Positions 1 through 64,000 of a stretch of DNA of 64,000 bases are shown here, piece after piece (positions within the stretch are counted from its first letter, which is position 1; each line of letters opens with the position of its first letter). The DNA is taken from positions 4,340,001 to 4,404,000 of the forward strand of contig NZ_CP165734.1 in assembly GCF_041200145.1 (NCBI RefSeq), given 5' to 3'. The position numbers and the translations under genes are program-made. This DNA is from Bradyrhizobium sp. LLZ17 (lineage in GTDB: Bacteria; Pseudomonadota; Alphaproteobacteria; Rhizobiales; Xanthobacteraceae). Under the pieces are notes generated by a model. It made no database searches and had not been told where the DNA came from. It saw only the letters and a program-made list of their open reading frames with translations.

Positions 1-202
1 GTAGGAGCTCGCCATCGTCGTTAACGAAGCGTAAAGTCTCGCCGCGCTTGATGATGATTTCTCGCGGCCTGAATTCTCGATCCTTTTGCGAGATCGTGTA
101 AGGGGCCGCGCCCAAAGCGGCTCCTGCGAAAAGTCCCCCCACAATTGCGGCCGTGATCTGAAAAGCGAGCTCGCCCGCACGCAAAGGGAAAAGCCTCGTC
201 AT
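1..202 (-). CDS. secreted cupredoxin-like protein (C-terminus outside window)
   Basis: Reading leftwards from an ATG at 202-200, an open frame of about 67 codons runs off the window edge. It begins with a positively charged then hydrophobic leader (residues about 1-33, ending in an Ala-rich stretch), which fits a signal peptide. After that comes REFRPREIIIKRGETLRFVN, the usual first strands of plastocyanin/azurin-type cupredoxins, where the polypeptide is told to present metal ligands later. The copper ligands would lie in the missing part and cannot be checked. It is divergent from the GGDEF-EAL gene, with about 200 bases between the starts. Confidence 0.65.
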   Translation of the reverse strand, partial: MTRLFPLRAGELAFQITAAIVGGLFAGAALGAAPYTISQKDREFRPREIIIKRGETLRFVNDDGELL

Positions 203-408
203 AATTTCAACCCCGCTGAAACTTCAACTTTACCAAGAATCCGTTTGGGCTCGACCCTTTCGAGCCGCGTGAGTACCCCCATACTTGTCACAGGTTGATC
301 TTAACGATTTCCGCATCCCTTGCAGCCATTACTAGGGAAATTTTAGGCGGGGGCAGCGGCATCCGCACATATGTTTGCGATGAGTTGTTTACAGCGAAAG
401 ACACTGTG

Positions 409-3357
409 ATGAGTCCTTTCGTCGACAGCGTTCCGCGTCAACTGAAACCGGTTCTCGAGACCTTTCGGTCGATAATCGCTCGATTGCCGCGGCTTGTCGC
501 GCGCGGTTCGATCAGAACCGCGATCTTCATGTTCTGCCTTGCAATGAGTGCGATTGCAGCAGCATTGGGAGGGTATGCCACCCTCGGCATCCGGCACGCC
601 GGTGACCTGGTTGCGAAAACCTTCGACGAGTCACTGATGTCGATCAACTATGCGCGGGCGGCCGGCGCCGATTTCGCCGCGATGCGCGTGGCATCTGCAC
701 AACGCCTTCTCACAAAAGACCCGACGGTCCATGCGCGGCTCGATGCCGAAATTGACGAGCTGGCCAAGTCGCTTTCGGAAGACGTCACCATTGCGGCCGA
801 GCGGTCACAGTCCGCGCGCGCCGCAAAAGCAGCCGCCAAGGTCCAGGAAGCGGCAAAAGCCTGGGTCGCGCTTCATCGGCCTCAATTTCAGACGTCTGCT
901 GACGAAGCTGGGAATGTTAAAGCGAGCGGTCGTGAGATCAACGGCGTTGATCGATATTCCAATACTGTGAACCAGCAGATCGAGTTGCTGGTGAACTATA
1001 CGGCCGGGGATGGATTTCTATTTCGCCAGCGAGCGCTGGCTGCGATCAACCGGGATCTACAACTCAATGTGGCAGGGCTGACCATCGCGCTTGTTCTCTC
1101 TGGTCTTTTCTCCTGGTTGTTGGCGCGGCGGATCATTGGTCCCGTCGCTATAGCATCCAAAGCGGCCAGGAGCATCGCCGATGGCGACTTGAACACAAGC
1201 ATTCCAGAGGGCAGTGGCGACGAGCTTGGTACGCTCCTGACGGCTATGGGCAGAATGCGGGACAACATAAAGGCGATGGTCGACCGGGAGGTGGCGCAGC
1301 GGCGTTCGGCGCAAGCGCGGCTTTCCGATGCGCTCGAGCACTCGCGTGAGGGCGTCGTCCTCCTGGACCAAAACGGCGAGATCGCGTTAGCCAATTCCAG
1401 AGCGAGCGAGTTTATTCGCTGCTCTCCGCAGCTGGTCCATCCGTTGCGGACGGCCGGTGCGCCCGGCGCGCAGCCCTCAACGGAACTCATGCTCCAAGAG
1501 GACGCTAACGAGTTCGCAGGGGTGGAGAGCGAGGCCCAGCTCCCGGACGGAACATGGCTGCGGGTCAGCTGTAGCCCGACCCAGGAAGGCGGGGTCATTC
1601 TCGTCTACAGCGACATCAGCGGTTTGAAGCAACAGAAAGCTGAGCTGCATGCGACCAATCTGCGATTGGATGCGGCGCTTACGCATATGTCGCAAGGCCT
1701 CTGTCTCTATGACGGAGAAGGACGGCTGCAGGTTGTCAACCGGCGCTTCTGCGAGATCTTCGACATTTCGCCGGAGCTTGTGCTTCCAGGGATGTCGTTC
1801 GACGACGTCCTCCGCCTGAGTGTTGCCGCCGGAAATCATGGCAGCCAGACGGTGGCCGACCTTCGCGCGGAAAGCGAGGAGTTGTTGGCGCGCGGGAAAG
1901 ACGGCTCCTACCTTCAGCAGCTCAGCGGCAACCGCGTTGTCTCGATCGCCCATCGCTCCACATCCGACGGCAGCTGGCTCATCAGTTGTGAAGATGTGAC
2001 CGAACAACAAAGGGCGCAATCTCAGATCGCGTTCATGGCGCGGCATGACGCTCTGACGGGATTGCCAAACCGGTCTTTGTTCGCCGAGCGGATCGAACAA
2101 GCTGTTGCAGAGGCGGGCCGAGGTGCAGGATTTGCCGTGTTCTGTATTGATCTAGATAATTTCAAGCAGGTCAATGACACCTTGGGACATCCGGTGGGTG
2201 ATGCGCTGCTTTGCGCGGTTGCGGCCCGATTAAGCGCGTGCGTCCGAGAGGGTGATACGGTTGCGCGCCTCGGGGGCGACGAATTTGCGCTGATCCAATC
2301 TGAAGTCCGAAACGCTGACGAAGCCGAGCATTTGGCCCGGCGTGTCGTGGAGCATGTCGGAGCGCCTTATGAGCTGAATGGACATCGGGTCATCGTCGGC
2401 TGCAGCGCCGGAATCTCCCTGGCGCCGGATGACGGCACGACGCGCGAAAAGCTGCTGAAAAACGCGGACATGGCGTTGTACCGGTCCAAAATGGACGGCA
2501 GGGGAACATGGCGGTTTTTCGAGCCGGCAATGGACGCAAGCCTGCAAAGCCGAAGAGCCCTCGAAATCGACCTGCGCGAAGCCATGGACAGGGACGAATT
2601 CGATCTGTTCTACCAGCCTATCTATGATTTGCGGATGGATCGGATCAGCGGCTTTGAGGCATTGTTGCGCTGGCGACATCCGGAAAGAGGGTTGGTGCCG
2701 CCCGATCAATTCATCCCTGTCGCCGAAGAAATTGGCCTCATTGCCTCGCTTGGGGAATGGGTGCTCAATCGTGCCTGCGAACAGGCCGCGAGTTGGCCGA
2801 ACGAGCTCAAGATTGCGGTCAATGTCTCGGCCGCTCAGTTTCGTGATCCACGGCTTGCGGCCGTCATCGCGAAAGCGCTCGAGCTTTCGGCGCTGGCGCC
2901 CCACCGGCTTGAGCTCGAAATTACTGAATCGGTTCTGCTTGGCAATAGCGCCGAAACCATCGCCACACTGCATGAGCTGAAGGCGCGTGGGCTGCGCATC
3001 GCCTTAGACGATTTTGGTACCGGCTACTCCTCGCTCAGCTATCTGCGTAGTTTCCCATTTGACAAACTCAAGATCGACCAATCGTTCGTCCGCGACGCGA
3101 CGGCGACAAAGGGATCGAAATTGATCGTCCGGGCCATCACCAGCCTCGGGAAGAGCCTCGGCATGACGACGACGGCGGAGGGAGTGGAGACGATTGAGCA
3201 GTTGAACCAGATGAAGGCCGAAGGATGCAATGAGGCGCAGGGATACTTGTTCAGCCGCCCGGTCCCGGCGACCGAACTCGCATCAACGATCCTGAGCTTA
3301 AGAAACGGCCTCAAGAGCCTCAACAGAAGTGACTGGAGCAGTGCGATAGCCAGCTAA
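409..3357 (+). CDS. membrane-bound GGDEF-EAL cyclic-di-GMP enzyme with HAMP and PAS domains
   Basis: This 982-residue protein probably makes and/or degrades cyclic di-GMP at the inner membrane. Order of parts: transmembrane helix about 35-57, periplasmic helical region to about 217, transmembrane helix 218-240, HAMP linker, two PAS-like regions (about 305-530), GGDEF domain from about 543, EAL domain from about 722. The diguanylate cyclase signature RLGGDEF (about 621) and the phosphodiesterase signature EALLRW (about 750) with DDFGTGYSS (about 867) are intact, so both activities are possible. An upstream TTG at 295 extends the frame but adds no conserved sequence; I chose the ATG at 409. The signal sensed is unknown. 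Confidence 0.9.
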   Translation: MSPFVDSVPRQLKPVLETFRSIIARLPRLVARGSIRTAIFMFCLAMSAIAAALGGYATLGIRHAGDLVAKTFDESLMSINYARAAGADFAAMRVASAQRLLTKDPTVHARLDAEIDELAKSLSEDVTIAAERSQSARAAKAAAKVQEAAKAWVALHRPQFQTSADEAGNVKASGREINGVDRYSNTVNQQIELLVNYTAGDGFLFRQRALAAINRDLQLNVAGLTIALVLSGLFSWLLARRIIGPVAIASKAARSIADGDLNTSIPEGSGDELGTLLTAMGRMRDNIKAMVDREVAQRRSAQARLSDALEHSREGVVLLDQNGEIALANSRASEFIRCSPQLVHPLRTAGAPGAQPSTELMLQEDANEFAGVESEAQLPDGTWLRVSCSPTQEGGVILVYSDISGLKQQKAELHATNLRLDAALTHMSQGLCLYDGEGRLQVVNRRFCEIFDISPELVLPGMSFDDVLRLSVAAGNHGSQTVADLRAESEELLARGKDGSYLQQLSGNRVVSIAHRSTSDGSWLISCEDVTEQQRAQSQIAFMARHDALTGLPNRSLFAERIEQAVAEAGRGAGFAVFCIDLDNFKQVNDTLGHPVGDALLCAVAARLSACVREGDTVARLGGDEFALIQSEVRNADEAEHLARRVVEHVGAPYELNGHRVIVGCSAGISLAPDDGTTREKLLKNADMALYRSKMDGRGTWRFFEPAMDASLQSRRALEIDLREAMDRDEFDLFYQPIYDLRMDRISGFEALLRWRHPERGLVPPDQFIPVAEEIGLIASLGEWVLNRACEQAASWPNELKIAVNVSAAQFRDPRLAAVIAKALELSALAPHRLELEITESVLLGNSAETIATLHELKARGLRIALDDFGTGYSSLSYLRSFPFDKLKIDQSFVRDATATKGSKLIVRAITSLGKSLGMTTTAEGVETIEQLNQMKAEGCNEAQGYLFSRPVPATELASTILSLRNGLKSLNRSDWSSAIAS

Positions 3358-3379
3358 GTCGCGCAATACTGGTGCACTG

Positions 3380-3799
3380 TTGCACTATCCTCGCAACCAA
3401 ATCGGGCGCCGAGCAGCTCGTGAACGTCTAGCTTTATCGTCGGTTAGCTTCGTCGCGATAGTCTGCCCAAATGAGATCCGGGCAAATCGTTCAAAGCACA
3501 AGCCGACGCTGAATGCGACCGCGCTGCTCATCGCAAGTTGGAGCGTCCTCGCAGCACTATGGCTCCGAGCGCCTGACGCTGCCGAGTTGGTCGCCGTGGC
3601 GTGTCCGCCCTGGTGGAATGGCCAGCAGGCGATACTGGCGGCGGCATCCGCCAATGCAGCCGACCGGACGACTGCCGTTCCAGCCGTTCTGGTGGTACGG
3701 TCCGATGACAATCACGGGCTCACCCACCTACGCAATTCCGTGCTTGGCTGACCATAGACCCGCAGGCGATCGCAGCCTGCATCAAGACAGACGGTTGAG
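3380..3799 (+). pseudogene. small membrane protein relic, frameshifted near its end
   Basis: The open frame contains a hydrophobic helix (ATALLIASWSVLAALWL) followed by a PPWW motif and an Ala-rich segment, then stops at 3751. Two reading frames over, the next bases encode WLTIDPQAIAACIKTDG and a stop at 3797-3799, which reads as a natural continuation (the AW-x-DPQA ending seen in a family of small proteins I remember from rhizobia). A frameshift near 3738-3745 is the simplest explanation. The true start is not clear. Function unknown. Confidence 0.45.
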
Positions 3800-3813
3800 A
3801 GTAGGCGAATTGA

Positions 3814-4023
3814 AAACAACACGTTAACATCAGCATCGTCAGCATCAACGGGGCATCCGAGGAGGGCAGCCGCGCCGCCAGGCGCCTACTCGATGCGGCG
3901 AACGCGCTGTCATCGCAATCCGATCAGCTACAACTCGAAGTCACGAGTTTTCTGGCCTCGGTACAGGGCAGCATGGGGGCCGAGTCGATCTTGCGACGTT
4001 GCAAGCGCTGCCGGATTGTCTAG
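3814..4023 (+). pseudogene. C-terminal relic of a methyl-accepting chemotaxis protein
   Basis: The frame opening after a stop at 3811 reads like the last helix of a chemotaxis receptor: NGASEEGSRAARRLLDAAN followed by LSSQSDQLQLEVTSFLASV, the typical pattern of the segment after the signalling hairpin. There is no start codon and everything upstream of the helix is missing. The bases after it (to about 4320) carry another frame rich in Gln-Ile-Asp-Leu-Thr-Ala residues which may be a STAS-like neighbour relic, but that is a guess. Confidence 0.55.
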
Positions 4024-4502
4024 CGGCGGCCGAGCGCTCCCCGGGGCTTACTTCAAGACCAGCCACTCTAGCCCCATGCGACAGTCGACGCGGGGCAGAT
4101 CGATCTCACCGCGCTTCAATGTGATGTCAGGCAGACTGGCCGCGCATTTGCGCGTGGCCTACGGACGAACATCATCCCGCCGAACTCGTTCCTTGTTCTT
4201 TCGGGGGCGAGACTGAGAAACGTTGCCCCACGATGGACCGGCCCCGTGGCGTCGAGCGTACTCGAGCGATCGTTCTTCGATCTGAAGCCCCGGCTGCGGT
4301 CGGGGTCCAAGTGCGATTGTTAAGATCCTCGAATTGGATTGTAAACGTCGCCCTCCCAAATATTGTTATCGGTGATGGTGAATCCCCCCGTCGCCACTGG
4401 TGTCAACACTGCCGTTCCGAGTCTCGTTGTTGGTAGCGATGGTCACCGTTGCTCCGATAAAGAGATATTCTACTTACGATGCCCCAAAAGAGAGATGGCT
4501 GC
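4024..4502. other. no intact gene
   Basis: No convincing complete gene. Frame fragments between 4040 and 4330 have protein-like composition (for example a piece reading ATVDAGQIDLTALQCDVRQ) and probably belong with the chemotaxis relic just upstream, but stops and missing starts prevent a call. Confidence 0.5.
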
Positions 4503-4859
4503 ATGAAAATCATAACGCACCAATTGGCTCTCGTGATTATAGCAGCGCTTTTGATGGACGATGGATGTGCGCGCGACTTAGATGGGCGATATGCCAGCTC
4601 TTCTCTTAAAGAGTGGTTTGAGCAGCTGGCCAGCGGCAAGGGTCGGTGTTGTTCGGATACCGACGGAGAGGCAGTGGCCGATTCGGATTGGGATTCCAGG
4701 GACGGGCATTATCGCGTCCGACTAAACGGCGATTGGATCGACGTTCCTGATGATGCAGTAATCAGGGGATCAAACCGCGCCGGTCGGACAATAGTTTGGC
4801 CGCTGAATAGCCTAGATGGTCTGGGAATCCGCTGCTTCATACCGGGAAGCATGAGCTAG
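4503..4859 (+). CDS. secreted hypothetical protein
   Basis: A 118-residue protein with an N-terminal hydrophobic leader (MKIITHQLALVIIAALL) and a cysteine pair in GKGRCCSDTDG. The rest is polar with a VRLNGDWIDVPDDAV stretch and a final Cys. I recognise the pattern as a family of small exported proteins common in Bradyrhizobium, without known function. The first ATG in the frame (4479) lies before the hydrophobic leader; the start at 4503 places the leader at the N-terminus. Confidence 0.7.
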   Translation: MKIITHQLALVIIAALLMDDGCARDLDGRYASSSLKEWFEQLASGKGRCCSDTDGEAVADSDWDSRDGHYRVRLNGDWIDVPDDAVIRGSNRAGRTIVWPLNSLDGLGIRCFIPGSMS

Positions 4860-4940
4860 ATTGGCGAGCGTCAATATCGAAGCAATCTCATCGATATCGA
4901 CGCCTCCTTGGCTTGCAATTCTCATGTCTTGACGGGGTGA

Positions 4941-5156
4941 CTCTTTGGGCGTGGGACAATCGCGCTCGAAGACGCGCGACTTGTTGCGCAGATTGTCGGC
5001 CTCGAGCGGCGCACAGCACGTGGTGGCAAGGACAGCATTGACCACGCACCGGGTGCGCACGACGATTTGGCCAACAGCGTAGCAGGCGTGGTTGAAGCAC
5101 TGGCCTCGCGCGGGCACGGATATGATAGCTCGACGGGATGGGTCAGCGGACCCTAG
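4941..5156 (+). pseudogene. phage terminase large-subunit relic (nuclease end)
   Basis: The frame from after a stop at 4938 to TAG at 5154 reads [20 protein letters not shown], then [20 protein letters not shown] followed by [13 protein letters not shown]. The [21 protein letters not shown] pattern is the C-terminal end of the RNase H-like nuclease domain of terminase large subunits, including the last metal-binding Asp. Without a start and without the ATPase half this is a remnant of a prophage or gene-transfer element. It lies about 600 bases before a serine recombinase. Confidence 0.7.
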
Positions 5157-5266
5157 CCCGGCCAAGGCCGGTCTCTCTGGGAGCATCCCTACTTCAACGG
5201 CGGGCGATCCCGGTGGTAGCAAGATGCATCTTCACTAGCCGTCCAGCGACAACCGGGTTGAGACGT

Positions 5267-5419
5267 CATGGTTCTTCCGTGAGATATAGAAACGATAAGG
5301 GCACGCGCATGCGGCTCGTGATCGACAAGCAGCCTGGGGGCACGCGCAGTCCCAACCTCGCGGACGCCGTGGTCATGTGCTGCTGGAGTGGGTGTAGCGA
5401 CAAACGGAAGAGTAGGTAA
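5267..5419 (+). pseudogene. second terminase-like C-terminal relic
   Basis: A short frame reads YRNDKGTRMRLVIDKQPGG then TRSPNLADAVVMCCW before a stop. SPNLADAV is the usual closing motif of another terminase large-subunit family. It is downstream of the first terminase relic but is not the same sequence, so two different phage-derived genes may have decayed here. The bases from 5420 to 5767 hold no gene I can support. Confidence 0.5.
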
Positions 5420-5767
5420 CGACGGCGCTGCAGCGATGAGCCGGATCGGCCCCATACAGCGTCTGGCTCGGCCGCGAGGCCCACGTGGGCAACCTCGGGA
5501 TCTGCAGCGCCAGTGGCGCCAGCAACCGGCCTCCGGGCCCGGTCCAAGTGGCCGTCGCCAGCCAGAGGCCTCCTGCCGGTGCGGCGGCCCCCCGCAGGTG
5601 CTGCTTTTGCGACTTCCGCCGAAAATCTGCCACCGCCCCGAGGGGGCTTGTAAGGCCTCGCCTAGCTGGTAAAAATCTTACAAAAAGTCATTCAATTACA
5701 GTATGTTACGACGATTGAGACACGCCAACGCCGGTTGCCGTGTTGTACCTTTTAGGATTATAGTCTC

Positions 5768-6427
5768 ATGACCAAGACCGCAATTGCGTACATTCGCGTT
5801 TCGACCGTGCGACAGGGGAAATCGGGCCTTGGACTCGAGGCCCAGCAAGCGGCGCTGGCCCGGTTCGCCGAAGCCGAGGGCTACGACCTAATCCAGACCT
5901 TCAAGGAGGTCGAAACCGGTAAGGGTGCGGATGCCCTCGATCGCCGACCGCAACTCGCGGCGGCGCTGAAGGCGGCTCGGAAGCTCAAATCGCCGATTAT
6001 TGTTGCCAAGCTCGATCGGCTGAGCCGAGACGTTCACTTCATTAGCGGGCTAATGGCGCACAAGACGCCGTTCATCGCCGCAGAGTTGGGCGCTGACGCC
6101 GACCCGTTCATGTTGCATCTCTACGCCGCGTTGGCTGAAAAAGAGCGCGCGATGATTTCTCGTCGTACCAGGGACGCGCTGGCGGCCAAGAAAGCCCAGG
6201 GTGTCAAGCTGGGCGGGCTGAACGCCAAGGGCATCCAGAACCGCGACGAGGCCAAGGAACGCGCTGAGCAGTTGCGTCCGATCTTCACCGAACTCACGGG
6301 CCGATCCGCGCGAGCTATCGCCACGGCACTGAATGAGCGCAAGATAGCCACGCCAACCGGTGGGAATTGGCACGCAGCGACTGTAATCCGCGTTCAAAAG
6401 CGGATTGCAGAAGGTTGCTCGGTCTGA
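5768..6427 (+). CDS. serine recombinase (resolvase/invertase type)
   Basis: This 219-residue protein starts with [13 protein letters not shown], the resolvase N-terminal motif carrying the nucleophilic Ser12, followed by [13 protein letters not shown] and [15 protein letters not shown], the expected catalytic-domain and E-helix segments. The C-terminal part ([20 protein letters not shown]) is the short helix-turn-helix-like recombinase tail. It probably cuts and rejoins DNA at specific sites. Its position next to terminase relics suggests a phage or integrative-element origin. The gene looks intact; whether it still has target sites here is unknown. Confidence 0.85.
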
Positions 6428-6585
6428 TGCGGCGCAGTTTAGTTCGGTCGCCAATATGATCTGTCTTTTGTCCGTGCCGTTTTTGAGCCTTCATGATTGG
6501 TCGATCCGCGCGGGGTTTTGGGGGGGCGCCTTGCATCCCACTTTTTCGACCCCACCGTGCGCCCCGGCAGGAATGGAGATTTTAA

Positions 6586-7138
6586 ATGAAAAAAACCTCT
6601 TTGACGCACCCCCTGCAGATCGCGGTCGTAAGTGCTGGGCCCGAATTGGGAAGGGTTGGAATCACTTTCTGCCCAGGAAAGTGTGATCGGCACGCGATGA
6701 CCGGTGAGTGGGTTCGCGATCTCGCGCTTGATCTCGACGGGATCCCGCGATTGGGGAGCAGCCGCGGTTGTCACACTTCTGGAGCCAAAGGAGCTGGTGC
6801 TGCTGAGAGTGGAACGTCTCGGCGAGGAAATATTGCGGCGGAACATGTTGTGGTTCCATCTTCCAATTGTTGACGTGTCGATTCCTGACGAGCGATTCGA
6901 GGGGCAATGGGCCGTGGCTGGTGAAGAGTTGCGCTCGATCCTACGGCGAAGGCTCGACGTCCTGGTCCAATGCCGCGGGGGGCTTGGGCGTGCTGGCACG
7001 ATAGCAGCGCGCCTGTTGATCGAACTTGGCATGGAGCCGACGAAGGCGATCGAACATGTGCGCGCGGTACGACCGGGAGCCATTGAGACTAACGATCAAG
7101 ACAGATTTGTCAAAAGTATTGGCGCGGCTCACAAGTGA
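6586..7138 (+). pseudogene. dual-specificity (CDKN3-like) protein phosphatase, frameshifted
   Basis: Two overlapping frames together give one protein. The first, from an ATG at 6586 with GGAG 10 bases upstream, carries PLQIAVVSAGPELGRVGITF and ends usefully at DLDGI. The second carries RDWGAAAVVTLLEPKEL through the phosphatase loop CRGGLGRAG to the end at 7138. One extra C in the run at 6744-6746 (ATCCCGCGATTGG) separates them. The loop keeps the nucleophilic Cys and Arg of Cys-x5-Arg but the preceding His is Gln (VQC), another sign of decay. It is 15 bases before the macrodomain-like gene and was probably its partner. Confidence 0.7.
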
Positions 7139-7153
7139 TCTCAGGAGTGATCA

Positions 7154-8167
7154 ATGGACTGGTTTGAAGCACTTACAGGCTTTCGAGAAACGGACTACGA
7201 CAATACCCGCGCCAAACTCAAGGTCGAAGGCACTCATCTGCGATCCCTGGTCAACGGCAAAGACTATGGCATCGGAGACCTAGAATTGGTCTCTTTGAAA
7301 TCCCTGCGCGAAAGGGTGAAATCCGCGGGCGGACTACCCGGGCAGCTCAAGGTAAGTGTGGTGACCGGCGACGTGCGACAGATGCATAGATCGCCCGAAA
7401 ACAGAAGGGCATTATTCCAAGTGGCGTCCCAGTTTAACTTGCTCGAGATGGTCTCGCCCACGGTGACACCGGAGCAAGGCGTCGCCGGTTACCAAAACGA
7501 CCACACTCAAGGCCCGGCGTGCGCGATCGCCGCAGGCGCCGCCACAATCTACCGCAACTACTTCGTGCCGGTAAACGGCAGTCATGGCCAGACCACCGAA
7601 CGCCAGCTCGACGGATTGGCCGATCTCGGCGGGACATTAGCGGCTGCCTTGAATCAGCCGGTCAAACGCCTTTGGGAAATGAAAAACGGCTACGCGTTAT
7701 GCACCCGAGCCGGTCTCGACAGCATCGCTGATTATCTTGGCTCGCTGCAACCAGAGCAGCTCGATATTTTGCGCGGCAAGCTTTGCGTCGGACTGCACCG
7801 CGACGTGGAGGTCACCGACACTGAAGGCGAGCGTCAGCCGATGGTCTCGCAAATTTTTTGTTCGGCTATCCCAGTGGCCTACACCCGTGTGCCGCCTGCC
7901 CACTGGGCGGCATTCGCATCACTGGTTTTGGACGCCGCGTACGAAGCCACCATGTCGGCCGCCTTGCTGAACGCCAAACGCGGCGCGTCGAATGTCGTTC
8001 TGCTTACCCAACTTGGCGGGGGTGCCTTCGGCAATCATGACGACTGGATTAACACCGCTATGCGGCGATCTCTGGAGAAGATGCGGGAGTGCGATCTTGA
8101 TGTGAAGCTAGTGAGCTATGGCGCGCCGTCGCGGGCGATTGTAAGAATTGCGGAGGATTTTGGCTGA
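7154..8167 (+). CDS. macrodomain/PARG-like conserved protein
   Basis: A 337-residue soluble protein preceded by AGGAG. The middle has ACAIAAGAATIYRNYFVPVN and the end has LLTQLGGGAFGNHDDWI. A Gly-Gly-Gly-Ala-Phe-Gly loop near the C-terminus is what macrodomain and poly(ADP-ribose) glycohydrolase-like folds use to hold ADP-ribose, so a role in ADP-ribose metabolism is plausible. I recall the same protein next to CDKN3-like phosphatases and ADP-ribosylglycohydrolases in many bacteria, but cannot verify the exact family here. A 100-base piece of its 3' end is repeated at 17330-17432. Confidence 0.6.
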   Translation: MDWFEALTGFRETDYDNTRAKLKVEGTHLRSLVNGKDYGIGDLELVSLKSLRERVKSAGGLPGQLKVSVVTGDVRQMHRSPENRRALFQVASQFNLLEMVSPTVTPEQGVAGYQNDHTQGPACAIAAGAATIYRNYFVPVNGSHGQTTERQLDGLADLGGTLAAALNQPVKRLWEMKNGYALCTRAGLDSIADYLGSLQPEQLDILRGKLCVGLHRDVEVTDTEGERQPMVSQIFCSAIPVAYTRVPPAHWAAFASLVLDAAYEATMSAALLNAKRGASNVVLLTQLGGGAFGNHDDWINTAMRRSLEKMRECDLDVKLVSYGAPSRAIVRIAEDFG

Positions 8168-8923
8168 TAACGTACTTTGGCTGAGCAGCGCGAGGGAATT
8201 TTACAGCCGCCCGCCCAGCAGGCACTAGCACTCTTAATCAAGTTCCTGAACAGGCCGTGCGGTTTTTGAGGCAACGATTTCGCGCGTTTTGGCAACGGGC
8301 GGCACAATTCGGCAACCAGCAGTGGCCTTACCTTGGCAGCAGCTTCCCGGGTTGGGGCGCTGGCTTGTGTTACACGCCGGGCGCTGGATCGCGATGTCGA
8401 ATGCCCAACCCCCCAGGGAATGTGCGATTGCGGGCCCTGCGGTATAGCCCATCAACGCGCCCGCCACCGCGCCCACCGATCTGCTCGCGCTGGCCCAAGC
8501 CCGACGGCGAGGCTCGCGCCATCTACACTGGGTCCATCCACCCGTCGTCGATCACTGACTTCGCTTTGGCGGCTCCCCTGTACTTCGGGCGAGTTGATCG
8601 TGGCGCACCCGTTCGTCCGCCCCGGAACAATAAAAACGGAGATGAGCCCGACCGGCAACCCGAAGTCCTATCGGCAGGAGTTCCTGAAGACGATTTTGTT
8701 CTTCTTGAACGTCATGCCCGAGTGCAGGCTCGATGCTCAACGATGCGCCACGCCACGCTCGGACATGCGCTCAATGCCCGGCTATTGCCATCTCGATACC
8801 CGTCAAACGGTTGATCTCAAGATCGCGCCGAGGCCGAAAAGCACACGGATTCACCAACTCCGAGCGGCACATGCGCTGAGCGCCGCTTCGACGCGTGACT
8901 ACGTCGCTCTGCCGTAGGATGAC
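8168..8923. other. no intact gene; glycine-zipper relic on minus strand
   Basis: No complete gene. On the minus strand about 8400-8476 encode GAVAGALMGYTAGPAIAHS, the glycine-zipper membrane motif of small exported proteins, but the frame degenerates on both sides. The rest of the interval shows only unsupported short frames. Confidence 0.4.
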
Positions 8924-9520
8924 CTAGAAATGCGAGAGAGCACGCTTGGCGCACTCTGGCATTGCTTGTCCACTTGCTGCGGCCAAGAAGATTTCTCGTC
9001 GGCAATCTGCGGCCAAATCTGCTTCGTCTTCCTGCGAGCGCCCCTCGAAGGCTGCGTGCAAATCATAGATGGCTCGCGCGCCTCGCAGGGTGAGCCTCTT
9101 CGCTTCCAATCCGAAGACTTTTGTCATGCCCTCGTTTGCGGCCCAATAATCAGCCTGACCCTGCCAGGAAATCAAAGGCAAAGCAGGATCGTAAGGCGGA
9201 CCACCCAAATGATGACCCGTCTCATGCGCTAACACCAACGCGAGGCCTGCACGGGTCATTCCCGGATAACGCACCAGCCCTCCATAAACGAGTACGTGGA
9301 GTCGAGGACCAAATCTCCAGGCTTGAGAGTTGATTGTCGCTGACTGCCAAATTAATTCGTAAGTTATCTCCGGGAACGCCTCACGAAATTTGCGAAAAAG
9401 ATCCAGGGTAACGCGTCGACGACGCAACTGGGCACGTTGGGTTGGAAACACCTCTTCTGCGGGCCAGTCTAAAAAGCTCATGTGACAATCATACCCCGAA
9501 CTACCTGGCGCTTGCATCAC
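8924..9520 (-). CDS. zinc-metallopeptidase-like protein
   Basis: A 198-residue (185 if started at 9481) protein with LAHETGHHLGGPPYD, a classic HExxH zinc site (His99, Glu100, His103), followed by SWQGQADYWAANEG, which could give the third ligand. No signal peptide or membrane helix is seen, so it is probably cytoplasmic. Neither start codon has a strong ribosome site; MSFLDWPAEE at 9481 looks the more natural N-terminus. The substrate is unknown. It is divergent from the cyclase-type regulator. Confidence 0.6.
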   Translation of the reverse strand: MMQAPGSSGYDCHMSFLDWPAEEVFPTQRAQLRRRRVTLDLFRKFREAFPEITYELIWQSATINSQAWRFGPRLHVLVYGGLVRYPGMTRAGLALVLAHETGHHLGGPPYDPALPLISWQGQADYWAANEGMTKVFGLEAKRLTLRGARAIYDLHAAFEGRSQEDEADLAADCRREIFLAAASGQAMPECAKRALSHF

Positions 9521-9679
9521 AAATCAAGCGAACTGTAGCAACTCAGGCTTTTGGCTCTGGCCAGAATGCCTCATCGGCTCTCCGCGGAAACAGCCTTCGC
9601 GGTGCCTTTAGCCTGTAGCGGCGGTATAGAATAACTCGACAAATGGGTTTATCATCTCACTGCATTTGAGGACCCATTG

Positions 9680-12600
9680 ATGCAGTGTTTGCGTTGCGGT
9701 TGCCAAAATGCGGCGACAAACGAATTTTGTGAGGGGTGCGGGGCAGCTCTTGGAATTGAGTGTAATGCCTGCCACCATCTCAACCGGCCGACAGCTCGCT
9801 TTTGCGGACGGTGCAGCACTGCGCTGAACTCAAAGGCTTCACAGACTTCTAACCAGTCGTGGCAGCACGTCCTGACCGCATTGAATGCCAAGGGTGGAGA
9901 GCGAAAGCGCCTCACAATCCTCTTTGCGGACATCCGCAATTCAACCGGCCTCATCGACACTCTGGGCGATCCCGAGTTGGGCGTTAAACGTCTTCAGCCC
10001 GTTCTGGATATAATGAAGGAAGCCGTTACCCGCTATGAGGGTGTAGTTAACAAGTGGCAGGGCGATGGGGTTATGGCCATCTTCGGTGCCCCTCAGCCGC
10101 ATGAGGATCACGCTGTTCGCGGGTGCCTCGCTGCGCTTGCCATGCAGGACGGGTTAACTCGTCTCGGCGACCCGGATCTGCAGATCCGAGTAGGCGTTCA
10201 TACCGGCGAAGTCGTGGTCCAAACGATAGAGCACGACATCTACCAGACCTATGACGCCGCGGGACCCAATGTGCACCTCGCAAACCGGCTGGAACAGCTG
10301 GCCGATGCAGGAGTCATCCTAGTGTCCAAGGAGACCTACACCGCGGCTCGGCAGTTTATCGAAGCCGAGCCGTTAGGTCCACGTACGCTGCGCGGCATCA
10401 CCAACCCGACCGAGGTTTTCAAGGTGAGAGGGCTGCAGCACGCTCCCTCCAGTGGGGTTTTCCGCAGCGGGATCAGGTTGAGTCCGCTGACGGGACGAAC
10501 CGATGAGTTCAAAAGCCTTCTTGATGAGCTTGAGAGCACCATCAGGGGCGAGGGTCATGTCGTCGGTGTGGTCGGAGAGGCTGGCATCGGCAAGAGTCGC
10601 CTTTGTTTCGAGTTCGCCGAGAATTGTCGCGGCAGGGACATCCGGGTCTACGAGGCGCGCGTGCTGGCGCACGGCCGCGCAACGCCGTTCCAGCCAGTTT
10701 TGGAATTGATGCGAGATTACTTCGGTTTACGGTTCAAGCAGGCTGCGGATGTTTCACGCCGTATGGTGCAAGACCAGTTGACCGCCCTGCCAGTCTCCGA
10801 GCAGCTAACCCCCATACTCTTAGAGTTCCTTGGCCTCGCCGATACGCAGCGGCCGGCGGAAAAGCACGATCCAAAGACTAGGAAGACCCAGCTCCTCGAC
10901 TTTGTGAGATTATTGCCGCACTCCCCCCGCCAACCTGTCTCCGTCGTTATCGTCGAGGACCTGCATTGGATCGACGCGGCGAGCGAAGAGTTCATCGAAG
11001 CGCTAGCGGACGCCGTCGTAGGTACCACGACCCTGTTGGTGGTGAACTTTAGGCCGGGTTTCTCGGCGCCCCTGACGCAGCGATCGCATTATCGGCAGAT
11101 CAACATGCGGCCTCTGTCCCCTAGCCAGGCAGCGGTTCTGGTCCAGGATCACGTCGGTGGCGATACGTCGCTCGCGTTGCTCGGTCGTAACATCGTCGAG
11201 CGTGCACAAGGTAATCCTTTCTTTCTCGAGGAATTGATCAAGGCGCTCGTCGAGCGAGGCGACTTCGAAGGCGAGCGAGGATCTTATCGGCTGAAAGGCG
11301 GCCTCGATCGCATTCCGCTCCCTTCGACAGTGCAAGCCGTCGTCGCAGCCCGCATCGATCGTCTGGAAGAGAAAGCAAAGAAAGTACTGGAGATAGCTTC
11401 GGTAGTTGGCCGTGAGATTCCAATGTCAGTTCTTGATGGGGTTGCGGGGTTGGAGCAGGCCGACTTGTCAGAAGCGTTTCAGCATCTAAGGCAAGCTGAG
11501 CTGATTTACGATGTGCCACCTTTTGAACGGCGGGTTCTTGCCTTTAGGCATCCACTAATCCAGGAGGTCGCGTACCGATCACTCTTGCAAGAACGCCGTT
11601 CTGACCTTCATTCAAGGGTCGCTAAAGCCATCGAAATTATTTTCAGGGATCGGGCGGAACAGATGGCCTCTCTCTTGGCGTACCACCTGGAACACGCGGG
11701 CGAAAACCTTAAGGCAGCGCAACAGAACATGCGCTACGCCGTTTGGGTCGGGACGAACGACACAAGCCAGGCTCTTAGAAGCTGGAAGAAAGTTCGTGAG
11801 TTGCTTTCCGGTTTGCCCTCATCTCAATCCGTAGACTATTTGAAAATGATGGCCTCTGGTCAAATTGTAAACTTTTCTTGGCGGGAGGGCGTTCCTGCCC
11901 AGGAAGCGCTGCTCTATTTCGACGAAGCCAAGCAGTTGGCGCTAGCTTTAGGGGACCTGAGAGCAAATGCGCTCATTCACGCTGCGTACGGCCGCAATCT
12001 CGCGAATGGCGGTTCAGCTGACGAGTACGTAAAAAAGGTGCTCGAAGCAAAAACGATGGCGGATAAGGGCAGCGACGTCAGCGTTCAAATCGCGCTCAAA
12101 GCTGTTCTTTGTCATGCGCTCCGAACTTCGGGCAAAATGTCCGAGGCGCTTCAGATGAACATTGAAGCTATGGAGAAGGCGCACGAGATTGGCAAGTTCG
12201 ACCGCCAAACGCTAGGCTTCGACGTTGATATGTGGCTGATCGCGATGCGCGGCCAAACGCTGGTTATGCTTGGCCGATCCGATGAAGCCCGTCCATTTCT
12301 GGATCGCATCCTTAGCCTGGAGAGCAGTAAAATAGATCCTCTTCATCACGTCATTCCGAGCATAGCGTATGTGGATCTTGCTTGGGCCGAGGGAAATGCA
12401 GCTCTCGCACAGGAGCACGCTGACCGGGCGTTTTCCATCGCGTCCAGAACGGGCAATCCCTATCTTCGGGTCTATGCCCAGGGGTGTCGCGGACTATCGC
12501 ACATGGTTGCCGGGAGATTCACTTCAGCGATCGAGGACTTAGCTGAGGCGCTCCGCTTTGCACGATCGCGAAGGGCTGGCCTAGAAAACGAACCTCGGCT

Positions 12601-12898
12601 TTTGGCAGATCTGGCCAATGCATACAGGCTGAATGGCGACGCAGTGAGGGCCTCCGAGACTGTGAGCGAAGCCATAGCAATGACCACACAGCGTCACACT
12701 CGCATTCCCGAATGCCTGGCTCGTCTCGTTAGTGGACAGCTCTTGCTGGAATCAACCAATGACGATGAGAAAGTAGAGGGAGCCAAAGAACTGGATCGGG
12801 CAAGAGCGTTGATGCGAGAAACTGGAGCCGCGCTGTTCGAACGATTGATTAACGTCGACATAGCGCAGGCCACGGGCCGTTCGGTGCGCTTGTCTTGA
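9680..12898 (+). CDS. zinc-ribbon, class III cyclase, ATPase and TPR signalling protein
   Basis: A 1072-residue multidomain protein. Residues 3-50 are two zinc ribbons (CLRCGCQN..FCEGC and CNACHHL..FCGRC). From about 70 comes a class III adenylate/guanylate cyclase domain with FADIRNS and NKWQGDGVMAIFG supplying the metal-binding Asp residues. At about 298 the Walker A GEAGIGKS and later VVIVEDLHWID (Walker B) mark an AAA_16/STAND-type ATPase. The C-terminal third is helical, with TPR-like repeats. Such proteins are thought to couple ligand or partner sensing to cyclic nucleotide synthesis. A TTG lies directly before the ATG; the ATG is used. Confidence 0.85.
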   Translation: MQCLRCGCQNAATNEFCEGCGAALGIECNACHHLNRPTARFCGRCSTALNSKASQTSNQSWQHVLTALNAKGGERKRLTILFADIRNSTGLIDTLGDPELGVKRLQPVLDIMKEAVTRYEGVVNKWQGDGVMAIFGAPQPHEDHAVRGCLAALAMQDGLTRLGDPDLQIRVGVHTGEVVVQTIEHDIYQTYDAAGPNVHLANRLEQLADAGVILVSKETYTAARQFIEAEPLGPRTLRGITNPTEVFKVRGLQHAPSSGVFRSGIRLSPLTGRTDEFKSLLDELESTIRGEGHVVGVVGEAGIGKSRLCFEFAENCRGRDIRVYEARVLAHGRATPFQPVLELMRDYFGLRFKQAADVSRRMVQDQLTALPVSEQLTPILLEFLGLADTQRPAEKHDPKTRKTQLLDFVRLLPHSPRQPVSVVIVEDLHWIDAASEEFIEALADAVVGTTTLLVVNFRPGFSAPLTQRSHYRQINMRPLSPSQAAVLVQDHVGGDTSLALLGRNIVERAQGNPFFLEELIKALVERGDFEGERGSYRLKGGLDRIPLPSTVQAVVAARIDRLEEKAKKVLEIASVVGREIPMSVLDGVAGLEQADLSEAFQHLRQAELIYDVPPFERRVLAFRHPLIQEVAYRSLLQERRSDLHSRVAKAIEIIFRDRAEQMASLLAYHLEHAGENLKAAQQNMRYAVWVGTNDTSQALRSWKKVRELLSGLPSSQSVDYLKMMASGQIVNFSWREGVPAQEALLYFDEAKQLALALGDLRANALIHAAYGRNLANGGSADEYVKKVLEAKTMADKGSDVSVQIALKAVLCHALRTSGKMSEALQMNIEAMEKAHEIGKFDRQTLGFDVDMWLIAMRGQTLVMLGRSDEARPFLDRILSLESSKIDPLHHVIPSIAYVDLAWAEGNAALAQEHADRAFSIASRTGNPYLRVYAQGCRGLSHMVAGRFTSAIEDLAEALRFARSRRAGLENEPRLLADLANAYRLNGDAVRASETVSEAIAMTTQRHTRIPECLARLVSGQLLLESTNDDEKVEGAKELDRARALMRETGAALFERLINVDIAQATGRSVRLS

Positions 12899-13093
12899 TG
12901 GTTTCGGGCCGTTCTGCGAGGTCGGCGCTGCTAGCTCCCAAGGGGATTACGAAAGACAAGAACGGAAGCCATGCGTGACCTCAAGCCAACGCCACACACA
13001 TCGGCCTACAACTCCATTGGACACGTTCTGAACTTTGTATTACGACTGGCACTTTCAATTGTTGAAACCATTTCAAGCAAAGAGGAGGGGAAG

Positions 13094-13702
13094 ATGGGGG
13101 CTCTAATACAGACCAAAGGCACCCAGCGTTTGTTGCAGTGGTTCAATGCCAAATGTTTCGACAAAAACAGTTTGCCTCATACCCAGAAAGCGATCGCAGG
13201 AGACGGCGCGCTATATAGCCTCTTTTCAACCCCCGCGGGCAATGCCCCTGTGATCCAGCAGATCTGCAACAATGCAACAGGCAAATCGGTTTTCTTGCCG
13301 CCCTATCATCCTGCTCACAAGAACCTGTTGACCCGCTGGGACTACTTTCTCGGATATGTTCTTCAACCCACCAACCACGAATTGCTTCGGACTTATCTTT
13401 GGAACGCCATCAATAACGGCGTAAATAGAAACGGCGATCCTTACATTGCCATCGTTGTTGATTCCGTTGAAGGTACGACACAGACGATCTTGCAATCCGA
13501 TGAGTATCTGTTGAAGCCGAGCGATCCTGATAACAAGGCGCTGGATCGTTCTACAGCTTTTTCTCATATTACTTTGGTAACCCAAGCAATGTCGCCGCAA
13601 GTGCCGGTGGCTCTCGATCCCCAATTCCAGGCCTCGCTTAGGAAAAGGCGAGGGAGCACCAAGGGCAAGAACGCTAAGAAAGCAAAGAAGGCCAAAGCCT
13701 AA
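13094..13702 (+). CDS. hypothetical protein with basic Lys/Ala tail
   Basis: A 202-residue soluble protein of unknown function. The start at 13094 follows a strong GGAGGGG ribosome site; the frame is open back to 12971 but without conserved features. The centre is neutral and mixed alpha/beta in composition; the end (RKRRGSTKGKNAKKAKKAKA) is strongly basic and may bind nucleic acid. It stands alone on the plus strand behind the cyclase gene. Confidence 0.55.
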   Translation: MGALIQTKGTQRLLQWFNAKCFDKNSLPHTQKAIAGDGALYSLFSTPAGNAPVIQQICNNATGKSVFLPPYHPAHKNLLTRWDYFLGYVLQPTNHELLRTYLWNAINNGVNRNGDPYIAIVVDSVEGTTQTILQSDEYLLKPSDPDNKALDRSTAFSHITLVTQAMSPQVPVALDPQFQASLRKRRGSTKGKNAKKAKKAKA

Positions 13703-14341
13703 GAGCGTAACAACAAAAATGCGCTCGCTTGTGCGTCTCAACGACGTCAAAACTAATTAGGCTGTCGGTGGCGTTCGCCACGGTCGCTCTTTTGGCGCCT
13801 CGTCAGCACACAAGGCCCCGTGTCCGATTTGGGTCCTTCGAAAAGGAGAGTGGTCGAGCTATTAAGCGTGCGCAGTCCGGATCGCCGTCGTCGGAGATGC
13901 ATTCGGCCCCGGCCGCAACATTGGTCAACGCGTGAAGATCGCCAATGATGAGCGCAATTTCGATCCGAAGGACTTTCAGACGCGTTCTTAAACTATAGGT
14001 AATCCCAGTAAATCCGAAACCGGCGTGAATGACCGAGTGACGACCAAACCGTGACCTCATTGCACGGGCAATCGCGGAAACTGGCTCGGGACAGACCGAG
14101 TATCCTGGAACATGCGACCGCCAGAAAGTTGCCCGCCCCGGAGCCACTTCAGGCTCCAAATTGTCCCGGGTCGCACCGAACGGGCGCGCAAGCGCCGCAA
14201 CAATCGCGGGGCACTGCCAGCACATCTGCGCAGTCTCACGCCGGTCACGAACCGTGACGCGACCTGTAAGGTTCGAACGGACGTTCCGATACGTCTAACC
14301 AAATCCTCGCTGTAAACATGAAAGTTGGCAGGACGCGCGAA
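13703..14341. other. no supported gene
   Basis: About 640 bases without a convincing gene. A minus-strand frame (13803-14225) contains a protein-like stretch (GFGFTGITYSLRTRLKVLRI) but no recognisable family and no ribosome site, so it is left uncalled. Confidence 0.4.
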
Positions 14342-14854
14342 CTATCTTCGTCCACCTGCGCGACGATTTGTGGGTACTGCAGAGGATTCCCGAATGTCAT
14401 CTTTGATCAGCTGGCAAATCTGGTTGGGCAAAATGGCATTCAGCACTCGAATATAAGCGATCGCATTTTTTTGGCAGAAATCATCAAGCGCTTTGCTGAG
14501 GGCAGGACTCCCGCCAGTGTTATAGGCGCTGCGAATTTTGTTGATCTGCAGCCAGTCTGCACTCGTAAGGCTTGCACCGTCAGAGACCGAAACAGGATGA
14601 TATTTAGGACCCACCGCTAACCTCCGCCGACGCCCGCATGCCAGCAGGGGCTCGCGTCGCTCTCGTTCAGCCAAAGCAGTGCCTCGCGCGCTTCCAAAAA
14701 AGTGATCTCGCTCCTGCGCCGGCCCGATTGGACGACCGTCGGTGAGATAAAGGAGAAATCCGCATTCAAGCCGAAATAAAACCTCGTGCTCAGTGCACTC
14801 GACCAGAGTGTCAGCGTTGATGGAGTCAATCTTCCTGGAATGAAGCATCTGCAT
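14342..14854 (-). CDS. hypothetical protein following PilZ relic
   Basis: A 170-residue frame beginning directly after the stop codon of the PilZ relic, with GGAGAGG upstream. The first half has VECTEHEVLFRLECGFLLYL; the second has SADWLQINKIRSAYN and AIAYIRVLNAILPNQIC. No family recognised. The Arg-rich middle may mark a second decayed junction, so the intactness of the gene is uncertain. Confidence 0.4.
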   Translation of the reverse strand: MQMLHSRKIDSINADTLVECTEHEVLFRLECGFLLYLTDGRPIGPAQERDHFFGSARGTALAERERREPLLACGRRRRLAVGPKYHPVSVSDGASLTSADWLQINKIRSAYNTGGSPALSKALDDFCQKNAIAYIRVLNAILPNQICQLIKDDIRESSAVPTNRRAGGRR

Positions 14855-15180
14855 TCAGATGGACCTCTCCGATTGCTTTTCGACCTGAGGCTTTGGCTTG
14901 TTTCTTCGAGGGTCCTTGCTGATAAAATGCACTCCGACGTTTGATCCCTCAACCCAAATGAGCTCACAACGTCGAAAGGCCAGCCCGGTGGAGGATAAGA
15001 GCATGAAAACTCCCTTGCGCGGAGCACGTCGGCTGATCCCTCAATTTGAAGCTTCGCGCCTGTGTCAGACACATCGACCAGCACCCAGCTCCTGCTCCAA
15101 GTCCCATCGGTACCCATCAGCGTGACCGGCTGCTCATGCTCAAACGCAACTCTGCGGTTGTTGCGATTATCGAAGCTCAT
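14855..15180 (-). pseudogene. PilZ-domain protein, frameshifted
   Basis: The start MSFDNRNNRRVAFEHEQPVT and VDVSDTGAKLQIEGSADVL are a PilZ (cyclic-di-GMP binding) N-terminal half, with the RxxxR-like NRR and the D-x-S-x-x-G motif. At the run AAAA (15006-15009, TTTT on the coding strand) one base is missing. Past it, another frame continues naturally as LLSSTGLAFRRCELIWVEGS and NVGVHFISKDP to a stop at 14855. With the base restored the gene would be about 109 codons, the usual length of these stand-alone PilZ proteins. Confidence 0.75.
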
Positions 15181-15483
15181 CTGGGTGCTCCGAGCAAAAG
15201 GTGGCGATTGCTCCGGCCGGACCCGAAGGAGGATCACGTCCGATCCGTGCAGCTTAGGCAGTTCAGGGAAGACAAAAAATTCACCGCTTGGCGGGCCGCC
15301 AGAGCCAGTTCCGCCGGTAATGACTTACGCAACGCGGCAACCTAAACACGCAATATGATGCCTCTACTCGGTTAAGAGAAGCTTAAAATGAGAAGTATTC
15401 GAGAGAGCCAATTATTGGAAATCGCCCCGAGTGCCGCGGCGTTTCGCGAGGGACTGATAAAGGGCAATCGACCTATTGCGCCG

Positions 15484-15690
15484 TTAGGCGATTTCAATAT
15501 CCCCCGGCGGCGTGATGATGAGCCACAGTCTCGTCCCAGCAGACGTGAAGCAGGACGTGATTAGAAACTCCCCTGGCGGTGCTCCAACCAAGTATTGCGA
15601 CGCCGCTTCAAAGGAGACGAAAGGGCCAGCGGCATCCCAGATCTCGCCTGCGAGTTGCTCGCTGATCATGAATTCACGTTTTCGCTTCAT
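15484..15690 (-). CDS. small hypothetical protein
   Basis: A 68-residue frame with GGAG six bases before the ATG at 15690. It reads MKRKREFMISEQLAGEIWDA and ends in LWLIITPPGDIEIA. No family recognised; the ribosome site and balanced composition are the only support. Confidence 0.45.
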   Translation of the reverse strand: MKRKREFMISEQLAGEIWDAAGPFVSFEAASQYLVGAPPGEFLITSCFTSAGTRLWLIITPPGDIEIA

Positions 15691-15774
15691 AGTCTCCGAC
15701 CCCACGCCTTACGCTATCGGCCAAAAACATCATGTAAATCGGTATGCCACCGAATTCATTCCCGGAGAAAGCTA

Positions 15775-15837
15775 CGAGGCCTGTTCGAACGTTGCGATAA
15801 GGCTTTGTACCAGGCGAAACAGTCGGGCAGAAATTGA
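15775..15837 (+). pseudogene. C-terminal relic of a GGDEF domain
   Basis: The bases encode LFERCDKALYQAKQSGRN and a stop. The AD-KALYQAK-x-GRN helix is the near-invariant end of diguanylate cyclase domains (here CDKALYQAKQSGRN). Nothing upstream in any frame continues the domain, so this is a remnant. Confidence 0.6.
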
Positions 15838-15937
15838 AACTGATTACTTCGCTGCCGAATTCGTTTTGAACCGAGTAGATAACTCATGTTGCTCAACGAA
15901 ACTGGTATGATAGAAGGCCATCGAAATGGAGAACGTA

Positions 15938-16120
15938 ATGGCCAAGAAGTCGAAGAAGACGGTGAGACGGGAATATACCAAGACCGATGTAAAGGAACTG
16001 CGAGCTCATTCGAAAGCGCGAACGCCTGTCGCCAAGATTTCTAAGCTGACGAAGAGATCAGTAGGTTCGTTGCGACAGAAGGCACTGAAGCTCGGGATCG
16101 GGCTCGGCCACCAGCGGTAG
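15938..16120 (+). CDS. small basic, probably DNA-binding protein
   Basis: A 60-residue, Lys-rich protein: MAKKSKKTVRREYTKTDVKE followed by a helix-turn-helix-like segment VAKISKLTKRSVGSLRQKA. GGAG six bases before ATG 15938 decides the start (four codons inside the longest frame). I recognise the type as a frequent small rhizobial protein with a predicted regulator-like helix-turn-helix, function unproven. A short terminator-like hairpin follows. Confidence 0.7.
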   Translation: MAKKSKKTVRREYTKTDVKELRAHSKARTPVAKISKLTKRSVGSLRQKALKLGIGLGHQR

Positions 16121-16172
16121 GCTGCTTCTGATTACCTTCGTCAAGAGAGAGGCCTAGCCGAAAGGTGAAAAC

Positions 16173-16199
16173 GGCCCCTCACCACCATTCGGGGCCTTT
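16173..16199 (+). terminator. weak intrinsic terminator
   Basis: GGCCCC at 16173-16178 pairs with GGGGCC at 16191-16196 around a 12-base loop and is followed by TTT. It sits 50 bases behind the small basic protein gene. Confidence 0.4.
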
Positions 16200-16287
16200 C
16201 CCCAATCGATCGTCAAGCCGGTCCGGATGGAACCTTGTAGGCCGCTTGCGCTTTAATTCCACCGGCGTGCATGAGTACAGGCGAACG

Positions 16288-16491
16288 ATGTTCAGCTGGT
16301 CCAACTCCCATCACCGAAAGATCCGTGACGACCGGAGATACCTAGAGACGAGAGCTCGTCGCCTCTTGCAGAGCTATCTAACGTCGAGCGAATTGCAAAA
16401 GCAGCAATACTATCAGGTGATCGCCGGGGCGGCGGCTGCGTGTCAGCCCGGAGTTTCTGATCCGAGCCAAAAAAATGAGAAGCCTTGCTGA
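16288..16491 (+). CDS. possible small hypothetical protein
   Basis: A 67-residue frame (MFSWSNSHHRKIRDDRRYLE onward) with an Arg-rich first half and an Ala-rich end. It overlaps nothing on the same strand until 16475. No clear ribosome site and no family recognised; included because the composition is protein-like. Confidence 0.3.
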   Translation: MFSWSNSHHRKIRDDRRYLETRARRLLQSYLTSSELQKQQYYQVIAGAAAACQPGVSDPSQKNEKPC

Positions 16492-16510
16492 GTTGGCTGC
16501 GGAGGCCGCC

Positions 16511-16735
16511 ATGAAAGTCGTAAAATTTCGTCTTCGGAAAGCAAAGGATGAGCACGATCACTCAGCTGTACTGATCACGGATGCCTACGCAACGGTCGCA
16601 ATTGCATACCGCCGTGCTGCGACTGGCTACACAGATGATAAGGAAATGGAGCAACTGGGGACTGCGGCTGTGCATCTGGTCACGATAGCGAATTCATTTA
16701 TGAATGCTGAATCGGAGCAGTCAACGACGCACTGA
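16511..16735 (+). CDS. small hypothetical protein
   Basis: A 74-residue helical protein (MKVVKFRLRKAKDEHDHSAV onward). GGAGG five bases before ATG 16511 decides the start over an ATG at 16475. No family recognised. Confidence 0.5.
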   Translation: MKVVKFRLRKAKDEHDHSAVLITDAYATVAIAYRRAATGYTDDKEMEQLGTAAVHLVTIANSFMNAESEQSTTH

Positions 16736-16832
16736 TGCGCCGACTCCCTCTCTCCCCACTGCGCAAACCGTTTCTCCTAAGCTGCTCGTAAGGGCTTGCT
16801 TGTACCGTTGTCGCCAACAAGAAAGGGGCGGC

Positions 16833-17188
16833 ATGTCGATTGCATTTCGGGTCTTTGTCCTTGTGGTCTGTGCTTACGCCGGTTGGGAAACGTCAAGCAT
16901 CCAGTTCGGCGAATTTCGAGAGCCTCAGCAGCAAGGGCGTTCTCCAACCGGATAAACCAAGAATGAACAAACCAAAGCTTCACGTCGAAAGTCCGCAACA
17001 CGCCAAGTACAGCGTGCTGATCTCGCACCCGCAGTCGGTTATGCGATAGTGGTTGATGAGCAAATAAAGACCGCATTTGCTGATGAGACCGCCGCATTCG
17101 AAAGGGCGACCGAGTTGCTGGCCAAATATCCGATGCTGAAGATCGAGATCTACGATGCAGCATCGAAGTCACGGACGCCAGCGAGATA
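16833..17188 (+). pseudogene. small gene(s) with an in-frame stop
   Basis: From ATG 16833 the frame encodes a hydrophobic leader (MSIAFRVFVLVVCAYAGWET) and stops at TAA 16953-16955. The same frame then stays open to 17188 and reads NEQTKASRRKSATRQVQRAD then GYAIVVDEQIKTAFADETAA and ELLAKYPMLKIEIYDA, clearly protein-like but with no start codon. Either one gene with a nonsense mutation or two genes of which the second lost its ATG at the TAA position. Confidence 0.4.
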
Positions 17189-17329
17189 GCACTTCTGCAT
17201 CGCAGCATGCGTGCTAACCATGTCCTCCGTTTTAATCTATCCTTCTTACCGCTAACAATCCAGGTAAGGTCGTCGCCAAACGGAGGCTGGCTATGTCTTT
17301 GATGAGATATTTCGGGTTTGAGCCTCGCC

Positions 17330-17432
17330 GCCGTGCGGCGATCTCTGGAGACGATGTGGGAATTCGCTCTTGATGTGAAGCTAGTGAGCTATGGGGCGCG
17401 GGATCGCGCAAGTTGCGGAGGATTTTGGCTGA
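17330..17432 (+). repeat. duplicated 3' piece of the macrodomain-like gene
   Basis: This stretch matches the end of the macrodomain-like gene (about 8060-8170), including GATCTCTGGAGA, the exact run CTTGATGTGAAGCTAGTGAG and GCGGAGGATTTTGGCTGATAAC, with a short deletion and scattered changes that destroy the frame. It is a partial, degenerate copy lying 9.3 kb from the gene, in the same orientation. Confidence 0.8.
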
Positions 17433-17463
17433 TAACTTGCTGCCGCTGACCGGTGTGACGTAG

Positions 17464-17976
17464 TCAGGTGTTGGTCTTTTGCTTGTCGGGAACGGTCACC
17501 GAACGCAATGCAGCCGGTTTGTTCACTTTCGGGCTTGGCGCATCGACAACCAAGCTATCAAACTCCATTTCAGGGCTGGATTTGATTATGGGTTCCTGCG
17601 GAGCACCGTCGAAAGGTGCGTACCACGGCGGTTTCTCGATCGCCCCTCCCTCAAGTGCCTGCGCCATCAACTGTCCGATTTCTTGTCCGCTCAAAGCGAC
17701 AAGTTCACCGTCTTCATTCTTGTAAAGCTGAGGACAAAAATAAAGTGCGTGTATTCGAGGGTCATATCCATCCACAACCAGGAAGTGCACAGTCTTTCGA
17801 AACATCTTCCGCTTTTTAACGACCTTTCGCTCCTGTGTCGTTAGGGCGACTCTAAGCCTGTCGCGTTGGTTGCCGACAATCGTGGCTGCTTCCAACAGAA
17901 CGAGCCAGTCTCGCGTATTCGCGTTGTCCGCATGAATGGGAACTAAGGTGCCCCGCTGCTTTCCAAAGATCTTCAT
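17464..17976 (-). CDS. hypothetical protein
   Basis: A 170-residue soluble protein of unknown function. GGGAGG seven bases before the ATG at 17976 fixes the start. It contains LVVDGYDPRIHALYFCPQLY and a Pro-rich C-terminal third (EKPPWYAPFDGAPQEP). No domain recognised. It is convergent with the degenerate repeat and stands alone. Confidence 0.55.
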   Translation of the reverse strand: MKIFGKQRGTLVPIHADNANTRDWLVLLEAATIVGNQRDRLRVALTTQERKVVKKRKMFRKTVHFLVVDGYDPRIHALYFCPQLYKNEDGELVALSGQEIGQLMAQALEGGAIEKPPWYAPFDGAPQEPIIKSSPEMEFDSLVVDAPSPKVNKPAALRSVTVPDKQKTNT

Positions 17977-18214
17977 AAACTTACCTCCCAATCTGTGGGT
18001 GCGTGGTTTTTGAAAGTCACTGCGGAAGTCGCCCAGCTCTGAGGTTGCTACCTCGTTTCGCTCGGCCCTCCGGGTAAGAATTGCCTCAAGTGTCAGCTAA
18101 TCCTGATTTCTTTCACCGAGGATAACAAGCCCTTTGGGATTACTTTTTAAACCCGGTGCACCATGACGGCTCCGGCTTCCCCAATTGGCCGTTAAGAAGC
18201 GCGTCGTAGCCCGA

Positions 18215-18742
18215 TCAATGACGGAGGGGCATAAAGGTCGCGGGCGAACCTCGAGTGTGGTCGCCCATCACGGCGGGAATCGGGAAGGCGGCATATCGTG
18301 GGGTGCTTGACGCCTCCACTTCTCCACCGAAGGAGCGATATGCCGTGTCCAACGATAACGTCACCCACCTCCTCATCACCTCGAGCATCCGGTCCGCATA
18401 GACCCGAATCTCGTACTGCGCGTGCGCGTCGGCCCGAAGGCGCAGGAAGTTCATGAAATTGTGGAGATCGACCTTCCAGGACCACTGCGTGTAGAAATTC
18501 AGCGATAGATTCATGCGCGCGAGTTCGCGCGCGAGGCCCCGCCCGGCGTCCCGATCCGGCATCCCCCTTCGCCAAGCATCTGCAGATAGTGCCGATAGAC
18601 CATTGAGCTGGTCCCGTACCTCGCTCGAGCGCGCCCGCAGCGGCAGCGGGAGCTGCAAGGCGAAAGGAAGGCTCGCGTTAATCTCGAACGCGTCCGGCAT
18701 CGGCAGTGAAGAAAGCGTCACGAACGTCGGAAGCAGCCGCAA
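18215..18742 (-). pseudogene. thyX: flavin-dependent thymidylate synthase relic
   Basis: The middle of this frame, [20 protein letters not shown] followed by [20 protein letters not shown] and [12 protein letters not shown], is the C-terminal substrate-binding half of ThyX. The N-terminal flavin half with the RHRxxSxNExSxRY signature is absent, replaced by unrelated sequence, and the last 40 residues do not look like ThyX. So this cannot be a working thymidylate synthase. Confidence 0.75.
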
Positions 18743-18794
18743 GAAGGTCGAGCGGCGCTTAGCCGATGATAACGGCTAGCGCTTTGCAAAGAGC

Positions 18795-18989
18795 CTAGGC
18801 GGCGACGTCAAATGTTGCGATTAACGTCCGCATGTCTAGCGCCAGATCGCGGTAGCGCTTGGCCAGCTTCTGGTATAGCTCGCGCTCACTTCCGCCCGAT
18901 CGAGCGGCGATCAACTCGCATTCGATTGCGAGGCTTTCAAAACGCTCCAGCTTGGCTTGGAAAGCAGACATTAGAACCCCCAAACTCAT
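18795..18989 (-). CDS. small helical hypothetical protein
   Basis: A 64-residue, mostly helical protein with ERFESLAIECELIAARSGGS and YQKLAKRYRDLALDMRTLIA. This resembles a frequent small rhizobial protein family without known function. Two possible starts (18989, or 18971 with GGGGG upstream). Confidence 0.55.
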   Translation of the reverse strand: MSLGVLMSAFQAKLERFESLAIECELIAARSGGSERELYQKLAKRYRDLALDMRTLIATFDVAA

Positions 18990-19039
18990 AACAAAGGGAC
19001 CGGGACCCTAATCGCGCGATTAGTTCACGACAAACATTG

Positions 19040-19480
19040 TTATGAGCCATAACTGCTCTGGTCAATCACGGACAATCGTTTTTGCAGTCGCTCACTGAAC
19101 TGCCGCCAGGTTGTGGTTGAGAGCATCTTGGCTTCGCCTGAATGCGCAGGGCGAACATCGGGTGTCTGATCCGCTGTAGGATCGCCGGCAGAGCCTTCGG
19201 ATGCTTCGGATCGACCACTGAAAGAACTTGCCCTTTTTCGGAAACATCTTTCGGGACGTTCTGGCTTGACAGAACGGATTGTTGCGGCGGTGGCCACTAA
19301 GCTGTGGCCTCATGCCCGGCGCGTCCCCACGCCCCGCGAACGGCGTGGCGGAGCTGCGGAGGGGCCGCGCGGCGGCCACCAACGAAATGGCCGGCAGGCA
19401 TCACTGCCGCCGGCCATCGCTTGCGCTACCGTGGCTGGGGGGCTGATCGGCAGCGCTGAACGCAAGGCTGCCGAACGTCG
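19040..19480. other. no supported gene; 9-base-pair hairpin
   Basis: No gene supported here. At 19387-19395 and 19409-19417 there is a perfect inverted repeat (ATGGCCGGC / GCCGGCCAT) with a 13-base loop but no T-run, so it is not clearly a terminator. Confidence 0.4.
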
Positions 19481-19639
19481 ATTAACAATCCGTTAACCAA
19501 TTCGGGCGGGCTCTGGATATTTCGCGGGCAACAACGCGGCGGGCCTGTGCTGCGCCAGCGTCGGAGAAGCCGGCGTTTCGACCACGCGCGCTGGAGGTTG
19601 GCCATCGGCTTGCCGGCGTAGCGTCGTCGATGCGGAAGA

Positions 19640-19687
19640 GAACGGCAATCGGTGTCTGATTGGTAGTGATCGAATAGAGATTCACAT
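19640..19687 (-). pseudogene. 5' relic of an SRAP peptidase gene
   Basis: From the minus-strand ATG at 19687 the bases encode, after one missing base in codon 2, NLYSITTNQTPIAVLFR, the same beginning as the SRAP gene at 47741-48465 (NLYSITTNQAAISALFR). The lost base (ATGTG-AATCTC instead of ATGTGCAATCTC) removes Cys2, the catalytic and DNA-crosslinking residue of the family. After about 16 codons the similarity ends. Confidence 0.65.
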
Positions 19688-19934
19688 GTGAGTCCTTTCA
19701 CGGCGGTATCGCCACATCGACGATCACGCCTCCGGCGTCTCTGGCGAACACCCGACCGTTGCCTTAGGAAGAGCTATGGTAGCTTATTGATCTGTGCCCT
19801 TGAGCGCAGTCCGATGGCGAGCTCGAGCGCGGAACGCGCGCAAGCGACTGCGCGTCGTGGGCCAGTTTGGGATACGTTTGATTGCGGCAGGTTAGCTGGC
19901 TTGAACCTGGGCACCATAGGCGCATATTCGGCGG

Positions 19935-20135
19935 ATGCTCGAGGAGCGACCAAGTTTCATAGCTCGGAAGAATCCCGGACTTGGCTGGGCGGTCGATATT
20001 CTGTGGCCCGATGGCGAAACGGAAGCAATCAAGGGATTTGTTACGGAAGCCGACGCGGTTAAGTGGATTGCTGAGCATGAGCACTCCAAGCGGTGGCAGG
20101 GAAATACAAACCAAAAACCCTCCCTAGCGTCTTAG
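19935..20135 (+). CDS. small hypothetical protein
   Basis: A 66-residue protein reading FIARKNPGLGWAVDILWPDG then ETEAIKGFVTEADAVKWIAE. The beta-strand-rich first half and amphipathic helix look like an intact small domain of the kind often found in Bradyrhizobium, function unknown. No obvious ribosome site. Confidence 0.5.
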   Translation: MLEERPSFIARKNPGLGWAVDILWPDGETEAIKGFVTEADAVKWIAEHEHSKRWQGNTNQKPSLAS

Positions 20136-20302
20136 AAACCCGCCTCGATCGACTGACGGCACACTGCGTGTGTGACCGGTGGTTCGTGGGCCGACTCCTA
20201 CACTTGACGGCGATCACGCGGCGGGAGTCCGATCGCTCGCGGGGGCGACATCAACGAGCTTCGCCCGCATGGAGCGCGTCTGCCCCGCGCGCGTGGGCCA
20301 TC

Positions 20303-20811
20303 TCAAAGCTCACGCGAAATCGCCGGATGCGTTCGGTTCTTGACCTTGATCCATTCGTTGGTCCGGCCGCCGATATAGCGCCGGTCGCGCCGCTTGGAGA
20401 CGATCCCCTCGAGCCCGAATTCGCAGGCCTTGCGGAACAGGTCCGGCCCGATAGCACCGGGCTCGAACGGCGCCACGAAGATGCCGTCCGGCCGGCGGTG
20501 CAGCAGCCGCTCCAGATTGGTCTTGCGCATCTCCAGCGGCAACAACCGCAGATCCTCGCCGCCAAGCGCCAGCACGTCGAAGGCATAAAGCTGGACTTCG
20601 TGATCGTGCTTGCGAGAGTGCAGCGCGTTGAAATCGGAGAAGCCATCGACGCCGAGCACGACCGCCCCGCCATCGAGCACGAACTGTTTCTGACGGACCC
20701 TTCGCGTGGCTTCCACGATTGGATATCGGTCAGCCCAGTTGTAGCCGCGCCCCCGTGATCAAACGCATGCTGTCCGTCATTGCGTTCTAAGCGGAGGCGA
20801 ATAGCCTTCAC
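20303..20811 (-). pseudogene. ATP-dependent DNA ligase (LigD-type) relic
   Basis: The long frame (to 20716) reads RQKQFVLDGGAVVLGVDGFS, then DFNALHSRKHDHEVQLYAFD, GIFVAPFEPGAIGPDLFRKA and GLEGIVSKRRDRRYIGGRTN with WIKVK, the later part of the nucleotidyltransferase domain. Upstream, YNWADRYPIVEATRRV and LRLERN appear in different frames, so at least two frameshifts interrupt the start. The KxDG motif with the lysine that receives AMP is absent. It can be read as a decayed partner of the intact Ku gene at 40.5 kb. Confidence 0.75.
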
Positions 20812-20819
20812 CTTTTACT

Positions 20820-21008
20820 TCATGAAACCAATCGGGGCCGTCCGGGCCCAGTGTCTGGCATGGAAGCTGGACGACCCAGGCTCTCCTTGCTCAGGGGCTG
20901 TTCCAAAAATCGTCGCTCAACGTCTGAGAGATTGGTCTTAAGCAGCTGTCGATAGCGGCTGATGTTGTTGTCATGGGCGTGCAGACGGATGACTTCTTCG
21001 TCGGTCAC
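20820..21008 (-). CDS. small hypothetical protein (paralogue at 23040)
   Basis: A 62-residue protein starting with GTG: MTDEEVIRLHAHDNNISRYR and LLKTNLSDVERRFLEQPLSK. The 63-residue product of 23040-23231 has the same MTxEEx-R-L-x-x-H-x-NNI-x-RYRxLLxTxLxxVER pattern, so the two are paralogues. Function unknown. Confidence 0.6.
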   Translation of the reverse strand: MTDEEVIRLHAHDNNISRYRQLLKTNLSDVERRFLEQPLSKESLGRPASMPDTGPGRPRLVS

Positions 21009-21094
21009 GGTGCCTGGGTGTGGCTAAAAGAAATCTACCGAGAACGAAAAAGGTAACAGTGGCGTTCGAACGCGCGTTTATGAAGCAAGCTTCT

Positions 21095-21235
21095 TGGACC
21101 GCTATCACGATCGTCGACGCCGCACGCAAGGTCCGTCAGAAGCGCTTCGTGCTCGACGGCGAAGCCGTCGTGCTTGGCATCGATGCTTCGTGCTCGACGG
21201 CGAAGCCGTCGTGCTTGGCATCGATGGTGTCTCGG
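21095..21235 (+). pseudogene. second DNA ligase relic with internal duplication
   Basis: The bases encode ITIVDAARKVRQKRFVLDGE then AVVLGID, the same ligase segment as in the relic at 20303-20811 but on the opposite strand and closer to the consensus (DGEAVVLG). The match then breaks because 41 bases are repeated. It is a short fragment only. Confidence 0.65.
21145..21226 (+). repeat. perfect 41-base tandem duplication
   Basis: The bases 21145-21185 are repeated exactly at 21186-21226 (each begins CTTCGTGCTCGACGGCG and ends GGCATCGATG). Since 41 is not a multiple of three, it shifts the frame of the ligase fragment it lies in. Perfect identity suggests a recent event. Confidence 0.9.
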
Positions 21236-21448
21236 CTAACCGGCCCGCTGCGCGAAGACACGTCCGCTAGTGCGGCTTTCTCGGCCTTGCTGCTTATGGA
21301 ATCGTTGCAATCGACCGTAGACCGCCAGGCGAGTGCGGCCTAACCGCTGGCCAATTTCGCTCGCAGTCATGCCACTGTCGAGTAGCGCAAGGAGTTGCGC
21401 TTCTTCCTCGGGGGACCACGAACGGATTTCCAGTCTATTGTTTGACAT
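21236..21448 (-). CDS. small helix-turn-helix (SANT/GcrA-like) protein
   Basis: A 70-residue protein: SWSPEEEAQLLALLDSGMTA then SEIGQRLGRTRLAVYGRLQR. The Trp-Ser-x-Glu-Glu opening and helix-turn-helix are a SANT/Myb- or GcrA-like DNA-binding domain. The start at 21448 follows GGATGGG. It could be a regulator of nearby genes; target unknown. Confidence 0.65.
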   Translation of the reverse strand: MSNNRLEIRSWSPEEEAQLLALLDSGMTASEIGQRLGRTRLAVYGRLQRFHKQQGRESRTSGRVFAQRAG

Positions 21449-21521
21449 TGCCCATCCATGACAGCGAAAGCACCGCGAAAATTCCATTCTAGAGCAGAGG
21501 CATAAATGCCTCTTCTCCGCC

Positions 21522-21767
21522 TCAAAGATCCTCGAACGAGACTCCGATAAGATTTCCACTCGACCAGACCAGTCGGCAACTTCGGATGATACGATCTTTC
21601 TCGAGCATTAGTTTGAATGTGGAGTTCACGTGCCGCTTCGACGGAAGCTCAACTGCTGCCCCTTGTTCCGACATGTTGACCACACGGCAGCGCAAGCTGG
21701 CGCCGTCGCCTGAAATGTAGGCGATCTCGTCAACATCGGTGCGCTCCAGCTTTCGACGCTCTATCAT
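21522..21767 (-). CDS. PilZ-domain protein
   Basis: An 81-residue stand-alone PilZ domain: ERRKLERTDVDEIAYISGDG, CRVVNMSEQGAAVELPSKRH and CRLVWSSGNLIGVSFEDL. The ERRK-x-x-R start and N-x-S-x-x-G motif are the cyclic-di-GMP contacts. GGGGGTGA before the start is a good ribosome site. It may respond to cyclic di-GMP, for example from the enzyme at 409-3357, but this is an inference. Confidence 0.8.
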   Translation of the reverse strand: MIERRKLERTDVDEIAYISGDGASLRCRVVNMSEQGAAVELPSKRHVNSTFKLMLEKDRIIRSCRLVWSSGNLIGVSFEDL

Positions 21768-21788
21768 TTGATCACCCCCTAGCGAGGC

Positions 21789-21980
21789 TCATCGGGATGT
21801 GCACCTTGTCTCTAGCAGCTGGAATTGTCGCGCGATCTGTATTGCTACGTCTGATCGTTCCTTGGCGAGACCGTCACGCTCGAGCACCCCGATCAAGACG
21901 GTATGGGTTCCAACAGAAAGTTGCTTGGCTGCGATCTCTCGAGCCAAAGCTGCTAATTCAGCATCGCAATGTGAAGTCAT
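21789..21980 (-). CDS. small hypothetical protein
   Basis: A 63-residue helical protein (ELAALAREIAAKQLSVGTHT, LIGVLERDGLAKERSDVAIQ). Protein-like composition without a recognised family. Confidence 0.4.
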   Translation of the reverse strand: MTSHCDAELAALAREIAAKQLSVGTHTVLIGVLERDGLAKERSDVAIQIARQFQLLETRCTSR

Positions 21981-22255
21981 GGCGATCTCATGGCTAGCCT
22001 GTCGGCCAGTAAAGCTAGATCCTACCTGGCCTTACCTGCGAAAACGTTACCTGATCCGGTCGAGTCCAATAGCCCGGCGTGTCCTGCCAGCGGATTAGCT
22101 CGATGGACTAGAAGGCGCGCGCGACACATCACCCTGTTGTGCGGCGCGAAGAAGCGCCGCCTCGCGTTGTCCGTAATCTTACGGACGATGCACATCTGCA
22201 AGTTTCGAGGTCTTGAGTGTTTTTATGACGATCTGCTTTCCAGACGAGAGGGCCC

Positions 22256-22426
22256 ATGAGCGTCAAAGCCATGATGGCGACGATCCTCCAAAACCAATTG
22301 ACGTCGCGTGGCGTGCATTCGCTGATTCGGACTGCGAGGAGATCGTGGAGCTTGATCGAACACCTCAGAGAGCTGGAGCTAAATCTGGCAGCGCGCGAGA
22401 TAGCTGATGATCGCGAGCCGCACTAA
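22256..22426 (+). CDS. small hypothetical protein (MSVKAM type)
   Basis: A 56-residue protein starting MSVKAMMATILQNQL, with an amphipathic C-terminal helix (SLIEHLRELELNLAAREIAD). The same first six codons with the preceding bases recur at 22965, where the frame ends after 14 codons. Function unknown. Confidence 0.4.
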   Translation: MSVKAMMATILQNQLTSRGVHSLIRTARRSWSLIEHLRELELNLAAREIADDREPH

Positions 22427-22610
22427 TTGCCGCGGCATCTTCGTAAGTCCAATCTAGAACGCCCACTTGCGCGGCACCCGCGATCTGCGCCCCGGCAACT
22501 CGACAAGAACGCGCCTCTGCTTGAGTTACCTCCTAATGGTAGACTTCCGATCTACCGCTTCTTCGCGACGATTGGCATGATGCAAGCCTATACGCCGTGA
22601 GGTAAAGACA

Positions 22611-22910
22611 ATGATCAATGACCTCCTCGTGTCGCCGCGGCCAATCGCTCGCATCAGCACGATCGGCATCATCGCAGCCGCAATCCTCCTGTTCGCAGCG
22701 ATGGCCGCTTCCACCGTTCTTGGGGTAGGAACCCGCATCTCTCAAGCCTTCGAACCGTTCGCCAAATCGCCGAATGAGCGCGTGTCCGAAAGTTTCGAAG
22801 ATATCAAGGGCATCGGCCCGATCTCCGACGAACTGAAGAGCGCGCTGGCATCGCTGAGCCAGAGCGTGCAGGGCGCGCAGAAGCCGCCGGTTCAGGCGCA
22901 GGGGCATTGA
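22611..22910 (+). CDS. small membrane-anchored hypothetical protein
   Basis: A 99-residue protein with one hydrophobic helix (about residues 16-38, ISTIGIIAAAILLFAAMAAS) and a polar C-terminal part (SFEDIKGIGPISDELKSALA) that probably faces one side of the membrane. No family recognised. Confidence 0.55.
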   Translation: MINDLLVSPRPIARISTIGIIAAAILLFAAMAASTVLGVGTRISQAFEPFAKSPNERVSESFEDIKGIGPISDELKSALASLSQSVQGAQKPPVQAQGH

Positions 22911-22964
22911 ACATCTACTTCGGATTGACCTCATGACATGCGGATTTTGGACCAAGGGCGGTCC

Positions 22965-23009
22965 ATGAGCGTCAAAGCCATGCTGGTGACCAGTTTTCAG
23001 AGGAAGTAA
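22965..23009 (+). pseudogene. 5' duplicate of the MSVKAM gene
   Basis: ATGAGCGTCAAAGCCATG occurs here as at 22256, together with similar upstream bases, but this frame stops after 14 codons. It is a short duplicated gene start lying just before the next small gene. Confidence 0.45.
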
Positions 23010-23039
23010 TTGCGACCACGCCCGTCGGGGAGATGGACG

Positions 23040-23231
23040 ATGACCGAAGAAGAAATTGCTCGTTTACGTACGCATAGGAACAACATTGATCGATATCGGC
23101 GCCTGCTCGAAACTGAATTAACTGAGGTGGAACGGCATTACTTCGAAATGCGGTTGTCCGAAGAGCAATCCGCGACTGAAATAGAGATAACCGCGGCTGA
23201 GACGCCGCCGTCTATGGTCGAGCCGAAATGA
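23040..23231 (+). CDS. small hypothetical protein (paralogue at 20820)
   Basis: A 63-residue protein: MTEEEIARLRTHRNNIDRYR then LLETELTEVERHYFEMRLSE. GGGGAG nine bases before the ATG decides the start. Its paralogue is at 20820-21008 on the other strand. Function unknown. Confidence 0.65.
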   Translation: MTEEEIARLRTHRNNIDRYRRLLETELTEVERHYFEMRLSEEQSATEIEITAAETPPSMVEPK

Positions 23232-23378
23232 CGATTTCAGACCGAATACGATCTCTGGCTGGCGTATACCCGGGTTGCTGTCTATTGCAAACCGTCGGCA
23301 GGAACTTGCGCACCTTGATCATCAAGCCTCCAATAATGACCGGACAATCTGGCGCGGCTGTGCAATCACCATCACTGG

Positions 23379-23642
23379 ATGTATGACGTTGGTCTCTTTT
23401 CGATTGATGCGCTGAAGCTACAGCGTGCACACTGGCAGGAAACTAAGGGAAAGCGCACAAACGCCTTTATGAAAGATGCTGGTAAGAAGGCTGCAGCCAC
23501 GCGCGCGGCGAATGCAGCAGCTAAACTGCGGAGCGAGGCGGCTCGGAAAGCCGTTGCAACACGTCGCGCCAACGTATTGAAGGGCCAGAATGACCAGGCA
23601 GCAAAAGCCCCCAAGACGTTTTATCTCCCCGATCTGGGTTAG
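23379..23642 (+). CDS. Ala/Lys/Arg-rich hypothetical protein
   Basis: An 87-residue (57 if started at 23469) protein with a repeated basic pattern (DAGKKAAATRAANAAAKLRS, EAARKAVATRRANVLKGQ), like the histone-H1-type tails seen in many small bacterial proteins. It may bind nucleic acid. It is about 30 bases before the DUF4268 gene. Confidence 0.4.
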   Translation: MYDVGLFSIDALKLQRAHWQETKGKRTNAFMKDAGKKAAATRAANAAAKLRSEAARKAVATRRANVLKGQNDQAAKAPKTFYLPDLG

Positions 23643-23672
23643 CTGTTCTGCGTCTTGGAAGGCATCATCAGG

Positions 23673-24692
23673 ATGGCTGATCAACCATTGGGACGACTTG
23701 AACGAGTTGAACTTCGTGACATCTGGACAAGCGAAGCAAGCAGCTTCACGCCTTGGCTTGCGCGACCTGAGAACCTCGCCATTTTAGGCGAGACCTTAAA
23801 GATCGAGCTAGAACTCGAGGCTCAGGAAAGGGCGGTGGGGCCCTTCCGTGCAGACCTACTCTGTAAGGACATCGATAACGACCGTTGGGTTTTAATTGAG
23901 AACCAATTGGAGCGCACCGATCATATACATCTCGGCCAGCTGTTGACCTACGCCTCCGGTCTTGATGCGGTGACGATCGTCTGGATTGCAGCCCGTTTCA
24001 CCGAAGAACATCGATCAACACTCGATTGGCTGAACAAGATCACCAACGAGAGTTTCCGGTTCTTTGGATTGGAGGTTGAATTATGGCGGATCGGAGCTTC
24101 GCCAGCTGCGCCAAAGTTCAATATCGTGTCAAAGCCAAACATATGGTCAACCTCGGTCGCTAAGGCCGCTGGTGCAATCGATGCGGGCGAGCAGTCTGAA
24201 ACGGAGGCTATGCGTGAAAGATACTGGGCGGCGCTCAATTCGAAGCTAGAAGAGATCGGTGGCGCAGTGTCGGGGAAACGCAAACCGCAACCACAATCGT
24301 GGATGCACTATAAGATCGGCCGAAGCCAGAGAATTGGCGCTGCCATGAACATCCAAAAGAATCAAATTCGTGCAGAGATCTATCTTCGAGGCCCCGCTGC
24401 AAAAACCTTCTTCAAGGCTCTCAAGGAACACGAAGCGAAGATAGAAAGCGAGCTTGGCTATCGATTAGACTGGCAGCAACTGCCAGAAGGGCAGGATTCT
24501 CGGATCGCGGTTTATACTGACGCCGACCCAACAGATGAAGCGGATTGGCCGCGCCAGCACGAGTGGTTGGCGAAACGCATCAATGAGATGTACCCCGTGT
24601 TCGCGCCGCGCGTTGGTGCAGCGCTGACGGTCGCTTCGTCGGCGCAAAGCAGCGAACTAGATAGCCCCCTATCGGGCCGCCCCACTGATTGA
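23673..24692 (+). CDS. DUF4268 protein with predicted nuclease-like N-terminal domain
   Basis: A 339-residue soluble protein. Its N-terminal half has ELRDIWTSEASSFTPWLARP, VGPFRADLLCKDIDNDRWVL and IENQLERTDHIHLGQLLTYA; the D-x(n)-E-x-Q arrangement in RADLL ... VLIENQ resembles a PD-(D/E)XK endonuclease-like core. The C-terminal half is the DUF4268 part (FFKALKEHEAKIESELGYRL). Proteins of this kind occur in accessory and defence-rich regions; the cellular role is unknown. ATG 23673 is preferred over an upstream TTG because GGAAGG precedes it. Confidence 0.7.
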   Translation: MADQPLGRLERVELRDIWTSEASSFTPWLARPENLAILGETLKIELELEAQERAVGPFRADLLCKDIDNDRWVLIENQLERTDHIHLGQLLTYASGLDAVTIVWIAARFTEEHRSTLDWLNKITNESFRFFGLEVELWRIGASPAAPKFNIVSKPNIWSTSVAKAAGAIDAGEQSETEAMRERYWAALNSKLEEIGGAVSGKRKPQPQSWMHYKIGRSQRIGAAMNIQKNQIRAEIYLRGPAAKTFFKALKEHEAKIESELGYRLDWQQLPEGQDSRIAVYTDADPTDEADWPRQHEWLAKRINEMYPVFAPRVGAALTVASSAQSSELDSPLSGRPTD

Positions 24693-24868
24693 AACTACGA
24701 CGCGAGGCTCGAACTGATCGCGAGGCTCGACAATCTGTCCGTATGATGGGAGACTTTTCAAAGCGGCGACCGCTGCCCGGAGTTGCCCGATCACTTCAGC
24801 CGCGATGCTGTTCGTCATGGTCCGCCCATCAGATATAGACACAATATTCGATACCGACTTCGGCGTTG

Positions 24869-25123
24869 CTAACGGGGAAAAGCGTATCGGATCGTCAAAG
24901 AAGCTCCCCGTCCCTTTTTCGGAGGCGACATTATCGTGTCTCCTGCCCGCTTTTCTTCGTACATCGCATCGCAACATGAGGGCATTTGATTGTTCGTCCG
25001 CGGATAGCCTCCAAGTTTACGATGAACCATCCCAGCACTAATCTCAAGGAATGCGGCACCGCGAAGCTCAGCGCTTCGCAGCTGAGAACGGATTTCTGAC
25101 CGAAACTGATCCTTTGTAGGCAC
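24869..25123 (-). CDS. small conserved hypothetical protein
   Basis: An 84-residue protein started by GTG 25123 with GGGGGCGAG just upstream. It reads LEISAGMVHRKLGGYPRTNN, QMPSCCDAMYEE and ends in GRGASLTIRYAFPR. The H-R-x-x-GGYP-x-x-N-x-x-MP-x-CC and GASLTIRY-x-x-PR pattern is familiar as a conserved small protein in accessory regions, sometimes labelled HNH-associated; the function is not known to me. A 49-codon frame (24669-24818) follows on the same strand and might be a second small gene. Confidence 0.5.
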   Translation of the reverse strand: MPTKDQFRSEIRSQLRSAELRGAAFLEISAGMVHRKLGGYPRTNNQMPSCCDAMYEEKRAGDTIMSPPKKGRGASLTIRYAFPR

Positions 25124-25380
25124 CTCGCCCCCGACCTTGCACGGATCGATCCTAGCTCAGCTAGGCGCCCGCACGAACAGCATGCGGCTGTGGCAGAGCC
25201 GGACATGGGCGAACAACGCGCTGTCTTTTCAGACTATTCATCTAGGAGCACCTTGAAGAACCTTGGTTACGCTTCTTTGCGTTCTCGACTAGGGTGTCGA
25301 ATCCGAACACCTGAATAAAGATGGCTTCCCGTTCTCGATACCGAACGAAGCCGGGTCACAACCGCCCTAGGCGAGGCCGC

Positions 25381-25467
25381 TTACAGCATCAGCCAAGCCA
25401 TCCCAGCAATCAGAACCAAAAAGCTGGTGAGCGCCGTCACCGCGAACCCATACTCAATCCTGTCCAT
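25381..25467 (-). CDS. 28-residue single-helix membrane peptide
   Basis: MDRIEYGFAVTALTSFLVLI continues with AGMAWLML and a stop. Almost the whole peptide is one hydrophobic helix. A second 28-residue membrane peptide of similar design lies at 25599-25685. No proof of translation. Confidence 0.35.
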   Translation of the reverse strand: MDRIEYGFAVTALTSFLVLIAGMAWLML

Positions 25468-25598
25468 AACCGCCCCGCGCGCATACACACCAGCAAGCAA
25501 AATGATGCCTTATGCCGGGCCACCCGAACAACACATTTGTGAATCAGCTAGGTCATAAAACCCTCCGGCAGTACGAAACTGCACCGAGCGCTTCGCGC

Positions 25599-25685
25599 TC
25601 AGATCAGCACCATCGCCGCCGCCGAGATCGCCGCGAGCAGGACAAGCAGGCCTGCGATGATGATGCCGAGCCAGACGGTTTGCAT
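25599..25685 (-). CDS. 28-residue single-helix membrane peptide
   Basis: MQTVWLGIIIAGLLVLLAAI continues with SAAAMVLI and a stop. Same length, strand and single-helix form as the peptide at 25381-25467. No proof of translation. Confidence 0.35.
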   Translation of the reverse strand: MQTVWLGIIIAGLLVLLAAISAAAMVLI

Positions 25686-25884
25686 CGCCGGCAATGAGGT
25701 GAGGCCGGCACCGTTCCTCGACGTGCATGGCCGGCGAGCGCTTCGCTCAAAAGATGAACCCGGCGACCGTGGTCGCAACGGCGGCCAGGAGCGTCAGAGC
25801 ATTTTGGGAGTCGGGAACAAACGGCAATGCACGCCGTTCTCTCTGTGCTCCGGCCTCCAGCCCCCCTGCGAACCGGAGTCCCCA

Positions 25885-25923
25885 CGGCCCCAGCCCGCCG
25901 CCAGTTGGCTGGGGCCGTTTTTA
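25885..25923 (+). terminator. strong intrinsic terminator
   Basis: CGGCCCCAGCC (25885-25895) pairs perfectly with GGCTGGGGCCG (25907-25917) and is followed by TTTTT. No plus-strand gene directly precedes it, so it may end a small RNA or a lost gene. A diverged copy (about 27085-27122) stands before the second copy of the zinc-ribbon gene. Confidence 0.7.
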
Positions 25924-25983
25924 TCGGAACGATCCGAAAAACGCATCGTTGGCAACCACCGGCGGGTTCCAGGGTGTTGGGAG

Positions 25984-26208
25984 ATGACTGTGCTCTCTCC
26001 AGATCATGTCCTGCGTGATTGCCCGAAGTGTCATGCTTGGCCGATGCCCGCCAACTTCGTCCGCACGAGCTGGCCAAGCCTGTCGCCCCAAATTGAGTTT
26101 CGATGCGCAAAGTGTGGTCATGAAGAGACGGCCGAGGTCGAAAGCACAGGGGAGATGAAGCCCGTTAAGAAGCGCAGGCGGAGATGGTCACCTGAGGTTT
26201 TTCGGTGA
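25984..26208 (+). CDS. zinc-ribbon protein (copy A)
   Basis: A 74-residue protein: LRDCPKCHAWPMPANFVRTS ... IEFRCAKCGHEETAEVES. CPKC and CAKC form a four-cysteine zinc ribbon; the basic tail (KKRRRRWSPEVFR) could bind nucleic acid. Part of the tandem block repeat. Confidence 0.6.
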   Translation: MTVLSPDHVLRDCPKCHAWPMPANFVRTSWPSLSPQIEFRCAKCGHEETAEVESTGEMKPVKKRRRRWSPEVFR

Positions 26209-26353
26209 TACAGCCAGTATCAAAGAACCACGCCGCGGGCTTTTTCTTTGCGCCTGCGCCCGAAAGTGTCATCGATTCTTGGCATAGATCGTGCTGACTA
26301 GTTTCCATCCGGGATTTTGCCGGAGTTGGAACGACAGGCACGCGTTGGAGGAC

Positions 26354-26482
26354 ATGCGTATTCACCGGCGACAGCTACTAGGTGATCTCCAAAGCGGGAC
26401 GCATGTCGATCAATCGGTTCGGGCTCTACAGGAGGATCTCAAGCTGATCGAATCAGGGCTTGGCCAGATCGGCAAGGATTGA
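26354..26482 (+). CDS. small helical hypothetical protein
   Basis: A 42-residue frame, MRIHRRQLLGDLQSGTHVDQ then SVRALQEDLKLIESGLGQIG. GGAGG right before the ATG at 26354 is the main support. Function unknown. Confidence 0.4.
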   Translation: MRIHRRQLLGDLQSGTHVDQSVRALQEDLKLIESGLGQIGKD

Positions 26483-26794
26483 TCGGGCACTGAGAAGAAC
26501 AACCCGGCCGGGTAGGCAATCAAATCACGCCGTGCATGAGAACGGCCCCGATCACGCAAGGGAGCAAAGCATCGGGGCCGCCCTTTGCCGGCGGACTTGA
26601 GGAGGCCGGGCCGGCGCCGGAGTGAAGCACCGCTGAATACACAGGGCAACCGGACAGCGTTTCTGACAGGCTCTAGAGAGTCGCTGAGTGGCATTGCGTG
26701 ATTTGGCGCAAGGGGGGCCCCGGTTCGCGCTGGCGGGCTTTCGTGCCATCCTACACGGGCGGCCGGCCCCTTCCGGTCGCGGTTTCAGGCAACT

Positions 26795-26830
26795 CCCGCT
26801 GGCCCCAAGGTTGGCGGGTTTCTTTTTTGT
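26795..26830 (+). terminator. strong intrinsic terminator
   Basis: CCCGCTGGCC (26795-26804) pairs with GGTTGGCGGG (26809-26818, with G-T pairs) around CCAA and is followed by TTTCTTTTTT. No plus-strand gene ends just upstream (26483-26794 has no gene I can support), so it may serve an unannotated transcript. Confidence 0.65.
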
Positions 26831-26904
26831 CCGATGTGCGCCGGTAGTGATCCGGAGACGTAAGCGCCAGCCGATGGGACTACAGTCCTCACTTTTGGCG
26901 TACT

Positions 26905-27069
26905 ATGGCGCGTGGCGATGACACGGAGGATGCACCAACCCTCATCTGCATAAGATGTCGGCGGCCAATGGATTATCTGACGACGCTGCCGGAGATCTCA
27001 AACCTGCCCGCCGTCTACGTCTACAGGTGTATACCCTGCCGGAGAATTGAATCCGTCGTTGTAAAGTAA
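26905..27069 (+). CDS. zinc-ribbon mini-protein (copy B)
   Basis: A 54-residue protein: TLICIRCRRPMDYLTTLPEI ... VYVYRCIPCRRIESVVVK. CIRC and CIPC form a rubredoxin-like zinc knuckle pair. The gene is copied, in truncated form, at 28087-28203. Confidence 0.6.
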   Translation: MARGDDTEDAPTLICIRCRRPMDYLTTLPEISNLPAVYVYRCIPCRRIESVVVK

Positions 27070-27181
27070 CGGCCGTCCTTCAGCGGGCGCCCTGCGTCGG
27101 GCGCTCACGGGGCTGTTTTTATCGGAACAATCCGAAAAATGCATGGTTGGCAGTCACCGGCGGTATTCCAAGGTGTTGGAG

Positions 27182-27402
27182 ATGACTGTGCTCTCTCCAG
27201 ATCACGTCCTGCGTGCCTGCCAACTGTCATGCTTGGCCGATGCCCGCCAACTTCATCCGCCCGATCTGGCCAAGCCAGTCGCCCCAAATTGAGTTTCGGT
27301 GCGCAAGGTGTGGCCATGAAGAGACCGCCCAGGTCGAAAGCACAGGCGAGATGAAACCCGTTCAGAAGCGGGGGCGGAGATGGTCACCTGAAATTTCGGT
27401 GA
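27182..27402 (+). pseudogene. zinc-ribbon gene A', frameshifted copy
   Basis: About 85-90 percent identical by eye to 25984-26208, but the bases encoding the first cysteine pair are two shorter (GCCTGCCAACTGTCATG instead of GATTGCCCGAAGTGTCATG). This breaks the frame. The second CxxC (CARCGHEE) survives in another frame. 27413-27666 has no gene. Confidence 0.7.
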
Positions 27403-27666
27403 CACAGCCATCTGTCAGAGAACTACGCCGCTCCACGCTGGCGGCCTGTTCTCGTCATTGCCTGACGAGCTTGGACCGCATGCCGGCTAGCATCGTGTAA
27501 GCAGCGCGCCGCCAGATCAGGTTCATCAGGACTAGCATGTTGGGATCCCCGCTATTCGATGTCGCTAGACTTGAACAGTTCTGTTTCACGGTGATTTCGC
27601 CGAGGGTGGGAAATGATTTCGTCGGACCAGGAGCTTGGCCGCCGGTTCACGCTGGCCGGCCGCCTT

Positions 27667-27918
27667 TCAGTTTTGGAATGACCGCGGCACGAGCGCCCCC
27701 TTTAGCACCGCATCGATGGTCTTGGACCGCGTACCGGGAGCAAGTCTTCCCCTCTGCCGCTTGGGCTTGGATGATCTGGACACTCTGGCAACTAGCCAAA
27801 GATCGCTGCCGCAGCTGGCGCATTCATAGTGCTTCAGCTCGTAGCCTTTGGCCACGGGGAAAATAGCTTTGAGCACTCGAGGTTCGCTACAAACCGTGCA
27901 TCCGGCTTCGCCGTTCAC
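27667..27918 (-). CDS. zinc-ribbon protein
   Basis: An 83-residue protein with CTVCSEPRVLKAIFPVAKGY and ELKHYECASCGSDLWLVARV, two CxxC knuckles, and a basic tail (KPKRQRGRLAPGTRSK). The GTG at 27918 follows GGGGGCG; the frame is open 20 codons further to a TTG. It points against the tandem blocks and lies between A' and B'. Confidence 0.55.
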   Translation of the reverse strand: MNGEAGCTVCSEPRVLKAIFPVAKGYELKHYECASCGSDLWLVARVSRSSKPKRQRGRLAPGTRSKTIDAVLKGALVPRSFQN

Positions 27919-28086
27919 GATCGCCCCCGCAAGCAAGTTGATGATCGGAATGAGAACTGAGTCTCGGTTCAGGAGCAATAGCGGCTCACGCCGGCGGGCC
28001 TGTTTCGATGCGGCCGGCCGGTAATCGTCCGGAGATGTAAGCGTCGGCCAATTGAATTACGATCGTCATCTTTGGGCGGACCGGCA

Positions 28087-28203
28087 ATGGCGCGCGGCGA
28101 TCACACGGACAACGCACCACCCCTCATCTGCAACAGATGTCATCGGCCGATGGATTTTCTTGTGACCCTGCTGGCAACCGCAAACCTGCCCGCCGCCTAC
28201 GCC
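28087..28203 (+). pseudogene. zinc-ribbon gene B', truncated at a junction
   Basis: ATG GCG CGC GGC GAT and the following codons match copy B up to NLPAAYAY (copy B: NLPAVYVY). At 28205 the match ends abruptly and the second CxxC is missing. The next bases are the 3' end of the HNH gene read antisense. The frame runs on by chance into that gene. Confidence 0.75.
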
Positions 28204-29336
28204 TACCCGTCTCCCCGGACCAGTGAGAGGAGGCGCCGGAACTCCTCGTCGCGTGTGTTACTTTTCCAACGGTTAACGAAGCGGCAGACGACCTGAAGGT
28301 TGCCGTCCTCGTACTGCTTGTCGCTATTGATCCGGTCCAACGAAGGAAGAAGCTGCTCGTCTTCGTGAGCTCCCCTAAATTGAAGCTTGATGCCGGTCAG
28401 AGTGCACTTGCCTTCCTGCTTTTCCAGAAGCGCTCTCACATAGGTGTCGAGGCTGGTTTTCGACATCCAAAGCTCCTTCACCTTTTTAGTGGAGGTCACG
28501 AGTTGCCCATTCGAGTTGCGGACGGTTTCCATGGTCATCTCGACCATCTCGTAAATCGATTTCTCCATAGCGCTATAGATTTTAGCGTTCGATGCCTTGC
28601 CCTTGGCGCTTGCAACCAGAAGGATATCGGGCCGCTCCATCTCCGGCCGAACAAGCAGCCAGCAAAATGAATGCGCATCTATCAACCGCACTTCAGCCAA
28701 ACCCGGCATCTCACTGAGAGCCAGACGGATCTCGTTCAGCGCGCCAAGGTAATCCTGGTAATTCGTCCACGAGCACCTCCATGCCGTCTTGACGTCCATT
28801 TCCAACGCTTCGAAGGCCTTATCGAAGGTCGTAGAGGCGATCGGCATGTACAACTGCGAATTCTTAAGGAAAAACAGGTAGGCGAGGAGGTCGTATCTTG
28901 AGCCGACTATGGAGCGGATTTGCTCGAACGCTGCGCCGGGTTCCTCATCGTCGCGGTAGAAGCTAAATGCCCAGCCCTCGATCTGGCGGCGCAACTCCGG
29001 CTCCGCTTGCGCGTCGAGAAGCACATAGTGCGAGCGGTTCCGATGCCCGTTTTCATTTCTCCACCGTACAAGATTGTTGCTGTCGTCGTCTCCCTCTGGC
29101 GCTATCTCGATCGCCGAAATTAGCCGTTTCAGGATGTCGCCCCTTCCGACCGTACTGAGTTGCCAAGCCGTCGCATTTAGGCGAGCGATCGCCTTTTGGT
29201 GAAGGGGTTCTTTATATCCCTCCCATTCCAGCGGCAGTCCATCGTGGAACGATACAAAGGGATGCTTGCTTCTTCTCGCAATGCGTTCCCTGAAGACGTC
29301 GAACTGCTGCCTGAAGACGTTTCGATCTAAAGCCAA
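28203..29336 (-). CDS. HNH endonuclease-like protein
   Basis: A 377-residue protein, probably a DNA endonuclease. The C-terminal 60 residues carry the nuclease-type motif: LLEKQEGKCTLTGIKLQFRG, LLPSLDRINSDKQYEDGNLQ and VVCRFVNRWKS (the S/P-LDRIxS ... GNLQxVC ... N-x-x-K pattern of the HNH family). The N-terminal 280 residues are an unrecognised, probably targeting or partner-binding domain. It starts with TTG at 29336, supported by AGGAG six bases upstream. Its stop codon falls on the junction with the truncated zinc-ribbon gene. It lies downstream of the HNH_2 gene and SMC-like relic on the same strand. Confidence 0.7.
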   Translation of the reverse strand: MALDRNVFRQQFDVFRERIARRSKHPFVSFHDGLPLEWEGYKEPLHQKAIARLNATAWQLSTVGRGDILKRLISAIEIAPEGDDDSNNLVRWRNENGHRNRSHYVLLDAQAEPELRRQIEGWAFSFYRDDEEPGAAFEQIRSIVGSRYDLLAYLFFLKNSQLYMPIASTTFDKAFEALEMDVKTAWRCSWTNYQDYLGALNEIRLALSEMPGLAEVRLIDAHSFCWLLVRPEMERPDILLVASAKGKASNAKIYSAMEKSIYEMVEMTMETVRNSNGQLVTSTKKVKELWMSKTSLDTYVRALLEKQEGKCTLTGIKLQFRGAHEDEQLLPSLDRINSDKQYEDGNLQVVCRFVNRWKSNTRDEEFRRLLSLVRGDG

Positions 29337-29468
29337 AAATAGCTCCTGTTCGTTCGAGCGCCAATGAGCTCATCATCCGTGGAGGACGCGCGCAAAATGT
29401 AGAAATCGGCCCTAAGCTTCAAACCAGCTCCGCAACAGTGAAGATCGTTAGCGGGGACGCAAGCCACG

Positions 29469-30251
29469 TCAAAACCGATACAGGTTCCGATGGAGCGCCA
29501 AGTTGACGCGATGGGCTTCGCGCAGCCCCTGAAGGGGCAACGCCCTGGCAAGCCCGAGTGCTTCGCGCTCCTTCTCCCCCAGCTGAGGGCTTGCGAGAAC
29601 GGAACCATCGTCGGCAAAGCTCACTAGACCGCGGTCGAACGCGGCGTCCCAAAGAGCAGAAAGTAGTAGACCGTTGTGCACATCGAGGCGCTCTGCGTCT
29701 GTACAATCGGCCCATGGCTTGATGTGAGATGCCCGGAGGAGCGCTCGCTCAGTAATGCCACTCATGGGACAGCGCCCGCTCCAGTAGTCCAACAGGGCGT
29801 CCCGGAATATGTCCTGGCCAATACGCTGGATTACGATCCTTTCGGCCTCAGTTGTTCGCGGAAGGGTGGCAGTCTTGGCCCTAAAGCGATCGAGCGGCGC
29901 CTCCGGCAAGCTTACGGCAAGCTTGTAAACGCGATCAAGAGCGACATGCAGCTCGGTCAGGCTGTTGAGCAGAAATGTGGCTCGACCGGGCCCCGACGCC
30001 GCCGAAACCGGCAACACGCCGACTTCTGCTGCGATGCCGGAATGACCGAGAGAGAGTAACCATGGTCCTGCCTCAGAGACACCGCCGATCCAAATTGAGC
30101 CAGGTGCCGTCGTTGAAGCGTAGTGTAGCCACCCGTTGTCGATACCCCGTTCCAACCGATACCCGTTGTCCCATGCGGCCTTCTGTGCCTCGGTACGCAC
30201 GATGAAGCTGGGAGGATTTTCGACAATCATAGCCATAATGGCACTTTGCAA
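29469..30251 (-). CDS. HNH_2-family endonuclease
   Basis: A 260-residue protein (255 if ATG 30236 is used). The C-terminal half reads LLDYWSGRCPMSGITERALL, RASHIKPWADCTDAERLDVH and NGLLLSALWDAAFDRGLVSF, matching the HNH_2 nuclease pattern (S-H-I-x-P-W ... N-G-L-L-L ... D-x-x-F-D). The TTG start is two bases after the stop codon of the SMC-like gene, so the two were probably translated in series. 29337-29468 is short intergenic DNA without a gene. It is likely the nuclease part of a defence-type module. Confidence 0.75.
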   Translation of the reverse strand: MQSAIMAMIVENPPSFIVRTEAQKAAWDNGYRLERGIDNGWLHYASTTAPGSIWIGGVSEAGPWLLSLGHSGIAAEVGVLPVSAASGPGRATFLLNSLTELHVALDRVYKLAVSLPEAPLDRFRAKTATLPRTTEAERIVIQRIGQDIFRDALLDYWSGRCPMSGITERALLRASHIKPWADCTDAERLDVHNGLLLSALWDAAFDRGLVSFADDGSVLASPQLGEKEREALGLARALPLQGLREAHRVNLALHRNLYRF

Positions 30252-30253
30252 CG

Positions 30254-31386
30254 TCAGAGATCGATCTTCAGCAATCTTTCAGCAGCAGGTGTCCCGTGGA
30301 GGATAAGGCGAAGCCATGGCTCAGAATGGAATTCGCCGGGAGGCTCCGTCGTGGTCGTTACAATGTATTGAAATAACGGAGAAGGACCGAATGCTTCGAG
30401 CTTTCTTGCAAACTCGAACAGGCGATCATAAATCGAACGGCCGAGATCCGCTTCGCGAGGGCTATCGTGGAGTAGGAAACCGGGTAGGCGGCTGTGGCCC
30501 TCCATCGTCAAAACCAGAGCAGCAAGATCAAACGCTACGACCTTAAGGAGTCGATGGCCGCAGTTGACCTTTCGCCGTCTAGTTTTGCGGTCAGGCTGAG
30601 ACCATTGCCGTCCAACCTGGCTTCGCCGTCAATATTGCTCGGCACCAGTTCCTTGAGGACTGTATCGAAGGCAAACGACAAACGAGCAATGGATTCGCGG
30701 GCCGATTGACGGCGTGCCGATAATTCGTCACGGCGAGAACCTAATTGGGATGTTGCTCGCTCGAGCGACGAAGCTACGTTTTCCCGGTCGATCAGCAGCT
30801 TTTCATACCGGTCTGCATCATCGACAAGTCTTTGGACCGCGCGGATCGTATTCGACTGATCGAGCAAGCTTCGCTCAAGCGCAGCGACCGTCTGTTCCAG
30901 CGGCTTCAAATGCTGGCGGGCGATGCCAAGTTCGTACTGCAGACTCGACTTTTGATTTTCGAGGGCAAGAATGTCCTGCGCTTCCCGATCCACATTCCCC
31001 TTCAGGTTTATAATCTGATGCTGAAGGGCGTGCAGGTCGCATGTTGCTGTAGAAATTCCGCAACCTTCTGCGACAGCCTTATCGATTGGAACCGCACAGA
31101 TGGGACAGACCGGATTATTCTCCGCTATCCATCGCGCCCGGGATTCCGGCAACTCCGATCGCAACATGACCAACGTCCTATTCTTCTCTTCGATCCGCGT
31201 TGATACATCGGATAGCAACGCTTGTCGGCACCGGTCACGTGTCTTCGCTTGGTGATAGAGTCGTAGGGCAAATTGATCGCCGCATGTGCCTTGCGAGGCT
31301 GCCGAAGAGTTCGGCGTTCTCGGACATGCCGCGCATGTGAATTTGAAGGAGGGCAAGGCCATCCTCGAGCGCGGCGAATTGCTCAA
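30254..31386 (-). pseudogene. SMC-like coiled-coil ATPase, N-terminally truncated and frameshifted
   Basis: The frame from 31386 to 30535 has long coiled coil around a Cys pair that resembles a zinc hook (NNPVCPICAVPIDKAVAEGC). It then reaches ATPase-type sequence SLTAKLDGERSTAAIDSL. One base is missing near 30547; the other frame goes on as VVAFDLAALVLTMEGHSRLP, GFLLHDSPREADLGRSIYDR (a Walker-B/D-loop-like segment) and ends at 30254. The N-terminal Walker A part is absent: upstream of about 31250 the sequence belongs to a different small gene. Very probably inactive. Confidence 0.65.
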
Positions 31387-31462
31387 AGAACTGTTCCTCA
31401 GTGAACTCCTGCTCCGGGAAACTGCCTTTGTTTTTGTCGTGAGTCTCGATAAGACAATTCAT
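31235..31462 (-). CDS. small hypothetical protein at the SMC junction
   Basis: A 75-residue frame with AAGGAG eight bases before the ATG at 31462: MNCLIETHDKNKGSFPEQEF, TEEQFFEQFAALEDGLALLQ and IHMRGMSENAELFG. Its last 25 codons overlap the start of the SMC-like frame. The gene may have been an independent small gene or the N-terminus of a larger gene whose body was replaced. Function unknown. Confidence 0.4.
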   Translation of the reverse strand: MNCLIETHDKNKGSFPEQEFTEEQFFEQFAALEDGLALLQIHMRGMSENAELFGSLARHMRRSICPTTLSPSEDT

Positions 31463-31578
31463 GATGATGCTCCTTTGTGTTGGGTTGGGTCGTGTATCTA
31501 CACAACTAAGCCCACATCGGAGAGGAGCGCGGCAGCTGATTGTCTTGCAGCCGCCGCCTCGTCCCTCCAATCTGGCCG

Positions 31579-32151
31579 TCACTCGACGACCAGGGCTGGT
31601 TTGAGAGCCACGGGCCGGGACATGTTGTAGAAGTTCGGCGAGGTCGCCATGACCGCCTCGTGGATTTCGGCGAACTGCTCCTTGGTGCCGCTACCCTTGA
31701 TGCGGACGGTGTAGCTCAGGTTCTCGTAGCCCGGCGGCACGGCAGGATCGATCCCGAGGAAGCCGCGGAGATCGATCTCACCGCCGGTCTCGATGGCCAG
31801 GCTTTCGAGGGTGATTCCACGCACCGCGCACTGCGCCACGTATCCCACCGTCATGCAGGCGTTGAGCGCCGCGATTAGATGCTCCTGCGGATTGGCGAAG
31901 CTGTTCGATCCGCCCAGTTCGTTGGGTTCGTCGATGTCGATCGAGAACCGGCGCGACACCCGTTCTCCGCCGATCTCAAAACTCTCGACTTGCGCACGGC
32001 TCCGCGCCTGGCCCTGCCAAGTCGTGGTGACGTGCCAGTTTGTTTTACCTTTTGCAGGCTCCCGCCTCACGCCGTCGATCAGGGCAAACAAGTCGACGAC
32101 ATTGATGCCGTTGACGACGGTGTGGTCGGCGGTTTTCTTTTGTGCAACCAT
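31579..32151 (-). CDS. OsmC-family protein
   Basis: A 190-residue OsmC/Ohr-type protein. The redox pair Cys99 (ALNACMTVG) and Cys108 (VAQCAVRGI) is in the expected places, followed by GITLESLAIETGGEIDLRGF. This family reduces organic hydroperoxides using two cysteines. AAAGGAGG before the ATG at 32151 fixes the start. It is 45 bases downstream of the ferritin-like gene on the same strand; the two are likely co-transcribed. Confidence 0.85.
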   Translation of the reverse strand: MVAQKKTADHTVVNGINVVDLFALIDGVRREPAKGKTNWHVTTTWQGQARSRAQVESFEIGGERVSRRFSIDIDEPNELGGSNSFANPQEHLIAALNACMTVGYVAQCAVRGITLESLAIETGGEIDLRGFLGIDPAVPPGYENLSYTVRIKGSGTKEQFAEIHEAVMATSPNFYNMSRPVALKPALVVE

Positions 32152-32195
32152 GATGGGCCTCCTTTTGCTGGGTGGTGGTGCGAGTCGATCGAGAG

Positions 32196-33131
32196 TTATT
32201 GGATGGTGGCGAGCGCCGACTGGATGCGTTGGCCCTGGGTTTCGGTGATCAGGCTGGAGAGGACCTTGCCGAAGTGCGGATGCTGGGCGCCTGAATGGAT
32301 GTATTGCCAGCGGTAGGCCTTGAGGAAGGCAGCCTCGATCGCCTGCGCCTCCATCGCTTGGACCGTACGGCGGCACTCTGCCGCGAAATAACTCGCGTCG
32401 GCTTTGGCCTGGGCTTGCAGGATGCCGTCTACTGCGGCGACCAATTCGATGAACTCGTCGACCGCCCGATCGCGTTGCTCCGCTGTTAGCTCGGCGTCGT
32501 GGCGCACCCATTCAAGTTCGTCGAGGATCGCGTGCTGGCTCTCCTCCTTCCAGTGATAGAGGAACACGTCCTTGAACAGCTCGGAGAGCTGGGGATCGGG
32601 ATCGATGCTCTGGCGATAGTGGAGCTGGGTGAACAGCTCGATATCCAGCGTCAATGCCAACACCGCCCAGGTACTTTTTCCAAGAACAGCGTGGGCGACG
32701 GCATTGTGATCGACGTCGAAGCTGTAACCCTCGGGGAGAACATCGCCGACCATCGCGTCGACACGGCGGAACAGTGCCTGGTGCTTTAACTCCTCGTCGC
32801 TGAACCGTACCAGCGCCTCGAGCGCAACCTGGTCGCCGAACCAGTGATCCTCGCTCAATTCCAGGACCTTGGCATTGATGAAGCGCTCGACCAGGCCAAA
32901 GACATTGGCGTAAGTCCGGCCCTGGATCTGGCTGACGAACCGCTTTTCATCGGCCGACAGCGTCGTGAACGCATCTGCCAGAGAAAGCCCGTCTGGAAGA
33001 AACTTGTGGGCGGTATCGAAGCTGCGCCCCCGGACCACATCCTTGTCGATGTCCCAACGAACCCGTTTGGACGTTTGAATGCAGCGTGCGTACCGTTCGC
33101 TGCTGTCGGAAATATTGCTGATCGCGTTCAT
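32196..33131 (-). CDS. ferritin-like diiron protein
   Basis: A 311-residue helical protein with carboxylate/histidine pairs of the ferritin-like fold: SDEELKHQALFRRV, LDIELFTQLHYRQS and WKEESQHAILDELEW. Such E-x-x-H pairs on four helices bind two iron ions. The exact reaction is unknown; with OsmC next to it a role in oxidative stress or iron handling is likely. AAAGGAG stands six bases before the ATG. The upstream region contains a copy of the araC-gene leader (33174-33290). Confidence 0.75.
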   Translation of the reverse strand: MNAISNISDSSERYARCIQTSKRVRWDIDKDVVRGRSFDTAHKFLPDGLSLADAFTTLSADEKRFVSQIQGRTYANVFGLVERFINAKVLELSEDHWFGDQVALEALVRFSDEELKHQALFRRVDAMVGDVLPEGYSFDVDHNAVAHAVLGKSTWAVLALTLDIELFTQLHYRQSIDPDPQLSELFKDVFLYHWKEESQHAILDELEWVRHDAELTAEQRDRAVDEFIELVAAVDGILQAQAKADASYFAAECRRTVQAMEAQAIEAAFLKAYRWQYIHSGAQHPHFGKVLSSLITETQGQRIQSALATIQ

Positions 33132-33173
33132 TTCTGTCTCCTTTCGCGGAGTGGTGCGCCGATGGCACAGACA

Positions 33174-33290
33174 AACCGATCGGCCGATGCAGCGATCTTT
33201 AGGTCGTTAGACGGGCGAGGGTCTATGATCGGCCCACCGGGAGAAATGACCGAGACACCGTATCGCGGTGGACGCATTGGGAGTGGCTGG
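33174..33290 (+). repeat. copy of the araC upstream region and first codons
   Basis: 33174-33270 aligns without gaps to 33813-33909 (offset 639), sharing for example AACCG, CCCACCGGGAGA and ATGACCGA-A-ACCGTATCG. It continues into GTGGACGCATTGGGAGTGG, matching the first codons of the AraC gene (MDALSDV) after an 11-base gap. It therefore looks like a leftover of a duplicated araC leader. It lies 40-160 bases upstream of the ferritin-like gene, but oriented away from it. Confidence 0.7.
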
Positions 33291-33448
33291 GGCGGTCGGG
33301 CGCGAGGCGTGCCAATGCACCACGGCGCGAAGAACTCGAGCGTTCAAAAGCGGCGCAAAGCGGATTTTGAACGCCCGCCGGACTTGTCAGTATCGCACTA
33401 AATTTCCGGGTAATCGGAGTTCTTGCGATAGACCCGGTGCACTCTTTC

Positions 33449-33694
33449 CTATGGAAATGCCTTCCAGCACTCTCGTTGCTTCAGCAACGTGCAGGCTCGC
33501 ATTGCGTCAACGGGGCCGATCGCGCCGTCCGTCATTTCGTCCATGATCCGCTTGATGATGTGAGCGCAGCGGCCGCAGTGCGCGCCGCTGCCGAGGTAGT
33601 CATAGATCTGACTCATCCGCAGCCGTTGCGTCGCGTTCGCAAGCCTGGACCGAAGCTGATGGTCACTGAACACATTGCAAGAGCAGACGATCAT
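33449..33694 (-). CDS. bfd: bacterioferritin-associated ferredoxin (Bfd-like)
   Basis: An 81-residue protein with MIVCSCNVFSDHQLRSRL and SGAHCGRCAHIIKRIMDEM. Cys4, Cys6, Cys40 and Cys43 give the CxC ... CxxC [2Fe-2S] site of Bfd-type ferredoxins, which hand electrons to bacterioferritin to release iron. AGGACA is upstream of the ATG at 33694. It lies between the duplicated araC leaders on the minus strand, next to the ferritin-like gene. Confidence 0.8.
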   Translation of the reverse strand: MIVCSCNVFSDHQLRSRLANATQRLRMSQIYDYLGSGAHCGRCAHIIKRIMDEMTDGAIGPVDAMRACTLLKQRECWKAFP

Positions 33695-33812
33695 GAGTTG
33701 TCCTAGCCGGCATATCGGACCAAGGCCGAAATGGAAGAGAACCAGAACGAGGCCACCACTCCATCCCGCCACGAGTCCTATGAAGTCCCTTCTGGACACA
33801 ATAGAATGGCCG

Positions 33813-33909
33813 AACCGGTTGGCTCATGCGGTCATCTGTAGGTTGCCAGTCGATCGAGCGTCTATGACCAGCCCACCGGGAGACATGACCGAAATACCGT
33901 ATCGTGGTA
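33813..33909 (+). repeat. leader repeat upstream of the AraC gene
   Basis: The second, intact copy of the ~97-base repeat at 33174-33270. It ends 11 bases before the AraC start, so it contains the regulator's own promoter/leader. Because AraC regulators often bind direct repeats, the repeat may also hold their operator. Confidence 0.6.
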
Positions 33910-33919
33910 GGAGGCGGGC

Positions 33920-34882
33920 ATGGACGCGTTATCCGACGTCTTGAGAGTGGCGCATTTGACTGGCGGCGTTTTCTTGCACGCCGATTTCTTCGCGCCATGG
34001 TGTATGGCTGCCCGCGTCGCGCCGGAACACTGCGCACCCGCACTCGGGCCAACGTCGCATATGATTCTTTATCACTATGTCGTCGAGGGCGAACTCCATA
34101 TCCGGGTTGACGGCGAGGATGGAGAAGACCTCGTGCTTAGAGCCGGCGACGTCGTTCTGCTGCCGCGCAACGACTTGCATCTGGTGGGCAGCGACCTAAA
34201 CCTGACGCCGGTAGCTGGTAGTGATATTATCCAACCGCCAAAGGAGGGCGGACTGTTCACGATCCATCACGGCGGCCGAGGGAAACGCACACGGATGATT
34301 TGCGGGTACCTCGGTTGCGATAGCGCCGAAGATAACCCGGTGATCTCCACCTTGCCGTCCCTGCTAAAGCTCGATGCCGAACAAGGCGGCGCAGCAGAAT
34401 GGATCCGCTCGACGTTCCAGTATGCCGCCGATGAGGTCGCCGCCGGCCGCCCGGGTTCGGAGACCGTGCTGGCGAAGCTGTCGGAGCTGTTGTTCGTTGA
34501 AGCCGTGCGGCGCTATGCTGAAGGCCTGCCCCAGGGCCAAACCGGCTGGCTCGCCGGTTTACGCGACCCGCACGTTGCGCGGGCGCTTGCACTGCTGCAC
34601 CGAGACATCGCGCGGCCCTGGAGCGTGGATGACCTCAGTCGCGAGGTCGGTCTCTCCCGCTCCGCGCTGGCCGACCGCTTCATTGGCTTGATCGGCATGC
34701 CACCGATGCACTACGTCGCCAGTTGGCGCATGCAGGTCGCGACCCAGAAGCTCCGCAATACCAGAGCGTCTCTTGCACAAGTCGCTGACTCGGTCGGTTA
34801 CAGTTCGGAGGCCGCTTTTTCTCGCGCCTTTAAGAAGGCTTTCGGGACTGCGCCGGCTACGTGGCGACGTTCAAACGGATAG
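33920..34882 (+). CDS. AraC-family transcriptional regulator with cupin domain
   Basis: A 320-residue regulator. Residues about 10-100 are an RmlC-like cupin ligand domain (VVEGELHIRVDGEDGEDLVL, GDVVLLPRNDLHLVGS). The C-terminal 100 residues are the double helix-turn-helix of AraC (WSVDDLSREVGLSRSALADR, VADSVGYSSEAAFSRAFKKA). It probably senses a small molecule and controls the divergent OsmC/ferritin-like/Bfd cluster, an inference from position and the shared leader repeat. Confidence 0.85.
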   Translation: MDALSDVLRVAHLTGGVFLHADFFAPWCMAARVAPEHCAPALGPTSHMILYHYVVEGELHIRVDGEDGEDLVLRAGDVVLLPRNDLHLVGSDLNLTPVAGSDIIQPPKEGGLFTIHHGGRGKRTRMICGYLGCDSAEDNPVISTLPSLLKLDAEQGGAAEWIRSTFQYAADEVAAGRPGSETVLAKLSELLFVEAVRRYAEGLPQGQTGWLAGLRDPHVARALALLHRDIARPWSVDDLSREVGLSRSALADRFIGLIGMPPMHYVASWRMQVATQKLRNTRASLAQVADSVGYSSEAAFSRAFKKAFGTAPATWRRSNG

Positions 34883-35218
34883 GCAACGTCCAATCTGTAC
34901 GTTCGATAGCTCTGTCGACCGCCATTGAATGGTCCTGTGGACGGTTTCTCCGCCGGCACATGAACGCATCGAACACCGTTGCTATTTGCTGCAGTGCAAG
35001 AGTCCGGAAGTGGCCCATCAGCGAAGTCGCGAGACTTCGCTATGAGGTCAACTTAATGAGTCGGAGCGGACTAGATTTACCCAGTTGAGCTTTTCGCATC
35101 TTGACCCGTAGCCGACCTGCCCGCCTAGAACTTTCCTCGACTGGAGAGGGTTTGCCACTCGCCGGAGCAACCCCACCAGACTATGATCGCCGATCAGGTA
35201 ACAAGCATGGGAGAGACC
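34883..35218. other. no supported gene
   Basis: About 330 bases without a supported frame or hairpin. It presumably holds the promoter of the ABC substrate-binding protein. Confidence 0.5.
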
Positions 35219-36211
35219 ATGCGAAGGCGCGAACTCGTTCTACTTCTGATAACCACCGCACTCGCGTGGCCCTGGGCGCTGCACGCGCAGCAATCGTCAC
35301 CTGCAATCCGTCGCATCGGCGTGCTCGTACCGCTCAGGGAGGGCGATGCCCGCGGTCTGGCAGGTATCGCGGCACTACATGATGGATTACGGCAATTGGG
35401 ATGGATCGATGGCCGCAACGTTATCATTGAGGTACACTGGTCGAACGGAGGCAGCGCCGACGTGCAGAGAGCGGCGGCTGAACTAGTGGCGCTTAGGCCC
35501 GACCTGCTCGTCGCGGTTAGCGCCACAGCGACTGGTCCAATGCTACAAGCAACCCACACATTACCCATTGTCTTTGTGAACGTCGCCGATCCGGTCGGGG
35601 CTGGATTTGTCGAAAGCTTGGCCCGGCCGGGCGGCAATGCCACGGGTTTCACTTCGTTTGACTATGCTGTGGTCGGTAAATGGCTTGACATTCTCAAGCA
35701 GACCGTGCCGACGTTGAGGCGAGTAGTGGTAGTGCGAGATCCCACTATAGCAACCGGCATTGGTCAGTTCGGCGCTATCCAAGCTATCGCGACATCCCTC
35801 GGCATCGCATTAAGCCCGGTCGGCGTTGGGGATGCGAGCGATATCGAAAGGGTCATCAGCTCACTCGCTCGGAATGGAGACGCTGGTCTTATCGTGACGA
35901 GGAGCGCGACAGCCCTCACTCAACGCAAGCTGTTCGTCGAGTTAGCTAGCAAGTACAAGCTTCCGGCAATTTATTTCGAGCGCGCGTTCGCGACCGACGG
36001 CGGGCTCATGTCCTACGGTTCCGAATTTGTTGACAACTATCGCCGCGCAGCAGCATATGTAAATCGCATCCTCAAGGGCGAGAAGCCCGCCGATCTTCCG
36101 GTGCAGACACCGACGAAATACCTCTTCGTGATCAATCTAAAGACCGCGAAGCAGCTAGAACTCACAGTGCCTGCCTCGGTACTCGCGATAGCGGACGAGG
36201 TCCTTGAGTAG
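35219..36211 (+). CDS. ABC transporter substrate-binding protein (TrpX-like family)
   Basis: A 330-residue exported protein. An Arg-rich then hydrophobic leader (MRRRELVLLLITTALAWPWA) is followed by a periplasmic binding fold: RRIGVLVPLREGDARGLAGI, AELVALRPDLLVAVSATATG and VNVADPVGAGFVESLARPGG NATGF. This is the orphan ABC_sub_bind family that is very numerous in Bradyrhizobium; the ligand is unknown and no permease gene is adjacent. GGGAGAG before the ATG at 35219 sets the start. A truncated relative is at 38692. Confidence 0.85.
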   Translation: MRRRELVLLLITTALAWPWALHAQQSSPAIRRIGVLVPLREGDARGLAGIAALHDGLRQLGWIDGRNVIIEVHWSNGGSADVQRAAAELVALRPDLLVAVSATATGPMLQATHTLPIVFVNVADPVGAGFVESLARPGGNATGFTSFDYAVVGKWLDILKQTVPTLRRVVVVRDPTIATGIGQFGAIQAIATSLGIALSPVGVGDASDIERVISSLARNGDAGLIVTRSATALTQRKLFVELASKYKLPAIYFERAFATDGGLMSYGSEFVDNYRRAAAYVNRILKGEKPADLPVQTPTKYLFVINLKTAKQLELTVPASVLAIADEVLE

Positions 36212-36356
36212 AGGAGACTTCCGGACTTGGCCCAGGCGAAGATCGCCATCGCGTCCGGCAGGTCGGCAGTTGAGGCCAGACCGGACATCGGCAAGACCCG
36301 AGCAAATCGACGCGAATGACCCAGAGCGGTCGTTCGCGTCTTCTCTTCCGCCCCGG

Positions 36357-38252
36357 TCAGTTGATCCGCTGACCTGTGATCTGCCAGGGCCCGGGATTGA
36401 GCACTAGGCCAGTCGCCTTGCCGATCTCATCGTGCAGAAAAGCAAGACGCGTGTGCTCGCCGCTATCGACGAAAAACTCATCGTTCGACATCGGGACCAG
36501 CGTGATGGGCATCCCCTTCTCGAAGTCGAGCACCGGCAGCGCTCCGCCGGCCTCGACCTGCAGCTTGCCATCCGTGATCGCGACATGGAGATCGGTGCCA
36601 AGCGGTGCGATCACAGCGCGAACGATCGTCAACTCGATCGGCTCGTTCTGCCCCTTGCGCGCGATGGTCAGGCGGATCGAGCTGTTCACCGGCCCGCGCA
36701 TCTTGTCGAGAACCTGATCGAGGGATTTGCCTTGCGTCGCTTCCCCATCCAGATGTGTGATGATGTCATCAGCCATGACGCCGGCCTTGGCCGCAGGCGT
36801 GCCTTGGATTGGGAATTTCACCTCAAGGCGACCGTCCTGTATCGCGATCTGGATGCCAAGACCCCCAATCTCGTCCTGCCGGTCCCGGGAACTCAGCGTT
36901 GCGAACCTGTACGTGCCCGTGAAGGATGCGAGTGCGGCTTGATCGACGCCAGCGTCGGCTGATGCTGGCACACCTTGATCAGGAACACTGAAGGCGCCGT
37001 AGACGAGACCGTGAAACGCAGAATTGAACACGGCGAACTTGTTCGGCGCGACGTGGATGAGATTGATGGCGATCAACTGCTCCGCCGGATCAACCCAGAA
37101 ATGAGTGCCCCAGATCCCATTCCAGGAGAAGCTGCCGACCGATCCGGCGACGGAGCTTCGTGCGGCCTCGCTGCGGATGGAAAATCCAAGTCCCCAAACC
37201 GAGCCGTCGGCGATGCGCTTCCCGGGCGGCACAGCGCTCGTGGTCATCCGCCGCACGATCTCAGGCGACAGAATGCGCACGCCGTCGAGTTCGCCACCAT
37301 TGAGGAGCATCTGACAGAACCTGAGATAGTCGGCCGCCGTCGACACCAGTCCGCCGCCACCCGAGAACAGCGTGGTCGGCTTAGTGACATCCCGGTCCGG
37401 AAGCATCGTCGCCCCAGCCGGCGGGTCGACGAGGCGCGCGAGCTTCTCCGGTGGCACCCAGAACCCGGTGTCGACCATACCGAGCGGCTTGAACAGCCGG
37501 TTGTCGAGAAACCGATCGAACGGCTGGCCCGACGCGACCTCGATCACCCGCCCCAGCACGTCAGCATTGTGACCATACTCCCAGACTTCTCCGGGCTGAT
37601 GAGCGAGCGGGAGCCGCGCCAAACGGGATACGAAGTCCTTCAGGGTGCCGTCACGCGCCAAGCCCTTCGCGTTTAGTCCGCTCTCCCGATAGAGCCTGTG
37701 CACCGCCGTATTACCCGAATCCGCGTAAGTGAGGCCGGATGTCTGGCGCAGCAGATCCTCCACCGTCATCGGATGCTTCTGCGGCTCATATGCGATCTGG
37801 GTCTTGCCGGTCACAGGATCCTTGGTCTCGACAGCGACCATCATATTCATGAGCTCGGGAAGATAGTTGGCGACCGGGGCAGCAAGATCGAGCTTCCCCT
37901 CCTCGACCAGCATCATCGCGGCCACGCTGGTGACCGGCTTCGTCATCGAGGCAATCCAGAAGATCGCATCAAGCTGCAGCGGGGTGGTCTTTGCACGGTC
38001 ACGAAACCCGACTGCTCGCATATACGCCACTCTGCCGTTCCGCGCGATGGCCGCGACCGCGCCCGAGAAGGCGCCGGCATTGACCTGTGTCTGCTGCCAG
38101 GCGGCGATCCGTGACAGCCGCGGCGCCGAGAAGCCAAGCGTTTCAGTATCGCTGATCGCTGCGACGTCGTACGCACGGCCGTCGGTGGCAAGGCCGAGAG
38201 TCACGAGGAGGAGGATCGACAAAGCGGTGAGACGGCGATGCAGGCGCTTCAT
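36357..38252 (-). CDS. secreted serine hydrolase (beta-lactamase class C fold) with PDZ domain
   Basis: A 631-residue exported enzyme. After a leader (residues 8-27) comes a beta-lactamase-like domain with the nucleophile motif SMTK (Ser102, Lys105) and a Tyr226 motif (VWEYGHNADVLG), followed by TLFSGGGGLVSTAADYLRF. Such enzymes are peptidases, esterases or lactamases; the substrate is unknown. The C-terminal part (about 490-590) is PDZ-like: GLGIQIAIQDGRLEVKF, KAGVMADDIITHLDGEATQG. The frame is open another 92 codons upstream, but AGGGA before ATG 38252 and the leader favour this start. A perfect palindrome lies 71 bases upstream. Confidence 0.85.
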   Translation of the reverse strand: MKRLHRRLTALSILLLVTLGLATDGRAYDVAAISDTETLGFSAPRLSRIAAWQQTQVNAGAFSGAVAAIARNGRVAYMRAVGFRDRAKTTPLQLDAIFWIASMTKPVTSVAAMMLVEEGKLDLAAPVANYLPELMNMMVAVETKDPVTGKTQIAYEPQKHPMTVEDLLRQTSGLTYADSGNTAVHRLYRESGLNAKGLARDGTLKDFVSRLARLPLAHQPGEVWEYGHNADVLGRVIEVASGQPFDRFLDNRLFKPLGMVDTGFWVPPEKLARLVDPPAGATMLPDRDVTKPTTLFSGGGGLVSTAADYLRFCQMLLNGGELDGVRILSPEIVRRMTTSAVPPGKRIADGSVWGLGFSIRSEAARSSVAGSVGSFSWNGIWGTHFWVDPAEQLIAINLIHVAPNKFAVFNSAFHGLVYGAFSVPDQGVPASADAGVDQAALASFTGTYRFATLSSRDRQDEIGGLGIQIAIQDGRLEVKFPIQGTPAAKAGVMADDIITHLDGEATQGKSLDQVLDKMRGPVNSSIRLTIARKGQNEPIELTIVRAVIAPLGTDLHVAITDGKLQVEAGGALPVLDFEKGMPITLVPMSNDEFFVDSGEHTRLAFLHDEIGKATGLVLNPGPWQITGQRIN

Positions 38253-38322
38253 CCGGACGTCCCTTGCCAACTTGGCGACAGCGTGGGCGCAGTTGTATAC
38301 GTCGTCGTGCCATTCGGAAGAT

Positions 38323-38341
38323 ATGCTACACATTGTAGCAT
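38323..38341. promoter_or_regulatory. perfect palindrome, probable operator
   Basis: ATGCTACA CAT TGTAGCAT: two perfect 8-base half-sites around a three-base centre, about 71 bases before the serine hydrolase start. Its core TACA-N3-TGTA resembles (with one base more spacing) operators of BlaI/MecI-type repressors, which often control beta-lactamase-fold genes. No such repressor gene is in the window. Apart from this site and the ABC relic, 38253-38693 has no gene. Confidence 0.55.
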
Positions 38342-38691
38342 TGACGAAGCGGGAGGTCAATCGGCAAGCTTCTGATGGTGGCCACGGCCGATCTCGCAAT
38401 AGGTTTCGACCGGGTCTGCTGAGTCGCCGGAAGTGCGAAGGTCGCCACTCGACCCGGTCGACACGAATGCTGGCGTTAGAGGATAAGACGCGTCGTCGTG
38501 CCATGGGCGAGCAAACGTCCTTTATCATCCAGACCCGTCATTGGGCCGTGCCGATCCGCCGTCCAGAGTCCAGGACCACTCGTTCCGCCATGACTTGGGC
38601 ACTACGGCTCGTGAGCCGAAGCGACGTTTCGTTGCGGCTCACGAATGCTTTGCCTTGGCAAGGGTTAATCCCATGGGATGCGGGAGCAGCA

Positions 38692-38820
38692 ATGAAGCGA
38701 CGCAACTTCATGATGGGTCTGGGAATGGCGGCCGCGCTGCCCGCAACGTTGCGCGCCCGGGAGGCGACACCGGCCCTAGGATTCCTCTCAACGCGTTCGC
38801 TGACATTGGACCTTGGCTAA
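38692..38820 (+). pseudogene. N-terminal relic of an ABC substrate-binding protein
   Basis: The frame MKRRNFMMGLGMAAALPATL then REATPALGFLSTRSLTLDLG ends after 42 codons. It is the leader and first strand of the same ABC_sub_bind family as 35219-36211 (GFLSxRS is the family's first motif). All of the rest is missing. Confidence 0.65.
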
Positions 38821-38949
38821 ACGCTTCTGCGGACAAGTCGCTTCGCTCGCAACGACCACGCGCGCAACACTCGCGTCTTTCGTGACTCGCTTTCCACGAT
38901 TTCCGCTTGTATGTAGTGCGCGCCGCTCGGGCTGGGACTGGGGCCGCAC

Positions 38950-40170
38950 ATGCACGACGAGACGTCACCGCGCTACGCTGGCTGGAGGGTCGTGCTTGCC
39001 TGTTTCCTGCTGGCGCTGTCGATCTTCGGCTTTGCTCTGTATGGGCAGGGGGTCTATCTGGTAGAGCTGCAGCGGCTGAACGGCTGGCCGGCCTCGCTGA
39101 TCTCGGGTGCCAGCACGCTGTCGCTTTTGATCGGTAATGTTATCGTCATCTTCACCGACGAGATCGTGCGGCGGCTCGGCCTGAAGCGACTGGCACTGGC
39201 AGGAATTGCTTGCCTCGCCACCTCTCTGGTGCTGCTCGCCTTCGCTGGCTCGCAGTGGATGCTATACGCGGCATTCGCGTTGATGTCGCTCGGCTGGGTG
39301 GGCATGGGCACCGTAATCATTTCGGCGGTCATCGGTGCCTGGTTCGTTCGGCGCCGCGGCCTTGCAATTAGCTTGGCCTTCCTCGGCGCCAGTTCGGGCG
39401 GCGTCATTGTGACGCCACTACTGGTCGTTCTGGTGAGCCACCTAGGATTCCAGACCGCGATGCTGGCCGCGAGCGCAGTCCTGCTGATCTTTCTAGTCCC
39501 GGCCACGCTTGCCTGGATCGGCCCGCCACCGAATGCGGGCGCAACGGCTGCAACCGCCAACCAATCCGCGCCGGCGCTCGCCAGCAGCATCTCCCGCGGC
39601 GAGGTGGTGCGCCGGCCGGTGTTCTGGACCATCGCGATTCCCTTTGCGCTCGGGATCATCGCGCAGGTCGGCTTCATCGTGCACCAGATCGCGATACTCG
39701 AGCCGAAGATCGGAGCTGTCACGGCAGGGCTCGCCGTCAGCGTGATGACTTTAATGGCGCTCGTCGGACGGCTCTCGCTTAGCGTGATCGCCGACCGCCT
39801 TGATCCGCGACTTGCAGCCGCCGTCTCGCTGGTGAGCCAGGCCGTGGCGCTGTCGACCATCTGCCTGACGGACGACGTTGAACTCGTGCTGCTGGCCTCT
39901 GCCGTGTTCGGTTTCTCGGTCGGCAACCTCATCACGCTACCGCCGCTGATCATCCACCGCGAGTTTGAGGTGCAAAACTTCACAGTGGTGATGGGGCTGT
40001 TCACCTCGATCAGCGGCACGGTCGGCGCCTTGGGTCCCGGATTGATCGGTCTAATCCGCGGCTGGAGAGGCGATTACGGCGCTTCGCTGCTGTTGGCGAT
40101 TACGCTGGAAGCGATCGCCGCGGCGATCGTGCTCGCGGGGGCCGGAAAGCCTACCGTGAGCGAGGCCTAG
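38950..40170 (+). CDS. MFS transporter
   Basis: A 406-residue, very hydrophobic protein with about 12 membrane helices and no signal peptide. Features: GWRVVLACFLLALSIFGFAL (helix 1), a basic loop after helix 2 (RRLGLKRLALAG), GAWFVRRRGLAISLAF, and the second half starting with WTIAIPFALGIIAQ. It is a major-facilitator secondary transporter of the oxalate/monocarboxylate-like or drug-efflux type; substrate unknown. The protein has normal length and no breaks. Confidence 0.85.
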   Translation: MHDETSPRYAGWRVVLACFLLALSIFGFALYGQGVYLVELQRLNGWPASLISGASTLSLLIGNVIVIFTDEIVRRLGLKRLALAGIACLATSLVLLAFAGSQWMLYAAFALMSLGWVGMGTVIISAVIGAWFVRRRGLAISLAFLGASSGGVIVTPLLVVLVSHLGFQTAMLAASAVLLIFLVPATLAWIGPPPNAGATAATANQSAPALASSISRGEVVRRPVFWTIAIPFALGIIAQVGFIVHQIAILEPKIGAVTAGLAVSVMTLMALVGRLSLSVIADRLDPRLAAAVSLVSQAVALSTICLTDDVELVLLASAVFGFSVGNLITLPPLIIHREFEVQNFTVVMGLFTSISGTVGALGPGLIGLIRGWRGDYGASLLLAITLEAIAAAIVLAGAGKPTVSEA

Positions 40171-40311
40171 CGTGCCCACCGTTGCACGTCGACCGTCACG
40201 ATCAGGGCCTTGACCGCCCGGGTGTCCCCGCCGCAGGCCGCGATCGGCCTGGTCGGCGGCGGCCTCCAACTCGTCGACGGCGGGCGCGGGGGTCTCAGTG
40301 GTAGCGGGCAT
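40167..40311 (-). pseudogene. small hypothetical protein, frameshifted
   Basis: The minus-strand ATG at 40311 opens PATTETPAPAVDELEAAADQ. One extra base in GGCC (40246-40249) shifts the frame; in the neighbouring frame the natural end IAACGGDTRAVKALIVTVDV then follows, closing at 40167 (QRWAR). With the base removed it is a 47-residue protein of a type I remember from Bradyrhizobium. Confidence 0.55.
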
Positions 40312-40476
40312 CCCCCATTGTTCCTTGTTTGTTCCCGGAGAGTCAAGACCGGCCGCCGGATTCCGCTGGTGCCGCACGCCCGGTTAAGGATGAATTCGCG
40401 CTGAGGCGGACGGGATGTCGGAACTGCCCTCGCTCGTTCGTCTTGAATCCGAGCCGCCAACGGAGTTCTGCGTATC

Positions 40477-41403
40477 GTGGCCCCGCGCGCCAACTGGAAA
40501 GGCTTCCTGCGTCTGTCCCTGGTGACCTGCCCGGTCGCGCTCTATCCGGCGACCTCCGAGTCCGAGAAGATCAGCTTCAACCAGCTCAATCGGCAGACCG
40601 GTCATCGCATCAAGTACCTGAAGGTCGACGCCGACACGGGCGACGAGGTGCCCAACGAGGACATCGTCAAGGGTTACCAGCTCGAGAAGGACCAGTTCAT
40701 CGAGGTGACGAAGGAGGAGCTCGAGGAGATCGCGCTGGAATCCACGCGCACCATCGAGATCGACGAGTTCGTTGACAAGTCCGACATCGACCCGCGCTAC
40801 CTGATCCGCCCCTACTACATCCGGCCAGACGGCAAGGTCGGCCACGACGCCTTTGCCGTCATCCGCGAGACGATTCGCGAGATGAACAAGGTCGCGATCG
40901 GGAGCGTCGTGCTGACCAACCGCGAGCACATCATTGGGCTAGAGCCATTGGACAAGGGCCTCGTCGGCACGCTGCTGCGCTACCCTTACGAGGTGCGGAG
41001 CGAGCAGGAGTATTTCGACGAGATCCAGGACGTGAAGGTGACGAAGGACATGCTCGATCTCGCGAAGCACATCGTCAACCAGAAGGCCGGGCGGTTCGAG
41101 CCCGAAAAGTTCGAAGACCACTACGAGACCGCGCTGATCGACCTGATCAACAAGAAGCGCGCCGGCAAGCCGATCACGCCGAAGGAGCGGCCTGCCGCCG
41201 GCAAAGTCGTCGATCTGATGGAGGCGCTGCGGCGGAGCGTCGGTCAGGAGCAAGCGCCGGCGAAGGCTGGTAAGCCTTCCAAGAAGCCGCGCAAGGCTGG
41301 TGCGGGGCAGAAGGAGATGCTGATGCCGATCGAGGGCAAGAAGCCGGTGAGGGAGGCCGCGGCGAAGAAGCCCGCCTCCACCAGATCGCGCAGATCGGCC
41401 TGA
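40477..41403 (+). CDS. ku: Ku DNA end-binding protein
   Basis: A 308-residue bacterial Ku homologue, which binds DNA double-strand ends as a homodimer and recruits LigD for non-homologous end joining. The core (about 1-260) carries ANWKGFLRLSLVTCPVALYP, NQLNRQTGHRIKYLKVDADT and VLTNREHIIGLEPLDKGLVG. The C-terminal tail is Lys/Ala-rich (KAGKPSKKPRKAGAGQKEML), as in rhizobial Ku proteins with DNA-binding tails. It starts with GTG; GGAG lies 11 bases upstream. In this window only broken ligase pieces are found (20-21 kb). Confidence 0.92.
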   Translation: MAPRANWKGFLRLSLVTCPVALYPATSESEKISFNQLNRQTGHRIKYLKVDADTGDEVPNEDIVKGYQLEKDQFIEVTKEELEEIALESTRTIEIDEFVDKSDIDPRYLIRPYYIRPDGKVGHDAFAVIRETIREMNKVAIGSVVLTNREHIIGLEPLDKGLVGTLLRYPYEVRSEQEYFDEIQDVKVTKDMLDLAKHIVNQKAGRFEPEKFEDHYETALIDLINKKRAGKPITPKERPAAGKVVDLMEALRRSVGQEQAPAKAGKPSKKPRKAGAGQKEMLMPIEGKKPVREAAAKKPASTRSRRSA

Positions 41404-41598
41404 CTACTTTGCCCAGCGAAGGGCGATTGCGACCTGCTATCTTCCGCTGGCACTGGACTCGACTGCATCCTCCTGTTTAGATCGAACCAAGCCCCACGCC
41501 CCGCCGTAAGCGGCGCGTGCAGCACACCGGCACGACGGATCACGGGCACATATCAGGTCATCGGCGCTACCAGCGCCTTGCCCATCGTGCCACCATGA

Positions 41599-42138
41599 GG
41601 CCGCCTTCTCAAGCAGATCGCTGACGTCTTCATCCGCTACGCCAACTTCACTCTCGGCGGCGGGAGCGCAACCACGGCTGTCATTCACGGCGAGATCGTG
41701 GGCAAGCGCCGTTGGGTGAGCGAGGAGCAATTCGCGCTTTCCTACGCGCTCGGCCGATTGACGCCGGGCACCAACCTGCTCGCATTCTGTGTCGGCATCG
41801 GGTGGCTCCTGCGGCGATGGGCCGGCGCTCTCGTCGCGCTGCTGGCCGCCTCGGTCCCATGCACGCTATTCGTGCTGGTCATCACCGTCCTGTTCGCCGA
41901 GTGGCAGGAGAATCCGTTTGCGCAGGCGGCCATTAAGGGCGCGATCGCAGCCGCTGTGGCGGTCACGGTGAAGACGTCTGGACCATCGTCCATCCGCATT
42001 TCCGGCCGGGAAAACCGCATCCGCGTCGTCCTGATCGGCGCTACGGCATTTGCGCTCCATGCGATCGCCGGGATGTCCCCGCTCGCCGTTCTGGTGCTCG
42101 CTGCGCTGATCGGTCTCTTTCTGCCGGAGCCCTCATGA
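41599..42138 (+). pseudogene. chromate transporter (ChrA) N-terminal domain, start missing
   Basis: The frame is open from just after a stop at 41596 and reads IADVFIRYANFTLGGGSATT, GKRRWVSEEQFALSYALGRL and TPGTNLLAFCVGIGWLLRRW, the first half of a ChrA-type transporter (FGGGSA and PGP/PGTN loop). No good start precedes the conserved part; GTG 41698 would skip the first helix. 42138 ends four bases after the next gene begins. Either an unusual start or a decayed 5' end. 41404-41598 has no other gene. Confidence 0.65.
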
Positions 42139-42669
42139 ACTTCGTCCTGCTGTACCTATTGCTCCTGAAGGGCACGATCACGGCGTTCGCCGGGCTGGCC
42201 TCGCTGCCCGTCATCCAGGAGTCGCTGGTCAACCACTATCACGTGCTGACCAACGAGCAGCTCAATGAGGCGGTGGTCATTACCCGGAGCTCGCCGGGCC
42301 CGGTCGGCCTCTATGTCGTCCGCGTCGGCTACTTCGTCGCCCCGGCTTCCGGGAGCGGTCGCCGGCTGGCTCGCCATGATCACGCCTGCGCTGCTCATCA
42401 TTCCGCTGGTCCACTTCGTCGGGCGACGGATGGAGCACCCTCGGGTGCGATCCGTGCTGCAGACCGTCGTCATCGCCAGCGCGGGATTGCTGCTCGCAGC
42501 CGCCATTCCGCTCGGACTGGACGGCCTCACCGGCCCGGTCACCTGGGCAATTGCGGTGGTTTGCCTTGTGCTGCTGCTGACCACTCGCATCGACACGCTA
42601 TGGATGATCCTAGGCGCAACACTGACCTCTCTTACCGCTTCTTCCATCGGATTGGCCGCCAACCTGTAG
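42135..42669 (+). pseudogene. chromate transporter (ChrA) C-terminal domain, frameshifted
   Basis: ATG 42135 overlaps the stop of the N-domain gene. The frame has KGTITAFAGLASLPVIQESL and VVITRSSPGPVGLYVVRVGY. At CCCC (42340-42343) one extra base shifts it; the next frame continues RLPGAVAGWLAMITPALLII and goes to 42669 through helices such as VWAIAVVCLVLLLTT-like segments. With the base removed the protein has the expected half-transporter length. Confidence 0.75.
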
Positions 42670-42976
42670 CCCTCAGCCTCATCGCGAGCTCTGGACCTGC
42701 CGTCATGGGCGAAGATGTGCGCGAGGCACTACTGCTGATCGGGCATGCTTGGTTTGGCAGCGGAAAACAAAGCGGACAGGGGAGCCTGCGACAGGCTCCG
42801 AGCCCCTGCCGATCGCGACAACGACGCAGCAAAATGCGGACCATCGATAATGCGTCGAAAGCCGGGCTGGTCTGCATCGACGATCGTTACGCTCATGTTC
42901 GCGCCACCTTTTGAACTGATGCTCCAAGCGGGGCGCAAAAGGAAGGGCTGGGCAAAACGCGTCGGAGGAAATCGTC
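42670..42976. other. no strong gene
   Basis: The minus-strand frame 42729-42896 (MSVTIVDADQPGFRRIIDGP) has AAGGTGG before its ATG and could be the 5' end of a lost gene, but stops after 55 codons and matches nothing I know. Otherwise empty; the last bases hold the ribosome site (GGAGGAAA) of the SMP-30 gene. Confidence 0.35.
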
Positions 42977-44086
42977 ATGACAACTAAGCTGGCAAGTGCC
43001 GTCTGTGCATTTTCACTTGTGTTCTGTGGCGCGGCGGCGCCCGTTCATACCGCATCGGCGCAGGCCCAGTCCGTCGCCGCGCCTCCGCTCGCCGGTCCGC
43101 CATCTCCCGAGCAAGTGCAGCCCTGGGGCTTGCCGCCCCCTCCGCCGGGTATCGGGCCGGTCACCTTGTTCGCGGACATCCATGATCAGCCGCAGGGCAA
43201 GTTTCTTGAGGGCGGGGCCTTCGACAAGGCAGGCAATTTCTGGTTCGTCGCGATCGGCAGCGGCTGGGTGTCCTATCTCACTCCCGACGCGAAGCTGGTC
43301 CCGGTGTTCAACTGTAATCCGAGAGGAGATCTCGGTCCCGCCTGCGAACCGCAGGGCACGCGTTGGCATGACGGCAAGCTTTACGTCACGACCCGTCACC
43401 TCGGCGTCCTGATCTATGATCCGGACACGAAGCAACTGAGTTCACTCGTTTCGACGTTCCACAACGAACTGTTCAAGGGTCCGAATGATCTCGACTTCGA
43501 CGCCGAGGGCAATCTGTACTTCACCGATCCCTGGGGAACAGGACCCGGACCCGACGCGGCGGATCGGACCGGTGCGGTCTATCAATACTCGAAAGACGGC
43601 ATTCTCCGGCGCATCATCTCCACCGGTAGTTTTCCCAATGGCATAGCGGTTTCGCCGGACGACGGCACGCTGGCGGTCGCCGACTACGCCAGCAACCGGA
43701 TGCTATATTATTCATTCCTGGGAGGGCCGAATCCGGCGTGCTCCCAATGCGCCAAGGACCCGTCGCACACCACCTTCTTCTTCGCGACCGCCGGGAGCTA
43801 CAATCCAGGCAACGGTGGACCTGACGGCATCCACTACGACGTACATGGCAATCTCTGGGCAGCGTGCGGCATCGGCGGACTCATCGAGTACGATCCGCGG
43901 GGTTTCATCATCGGTTATGTCCCATTGCCGAATGGTGATTCGTCGGCCACGAACTTTGCCTTCGGCGGCGAGAACAACCAGTACATCTACATGGAAGGTG
44001 CCGTCAGCGGAACAATCTACAAATTCAAGGCGCCGTACCCCGGTCTGATTGGACCAGACGGCGTGCGGTTGGCGGCGCAACCCTGA
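42977..44086 (+). CDS. secreted SMP-30/gluconolactonase-type protein
   Basis: A 369-residue protein with a leader (about 1-27, AVCAFSLVFCGAAAPVHTAS) and a Pro-rich linker, followed by a six-bladed beta-propeller of the SMP-30/lactonase type: LEGGAFDKAGNFWFVAIGSG, GPNDLDFDAEGNLYFTDPWG, FPNGIAVSPDDGTLAVADYA and GGPDGIHYDVHGNLWAACGI. The Glu, Asn and Asp (LEGGAF, PNDLDF, PDGIHYD) fit the metal ligands of the family. The reaction is probably hydrolysis of a lactone in the periplasm; substrate unknown. Good GGAGGAAA before the ATG. Confidence 0.8.
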   Translation: MTTKLASAVCAFSLVFCGAAAPVHTASAQAQSVAAPPLAGPPSPEQVQPWGLPPPPPGIGPVTLFADIHDQPQGKFLEGGAFDKAGNFWFVAIGSGWVSYLTPDAKLVPVFNCNPRGDLGPACEPQGTRWHDGKLYVTTRHLGVLIYDPDTKQLSSLVSTFHNELFKGPNDLDFDAEGNLYFTDPWGTGPGPDAADRTGAVYQYSKDGILRRIISTGSFPNGIAVSPDDGTLAVADYASNRMLYYSFLGGPNPACSQCAKDPSHTTFFFATAGSYNPGNGGPDGIHYDVHGNLWAACGIGGLIEYDPRGFIIGYVPLPNGDSSATNFAFGGENNQYIYMEGAVSGTIYKFKAPYPGLIGPDGVRLAAQP

Positions 44087-44100
44087 CTTCGCGCGCTGTG

Positions 44101-44123
44101 GTGCGCGCCGCATTGGCGCGCAC
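44101..44123 (+). other. GC hairpin after the SMP-30 gene
   Basis: GTGCGCGCC (44101-44109) pairs perfectly with GGCGCGCAC (44115-44123) around GCATT. No T-run follows, so termination is uncertain. The rest of 44087-44419 has no supported gene. Confidence 0.5.
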
Positions 44124-44419
44124 TTCATCACGGTGTCCTGGCGGCGCATCGCCGCGGGCAGCGGTTGTTCATCCCGGCAGGCAGGCCCGGCGGCGCGCGC
44201 CGCTGGCCTAGGTGAGCTCGCGTCGCCCGCCGCGCGGATCGCGGTCGGCGATCTCCGTAGCGCTCTAGAGAAACCCGAGCCAATTGGCAACGGAAGCAGT
44301 GCTGTGCGCTCTGGTGCAGAAAAAACTACACGTAAGACCAATTGTATCGTGCGGAGCAACTATTCTCGACAGCCCTTGAGGCGAGTGGTACCAAAACCAA
44401 GGCGTTTTCGGGGAGAACC

Positions 44420-44794
44420 ATGGGACGGCGGCTGGAAGTTTTCATTCCAATCATGCTGCTCTCGATACTGGTGCAGTCGTTCGCACCGATTGCCGCCTTT
44501 CGCGCAGTCGCTGATGCCGTGAACGATCCGCTTTACATGGGGTCGATCTGCTCTGAAGCGATGTCATCCCCGACGGATCCGCGGACAGCTCCGACGCAAC
44601 AATCTCAGGGGTGCTGTGTATTCTGCGCGGCGGGTCATAGCGTCGCCGCCATTGCGGGCGATCCGCCGCCCTTCATTTTCGCGGTTCTGCAGCGTCAATA
44701 CCAGCGGGTATCCTGGCTGGAAGCCGCACCGTCGCCATCGACAGCACGGGTCGGCTCGAACGCAGAAGCTCGCGCTCCACCGCACTTGACGTGA
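44420..44794 (+). CDS. DUF2946-family protein
   Basis: A 124-residue protein with an N-terminal hydrophobic helix (VFIPIMLLSILVQSFAPIAA) and a short Cys/His motif GCCVFCAAGHSVAA. This arrangement (leader, then CxxC-x(n)-H) fits DUF2946, a small exported family often next to copper transport genes. It may bind copper. GGGGAGAA before the ATG at 44420 sets the start. The next gene begins 57 bases on. Confidence 0.6.
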   Translation: MGRRLEVFIPIMLLSILVQSFAPIAAFRAVADAVNDPLYMGSICSEAMSSPTDPRTAPTQQSQGCCVFCAAGHSVAAIAGDPPPFIFAVLQRQYQRVSWLEAAPSPSTARVGSNAEARAPPHLT

Positions 44795-44850
44795 ACCCCG
44801 GCGGCCTCCGGCTGCCGATGCATTCACATCAACACCTGTGGAGGTTCTTC

Positions 44851-45852
44851 ATGTCTATCCATCTTTGGCGCGCGGGCATCTCGGTGCTCGCGATAGCGCT
44901 GGTCCCACTCGGTCGAACCGCCGCACACGAGATCGTTGGAAACCGTTTCTTTCCCGCAACGCTTGGCATCGATGATCCCGGCGTGAACGACGAACTATCG
45001 CTACCAACCGTCGACAGCTTCAAGACGGGCGACGTGCCCCCGGTCCGGCAGCGGGATATATCGGGAGAGTTCTCCAAACGCATCACCGAGGATTTCGCGA
45101 TTTCGTTCGGCTCGACCTACACCTTTCTTGGCCCGATCGATGCAGCGGCGGCCGGAGCCAATGGATTCCAGAATCTCGAGACGACGTTCAAATACCGCGT
45201 CTTCAAAGACCCCGCGCATGAGTTCGTGATGTCGGTTGGCCTCAGCGTCGAATGGGGCGGCACAGGTGCGGCGAACGTCGGGGCAGACCCGTTCAACACC
45301 TACACGCCAACGGTTTATTTCGGCAAAGGGCTGGGCGACCTTCCGGACTCTCTATCCTGGATCAGGCCCGTCGCGATAACTGGACAGATCGGCTACGCCA
45401 TTCCGGGAAGACGATCCACGACGACCGTCAGCGTCGATCCGGGCAGCGGTGATCTCACGGCTGATACCGAGTTCCATCCGAGGGTGCTGAATTGGGGAGG
45501 CACGATCCAGTATAGCATGCCGTATCTCAAGTCGTCGGTCGTTGACCTTGGCCTTCCGGATTTCGTGAATCATTTGATCCCGCTCGTCGAAGCGACACTG
45601 CAAACCCCTCTGTCGAATACCTTTACTTCGGGAACTCAGACCACCGGCACCATCAACCCCGGCGTCATTTGGGTTGGAAACACCTTTCAGGTAGCCGTTG
45701 AAGCACAGATCCCGATCAACCGGCAAAGCGGAAGCAATGTCGGGGTGATCGCTCAATTGCACCTCTACCTTGACGACATCGATCCGCGCGGCATCGGCAA
45801 GCCGATATTTGGCCCAGCGGTCCAGCAAGCCAGCCCCTTTCCGAGGAATTGA
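44851..45852 (+). CDS. outer-membrane beta-barrel protein in copper cluster
   Basis: A 333-residue exported protein (leader about 1-25) with alternating hydrophobic/polar strands and Gly/aromatic turns, ending in LHLYLDDIDPRGIGKPIFGP. Segments such as EDFAISFGSTYTFLGPIDAA and PVAITGQIGYAIPGRRSTTT look like barrel strands. GGAGG before ATG 44851 sets the start. It stands four bases before copC in the same direction, so it is likely the outer-membrane member of a copper handling operon. Confidence 0.65.
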   Translation: MSIHLWRAGISVLAIALVPLGRTAAHEIVGNRFFPATLGIDDPGVNDELSLPTVDSFKTGDVPPVRQRDISGEFSKRITEDFAISFGSTYTFLGPIDAAAAGANGFQNLETTFKYRVFKDPAHEFVMSVGLSVEWGGTGAANVGADPFNTYTPTVYFGKGLGDLPDSLSWIRPVAITGQIGYAIPGRRSTTTVSVDPGSGDLTADTEFHPRVLNWGGTIQYSMPYLKSSVVDLGLPDFVNHLIPLVEATLQTPLSNTFTSGTQTTGTINPGVIWVGNTFQVAVEAQIPINRQSGSNVGVIAQLHLYLDDIDPRGIGKPIFGPAVQQASPFPRN

Positions 45853-45855
45853 TCC

Positions 45856-46212
45856 ATGCGGCGCTCCTCTGTGATCGGAATACTCCCGCTACTGACCTTG
45901 CTTGCCGGAAGGGAGGTTTCCGCCCACGCCTTTCTCGATCACGCCGATCCGCGCGTGGGCAACAAGGTCGCGACGCCGCCTCGCGAAGTGACGTTATTCT
46001 TTACGCAGAAGCTGGAGGGAGCGTTCAGCAATGTCACGGTGACCAACGCGGCCGGTCAGCGCGTCGATACAGGTAAGCCGCGCATCAGCGGCAGCCAGAT
46101 GTCGGTCTCGCTGCGTCCGGGCGGCAGCGGCACCTATCATGTCACGTGGCACGTGCTCTCAGTCGATACCCACACGACGGACGGCAATTTTACGTTCGAG
46201 GTCGGGCAGTGA
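45856..46212 (+). CDS. copC: CopC-type copper-binding protein
   Basis: A 118-residue periplasmic protein. After a leader (1-22) it begins with His (AHAFLDHADPRVG), the usual N-terminal Cu(II) ligand of CopC, and ends with TYHVTWHVLSVDTHTTDGNF, supplying further His/Asp ligands. It has the CopC/YobA length. It probably passes copper to CopD, encoded 25 bases later. Confidence 0.9.
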   Translation: MRRSSVIGILPLLTLLAGREVSAHAFLDHADPRVGNKVATPPREVTLFFTQKLEGAFSNVTVTNAAGQRVDTGKPRISGSQMSVSLRPGGSGTYHVTWHVLSVDTHTTDGNFTFEVGQ

Positions 46213-46236
46213 GGGGTTGGGGGGAAGAGTGATGCG

Positions 46237-47193
46237 ATGAGCTGGTTTGGGGCAGAGATTGACGTCCTGATGATCGCGACCCGGACGGTTCATTTCGCCG
46301 CCTCAGCGATTACGGCTGGCGCATTGATCTTTCGCGGCCTCGTCGCTGAACCCGCTTTGCGCGCAGAGCCGCACGCAAACGCGCTGGTCGAAAGGCAGCT
46401 CCGCGGTGCTGCCTGGATCGGGATTGCCGTCGTCGTCGTCTCCGGGCTTGCCTGGGTGCTGTTGTTGACGATGTCGTTGAGCGGAGAGGGCGTTGGCGAA
46501 GCCGTGATCTCGGGAGCACTCCGCGACGTACTTCAATTAACGCAATTTGGATGGGTGTCGCAGGTCCGTCTGGCGCTCGCGATCATGCTGTCGATCTGTT
46601 TGGCTTTCGAACGCTCGGGGTTGTGGCGCTTGCTTCCACTGGGGGCGGCGGCGTCCCTTGTTGCTTCCATCGCCTGGACCGGACATGCCGCCTCGACGCC
46701 CTCCGGGTTGGGGTATCTGCACCTGGCCAGTGATGCGCTACATCTTATCGCCGCCGCGGCCTGGTTTGGCGGTCTCATACCGCTGGTGCTGCTGCTTCGT
46801 TCGCTTAGATGTCATCGGGGTTGCTTCTCGCTGAAGCTTGACGCTGTCAGGCGGTTTTCGACTCTTGCCATTATCAGCGTCGCAACGTTGACCCTGTCCG
46901 GGTTCGTCAACGCATGGATTCTGGTTGGTTCGTTCCGCGGGCTCGTCATGACCGATTATGGGCAGCTCCTGATCTTAAAGCTTTCCGTCTTCGCTGTGAT
47001 GCTCGTGTTCGCCGCCATCAACCGGCTCGTCCTGACGCCGCAGCTCGCTTCGCTCTCCGATGAGGCGCGGCAAGGGCGTACGCTCCGCGCGCTCTCGCGC
47101 AATACATTGCTCGAGATTGCTTTGGGACTCTCGATCTTCTCTATGGTCGGTGTGCTGGGCATGCAGCATCCTGCCGCCCACCTGGTGAAATAG
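46237..47193 (+). CDS. copD: CopD-family copper transporter
   Basis: A 318-residue membrane protein with about eight helices: ATRTVHFAASAITAGALIFR, AAWIGIAVVVVSGLAWVLLL, LGYLHLASDALHLIAAAAWF GGL and a final NTLLEIALGLSIFSMVGVLG. His residues in the helices (VHFAAS, LHLASDALHL) fit copper transfer. Ordered after CopC, it probably imports periplasmic copper. The GGGGGGAAGAG ribosome site precedes it. Confidence 0.88.
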   Translation: MSWFGAEIDVLMIATRTVHFAASAITAGALIFRGLVAEPALRAEPHANALVERQLRGAAWIGIAVVVVSGLAWVLLLTMSLSGEGVGEAVISGALRDVLQLTQFGWVSQVRLALAIMLSICLAFERSGLWRLLPLGAAASLVASIAWTGHAASTPSGLGYLHLASDALHLIAAAAWFGGLIPLVLLLRSLRCHRGCFSLKLDAVRRFSTLAIISVATLTLSGFVNAWILVGSFRGLVMTDYGQLLILKLSVFAVMLVFAAINRLVLTPQLASLSDEARQGRTLRALSRNTLLEIALGLSIFSMVGVLGMQHPAAHLVK

Positions 47194-47344
47194 GACGACG
47201 CGATAGCCTGATGATCAAGAGGCCCATGACGTCCGGTTCCGACCGACCCGGACCCCCAGCCATATGGCGTTTGCGCCGCTACTGAGGCTAGAACAGAGGC
47301 CAAGCGAGCCTCGACTGGCAACGTTTGACCCATGAGTAGACGGC

Positions 47345-47614
47345 CTACCGGAGTTCGGCCGGGCACTCCGGGCAGGTGTCGCCGATCGAGTTCAGGACGT
47401 CCCGTACTTCGGCCACGGCTTCGTCGGGAGAAATTGTCGGCGGCGGATTATGGCGGGCGATGTCAATGGCCCGCTCCCGGGCGTGCGGGTCCGCGCGATC
47501 CTGCATCCAGCCGTGCACCTCGCATTCGCGGATTGCGCCGGCCTCCTGCAGGGCGTGGATCGCCCAGCCGCGCAGCGTCCGGATCGCCGGCCGTCTTTCC
47601 TTGGTCATCAGCAT
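47345..47614 (-). CDS. small hypothetical protein
   Basis: An 89-residue protein: TKERRPAIRTLRGWAIHALQ, GAIRECEVHGWMQDRADPHA and IDIARHNPPPTISPDEAVAE, ending in SIGDTCPECPAELR. A recurrent small rhizobial family with a C-terminal CxxC, function unknown. GGAG before the ATGCTGATG start. Confidence 0.65.
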   Translation of the reverse strand: MLMTKERRPAIRTLRGWAIHALQEAGAIRECEVHGWMQDRADPHARERAIDIARHNPPPTISPDEAVAEVRDVLNSIGDTCPECPAELR

Positions 47615-47740
47615 CGAAATCGCTCCTGCCGTGACGAATCCTTGGGGTCGCCGGCTCGTTCCGGCCGGTTAGCACGGGCCAGGGATTCCGAAATGCAGAT
47701 GCTACCGCTTGTCCACGTGTTCCGTGGGCCTGTGTAGAAC

Positions 47741-48465
47741 CTAGTTAGCGGCTGGCGCTGGGTCTTCCTTGACGCCGCGGGCGACGATTCTGAGCGCCCC
47801 GTCCGCCAGCGGCCGCTGCAGCTTCAGCGCCTCGTCCGCAGGCGCGGTCATCCAGGCCTCCACCTCTTCAGGCGTGGTCAAGATCACGGGCATCGCCTTC
47901 GGGTGGATGGCGCCGACCTCGGCATTCGGCTCCGTCGTCAGGAACGCATAGAGATCGCTCGTGGTCTCGCCCTCCCTCACCTTCCTGACCGACGTCCAGT
48001 TCGTCCAGATGCCGGCGAAGCAGAGCAGCGGGCGGGTTTCGTCCCGCGCGAACCAGATGTCGCCGCCTTCGGCCTTGTTGAATTCGCTGAACGAGTTGAA
48101 CGGGACGACGCAGCGGTGCTCGGACCCAGCCATCGCGTCCAGTGCTTGGACTTCACGTTGCGGATGTTGGTGGTGCCGCCGTCCGGCTCCATCCGGAGCA
48201 ATTCTTTGAAATCGACGGTCTTGCCTTTGGCCTGTAGCTTCTCGGCGCGCTTCTTGGTGGCGTCCATCAGCGCCTTCGACGACGACGGCATGCCCCAACG
48301 CGCCGTCGCGAGCTCGCGGCCCTCGGCGCCGGTCCGGACGATCGGCGCCTTGTAGTCCGGAAACACGCCGGGCATCGGCGCCAGATTGCCGACGTACCGG
48401 TTGACGACGCGGAACAGCGCGCTGATGGCGGCCTGGTTGGTGGTGATCGAATAGAGATTGCACAT
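47741..48465 (-). pseudogene. SRAP (SOS response-associated) peptidase, frameshifted
   Basis: The 5' part reads MCNLYSITTNQAAISALFRV, VGNLAPMPGVFPDYKAPIVR and GTTNIRNVKSKHWTRWLG. In the next frame follow EHRCVVPFNSFSEFNKAEGG and FAGIWTNWTSVRKVREGETT with EWxxxx-x-HPKAMPVIL to the end. One C is missing near 48122-48126 (GGTCC-GAGCAC), the only break. The catalytic Cys2, and the conserved Asn, Glu and His-Pro region are preserved. SRAP proteins crosslink to abasic sites in single-stranded DNA. It may be a recent mutation or a sequencing error. Confidence 0.8.
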
Positions 48466-48467
48466 CG

Positions 48468-48914
48468 TCAGGTCTCCGGAGCGGCCTGGCGAGGGCGCTG
48501 TGCCAGCTGTAGCAGCGTCGCAGGCGGCCGGCGATTGGCCTTGGCGCACTTGCTGCAACGCAGCCGGCTCACCAGGTCGTGGACGAAAGTCGTGGGCGGG
48601 TGGGGCAGGGCCGCGAGGTCGACGTCCCGCTTCGTCTTGCAACGCGAACACTCGATCTCGAGCCATGGGTGGCCGCCGTTGATCGCCTGGTCGACCGTGG
48701 GGGACGGGTCGATCGGGCCTCCGTCGGCCCACATCCGCTCGTTCCAGGCTTCGCAGAGCAGCTTGTCGGCCGTCCGGATCAGGGACTCGCCCTCGGCCCG
48801 GAGCTCCGCCGACCGTTGCGCCAGCACCGTCGTCATGGCGCGCGCCTTGCCGAGCTCCTTGTTGAGGGCGGATCGCAGCCCTCCGGAGAGGGGCGTCGGA
48901 TGCTTCCGCGCCAT
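48468..48914 (-). CDS. zinc-finger-like hypothetical protein
   Basis: A 148-residue soluble protein with an N-terminal helical region and a cysteine set (IECSRCKTKRDVDLAALPHP ... RLRCSKCAKANRR), a two-CxxC zinc ribbon. It ends two bases before the SRAP start and is probably co-transcribed. A related protein is next upstream. Function unknown. Confidence 0.65.
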   Translation of the reverse strand: MARKHPTPLSGGLRSALNKELGKARAMTTVLAQRSAELRAEGESLIRTADKLLCEAWNERMWADGGPIDPSPTVDQAINGGHPWLEIECSRCKTKRDVDLAALPHPPTTFVHDLVSRLRCSKCAKANRRPPATLLQLAQRPRQAAPET

Positions 48915-48923
48915 TGCCGGCGC

Positions 48924-49346
48924 TCAGCCGAACGACGGCCAGCACCCGTCGTCTTCGTGGCTGCCGGTCCGCTGCTGGCAGGTCGCGTCGAGAATCCGTT
49001 GCCCGACGTCCTTCCACACGGCATCCCGACCGTAGAGGCGGACGGCGTCGACGGTCTGAATTTCGACGATGCGACCGCAGCGGCTGCAGGAGACCCGCGA
49101 CACGTGTCGGCCGATTTCGGCCAGCGTGCGCGACTGGATGGGCCGACCGGCCTGTCTGGCGTCGGCGCCCGCGTCCCGTAGCACTGCTTCCCAGTATTCG
49201 GGCGGCATCGCGTCGGCTTGGCCAGCCGAGGACGTTGCGGGCGCGTTTTTGCCGACCGGAGACTGCCCGGCCAGTTTTTCCATCTCTTTTCTGCCCGGCA
49301 TGCGCCAGCTTGCAGGTCGATCTGCTGCCATCCCCAATGAGAACAT
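48924..49346 (-). CDS. zinc-finger-like hypothetical protein
   Basis: A 140-residue protein. The centre carries VSCSRCGRIVEIQTVDAVRL, then VGQRILDATCQQRTGSHEDD and GCWPSFG: a CxxC plus a C-terminal Cys pair. The ending is characteristic of a small rhizobial family of unknown function. It lies nine bases before 48914 on the same strand, completing a three-gene run with the SRAP gene. Confidence 0.65.
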   Translation of the reverse strand: MFSLGMAADRPASWRMPGRKEMEKLAGQSPVGKNAPATSSAGQADAMPPEYWEAVLRDAGADARQAGRPIQSRTLAEIGRHVSRVSCSRCGRIVEIQTVDAVRLYGRDAVWKDVGQRILDATCQQRTGSHEDDGCWPSFG

Positions 49347-49486
49347 AACACGAACATAGAGTCTAGTCAGACTTCAATGGCGGGGCTGGGGATTTCGTGC
49401 ACGGAAGGGCGACCGTCGCGTGCATCTGCGAGCCCGCGCCACTAAATGGTGATTGACGAAATTGCGTGGGCAGGACCGGGAATTTC

Positions 49487-50167
49487 ATGTCGAAGAAGGG
49501 CGGATCGCAGAAGCTGAAGGAGCAGAACCGAAGACAGCTCTGGCTGATCATCGCCGCAAATGCCGTCGGGTTCTATGGGGCGTGTCAGTGGTCGACGTTC
49601 GAACTGTCCGGGATCAAGGCGGCACTTACGGGTGCTGCCAACCTCCTGCCTGTAGGCCTCACCGTCGTGGTCACCACCATCGCAAACGGTCTCCTGAACT
49701 CGGCGACGAAGGAGCGTCTGGTGTTTCTGCGGTGGAGCGACGTTCTGCCCGGACACCGCGCCTTCAGCGTCCACGCGCAGGCCGATCCCCGGGTAGACTT
49801 CACCCGGCTGCAGCGCGCTTGCGGCAATAAGGTGCCGAGCGATCCCAAGGACCAAAACAGCCTCTGGTATCGATTCTATCTAGAGGTTCAGGACGTCCCC
49901 GCGGTCATGCAGGTGCACCGCGACTATCTCCTGCTGCGCGACTATACGGGTCTGGCCGCGCTGTTCCTGATCGGGTTCGGCATCGCGGCGCTGTTCCTCG
50001 TCGCGCCGTGGAAGGCGATCGGCGTTTACCTCGGCATTTTGCTTTTCCAGCTGATCGTCGTCAGACACGCCGCCGCGACCTATGGCGTCCGGTTCGTCTG
50101 CACGGTGTTGGCGCAGAAGGCCGGAAAGCCGACGTCTTCTAGCGCCGCCAAAAAATCACCCGCATGA
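49487..50167 (+). CDS. four-helix membrane protein convergent with the E2-E1-JAB gene
   Basis: A 226-residue protein with four hydrophobic helices (about 18-36, 48-70, 154-173, 176-193), a basic N-terminus (MSKKGGSQKLKEQNRRQ) and a ~75-residue soluble segment between helices 2 and 3. The ATG at 49487 follows a weak CGGGAA site. Its last 29 bases overlap the 3' end of the E2-E1-JAB gene antisense. Two-pair membrane layouts of this kind occur in predicted pore-type effectors, but I recognise no family. Linkage to the neighbouring system is suggested only by overlap. Confidence 0.65.
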   Translation: MSKKGGSQKLKEQNRRQLWLIIAANAVGFYGACQWSTFELSGIKAALTGAANLLPVGLTVVVTTIANGLLNSATKERLVFLRWSDVLPGHRAFSVHAQADPRVDFTRLQRACGNKVPSDPKDQNSLWYRFYLEVQDVPAVMQVHRDYLLLRDYTGLAALFLIGFGIAALFLVAPWKAIGVYLGILLFQLIVVRHAAATYGVRFVCTVLAQKAGKPTSSSAAKKSPA

Positions 50168-52544
50168 AGCGGGGCCGGCGTCGCGGCGGATCGATCACGA
50201 CCGGCGGGCTCGTCGACTCGAAGAGGTGAGGCCGGATCTCCTCCGGCGTCACGATGGTCACCAGAGTAGGCTTGTCGACGCGGTCGAGAACTGATCGCAA
50301 GCCGATGACCGCGGTCTTGTCCGTATCGCTGAGATCCGATCCGCCCGCGGGATGCGTGTGCCACTCGCCGACGTAGGTCAGCAGACCGCCGGTCCGGCGC
50401 TCGATCCGGGCGAGAGCCTCTGGCAGCTTCTCCGTGCCCCGTTCGAAGACCCAGGGCGTGCCGCGGCTGTCGGGCGGGGCCGGCACCAAGCGAGTCACGT
50501 AGATCGTCTTCATGGTCGCGGCCACCCTCCCGACCAGGATGCCGCCGGTCTCGCTCGGACTGTGTCGCCGCATCAATCCCAACATCTCCTCCGCGACAGC
50601 CGCCGCGATCCGGATCTGCCATCCGTAGTCGGCGCCGAGCACGATCGTGGGCTTGACGGGCCGCGCGCTCGCGCGAGCGTCACCTTCCTCGCCTAGGAAG
50701 CTAAGGTTGACGAGGCCCTCCGTCCGCGCTGGACCGCCCTTGGCCAAATAGGGCCGCAGCCGGCGGGTCACCGCCGCGGCGTGGAACGACACCACCTCAT
50801 CGGCCAGCCGCATGGTTGCCGAACTGCAACTCAATCCGACCTGGATGTCCTCGAGGCCGCCGGACCCGACGCGATCGTCCCGCGTCGACCTGACCTCCTC
50901 CAGCCAGGCAGCGACCGCGTCGTCCTCCATCGCGGAGTCGTAGATCAGCGCCTGGAGATCGTCGATCCGGGGATTGCGCCCGGTCCCCTCGATCGACAAC
51001 AGGCCGAGCATGCCGCGGTGGGCGATCTCGGCGCGGTGAACGCGCAGCGTGTCCGGAAGCGCAGCGTCGCGTAGCCCGTTGAACACGATATTGGACGCCG
51101 TCATGTCGACCAGGTTGGCGTAACCGTCGAAGAAGGCGGGGCTGCGCAGCCTGGAAAGAGCGGACGTGTTTTTGGCTTCGATGGGAAGGTCGCCTTGACC
51201 GGGATAGAGCCCGACCAGTTCGTCCTTGAGAGCTTCCGCCTTTGACTTACCCACGGTGCGGCCGCCCAACGCGTGGCGGACCAGATTGTGAGGCGCGATT
51301 TTCGCGTTGTCGGCGATCTTCAGGGCGACGCTGCCGCTACGGGCGAGATGGCTCGCCACCTTCGAGCCCAGCGCGCCGGCGCCGAACACGACCGTCGGCT
51401 CAGCGACACGGTCGGCGGGCAGCGCCGAGATCTCGCGGGCGAATTCGGGCGTCAGCGGCGTGCGATGATCGGCGAACCGGAGGCGCGCCGCCGGATCCCA
51501 TGCGCCGTCCTTCGGCCAGTGATCTCCGCCGGCCAGTATCAGGAAGTTCAGCAGTTCGACGTCCGACGTCCTGCCCAGAACCTGCTGGGGGCGCCTGACG
51601 GCAAGCACGATCGGCACGCCGCTGAACAGCTGCAGGCCGTTCGCTAGATACGACGTCAGAGCGGCCCGCAACTGAAAACCGAGCTCCTCCGCCCAGACCT
51701 CGAGGTCGCCGAGCGTCTCCGGTAAGTCGCCGAAATACCGGCTGCAGACATCGGTTTCCGGCGTCCATAGCAGCAGGCCGAAGAGGCGGCGCTGGAATTG
51801 CCCCTTGTATTCCGGCTTCTCGGCGAACTCGTTCAGGAGGCCGGCGATGACCTGGTGCGCCTCGAGAGTGTCGTCGGTGACGAAGGCTGCCTGCCTGACG
51901 GTATATTCCTTCTCGCCGATCTCGGCTTTGCTCTCGTCGTCGAGCAGATCGTAAGCGACGAGGGCGCTGCCGGCGGTTCCGCCCTGCGCGGCACGGAGCC
52001 CTGCCGCTTTCGCGATGAACACCTCCGGCGGGTATACGAACGTGCCGGACGTGTCGGGCGAACGGGTGGGCTCGAAGGCGTCCCCTTCGGGGATCAACCG
52101 ATTGCGCGCGGCATCGCGCAGCCAACCGCGCGCGCGTTCGACCAGGTCGCTCACCGTGTGCTCCGCGAACCAGGCGTCGATCGAACCGCGATGTAGGCAG
52201 AGCGACGCCGGCAGCTTGGGGCCCGTCGGATTGAGGTGGGGGAAGGCCTTCGAGAAGTCGCGACGGTCCGAATAGACCCTCGGCGCAAGATAGGGAAACG
52301 ACCTGATGGGAAACAGCAGCAGCAGCGGCTCGCGCTTGCGGATGTCGACCCCGCCGACGGGCCCCCGCCCGGGCAGTTCGACGTCGACCGCGAGGGGCAC
52401 GGCGACGTAGTTGTCGTTCCACTTCAGGACCGGAGCGGCCTGAGCGGGGTACTTGGCGCGCAATTCCGCCACCGCCGATCGGATCGCCGGCGACAGGCTA
52501 TCTTCGTCCTCCTTTTCCTGTGGAGTGGAGTGCAGTTCATCCAT
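50139..52544 (-). CDS. E2-E1-JAB triple fusion protein (ubiquitin-pathway-like)
   Basis: An 801-residue protein joining three ubiquitin-type enzymes. N-terminal E2-like domain (about 15-155): SFPYLAPRVY, FPHLNPTGPKLPASLCLHRG with predicted catalytic Cys116. Central ThiF/E1 domain (about 380-600): nucleotide loop GAGALG 388-393, NLVRH 420-424, and a candidate thioester Cys573 in GLSCSSATMR. C-terminal JAB/MPN+ domain (about 645-770): Glu665 (SETGGILVG) and HTH-x7-S-x-x-D = His729, His731, Ser739, Asp742, a complete metalloprotease site. Expected chemistry: adenylate a C-terminal glycine, form thioesters, conjugate it, and cleave it. It overlaps the preceding gene by 8 bases (ATGGATGA), giving translational coupling. 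E2-E1-JAB fusions with metallo-beta-lactamase partners are, to my knowledge, among those described by Iyer, Burroughs and Aravind; their biology is little known. Confidence 0.88.
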   Translation of the reverse strand: MDELHSTPQEKEDEDSLSPAIRSAVAELRAKYPAQAAPVLKWNDNYVAVPLAVDVELPGRGPVGGVDIRKREPLLLLFPIRSFPYLAPRVYSDRRDFSKAFPHLNPTGPKLPASLCLHRGSIDAWFAEHTVSDLVERARGWLRDAARNRLIPEGDAFEPTRSPDTSGTFVYPPEVFIAKAAGLRAAQGGTAGSALVAYDLLDDESKAEIGEKEYTVRQAAFVTDDTLEAHQVIAGLLNEFAEKPEYKGQFQRRLFGLLLWTPETDVCSRYFGDLPETLGDLEVWAEELGFQLRAALTSYLANGLQLFSGVPIVLAVRRPQQVLGRTSDVELLNFLILAGGDHWPKDGAWDPAARLRFADHRTPLTPEFAREISALPADRVAEPTVVFGAGALGSKVASHLARSGSVALKIADNAKIAPHNLVRHALGGRTVGKSKAEALKDELVGLYPGQGDLPIEAKNTSALSRLRSPAFFDGYANLVDMTASNIVFNGLRDAALPDTLRVHRAEIAHRGMLGLLSIEGTGRNPRIDDLQALIYDSAMEDDAVAAWLEEVRSTRDDRVGSGGLEDIQVGLSCSSATMRLADEVVSFHAAAVTRRLRPYLAKGGPARTEGLVNLSFLGEEGDARASARPVKPTIVLGADYGWQIRIAAAVAEEMLGLMRRHSPSETGGILVGRVAATMKTIYVTRLVPAPPDSRGTPWVFERGTEKLPEALARIERRTGGLLTYVGEWHTHPAGGSDLSDTDKTAVIGLRSVLDRVDKPTLVTIVTPEEIRPHLFESTSPPVVIDPPRRRPRFMRVIFWRR

Positions 52545-53679
52545 AGGTCTGCGGCGTGCTCGCGACCTTTTTGACGGTGTCGTCGACGTGATCGAGGTCC
52601 TCTGGATCCAGCAGCACCGGCCCGTTTTCGCTCATTTCGAACGTGGTCGGCAGCGCGCGCTTTTGGTCTCCAACCTCAGCAAGGCTGATGAAATTCTCCT
52701 CGCCGACGACGTCTTCGTACTCCTCCTTGGCCGCAAAATGTGGAGGATTGTCGTCGTCGTCCTTGATCGGCTTGCACGATGCGATCACACGCGCGCCGTC
52801 TAGTCCCTTGCCGAGGATGGCGAGCGAGTCCTCGGCAGGCACCTTGTTGTACTTGTACTCTTCCTCGCTGAAGAAGGTCCACGAACAGTGGTGTGGCGCG
52901 AGGAACAGATCGAACGCCAGCTTGTCGTCGTCGCTGAGTTCCAGAATCTTCGACCAGATCGCGGCACCGGCGTCGCCGCCGAACATCGCGAGGCCGGCGT
53001 TTTTGGTTCCGCCTACGTCGAAGCAGGCCTGCAGCACCACGCTGGTGTCGTTGCGATCGGCCAGCTTGTCGTCGACCTCCTTGCGGAACGGCGCATGGAC
53101 GAAGAAGCGGAAGTCCTTTTTCGTCTTGCGGTCGATGACGTCGATGTAGTTGCCCGGCGTAATGACGAGATCGCCGAGCCCCTTGTAGGCCGGGTTATTG
53201 CTGTGACCGACGACGCGGATCCGGTTGCCGGCATCGTTGCGCACGGACGACTTCGCGAGATGGAGATCGATGCGGCGTTGCGCTTCCTTCTTGAACGCCT
53301 TCGCCCACTTCGACAGCTCGCCCTCATGGTTGGCGAAGATTCGGTGGGTGAACCAGAGCTCGTCGATGAGTATCAGGTCTTCCTTGGAGTGCTTCACCGT
53401 GTATTTGGACGGGTCGCCCGTGTAGAACATCGTGTCGAAGCCGCGGCAGTGATCCTGATCAGCATGGGTCAGGATAAACACGTCAACGTGGGGAATCTTG
53501 CCGTCGAGCTTCTTGCCGAAATCGAGTAGATGCTGATGAACGTCGTAGCGGCTGGGGTCGTCCTCGTCGCTGGCTTCCTGAGTGGTGTTGCAGTCGATAA
53601 TGATCTGGGTGTTGTCGCTGAGGGTGATCAGCGAGCAATCGCCGTTGCCGACGGGGAAATAGGTGATACGCGGGTCCAT
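52537..53679 (-). CDS. metallo-beta-lactamase-fold protein, partner of the E2-E1-JAB protein
   Basis: A 380-residue cytoplasmic protein of the ComEC/Rec2-like metallo-beta-lactamase branch. YFPVGNGDCSLITL begins the fold, THADQDHCRG gives the metal motif HxDxDH (His72, Asp74, Asp76, His77), FGGDAG gives Asp236 and APHHCS gives His263. These are hydrolases of nucleotides, nucleic acids or other phosphodiesters in many relatives. The ATG at 53679 has GGGAAGA upstream and replaces a 67-codon longer frame. The protein ends in STPQTYG; its last residue is Gly380, and the stop overlaps the E1 gene's start. A C-terminal glycine is what E1-like enzymes adenylate. Confidence 0.88.
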   Translation of the reverse strand: MDPRITYFPVGNGDCSLITLSDNTQIIIDCNTTQEASDEDDPSRYDVHQHLLDFGKKLDGKIPHVDVFILTHADQDHCRGFDTMFYTGDPSKYTVKHSKEDLILIDELWFTHRIFANHEGELSKWAKAFKKEAQRRIDLHLAKSSVRNDAGNRIRVVGHSNNPAYKGLGDLVITPGNYIDVIDRKTKKDFRFFVHAPFRKEVDDKLADRNDTSVVLQACFDVGGTKNAGLAMFGGDAGAAIWSKILELSDDDKLAFDLFLAPHHCSWTFFSEEEYKYNKVPAEDSLAILGKGLDGARVIASCKPIKDDDDNPPHFAAKEEYEDVVGEENFISLAEVGDQKRALPTTFEMSENGPVLLDPEDLDHVDDTVKKVASTPQTYG

Positions 53680-53939
53680 TGCATCTTCCCGAATCTTGTA
53701 GGAATAAATAAAACTGGCGGTTGAGCACGTGGTGGCGACGCGTCGGTTCGACAAGGTTCGGTGAATGCACTTTCCTTCGGGAAATCGACTTTTTTTCGTT
53801 GACTCCCGTTCCGCTCGATCGCCCGCGCCGATTTGATTCGGCGGCCGGTGGCTGTCGGCAATCGAAGCGCTCGATGGCACGGGCGATGATGAAGCCGTCC
53901 TGGGGCTCGATTTCAGCAGGATATTATCGGAGAGATCTC

Positions 53940-55073
53940 ATGAAGCGTCTCGCGATCTTCCTCGACGGTACCTGGAACACGTTGAACAACAACACGAACG
54001 TCTGGAGGTTGAAGTCCCTGACCGCCGAGACCGCCGATCAACGCGTCTACTATTCGCAGGGGGTCGGCACCCGGCGCGGTGAATCGGCGCGAGGCGGCGT
54101 CACCGGGTGGGGCATCGACGACGAGATCATCGAAGCCTACACGTGGCTCATCCAGAATTTCGACGACGGTGACCAGATCTTCATCTTCGGCTTCAGTCGC
54201 GGCGCGTACACGGCGCGCAGCCTGTCTGGGCTGATCTGCAAGTGCGGTGTTATCAAGCTTGGCGCGCCGCTCTCCATCGAGCAGCTTTACGCGCGGTATC
54301 GGATCTACGATGCACCGACGATCAGGTCGCTGCTGGGCAAGCCGCTGCCGGACGGTGTCCCGCTCGAAGAGCGCTGGCTGACGACCTATTCGCGACCCAC
54401 GAATGTCAAGTTCGTCGGCGTGTGGGACACCGTCGGTTCGCTCGGCCTTCCCGTGTGGAGGATGGCGGACAAGGTCCGCAAATATCGGTTTCTCGACACA
54501 CATCTGCGGCTCGACAACGAGTACGCCTTCCATGCGCTGGCGCTGGACGAACACCGAAAGAATTTCGAACCCACGTTCTGGACCAGGACGGATAGGGCCG
54601 GGCACGAAGGAGCCGCCGAACGGCAAATCGACAAGGTCGAGCAGCGTTGGTTCGTAGGCGCGCATGCCAACGTCGGCGGCGGTTACGCGAGCGATCCCCT
54701 GGCGCAGCGACCGCTGAAGTGGCTAATGGAGAAGGCGGCCAGTTTGGGGCTGGTCTTGCGCAACGAAGTCTTTCTCGACCTCTCGCAGGTCGCGCCGCCG
54801 GTCACGGATTCGTACCGCGAGTTCGCTTGGGGCCTTTATCGCTTCGTCTCGCGACCATTCTACCGGCCCGTCGGCTTGCCGCCGGACAAGGGAACGCAGG
54901 CCACGACCTCGCGCATCAACGAGTCCGTTGACGGTTCGGTCTTCGACCGTTGGCGTGCTGATGGGTCGTACCGCCCGGAGAACCTGGCGTCGTGGGCGAA
55001 GACGAAGGGCGTCGATCCCGCGAAGCTCGTCGGCGCCGTCATGACCACCGATCCCAAGGTCGCCGCCTTATGA
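53940..55073 (+). CDS. DUF2235 alpha/beta hydrolase (Tle1/phospholipase-like)
   Basis: A 377-residue protein of the DUF2235 family, whose members include the type VI secretion lipase effector Tle1. The start reads KRLAIFLDGTWNTLNNNTNV; the nucleophile elbow is GFSRG (Ser86), the acid probably Asp163 (VGVWDTVGS) and the base His242 (VGAHANVGGGY). No signal peptide is seen. It runs divergent from the metallo-beta-lactamase gene, starting 260 bases from it, with GGAGAG before the ATG. It may be a membrane-damaging effector of the locus, or an independent gene. Confidence 0.82.
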   Translation: MKRLAIFLDGTWNTLNNNTNVWRLKSLTAETADQRVYYSQGVGTRRGESARGGVTGWGIDDEIIEAYTWLIQNFDDGDQIFIFGFSRGAYTARSLSGLICKCGVIKLGAPLSIEQLYARYRIYDAPTIRSLLGKPLPDGVPLEERWLTTYSRPTNVKFVGVWDTVGSLGLPVWRMADKVRKYRFLDTHLRLDNEYAFHALALDEHRKNFEPTFWTRTDRAGHEGAAERQIDKVEQRWFVGAHANVGGGYASDPLAQRPLKWLMEKAASLGLVLRNEVFLDLSQVAPPVTDSYREFAWGLYRFVSRPFYRPVGLPPDKGTQATTSRINESVDGSVFDRWRADGSYRPENLASWAKTKGVDPAKLVGAVMTTDPKVAAL

Positions 55074-55230
55074 CTGACGCCTAGCTTATCGATCCGAACA
55101 AACGCGCGAGGCATCCTCACTGCGGCCGACGCGCATCGACGATGCGCTGTAATGTTACCCTGGCGGTTACCCCGTGGGGACCAACAAGCCGATACGGTGG
55201 GATATCTGCAGTCCAAGCTATTGATTTTCT

Positions 55231-55307
55231 TGGCGATCCCGGCATGACTCGAACATGCGACCTACGGTTTAGGAAACCGTCGCTCTATCCGGCTGAGCTA
55301 CGGGACC
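55231..55307 (-). tRNA. tRNA-Arg (anticodon CCT)
   Basis: A complete 77-base cloverleaf on the minus strand. Acceptor stem GGTCCCG pairs with CGGGATC (one G-T), then discriminator G and an encoded CCA. D-arm GCTCAGCCGGATAGAGC; anticodon stem ACGGT/ACCGT around TTCCTAA, giving anticodon CCT; T-loop TTCGAGT. The 3' end points towards lower coordinates, i.e. towards the accessory region, as expected for an integration site. I saw no second copy of the 3' end in the window. Confidence 0.95.
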
Positions 55308-55402
55308 GCGGAACCCACCGAGCGGCGGGTTACTGGCGCCGTTCATATCAAAGCGGTGGCGGGACAGGAAGCCTTCAGTTTGCACGGACCGGCAGGGTCT
55401 GA

Positions 55403-56041
55403 TCAGGACTTGCCGTACGAGCCCTGGTAGCGGCCCTCGCGAATCGCCTTCAGCGTCTCCTCCTCACGGGTGATCTGGACACGCACCACTTCGAGCAGCG
55501 CTGCTGCGCCGGCGGCGGGAAACGACACCACGCCGTCCTCGTCGCCGACCACGATGTCGCCGGGCGAGATCACGCTACCCCCGATCGAGACCGGCACGTT
55601 GATCTCGCCGGGGCCGTTCTTGTAGGGGCCGCGGTGGATCACCGCACGGGCGAAGCAGGGAAAGTCGTCCCCGGCGAAGGACGCGACGTCGCGGATCGCG
55701 CCGTCGATCACGTAGCCTTCGGCTTTGCGCCACTGCGCGATGTTCTTCATGATCTCCCCGACCAGCGCCCGGGTCTCGTCGCCACCGCCATCGACCACGA
55801 TGACGTCGCCGGGTCCGACCAGCTCGAGCGCACGGTGGATCGCGAGATTGTCGCCTGGCCGCGTGCGCACCGTGAACGCCGTCCCCACCAGCTTGCCGCC
55901 GCGATGATAGGGCTTGAGCCCGACCGCGCCCGGCAGCCGACCGAGATTATCAGAGATGATCGAGGTCGGCGCCACCCTGAAACCCGCGATGATATCGGCC
56001 GGCGGTTTCGGCACGCTGTTGGCAGCGATGGTGATGGTCAT
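55403..56041 (-). CDS. RraA-like (HMG aldolase/regulator-of-RNase-E family) protein
   Basis: A 212-residue protein with the RraA-like core: SIISDNLGRLPGAVGLKPYH, GDNLAIHRALELVGPGDVIV VDGGGDETRALVGE, VIDGAIRDVASF and VISPGDIVVGDEDGVVSFP. The D-x-x-G-R-like GAIRD motif marks the metal/carboxylate site of the aldolase branch. It may act as a 4-hydroxy-4-methyl-2-oxoglutarate-type aldolase rather than as an RNase inhibitor. Start at 56041 because AAGGAC precedes it; a 23-codon longer frame has no support. Confidence 0.8.
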   Translation of the reverse strand: MTITIAANSVPKPPADIIAGFRVAPTSIISDNLGRLPGAVGLKPYHRGGKLVGTAFTVRTRPGDNLAIHRALELVGPGDVIVVDGGGDETRALVGEIMKNIAQWRKAEGYVIDGAIRDVASFAGDDFPCFARAVIHRGPYKNGPGEINVPVSIGGSVISPGDIVVGDEDGVVSFPAAGAAALLEVVRVQITREEETLKAIREGRYQGSYGKS

Positions 56042-56066
56042 CAAAGTCCAGTCCTTCTCATCCGCG

Positions 56067-57104
56067 TCAGCGCTCCGCCCCGCAACCAGGACTATCGAAC
56101 AGCGCGGCAAGCCCGCATTTCGAGGTCAGCATCTTGTCGCCGTCATGGCCGACGCCGGCGACGTCCCACACCCGGTGATTGGGCGTGCCATGGTCACGCT
56201 TTGCCATCGCCTCCACATAGGCGTGACCGCGGGCGTAGCGATAAGGGCCTTGCGCCTTCGCCATGCAGCTCTTGTCGAGCGCCGGGTGCTCCGGATTGGT
56301 GTCGAGCGTGCCGAGCAGGTAGATCACGTCACGCTCGACATAGCGCTGCTCGAGCGCGGCCGGTGTGGCGTCGGCGAGGTAAAGCGGGCGCTCGTCCATG
56401 CCGTATTTCCACTTGTTGTAGCCCGGGCAAGATGCGGCAATAGCGGGCACGGGCCGATCCGCGCTGAAATAGGCGTAGGAGGACGGGTTGGCGACGACGT
56501 AGCGGACGTCGATGTGCTGGCGCGACAGCATCGCCTCGCCCTTGCCCGCAATGGCATAGCGCTGCGCGACCTGCCCGCCGCCGGAATGACCGGCAACCAC
56601 GACCTGCTTCAGATTCGGGAAGATGCGACGATCGGAGAGCTTTGCGAGGATCGCATCCAGTGCCTCGAAAGAAGAAACCGGATTCGGCGCCAGCGCAGCG
56701 TCGCCGCCCTCCCATCCTTCCAGCGACCAGCGCAGCGTATCCGCGGGCAGTTTGTGCGCTTCGATGTCGATCTCCGCCAGGAACTGCGGCACGATCATGA
56801 GCGCGCTCTTGCCGTCGTCGCCGGCTGCGAGCTGCGCGGTGTGCGCTGACAAATAATATTCGGCGGCGTTGCGCAGGCGCCCGTGCAGAACAATGATCGC
56901 GCGCGAGATCACCGGCATCGGCAGCGACCAGTCGCTGGAGAGATAGAGCGGCAACATCCCCTGACCGCCGATGGAGAGCCTCGCGTCGGCGATCACCTTC
57001 ACCGGCTTGCGGTTGGGTGCATCCTCGTCGGCTGCGAACGCATGGCCGGACACCAGCGCCAACGCAATTGCGGCGAGACAGGCCAGCGCTCTCATGGTGG
57101 TCAT
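56067..57104 (-). CDS. secreted alpha/beta hydrolase
   Basis: A 345-residue exported enzyme. Leader about 1-24 (ALACLAAIALALVSGHAFAA). Nucleophile elbow GHSGGG in QVVVAGHSGGGQVAQRY; early strand AIIVLHGRLRNAAEYY; the last part has VAGVGHDGDKMLTS with the probable catalytic His. Fold and motifs fit esterases/lipases. AAGGGGA stands before the ATG. It lies 25 bases upstream of the RraA-like gene on the same strand and may be co-transcribed. Confidence 0.8.
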   Translation of the reverse strand: MTTMRALACLAAIALALVSGHAFAADEDAPNRKPVKVIADARLSIGGQGMLPLYLSSDWSLPMPVISRAIIVLHGRLRNAAEYYLSAHTAQLAAGDDGKSALMIVPQFLAEIDIEAHKLPADTLRWSLEGWEGGDAALAPNPVSSFEALDAILAKLSDRRIFPNLKQVVVAGHSGGGQVAQRYAIAGKGEAMLSRQHIDVRYVVANPSSYAYFSADRPVPAIAASCPGYNKWKYGMDERPLYLADATPAALEQRYVERDVIYLLGTLDTNPEHPALDKSCMAKAQGPYRYARGHAYVEAMAKRDHGTPNHRVWDVAGVGHDGDKMLTSKCGLAALFDSPGCGAER

Positions 57105-57299
57105 TCCCCTTCAAATTCAAGCCGAACTCTAAGCGCATCACCTGCCGTACGGCTGTGACTCCAGCGCCACGTCAAGCAAAAAATGTCAGCACCCCAGCCA
57201 TGAAATTCCCGGGTTCCATGGGTGACAAGCCGGCAATAAAGGGGCAAAAATTCGTCCGACTCAGTTCGGGTTGAGTTTTGCAAGGAATGCTCTCGTAGA

Positions 57300-57914
57300 A
57301 TGTCGGACGTAGTTGCATCGCGTCGTGCGGCGCTTGTCATTGCCACAGCAGGATTTTCTCTGCTGATGCCGTCGCATGCCCAGGCGCAATGGTGGAAGCA
57401 CGCCCCCGTCGATTTCGAGGAATGCGCCGATGCGGCCGAGAAGGCCGCGACCAAGGCCGAGAAAACGGCGGCGCTTGCCGATTGCAACGCCAAATTCGCC
57501 GGCCGCCGCAAGACCGGTGGTGGCTATTCCTATTATGACTTCCTGCAGGACCGCACCTTCGACATCGCCGGACCAAATCCGACGCCGGAGGAGCAGAAGA
57601 AGATCGACCAATCCTATACCGCCTATCTCGCCAACCAGCGCCGCAGCACCGTTGCGGCCGAAGCCATCGCGCACCAGCAGCAGGAACAAGAGGTCCACGA
57701 GGTCGCGCTGCGAACCGAGATCGAGCGTGTGCCCGTTCCGGTCGAGCGGCCAAAGGTCCAGCAGGCGGTCGGCGCCGATCCGCGGGCGCGGCCGAAGGGC
57801 GGCAATTGCGCAAAGAGCTCGTTCTCCTGCGAATGGCCGCGCCTGTCGGAGGGCCTGAGCGAGCTCAAGAAGCTGTTCAGCCCGACGCCGAGCAAGCCGG
57901 CGAAGAAGGGCTAA
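57300..57914 (+). CDS. secreted hypothetical protein
   Basis: A 204-residue exported protein (leader about 1-29, ending HAQAQ). It is charged and Ala/Gln-rich, with GGGYSYYDFLQDRTFDIAGP and a closing Lys-rich tail (PTPSKPAKKG) and three Cys. I recognise the type as a conserved Bradyrhizobium protein of unknown function. Divergent from the hydrolase gene. Confidence 0.65.
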   Translation: MSDVVASRRAALVIATAGFSLLMPSHAQAQWWKHAPVDFEECADAAEKAATKAEKTAALADCNAKFAGRRKTGGGYSYYDFLQDRTFDIAGPNPTPEEQKKIDQSYTAYLANQRRSTVAAEAIAHQQQEQEVHEVALRTEIERVPVPVERPKVQQAVGADPRARPKGGNCAKSSFSCEWPRLSEGLSELKKLFSPTPSKPAKKG

Positions 57915-57955
57915 GCCAGCGGCAATCCAGAGCGCCCGCCGGCCGAATGAAACTC

Positions 57956-58125
57956 CGCTGTCGTCCCGGACAAGCGAGCGAAGCGGAGCGCCGATCCGGG
58001 ATCCATAGCCACCAAATTGAGTTTGGCGCGAGCCTCGTAACCACGAGTCTTCGCAACACCACTCGCTGTGGTTATGGGTCCCGGATCTACGCGCGCCTTG
58101 GGCGCGCTTGTCCGGGACGACAGCG
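57956..58125. repeat. long palindromic intergenic repeat
   Basis: Perfect 21-base inverted arms at 57956-57976 and 58105-58125 (beginning CGCTGTCGTCCCGGACAAG) enclose further inner inverted pairs (GATCCGGGATCCATA / TATGGGTCCCGGATC). A second element of the same design is at 60459-60580. Such elements are dispersed intergenic repeats in rhizobia. Confidence 0.85.
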
Positions 58126-58151
58126 GTAAATGTCGCGTCGAGCGGCGCGCG

Positions 58152-58367
58152 TCAGTTCGTATGCTTCTTCTTGCTGCGCCTGGGCGTCACCACCGGCGCC
58201 GTTACCGGCGCTGTTGTCGTCGGCGGGTTGCTCAATGCCTTGCGGCTCTCCTGCAGTCGCGCGTCGTAGCCGGGAGAGTTCATGACGGTCGGCGGCCTTG
58301 CCGCCGCGAAGGTGGAAGCGCCGCAGAGGGCGGCCAAAGCGAGCCCGATCAGCAAACAACACCTCAT
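58152..58367 (-). CDS. small secreted hypothetical protein
   Basis: A 71-residue protein: leader MRCCLLIGLALAALCGASTF, then RPPTVMNSPGYDARLQESRK and a basic Thr/Pro-rich tail (TPRRSKKKHTN). GGGAGAG before the ATG at 58367. Downstream of the ketopantoate-reductase-like gene on the same strand. Confidence 0.6.
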   Translation of the reverse strand: MRCCLLIGLALAALCGASTFAAARPPTVMNSPGYDARLQESRKALSNPPTTTAPVTAPVVTPRRSKKKHTN

Positions 58368-58394
58368 TGCGTTCTCTCCCATCGCACTCAAGCC

Positions 58395-59414
58395 CTAGCC
58401 GCGGATCTGCTGCGGCGTCAGCCCGGGCGGACCCTTGCCCGCGACTTCCGCTTCCTTGATCAGCGCAACAATGCGGCGCATCAGCGGCACAGCGACGCCA
58501 TGTTGCTCGGCAAGCGCAATGACCGCGCCCTGGAGATAGTCGATCTCGGTCCGGCGCCCCTGCTTCAAGTCCTGCCACATCGAGGAACGCGCCTCGGGAT
58601 CGATCTTCATGGTGCGCCCCAGGATCAGGTTGAAAATCGCATCGGGCAACCTCAGCAGGGTCGGTGTCCAGTTTGCAGGGACCGGCGTCGCCGACACCGG
58701 ATTGATGCCGGCGGCCTTGATCACAGCCAGCCCCTCCGCCATCTGGTCGGCGAACAATTTTCGCCATTCGCGGTTCGCCAATTGCGCCGCCAGCGGCAGG
58801 TCCGACAAGGCGCTGAGCGCGTTGTTCAAATTGATGATCAGCTTGCCCCATTGCACGCCGGTGATGTCGCGGCTGGCACGGACGGCAAGCCCCGGCACCG
58901 ACAGCGCGGCGGCGGTGTTGTCCGCATCTTCGCCGAGATGAATGTCACCCGACGTCGAACGATGGAAGCGGCCCTCGCCCATCGCGATCACGTTGAACGG
59001 CACCATGCCGGCGAGCACGCGCCGGCTGCCGAGGCGCTCATGCAGGACGGCGACATTGCCGACGCCGTTCTGCAAGGACACGATGACGGCATCCTGCGGG
59101 GCGTGCTGCGCGATCAGCTCCGCGACCGCAGCTGTGTCCGCACTCTTCACCGTGACCAGCACGATCCCGGCGCTGTGCAAGATCGCGGGGTCCTCCGACA
59201 GCGCCAGCTGGCCCGCACCGAGCTTGTTCTCGGCGCCGTCGAAACCGGTCAACCGCAGCCCGAACCGCTCGATCTCCGCCTTCATCCGCGGCCGCACCAA
59301 AAGCCCGACGCGGCGATTGGCGACGGCCAGCATGCCGCCGACAAAGCAGCCGATCGCGCCCGCTCCGGCCACCACGATCGATCGATCCGTATTCACCTGG
59401 CCGCGCTCCCACAA
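58395..59414 (-). CDS. panE: 2-dehydropantoate 2-reductase-like protein
   Basis: A 339-residue NADPH-dependent reductase family member. N-terminal Rossmann loop VVAGAGAIGCFVGGML; central VSLQNGVGNVAVLHERLG; then GVQWGKLIINLNNALSALSD with the catalytic Lys/Asn pattern; C-terminal helical domain ending KEAEVAGKGPPGLTPQQIRG. Consistent with KPR (pantothenate pathway) or a paralogue acting on other 2-oxo acids. GTG 59396, with GGGAG upstream, is an alternative start to ATG 59414. Confidence 0.85.
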   Translation of the reverse strand: MWERGQVNTDRSIVVAGAGAIGCFVGGMLAVANRRVGLLVRPRMKAEIERFGLRLTGFDGAENKLGAGQLALSEDPAILHSAGIVLVTVKSADTAAVAELIAQHAPQDAVIVSLQNGVGNVAVLHERLGSRRVLAGMVPFNVIAMGEGRFHRSTSGDIHLGEDADNTAAALSVPGLAVRASRDITGVQWGKLIINLNNALSALSDLPLAAQLANREWRKLFADQMAEGLAVIKAAGINPVSATPVPANWTPTLLRLPDAIFNLILGRTMKIDPEARSSMWQDLKQGRRTEIDYLQGAVIALAEQHGVAVPLMRRIVALIKEAEVAGKGPPGLTPQQIRG

Positions 59415-59540
59415 ATGAGTCGCCCTCGATAGCAGAGGCGAGGTCTGCTGCCCATCGCGCGGTTACGCCGCATTCGCCTTGTAACCGTCATGAGAGCCTC
59501 ATATGTTTTCGAACGGGGCTTGTACCGGCAGGAGACGGCC

Positions 59541-60116
59541 ATGGGTTTACTCGACGTCCTCAATGGCATGCAGAACGGCCCGCGCGGCCCCAGCGCGCCG
59601 AGCTCGCAATCCTCATCGAGCGGCGGCATGTCGCCCATGACCATGGCGATCCTCGGCCTGCTCGCCTGGAAGGCATTCAAGCATTTGAGCGGCAACCAAT
59701 CCGGCAGCGCGCCGCAGCCCGCCCCGGGACCGACGCAGCTTCCCCCGGCGGCGAATGCGGGTGCTGGCGGCGGCCTCGGTGACATTCTCAAGGGCAGCCT
59801 CGGCGGCCTGCTCGCGGGAGGCGCGGCTGGCAGCGTGCTCAGCGGTGGGCTCGGCGATCTCCTCAATCAGCTTCAGCAGAGCGGTCACGGCGAGACCGCG
59901 AACTCCTGGGTCGGCAAAGGCGACAACAAGCCGATCGCCCCTGGCGATCTCGCCAACGCACTCGGCGCCGACCAGATCCAAAGCCTGTCGGCCCAGAGCG
60001 GGCTGTCGCGCGACGAGCTGCTGTCAGGCCTGAGCCAGTATCTGCCGCAGGTGGTCGATCACCTGACGCCGGACGGCCGGCTGCCGACCGACAACGAGAT
60101 CGCGGGTCGAGTCTGA
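59541..60116 (+). CDS. YidB-family protein (DUF937)
   Basis: A 191-residue protein starting MGLLDVLNGMQNGPRGPSAP, Ser/Gly/Pro-rich in the first half with a short hydrophobic helix, then a Gly-rich LGDILKGSLGGLLAGGAAGS and a DUF937-type C-terminal part GDLANALGADQIQSLSAQSG, LSQYLPQVVDHLTPDGRLPT. The function of the family is unknown. AGGAGAC precedes the ATG at 59541. Confidence 0.8.
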   Translation: MGLLDVLNGMQNGPRGPSAPSSQSSSSGGMSPMTMAILGLLAWKAFKHLSGNQSGSAPQPAPGPTQLPPAANAGAGGGLGDILKGSLGGLLAGGAAGSVLSGGLGDLLNQLQQSGHGETANSWVGKGDNKPIAPGDLANALGADQIQSLSAQSGLSRDELLSGLSQYLPQVVDHLTPDGRLPTDNEIAGRV

Positions 60117-60144
60117 TTGCGGTCTAACCGAGGGGAGCACGGAC

Positions 60145-60417
60145 ATGAGTATGGGCGGCATCTTGTGGATCATCGTCGTCGGCTTCGTCGCCGGCCTCAT
60201 CGCGCGTTGGCTGGCGCCGGGGCCGAACAACCCGTCGGGTTTCATCCTCACCACCATCCTCGGCATCGTCGGCGCGTTTCTCGCGACCTTCATCGGCCAG
60301 GCCATCGGCCATTATGGTCCGGACCAGGGCGCCGGCTTCATCATGGCCACCATCGGCGCCGTGGTGGTGCTGTTCATCTGGCACCGGCTGGTCGCGAGCG
60401 GCGTGATCAAGGGGTAG
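60145..60417 (+). CDS. GlsB/YeaQ/YmgE-family membrane protein
   Basis: A 90-residue protein with three hydrophobic helices and GLIARWLAPGPNNPSGFILT, the family's RxL-x-PG-x-x-x-x-G motif. It is a stress-associated inner-membrane protein family. Follows the YidB-type gene by 28 bases. Confidence 0.88.
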   Translation: MSMGGILWIIVVGFVAGLIARWLAPGPNNPSGFILTTILGIVGAFLATFIGQAIGHYGPDQGAGFIMATIGAVVVLFIWHRLVASGVIKG

Positions 60418-60458
60418 CCCACGGTTCCTTTGCGCTGTGGCCTATCAATAAGTTCGGT

Positions 60459-60580
60459 GTCGTCCCGGCGAAGGCCGGGACCCATAGCCACCGAATTTGG
60501 TTTGGCGAAGATTGGTAGTTGCCGACTTCGCGCGACAACGACTGCCTGTGGATATGGGTCCCGGCCTTCGCCGGGACGAC
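60459..60580. repeat. long palindromic intergenic repeat
   Basis: Perfect 28-base inverted arms at 60459-60486 and 60553-60580 (beginning GTCGTCCCGGCGAAGGCC) with a 66-base centre. Same class as 57956-58125 by its GTCGTCCCGG ends and CCATAGCCACC next to the arm. It stands between two convergent genes. Confidence 0.88.
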
Positions 60581-60610
60581 CGCAATTTATGACGCGCGAA
60601 GCGGCGTCAA

Positions 60611-61396
60611 CTAAGTCACCAAATGCATCCCCGCATCCATCCGCACGACTTCGCCGGTCATGTTGCTCGACGCCGGCATCGCGAGGAAACAGACCAGCTG
60701 CGCGATGTCCTCCGCTGATGATGCGACCTTGAGCGGCACCTTCGCCACGACGCTGTCGCGCACCTGCTTGGCGCCCGCCTCGCCGCGGCCCTTGGTGAAC
60801 CAGGGCGTGTCGATATAGCCGGGGCACACCGTGTTGACGCGGATCAGCGGCGCCAGCGCACGTGACAGCGACAGCGTCATCGTGTTCAGCGCGCCCTTGC
60901 TCGCGGCGTACGCAATCGACGAGCCGATTCCACTGATCCCCGCGACCGACGACACGTTCACCACCGCGGACGGTCGCCCCGAAGCCTTGGCGCCGGCCTC
61001 CAGCAGGCTGCGCGCCGCGCGGACCATCTGGAACGGGCCGATGGTGTTGACGCCGTACAAGCGCTGGAAATCCTCCGCCGACAATCCGTCGAGGTCTGCA
61101 TGGGCGACATGCTTGGTGGTGCCAGCATTGTTGACGAGTGCGTCGAGGCGGCCCCAGCCGCCGGCCGCCGCGACGATCTTGCGGCAGTCTTCGTCGCGCG
61201 ACACGTCGCCTTGCGCGATCACGACCTCCGCGGCGCCCGCCTTGCGGCAGGCCTCGGCGGTGGCCTCGGCTTCCCTCTCGCTCGAGGAATAGTTGATGAC
61301 GAGCCGCGCCCCGCTGCGCGCGAGAATTTCCGCGGTCGCCGCGCCGAGGCCGGACGCGGACCCCGTCACGATTGCGCACAAGCCGTCCTTTGCCAT
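60611..61396 (-). CDS. short-chain dehydrogenase/reductase
   Basis: A 261-residue SDR. Cofactor loop TGSASGLG, NNAG (LVNNAGTTKHVAH), catalytic Ser/Tyr/Lys as VVNVSSVAGISG and YAASKGAL, and PGYIDTPWF after the active site. Likely an NAD(P)-dependent 3-oxoacyl-type reductase. Its place beside acyl-CoA dehydrogenases on the opposite strand suggests fatty or aromatic acyl metabolism. Confidence 0.88.
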   Translation of the reverse strand: MAKDGLCAIVTGSASGLGAATAEILARSGARLVINYSSSEREAEATAEACRKAGAAEVVIAQGDVSRDEDCRKIVAAAGGWGRLDALVNNAGTTKHVAHADLDGLSAEDFQRLYGVNTIGPFQMVRAARSLLEAGAKASGRPSAVVNVSSVAGISGIGSSIAYAASKGALNTMTLSLSRALAPLIRVNTVCPGYIDTPWFTKGRGEAGAKQVRDSVVAKVPLKVASSAEDIAQLVCFLAMPASSNMTGEVVRMDAGMHLVT

Positions 61397-61673
61397 CCGG
61401 ATGTCCTTCCCCGTTTGTTGAATTGCAGGCTCTTTGGATTTGGCCGGCCCTGTTTAGCGAGTTTGCGGCGCCCTGCAAATCGAGCAAACTCCGCTAAGCG
61501 GAATTAGTCCAGTTCGGTTCTTGCGCCCATGCCCGCGCCGCAGGTTGACCTGCGATCAACGCTTGTCAGGGCCATGGCTTTTTCGGATCATCGGGCGCAA
61601 GAAGAACCTGCGCGCCCGCCCAACGGCCGGACGCGCCAATGGCAAAACACGGGGCAGAAACACGGGGAACGCT

Positions 61674-62738
61674 GTGGCGGAGAGTGACAATATCGTCGTC
61701 GAGACCGCGGAGAGAATCTTCGCCGATCTCGCCGATCCGCAAACCATCAACAACGACAAGAAGAATTCGTGGCAGGCGCCGCTGTGGCAGGCGCTGAGCG
61801 ACGCCGGGCTGCCATTGTCCTGGGTGCCTGACGATTTCGGCGGCTCCGGCGCGAGCCTGGCTGATGGCTTTGCGCTTCTCAACGCCGCCGGACGATTTGC
61901 GGTGTCGGTTCCGCTCGCCGAAACCATGCTCGCAGGCTGGCTGCTTGCGCAGGCAAAGATCGCCTCGCCCGAGGGCGAGATGACGGTGATACCTGCTTCG
62001 CCGAAGGATCGCATCACGCTCGACACTGACGGCTCGCTCTCCGGCCGCGCGCGCGGCGTTCCCTTCGCCAAGGCGGCGAAGCATATTGCGGTGCTTGCGC
62101 ACGGCAAGGACGGCGTCTCGATTGCACTGGTCGAGGCAACCAGGGCGCGGATCGAATCCGGACTCAATGTTGGTTATGACCACAGCGACACCGTCACACT
62201 CGACAAGGTCCAGCCCATCACCGTCAAGCCGGCGCCAAAGGGATTTGACCAGACCACGATGATGCTGATGGGCGGCGTTGCGCGCAGCCTCCAGATCGCG
62301 GGCGCGCTGGAAGCGATGCTCGACATCTCCGTGCGCTATTCCAACGAACGTGTCGCCTTCGAGAAGAAGATCTCGAAATTCCAGGCGGTGCAGCACAATC
62401 TCGCCCGCCTTGCCGGCGAGTCCGCCGCAGCGCTGGCGGCTGCGACGTCGGCAGCCGATGCGATCGCAAACGCAGAGTCGTTCGACGACGAGGTCTATCT
62501 CGAAGCCGCTGCCGCCAAGATCCGTTGCGCAGAAGCTGCGGAAAAGGGCGGCGCCATCGCGCATCAGGTCCATGGCGCGATCGGCTTCACCCTGGAGCAC
62601 ATCCTGCACCGCTATTCGCTGCGGGCACTGGCCTGGCGCGACGATTTCGGCTCGGAAAGCCACTGGGCCGTCGAGCTCGGCAAGCTGGTTGCGAAGCGTG
62701 GCGCCGACGAATTGTGGCCGCTCGTGGCCGCGCGCTGA
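61674..62738 (+). CDS. acyl-CoA dehydrogenase family protein
   Basis: A 354-residue protein, probably starting with GTG 61674 (GGGGAA upstream); the longer frame to 61521 is basic and unlike the family. It has the helical acyl-CoA dehydrogenase fold: GLPLSWVPDDFGGSGASLAD, MGGVARSLQIAGALEAMLDI, RVAFEKKISKFQAVQHNLAR and AIAHQVHGAIGFTLEHILHR. The catalytic base Glu is not clearly in the usual place, as in heterodimeric partners. It lies 16 bases before a second acyl-CoA dehydrogenase gene and may pair with it. Confidence 0.85.
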   Translation: MAESDNIVVETAERIFADLADPQTINNDKKNSWQAPLWQALSDAGLPLSWVPDDFGGSGASLADGFALLNAAGRFAVSVPLAETMLAGWLLAQAKIASPEGEMTVIPASPKDRITLDTDGSLSGRARGVPFAKAAKHIAVLAHGKDGVSIALVEATRARIESGLNVGYDHSDTVTLDKVQPITVKPAPKGFDQTTMMLMGGVARSLQIAGALEAMLDISVRYSNERVAFEKKISKFQAVQHNLARLAGESAAALAAATSAADAIANAESFDDEVYLEAAAAKIRCAEAAEKGGAIAHQVHGAIGFTLEHILHRYSLRALAWRDDFGSESHWAVELGKLVAKRGADELWPLVAAR

Positions 62739-62754
62739 TCAGGGAGAGAAACAC

Positions 62755-63915
62755 ATGACCGCCGCTCTCCGTTTCGATCCGATCCGCCTTCCGGCTGAAT
62801 GCGAGCAATTGCGCAAGGAAGTGCGCGCCTTTCTCGCCGAGGAAATTGCCGCCGGCACTTTCGATCCGCACAAGCCCAACCGCGAGGACACCGACGCGCC
62901 GGAATTCTCCCGCCGGGTCGGCGCCAAAGGCTGGCTCGGCATGACCTGGCCGAAGAAATATGGCGGCCAGGAGCGCTCGTTCCTCGAGCGCTATGTGGTG
63001 ACAGAAGAGATGCGCGTGGCGAACGCGCCGACGCGGCGCTTCTTCGTCGCCGACCGCCAGAGCGGACCGGTGCTTCTCAAATACGCTCCCGAGCACATCA
63101 AGATGGAGATCTTACCGCGGATCTGCCGCGGCGAGATCTGTTTTGCCATCGGCATGAGCGAGCCGAACTCCGGCTCCGACCTGTTCGCGGCGAAAACGCG
63201 CGCGACCAAGACCGACGGCGGCTATCTCATCAACGGCACCAAGATCTGGACCTCGTCGGCGCACATCGCCGACTACATGATCGCGATTTTCCGCACCTCG
63301 CCACCGACCAAGGAAAACCGCCGCCACGGCCTGACCCAGTTCCTGGTCAAGATGAAGCAGCCGGGCATAAAGGTGAATCCGATCGGCCAGATCACCGGCC
63401 AGTACGAGTTCAACGAAGTCGTCTTCACCGACTTCTTCGTCCCCGACGATCACGTGCTCGGCGAGGTCGACGGTGCCTGGAAACAGGCGACATCGGAGCT
63501 TGCCTATGAGCGCTCGGGTCCCGAGCGCTTCCTGGAAACCTACTACGTGCTGACCGAGCTGGTCCGCGCGGTCGGACCCAATCCGGATACGCGCAGCGCC
63601 GAAGGCATCGGAAGGCTGGTGGCGCAGCTCCACACCATGCGGCGCATGTCGGTCTCGGTCGCCGGCATGCTGCAAGCCGGCAAGGAACCCGTGGTCGAGG
63701 CCTCCATCGTCAAGGACATCGGCACGGTGTGGGAGCAGCAGCTGCCGCATCGGGTGCGCGATCTCGCCGCCTTCGTCGAGGAGACCGCGACCAACCGCGA
63801 GACGCTGGAACGGCAACTCGACTTCGCCATCAAGACCGCGCCGAAACTCACCATCCAGGGCGGCACCACCGAAGTGCTGCGCGGCATCATCGCGCGCGGG
63901 CTGGGACTTCGATAG
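62755..63915 (+). CDS. acyl-CoA dehydrogenase
   Basis: A 386-residue flavoenzyme, started at ATG 62755 with AGGGAGAG upstream. Features: WLGMTWPKKYGGQERSFLER, GEICFAIGMSEPNSGSDLFA (FAD/substrate loop), YLINGTKIWTSSAHIADYMI and an end LTIQGGTTEVLRGIIARGLG, with the FAD-contacting QGGTxE pattern. It likely oxidises an acyl-CoA. Adjacent gene for a second subunit suggests a heteromer of the FadE-type pairs known in Actinobacteria and Proteobacteria. Confidence 0.9.
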   Translation: MTAALRFDPIRLPAECEQLRKEVRAFLAEEIAAGTFDPHKPNREDTDAPEFSRRVGAKGWLGMTWPKKYGGQERSFLERYVVTEEMRVANAPTRRFFVADRQSGPVLLKYAPEHIKMEILPRICRGEICFAIGMSEPNSGSDLFAAKTRATKTDGGYLINGTKIWTSSAHIADYMIAIFRTSPPTKENRRHGLTQFLVKMKQPGIKVNPIGQITGQYEFNEVVFTDFFVPDDHVLGEVDGAWKQATSELAYERSGPERFLETYYVLTELVRAVGPNPDTRSAEGIGRLVAQLHTMRRMSVSVAGMLQAGKEPVVEASIVKDIGTVWEQQLPHRVRDLAAFVEETATNRETLERQLDFAIKTAPKLTIQGGTTEVLRGIIARGLGLR

Positions 63916-64000
63916 TCAGATGCGAGCGACGCTCTCGCACCGCGCGCTCTTCACCTCCTCCATCGGGAGAGGTGGTTCTTCGCTACCGAGATACTGGAGA

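Follow-up and report, generated by a model that had tools for sequence, protein, structure and literature searches.

A type 6a (6A-MBL) defence locus of Bradyrhizobium with a conserved C-terminal glycine on its MBL-fold enzyme and an exchangeable membrane-acting third gene

The window, that is, the whole stretch of 64,000 nucleotides of Bradyrhizobium sp. LLZ17 analyzed here, carries a locus that, judging from its sequence, is a real and well-conserved case of an already named defence type, 6A-MBL or type 6a. Its core is an E2-E1-JAB triple-module protein encoded next to a metallo-β-lactamase (MBL)-fold enzyme. The domains, their conserved catalytic residues, a conserved Gly at the C-terminus of the MBL protein, and an interchangeable membrane-acting third gene are observed across the compared loci, and the last two features are new as far as the literature searches show. 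We lean slightly toward reading the locus as an operon that defends the cell in the manner of type II CBASS, with an MBL-fold enzyme in place of the cyclase; the conjugated MBL protein would drive a membrane-acting partner.

Results

Identity and layout of the locus

The positions of the features are listed in Table 1. The MBL gene lies upstream of the E2-E1-JAB gene on the same strand, and an ORF check of the window confirmed the overlap of 8 bp between them that the first-pass annotation had given. The 801-aa protein scores 546.5 bits (cut-off, 320) against the NCBIfam model NF058523 ('6A-MBL_cap2_3'), and the MBL protein scores 363.5 bits (cut-off, 220) against NF058524 ('6A-MBL_enzyme'). 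Both are equivalog models for the 'anti-phage 6A-MBL system'. It should be noted that NF058524 spans residues 7–353 of the MBL protein, and hence the C-terminal Gly lies outside the model. The locus also corresponds to row 6a of Iyer et al. 2006 (PMC1779556), where a triple-module protein beside a specialised MBL is described, usually as two genes: the E2, ThiF, and JAB matches stand in one chain, and the MBL gene adjoins it. The first-pass annotation took the fused arrangement to be little studied, but it has been known as type 6a since that paper; a wholly new system is ruled out, since NCBIfam and Iyer et al. already name the type. Among open-licence papers, with bioRxiv outside the search, no paper was found on '6A-MBL' by name, nor on the mechanism of 6A-MBL, its C-terminal Gly, or its third gene.

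Table 1. Positions of the locus features in the window
Feature	Position	Strand	Basis
MBL-fold protein, 380 aa, 6A-MBL enzyme	ATG 53679 to stop 52537	-	NCBIfam NF058524, metal-site residues, likeness to ComEC DNase domain
E2-E1-JAB triple-module protein, 801 aa (6A-MBL cap2_3)	50139..52544	-	NCBIfam NF058523, Pfam domains
Third component, 226 aa, 2–3 predicted membrane helices, family TM-C	49487..50167	+	Homologues at other 6A pairs
MBL metal motif H72-x-D-x-D-H77 (HADQDH)	53449..53466	-	Alignment of 34
Codon of MBL C-terminal Gly380, predicted conjugation site	52540..52542	-	Alignment of 34 and 56 pairs
E2 domain, Prok-E2_A, residues 59–179 (Cys116, His103)	52008..52370	-	Pfam; Cys116 34/34
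E1 adenylation core, ThiF match, residues 385–449	51198..51392	-	Pfam; best solved relative Cap2 (7to3, 1e-21)
Predicted catalytic Cys573 of E1, downstream of ThiF match	50826..50828	-	33/34 in alignment
JAB/JAMM isopeptidase domain, residues 648–746	50307..50603	-	Pfam; JAMM residues 32–33/34
DUF2235 gene (Tle1-like phospholipase), possibly accessory	53940..55073	+	Pfam PF09994, 1.5e-71 on longer ORF; start with ribosome-binding site

Catalytic residues of the two core proteins

The Prok-E2_A (3.3e-18), ThiF (4.2e-11), and Prok-JAB (5.8e-9) families of Pfam all match the 801-aa protein above their curated cut-offs, in agreement with the three domains assigned at first pass, and the same domains are found in all 6 members of a relatives' alignment. 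In an alignment of 34 homologues, drawn from 39 loci after limits on ORF length and score, Cys116 and His103 of the E2 domain are present in every row (34/34 each), Cys573 of the E1 part in 33/34, and the JAMM residues Glu665 and His729 in 33/34 and His731, Ser739, and Asp742 in 32/34. The rows with mismatches are L057, for which a separate JAB gene is annotated, and L002, whose ORF is frameshifted within JAB. The Cys116, Cys573, and JAMM residues picked out in the first-pass annotation are thus conserved in 32–34 of the 34 homologues. The E2 domain is assigned from its match to the Pfam profile and from the conservation of Cys and His. In a profile search against the PDB, the best hit of the E1 part was Cap2 (7to3, 1e-21), and the E1 core has ThiF and MoeB among its relatives. 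No trypsin-like protease was found in the 801-aa protein by Pfam.

The metal site of the MBL protein is equally well conserved among the 34 homologues. Asp74, Asp76, His77, Asp236, and His263 are invariant (34/34), and His72 is present in 33/34, the exception being L072. The closest solved structure to the predicted model of the MBL protein is the ComEC DNase domain (9ic4); the model is weak (mean pLDDT of 59, built from 6 sequences), and only its overall fold was used. Taken with the alignment, it suggests that the protein has the ComEC-type MBL nuclease fold together with its metal site.

The dN/dS values against the nearest relative, L133, are 0.02 for the MBL gene and 0.16 for the E2-E1-JAB gene, indicating that both genes are under purifying selection. 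Chance or decayed ORFs are ruled out by these values and the domain scores.

C-terminal Gly of the MBL protein

The last residue of the MBL protein should be noted. Gly380 ends the chain, and the aligned Gly is found in 33/34 MBLs; the sole aligned protein without it, that of L072, comes from the end of a contig that carries no E2-E1-JAB gene. The Gly is preceded by a variable linker. Some MBLs have no residues beyond it, while others have a tail of 1 to 6 residues, and in L135 and L136 the tail reaches 8 residues, counting the aligned HG. The pattern [YHFAQ]G followed by 0–6 residues is met in 29/30 non-redundant MBLs versus 18/165 neighbouring ORFs, each of at least 150 aa (Fisher, 3.8e-21), and an exact terminal Gly in 13/30 versus 10/165. 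Over all 56 pairs of MBL and E2-E1-JAB, taken from 61 loci after L069, L072, L078, L080, and L148 had been set aside as incomplete, 54 MBLs fit the pattern (39/41 at 70% redundancy). The genes that miss the pattern, those of L073 and L079, are both frameshifted, and their last fragments have PRAG and TRAG at the end. As the pattern was derived from the first set of loci, a fair test is given only by the pairs fetched after it had been fixed; 21/21 of these fit, 15 with an exact terminal Gly.

The mark is absent or rare among the control proteins. None of the 34 E2-E1-JAB proteins ends with Gly, and none of the 8 strong PDC-M48B-type MBLs that stand beside the same membrane proteins, where E2-E1-JAB is lacking, has a C-terminal Gly. 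Only 1/18 unlinked MBL homologues (L034) is Gly-ended. A second MBL-fold gene lies near the 6A pair in L053, L054, L060, L063, L074, L075, L087, and L088. The strong ones among these are never Gly-ended, and the second MBLs of the first set give 0/8; a weak one, that of L088 (30 bits), does end with Gly.

For type II CBASS, passages of PMC10097602 describe that Cap2 forms a thioester with the C-terminal Gly of cGAS and conjugates it, and that conservation of the cyclase C-terminal Gly/Ala is limited to systems with Cap2 and Cap3. Because the MBL proteins bear the same C-terminal mark as the cyclases that Cap2 conjugates, the MBL protein itself is probably the missing 'ubiquitin', the protein conjugated by E2-E1 via its C-terminus. 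The simplest reading of the tails beyond the Gly is that they are what JAB removes. A separate gene for a ubiquitin-like (β-grasp) protein was recognised neither among the Pfam-scanned genes nor as a recurrent cluster in the neighbouring ORFs of at least 90 aa.

A membrane-acting third gene

A patatin phospholipase or a member of one of two small membrane protein families, TM-B and TM-C, is encoded with the pair in 46/56 loci. Over the 56 pairs, the third gene is a patatin in 20, TM-B in 14, TM-C in 9, TM-B plus TM-C in 1, and patatin plus TM-C in 1; another ORF with at least two predicted membrane helices is found in 8, and none in 3. In the first set, 12 loci have a patatin, 12 have TM-B (3–4 helices), and 4 have TM-C (2–4 helices) downstream of E2-E1-JAB. 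One of the three loci scored as none, L005 of an Acidimicrobiaceae MAG, is a natural fusion: a single 1131-aa ORF (11116–14508, +) comprises E2, E1, JAB, and patatin, and the upstream MBL ends with GFG plus two residues. No third gene was recognised in the other two, L049 and L138. The pair described at first pass is thus incomplete, since a membrane protein or phospholipase gene belongs to the 6A-MBL system in most compared loci.

The co-directional third genes are placed closely: 36/40 start between −350 and +70 of the E2-E1-JAB stop, where the large negative offsets are partly due to the choice of the longest ORF, and 11 have an exact 4-bp overlap. The patatin genes of L135, 7.9 kb away, and L150, on the opposite strand, are placed differently. 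On the MBL tree, the last 25 residues of the rows having been removed, the family label changes at least nine times (quick method; 44 labelled rows, with L079 unlabelled despite its patatin and L005 labelled as none despite its fusion), and patatin changes at least five times on the starred branches. The repeated label changes indicate that the third gene has been exchanged in the way that CBASS effectors are.

In the window, the TM-C gene is convergent with E2-E1-JAB, which its 3′ end overlaps by 29 bp, and is not co-transcribed with the pair. The same convergent order is kept in L002 and L133, both close relatives of the window. TM-C homologues stand beside 6A pairs in L002, L059, L066, L087–L090, L133, L135, and L136, and in L059, L066, L087, L090, L135, and L136 the gene is co-directional and adjacent, following E2-E1-JAB; the TM-C count is inflated by L087–L090, which were found via a TM-C search. 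The dN/dS values of the window gene are 0.18 (against L133) and 0.09. Neither TM-B nor TM-C has a Pfam family over cut-off, and no nucleotide-binding domain was found in them. The patatin of L050 matches the PADLOC CBASS phospholipase weakly (0.0012), and those of L080 and L079 do not match. For two of the membrane third genes, PADLOC gives a weak match to the type VI-B CRISPR protein Csx27 (L076:9416–10039, 0.0036; L055:8440–9159, 0.00096).

The TM-C search gave 11 loci (L086–L096). Four have a 6A pair; L086, L093, L094, and L096 have a PDC-M48B-type MBL and no E2-E1-JAB; L091 has weak MBL-like matches only; and L092 and L095 have TM-C with neither MBL nor E2-E1-JAB in the fetched stretch. 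PDC-M48B-type MBLs directly adjoin TM-C or TM-B, where E2-E1-JAB is lacking, in L086, L094, L096, and L133:17285–19292. Such pairs may represent a simpler form of defence out of which the 6A type developed. As the search loci include MBL with TM-C and no E2-E1-JAB, the MBL and membrane proteins seem to form the older core, to which E2-E1-JAB would have been added later together with the C-terminal Gly.

Discussion

Comparison with known systems

Both core genes show no difference from those of 6A-MBL (NF058523 and NF058524) and of type 6a as tabulated in PMC1779556, in the order of E2, E1, and JAB and in the specialised MBL. The entry in that paper gives the type as usually two genes, whereas a third, membrane-acting gene is found here and in most compared loci. 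The system resembles type II CBASS in several respects: its E2-E1 is Cap2-like and its JAB Cap3-like, the partner enzyme bears a C-terminal Gly of the conjugation type, the membrane-acting effectors are exchangeable, and WYL-type regulators are seen at other 6A loci. However, an MBL stands in place of the CD-NTase, and JAB is fused to E2-E1. The lack of a CD-NTase pointed out at first pass is borne out: none was found among the genes Pfam-scanned between 47.3 and 55.1 kb. The CBASS-type C-terminal Gly/Ala on the partner enzyme is found (Gly380), but the partner is an MBL, so that this is likeness, not membership.

In the trypsin-MBL modules (HamM, Avs1a, Lamassu, and DRT), as presented in passages of PMC12799240, a ComEC-like MBL gene likewise precedes the gene of a defence protein with several domains; here the partner is E2-E1-JAB instead, in which Pfam detects no trypsin-like protease. 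Bil/Bub defence operons also combine E1, E2, and JAB, but no ubiquitin-like gene was recognised among the genes scanned next to the pair, and the MBL tail seems to fill that role. The PADLOC PDC-M48B candidates resemble the system in the MBL beside TM-C or TM-B (the four loci named above) and differ from it in having neither E2-E1-JAB nor the C-terminal Gly.

Proposed mechanism and alternative readings

In the reading that we slightly favor, the E1 module would adenylate the C-terminal Gly of the MBL protein, and the E2 module would move the protein onto a target. The JAB module would trim the short tails of some MBLs and also reverse the conjugation. Upon infection, which we infer to be the trigger, the conjugated, that is, licensed MBL protein would drive the membrane-acting partner, putatively the small TM-C protein in the window and a patatin phospholipase or another membrane protein elsewhere, and the partner would stop the infected cell. 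Against this reading stand the convergent third gene of the window, the occurrence of TM-C with no MBL in the fetched stretch (L092 and L095), the two loci in which no third gene was recognised (L049 and L138), and the C-terminal Gly of the weak second MBL of L088 and of the unlinked homologue of L034. We give an even chance to the fuller statement that 6A-MBL represents conjugation in which no ubiquitin-fold protein takes part, a ComEC-like metal nuclease serving as the tag, with its tails trimmed by JAB and with conjugation licensing exchangeable membrane killers.

Three other readings should be weighed. A ComEC-like DNase might itself be the effector, kept inactive until switched on by conjugation or JAB cleavage, with the membrane gene as an accessory, an anchor, or a second effector; HamM-type MBL nucleases, which trypsin-like proteases activate, offer a model. 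This account leaves unexplained both the C-terminal Gly and the occurrence of one of three membrane-acting families in 46 of the 56 loci, and a common fold with the ComEC DNase is no proof of function. We regard it as unlikely, though the strongest competitor. Judged by its CBASS-like layout, in which patatin or membrane effectors are swapped behind a conserved enzyme, the locus could instead work through a small nucleotide signal that the MBL protein makes or removes, like a CBASS cyclase, to open the membrane effector, the output being raised by conjugation. The MBLs that adjoin TM-C or TM-B where E2-E1-JAB is lacking would suit such a scheme, whereas the lack of a detected nucleotide-binding domain in TM-B and TM-C and the weak or missing PADLOC matches of the patatins do not, and we consider it improbable.

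The relationship of the E1 core to ThiF and MoeB raises another reading, in which the modifier is an unlinked host ubiquitin-like protein, ThiS or MoaD, that the MBL merely processes, its own Gly serving otherwise. Against this, the Gly occurs in MBLs paired with E2-E1-JAB and in 0/8 of the PDC-M48B-type relatives, and a Gly with a short tail is the expected mark of a JAB-processed modifier; the involvement of ThiS or MoaD is thus very improbable in our judgment. In the reading with the MBL protein as the conjugated partner, an answer would be given for type 6a, which has stood since 2006 as an E2-E1-JAB machine with no obvious ubiquitin. If the C-terminus of the MBL protein is indeed conjugated, bacterial ubiquitin-like conjugation is not confined to the CBASS cyclases but extends to another, unrelated enzyme fold. 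A general rule would then be that the tag is whichever defence enzyme gained a C-terminal Gly, conjugation being an add-on acquired through that residue by defence enzymes of unrelated folds, such as cyclases and MBLs. With the recurring, exchangeable membrane-acting gene as its likely killing arm, what had been a two-gene curiosity would further become a defence operon of modular build.

Distribution and genomic setting

The pair, proposed as a defence system in the first-pass annotation, is not a core locus in the surveyed genomes. Matches over the NCBIfam cut-off were found in 8/397 genomes of the order, 5/385 of the class, and 7/398 of the phylum, the samples overlapping and the own genome being counted in each. 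Within the genus, 26/195 genomes have a match at E 1e-20, the own genome included, and one other genome has a 98% identical MBL. The MBL was matched in 240 of 72,556 plasmid records, 136 of which are predicted to be conjugative, and all 15 fetched plasmid loci with an MBL match also encode E2-E1-JAB; there was no MBL match among 50,697 phage records. Operons of the L058 type are found on E. coli plasmids, and 29/5426 E. coli genomes cover at least 80% of the L058 operon stretch. Bacteroidota, Pseudomonadota, and Actinomycetota are represented among the fetched loci. This distribution pattern is that of a mobile defence locus, and a core housekeeping locus is ruled out by its sporadic nature.

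The block common to the window and L133 extends over 47781–53724. A tRNA-Arg(CCT) gene lies at 55231–55307 (−). The flank from the tRNA rightward is shared with L132 and L134, and the homology to them ends at the tRNA 3′ end (55231), which is a possible insertion boundary. Some part of the right flank matches 60/60 genus genomes, and the left flank (45860–47200) matches 19/60. An island with two ends integrated at tRNA-Arg was considered and set aside: the homology stops at the tRNA, but the genome showed no further exact copy of the tRNA end.

The DUF2235 gene is divergent from the MBL gene, with 260 bp between them, and is possibly an accessory part of the system. Such genes are found near 7/56 pairs; one overlaps TM-B in L137, and one follows the MBL/TM-C pair in L086. 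DUF2235 as a fixed part is rejected, given this low count and the lack of the gene in the corresponding block of L133. Two DUF2235 matches, separated by 37 kb, are present in the genome. Regulator genes adjoin 26/56 pairs, of the WYL type in 14 and of the ImmA/IrrE type, some with an HTH gene, in 12; WYL regulators are described to control CBASS operons in passages of PMC9122588. Neither type was recognised in this window.

Some other features of the window should be noted. An SRAP (SOS response-associated peptidase) gene (47741–48463, −) is located inside the block shared with L133, and SRAP is also annotated near the L048 operon. A gene for the DNA-end-binding protein Ku is found at 40477–41403 (+; Pfam, 1.7e-48). 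The G+C content is lower in the region of 1–36000 (down to 0.53 at 12–18 kb) compared with 0.60–0.67 elsewhere.
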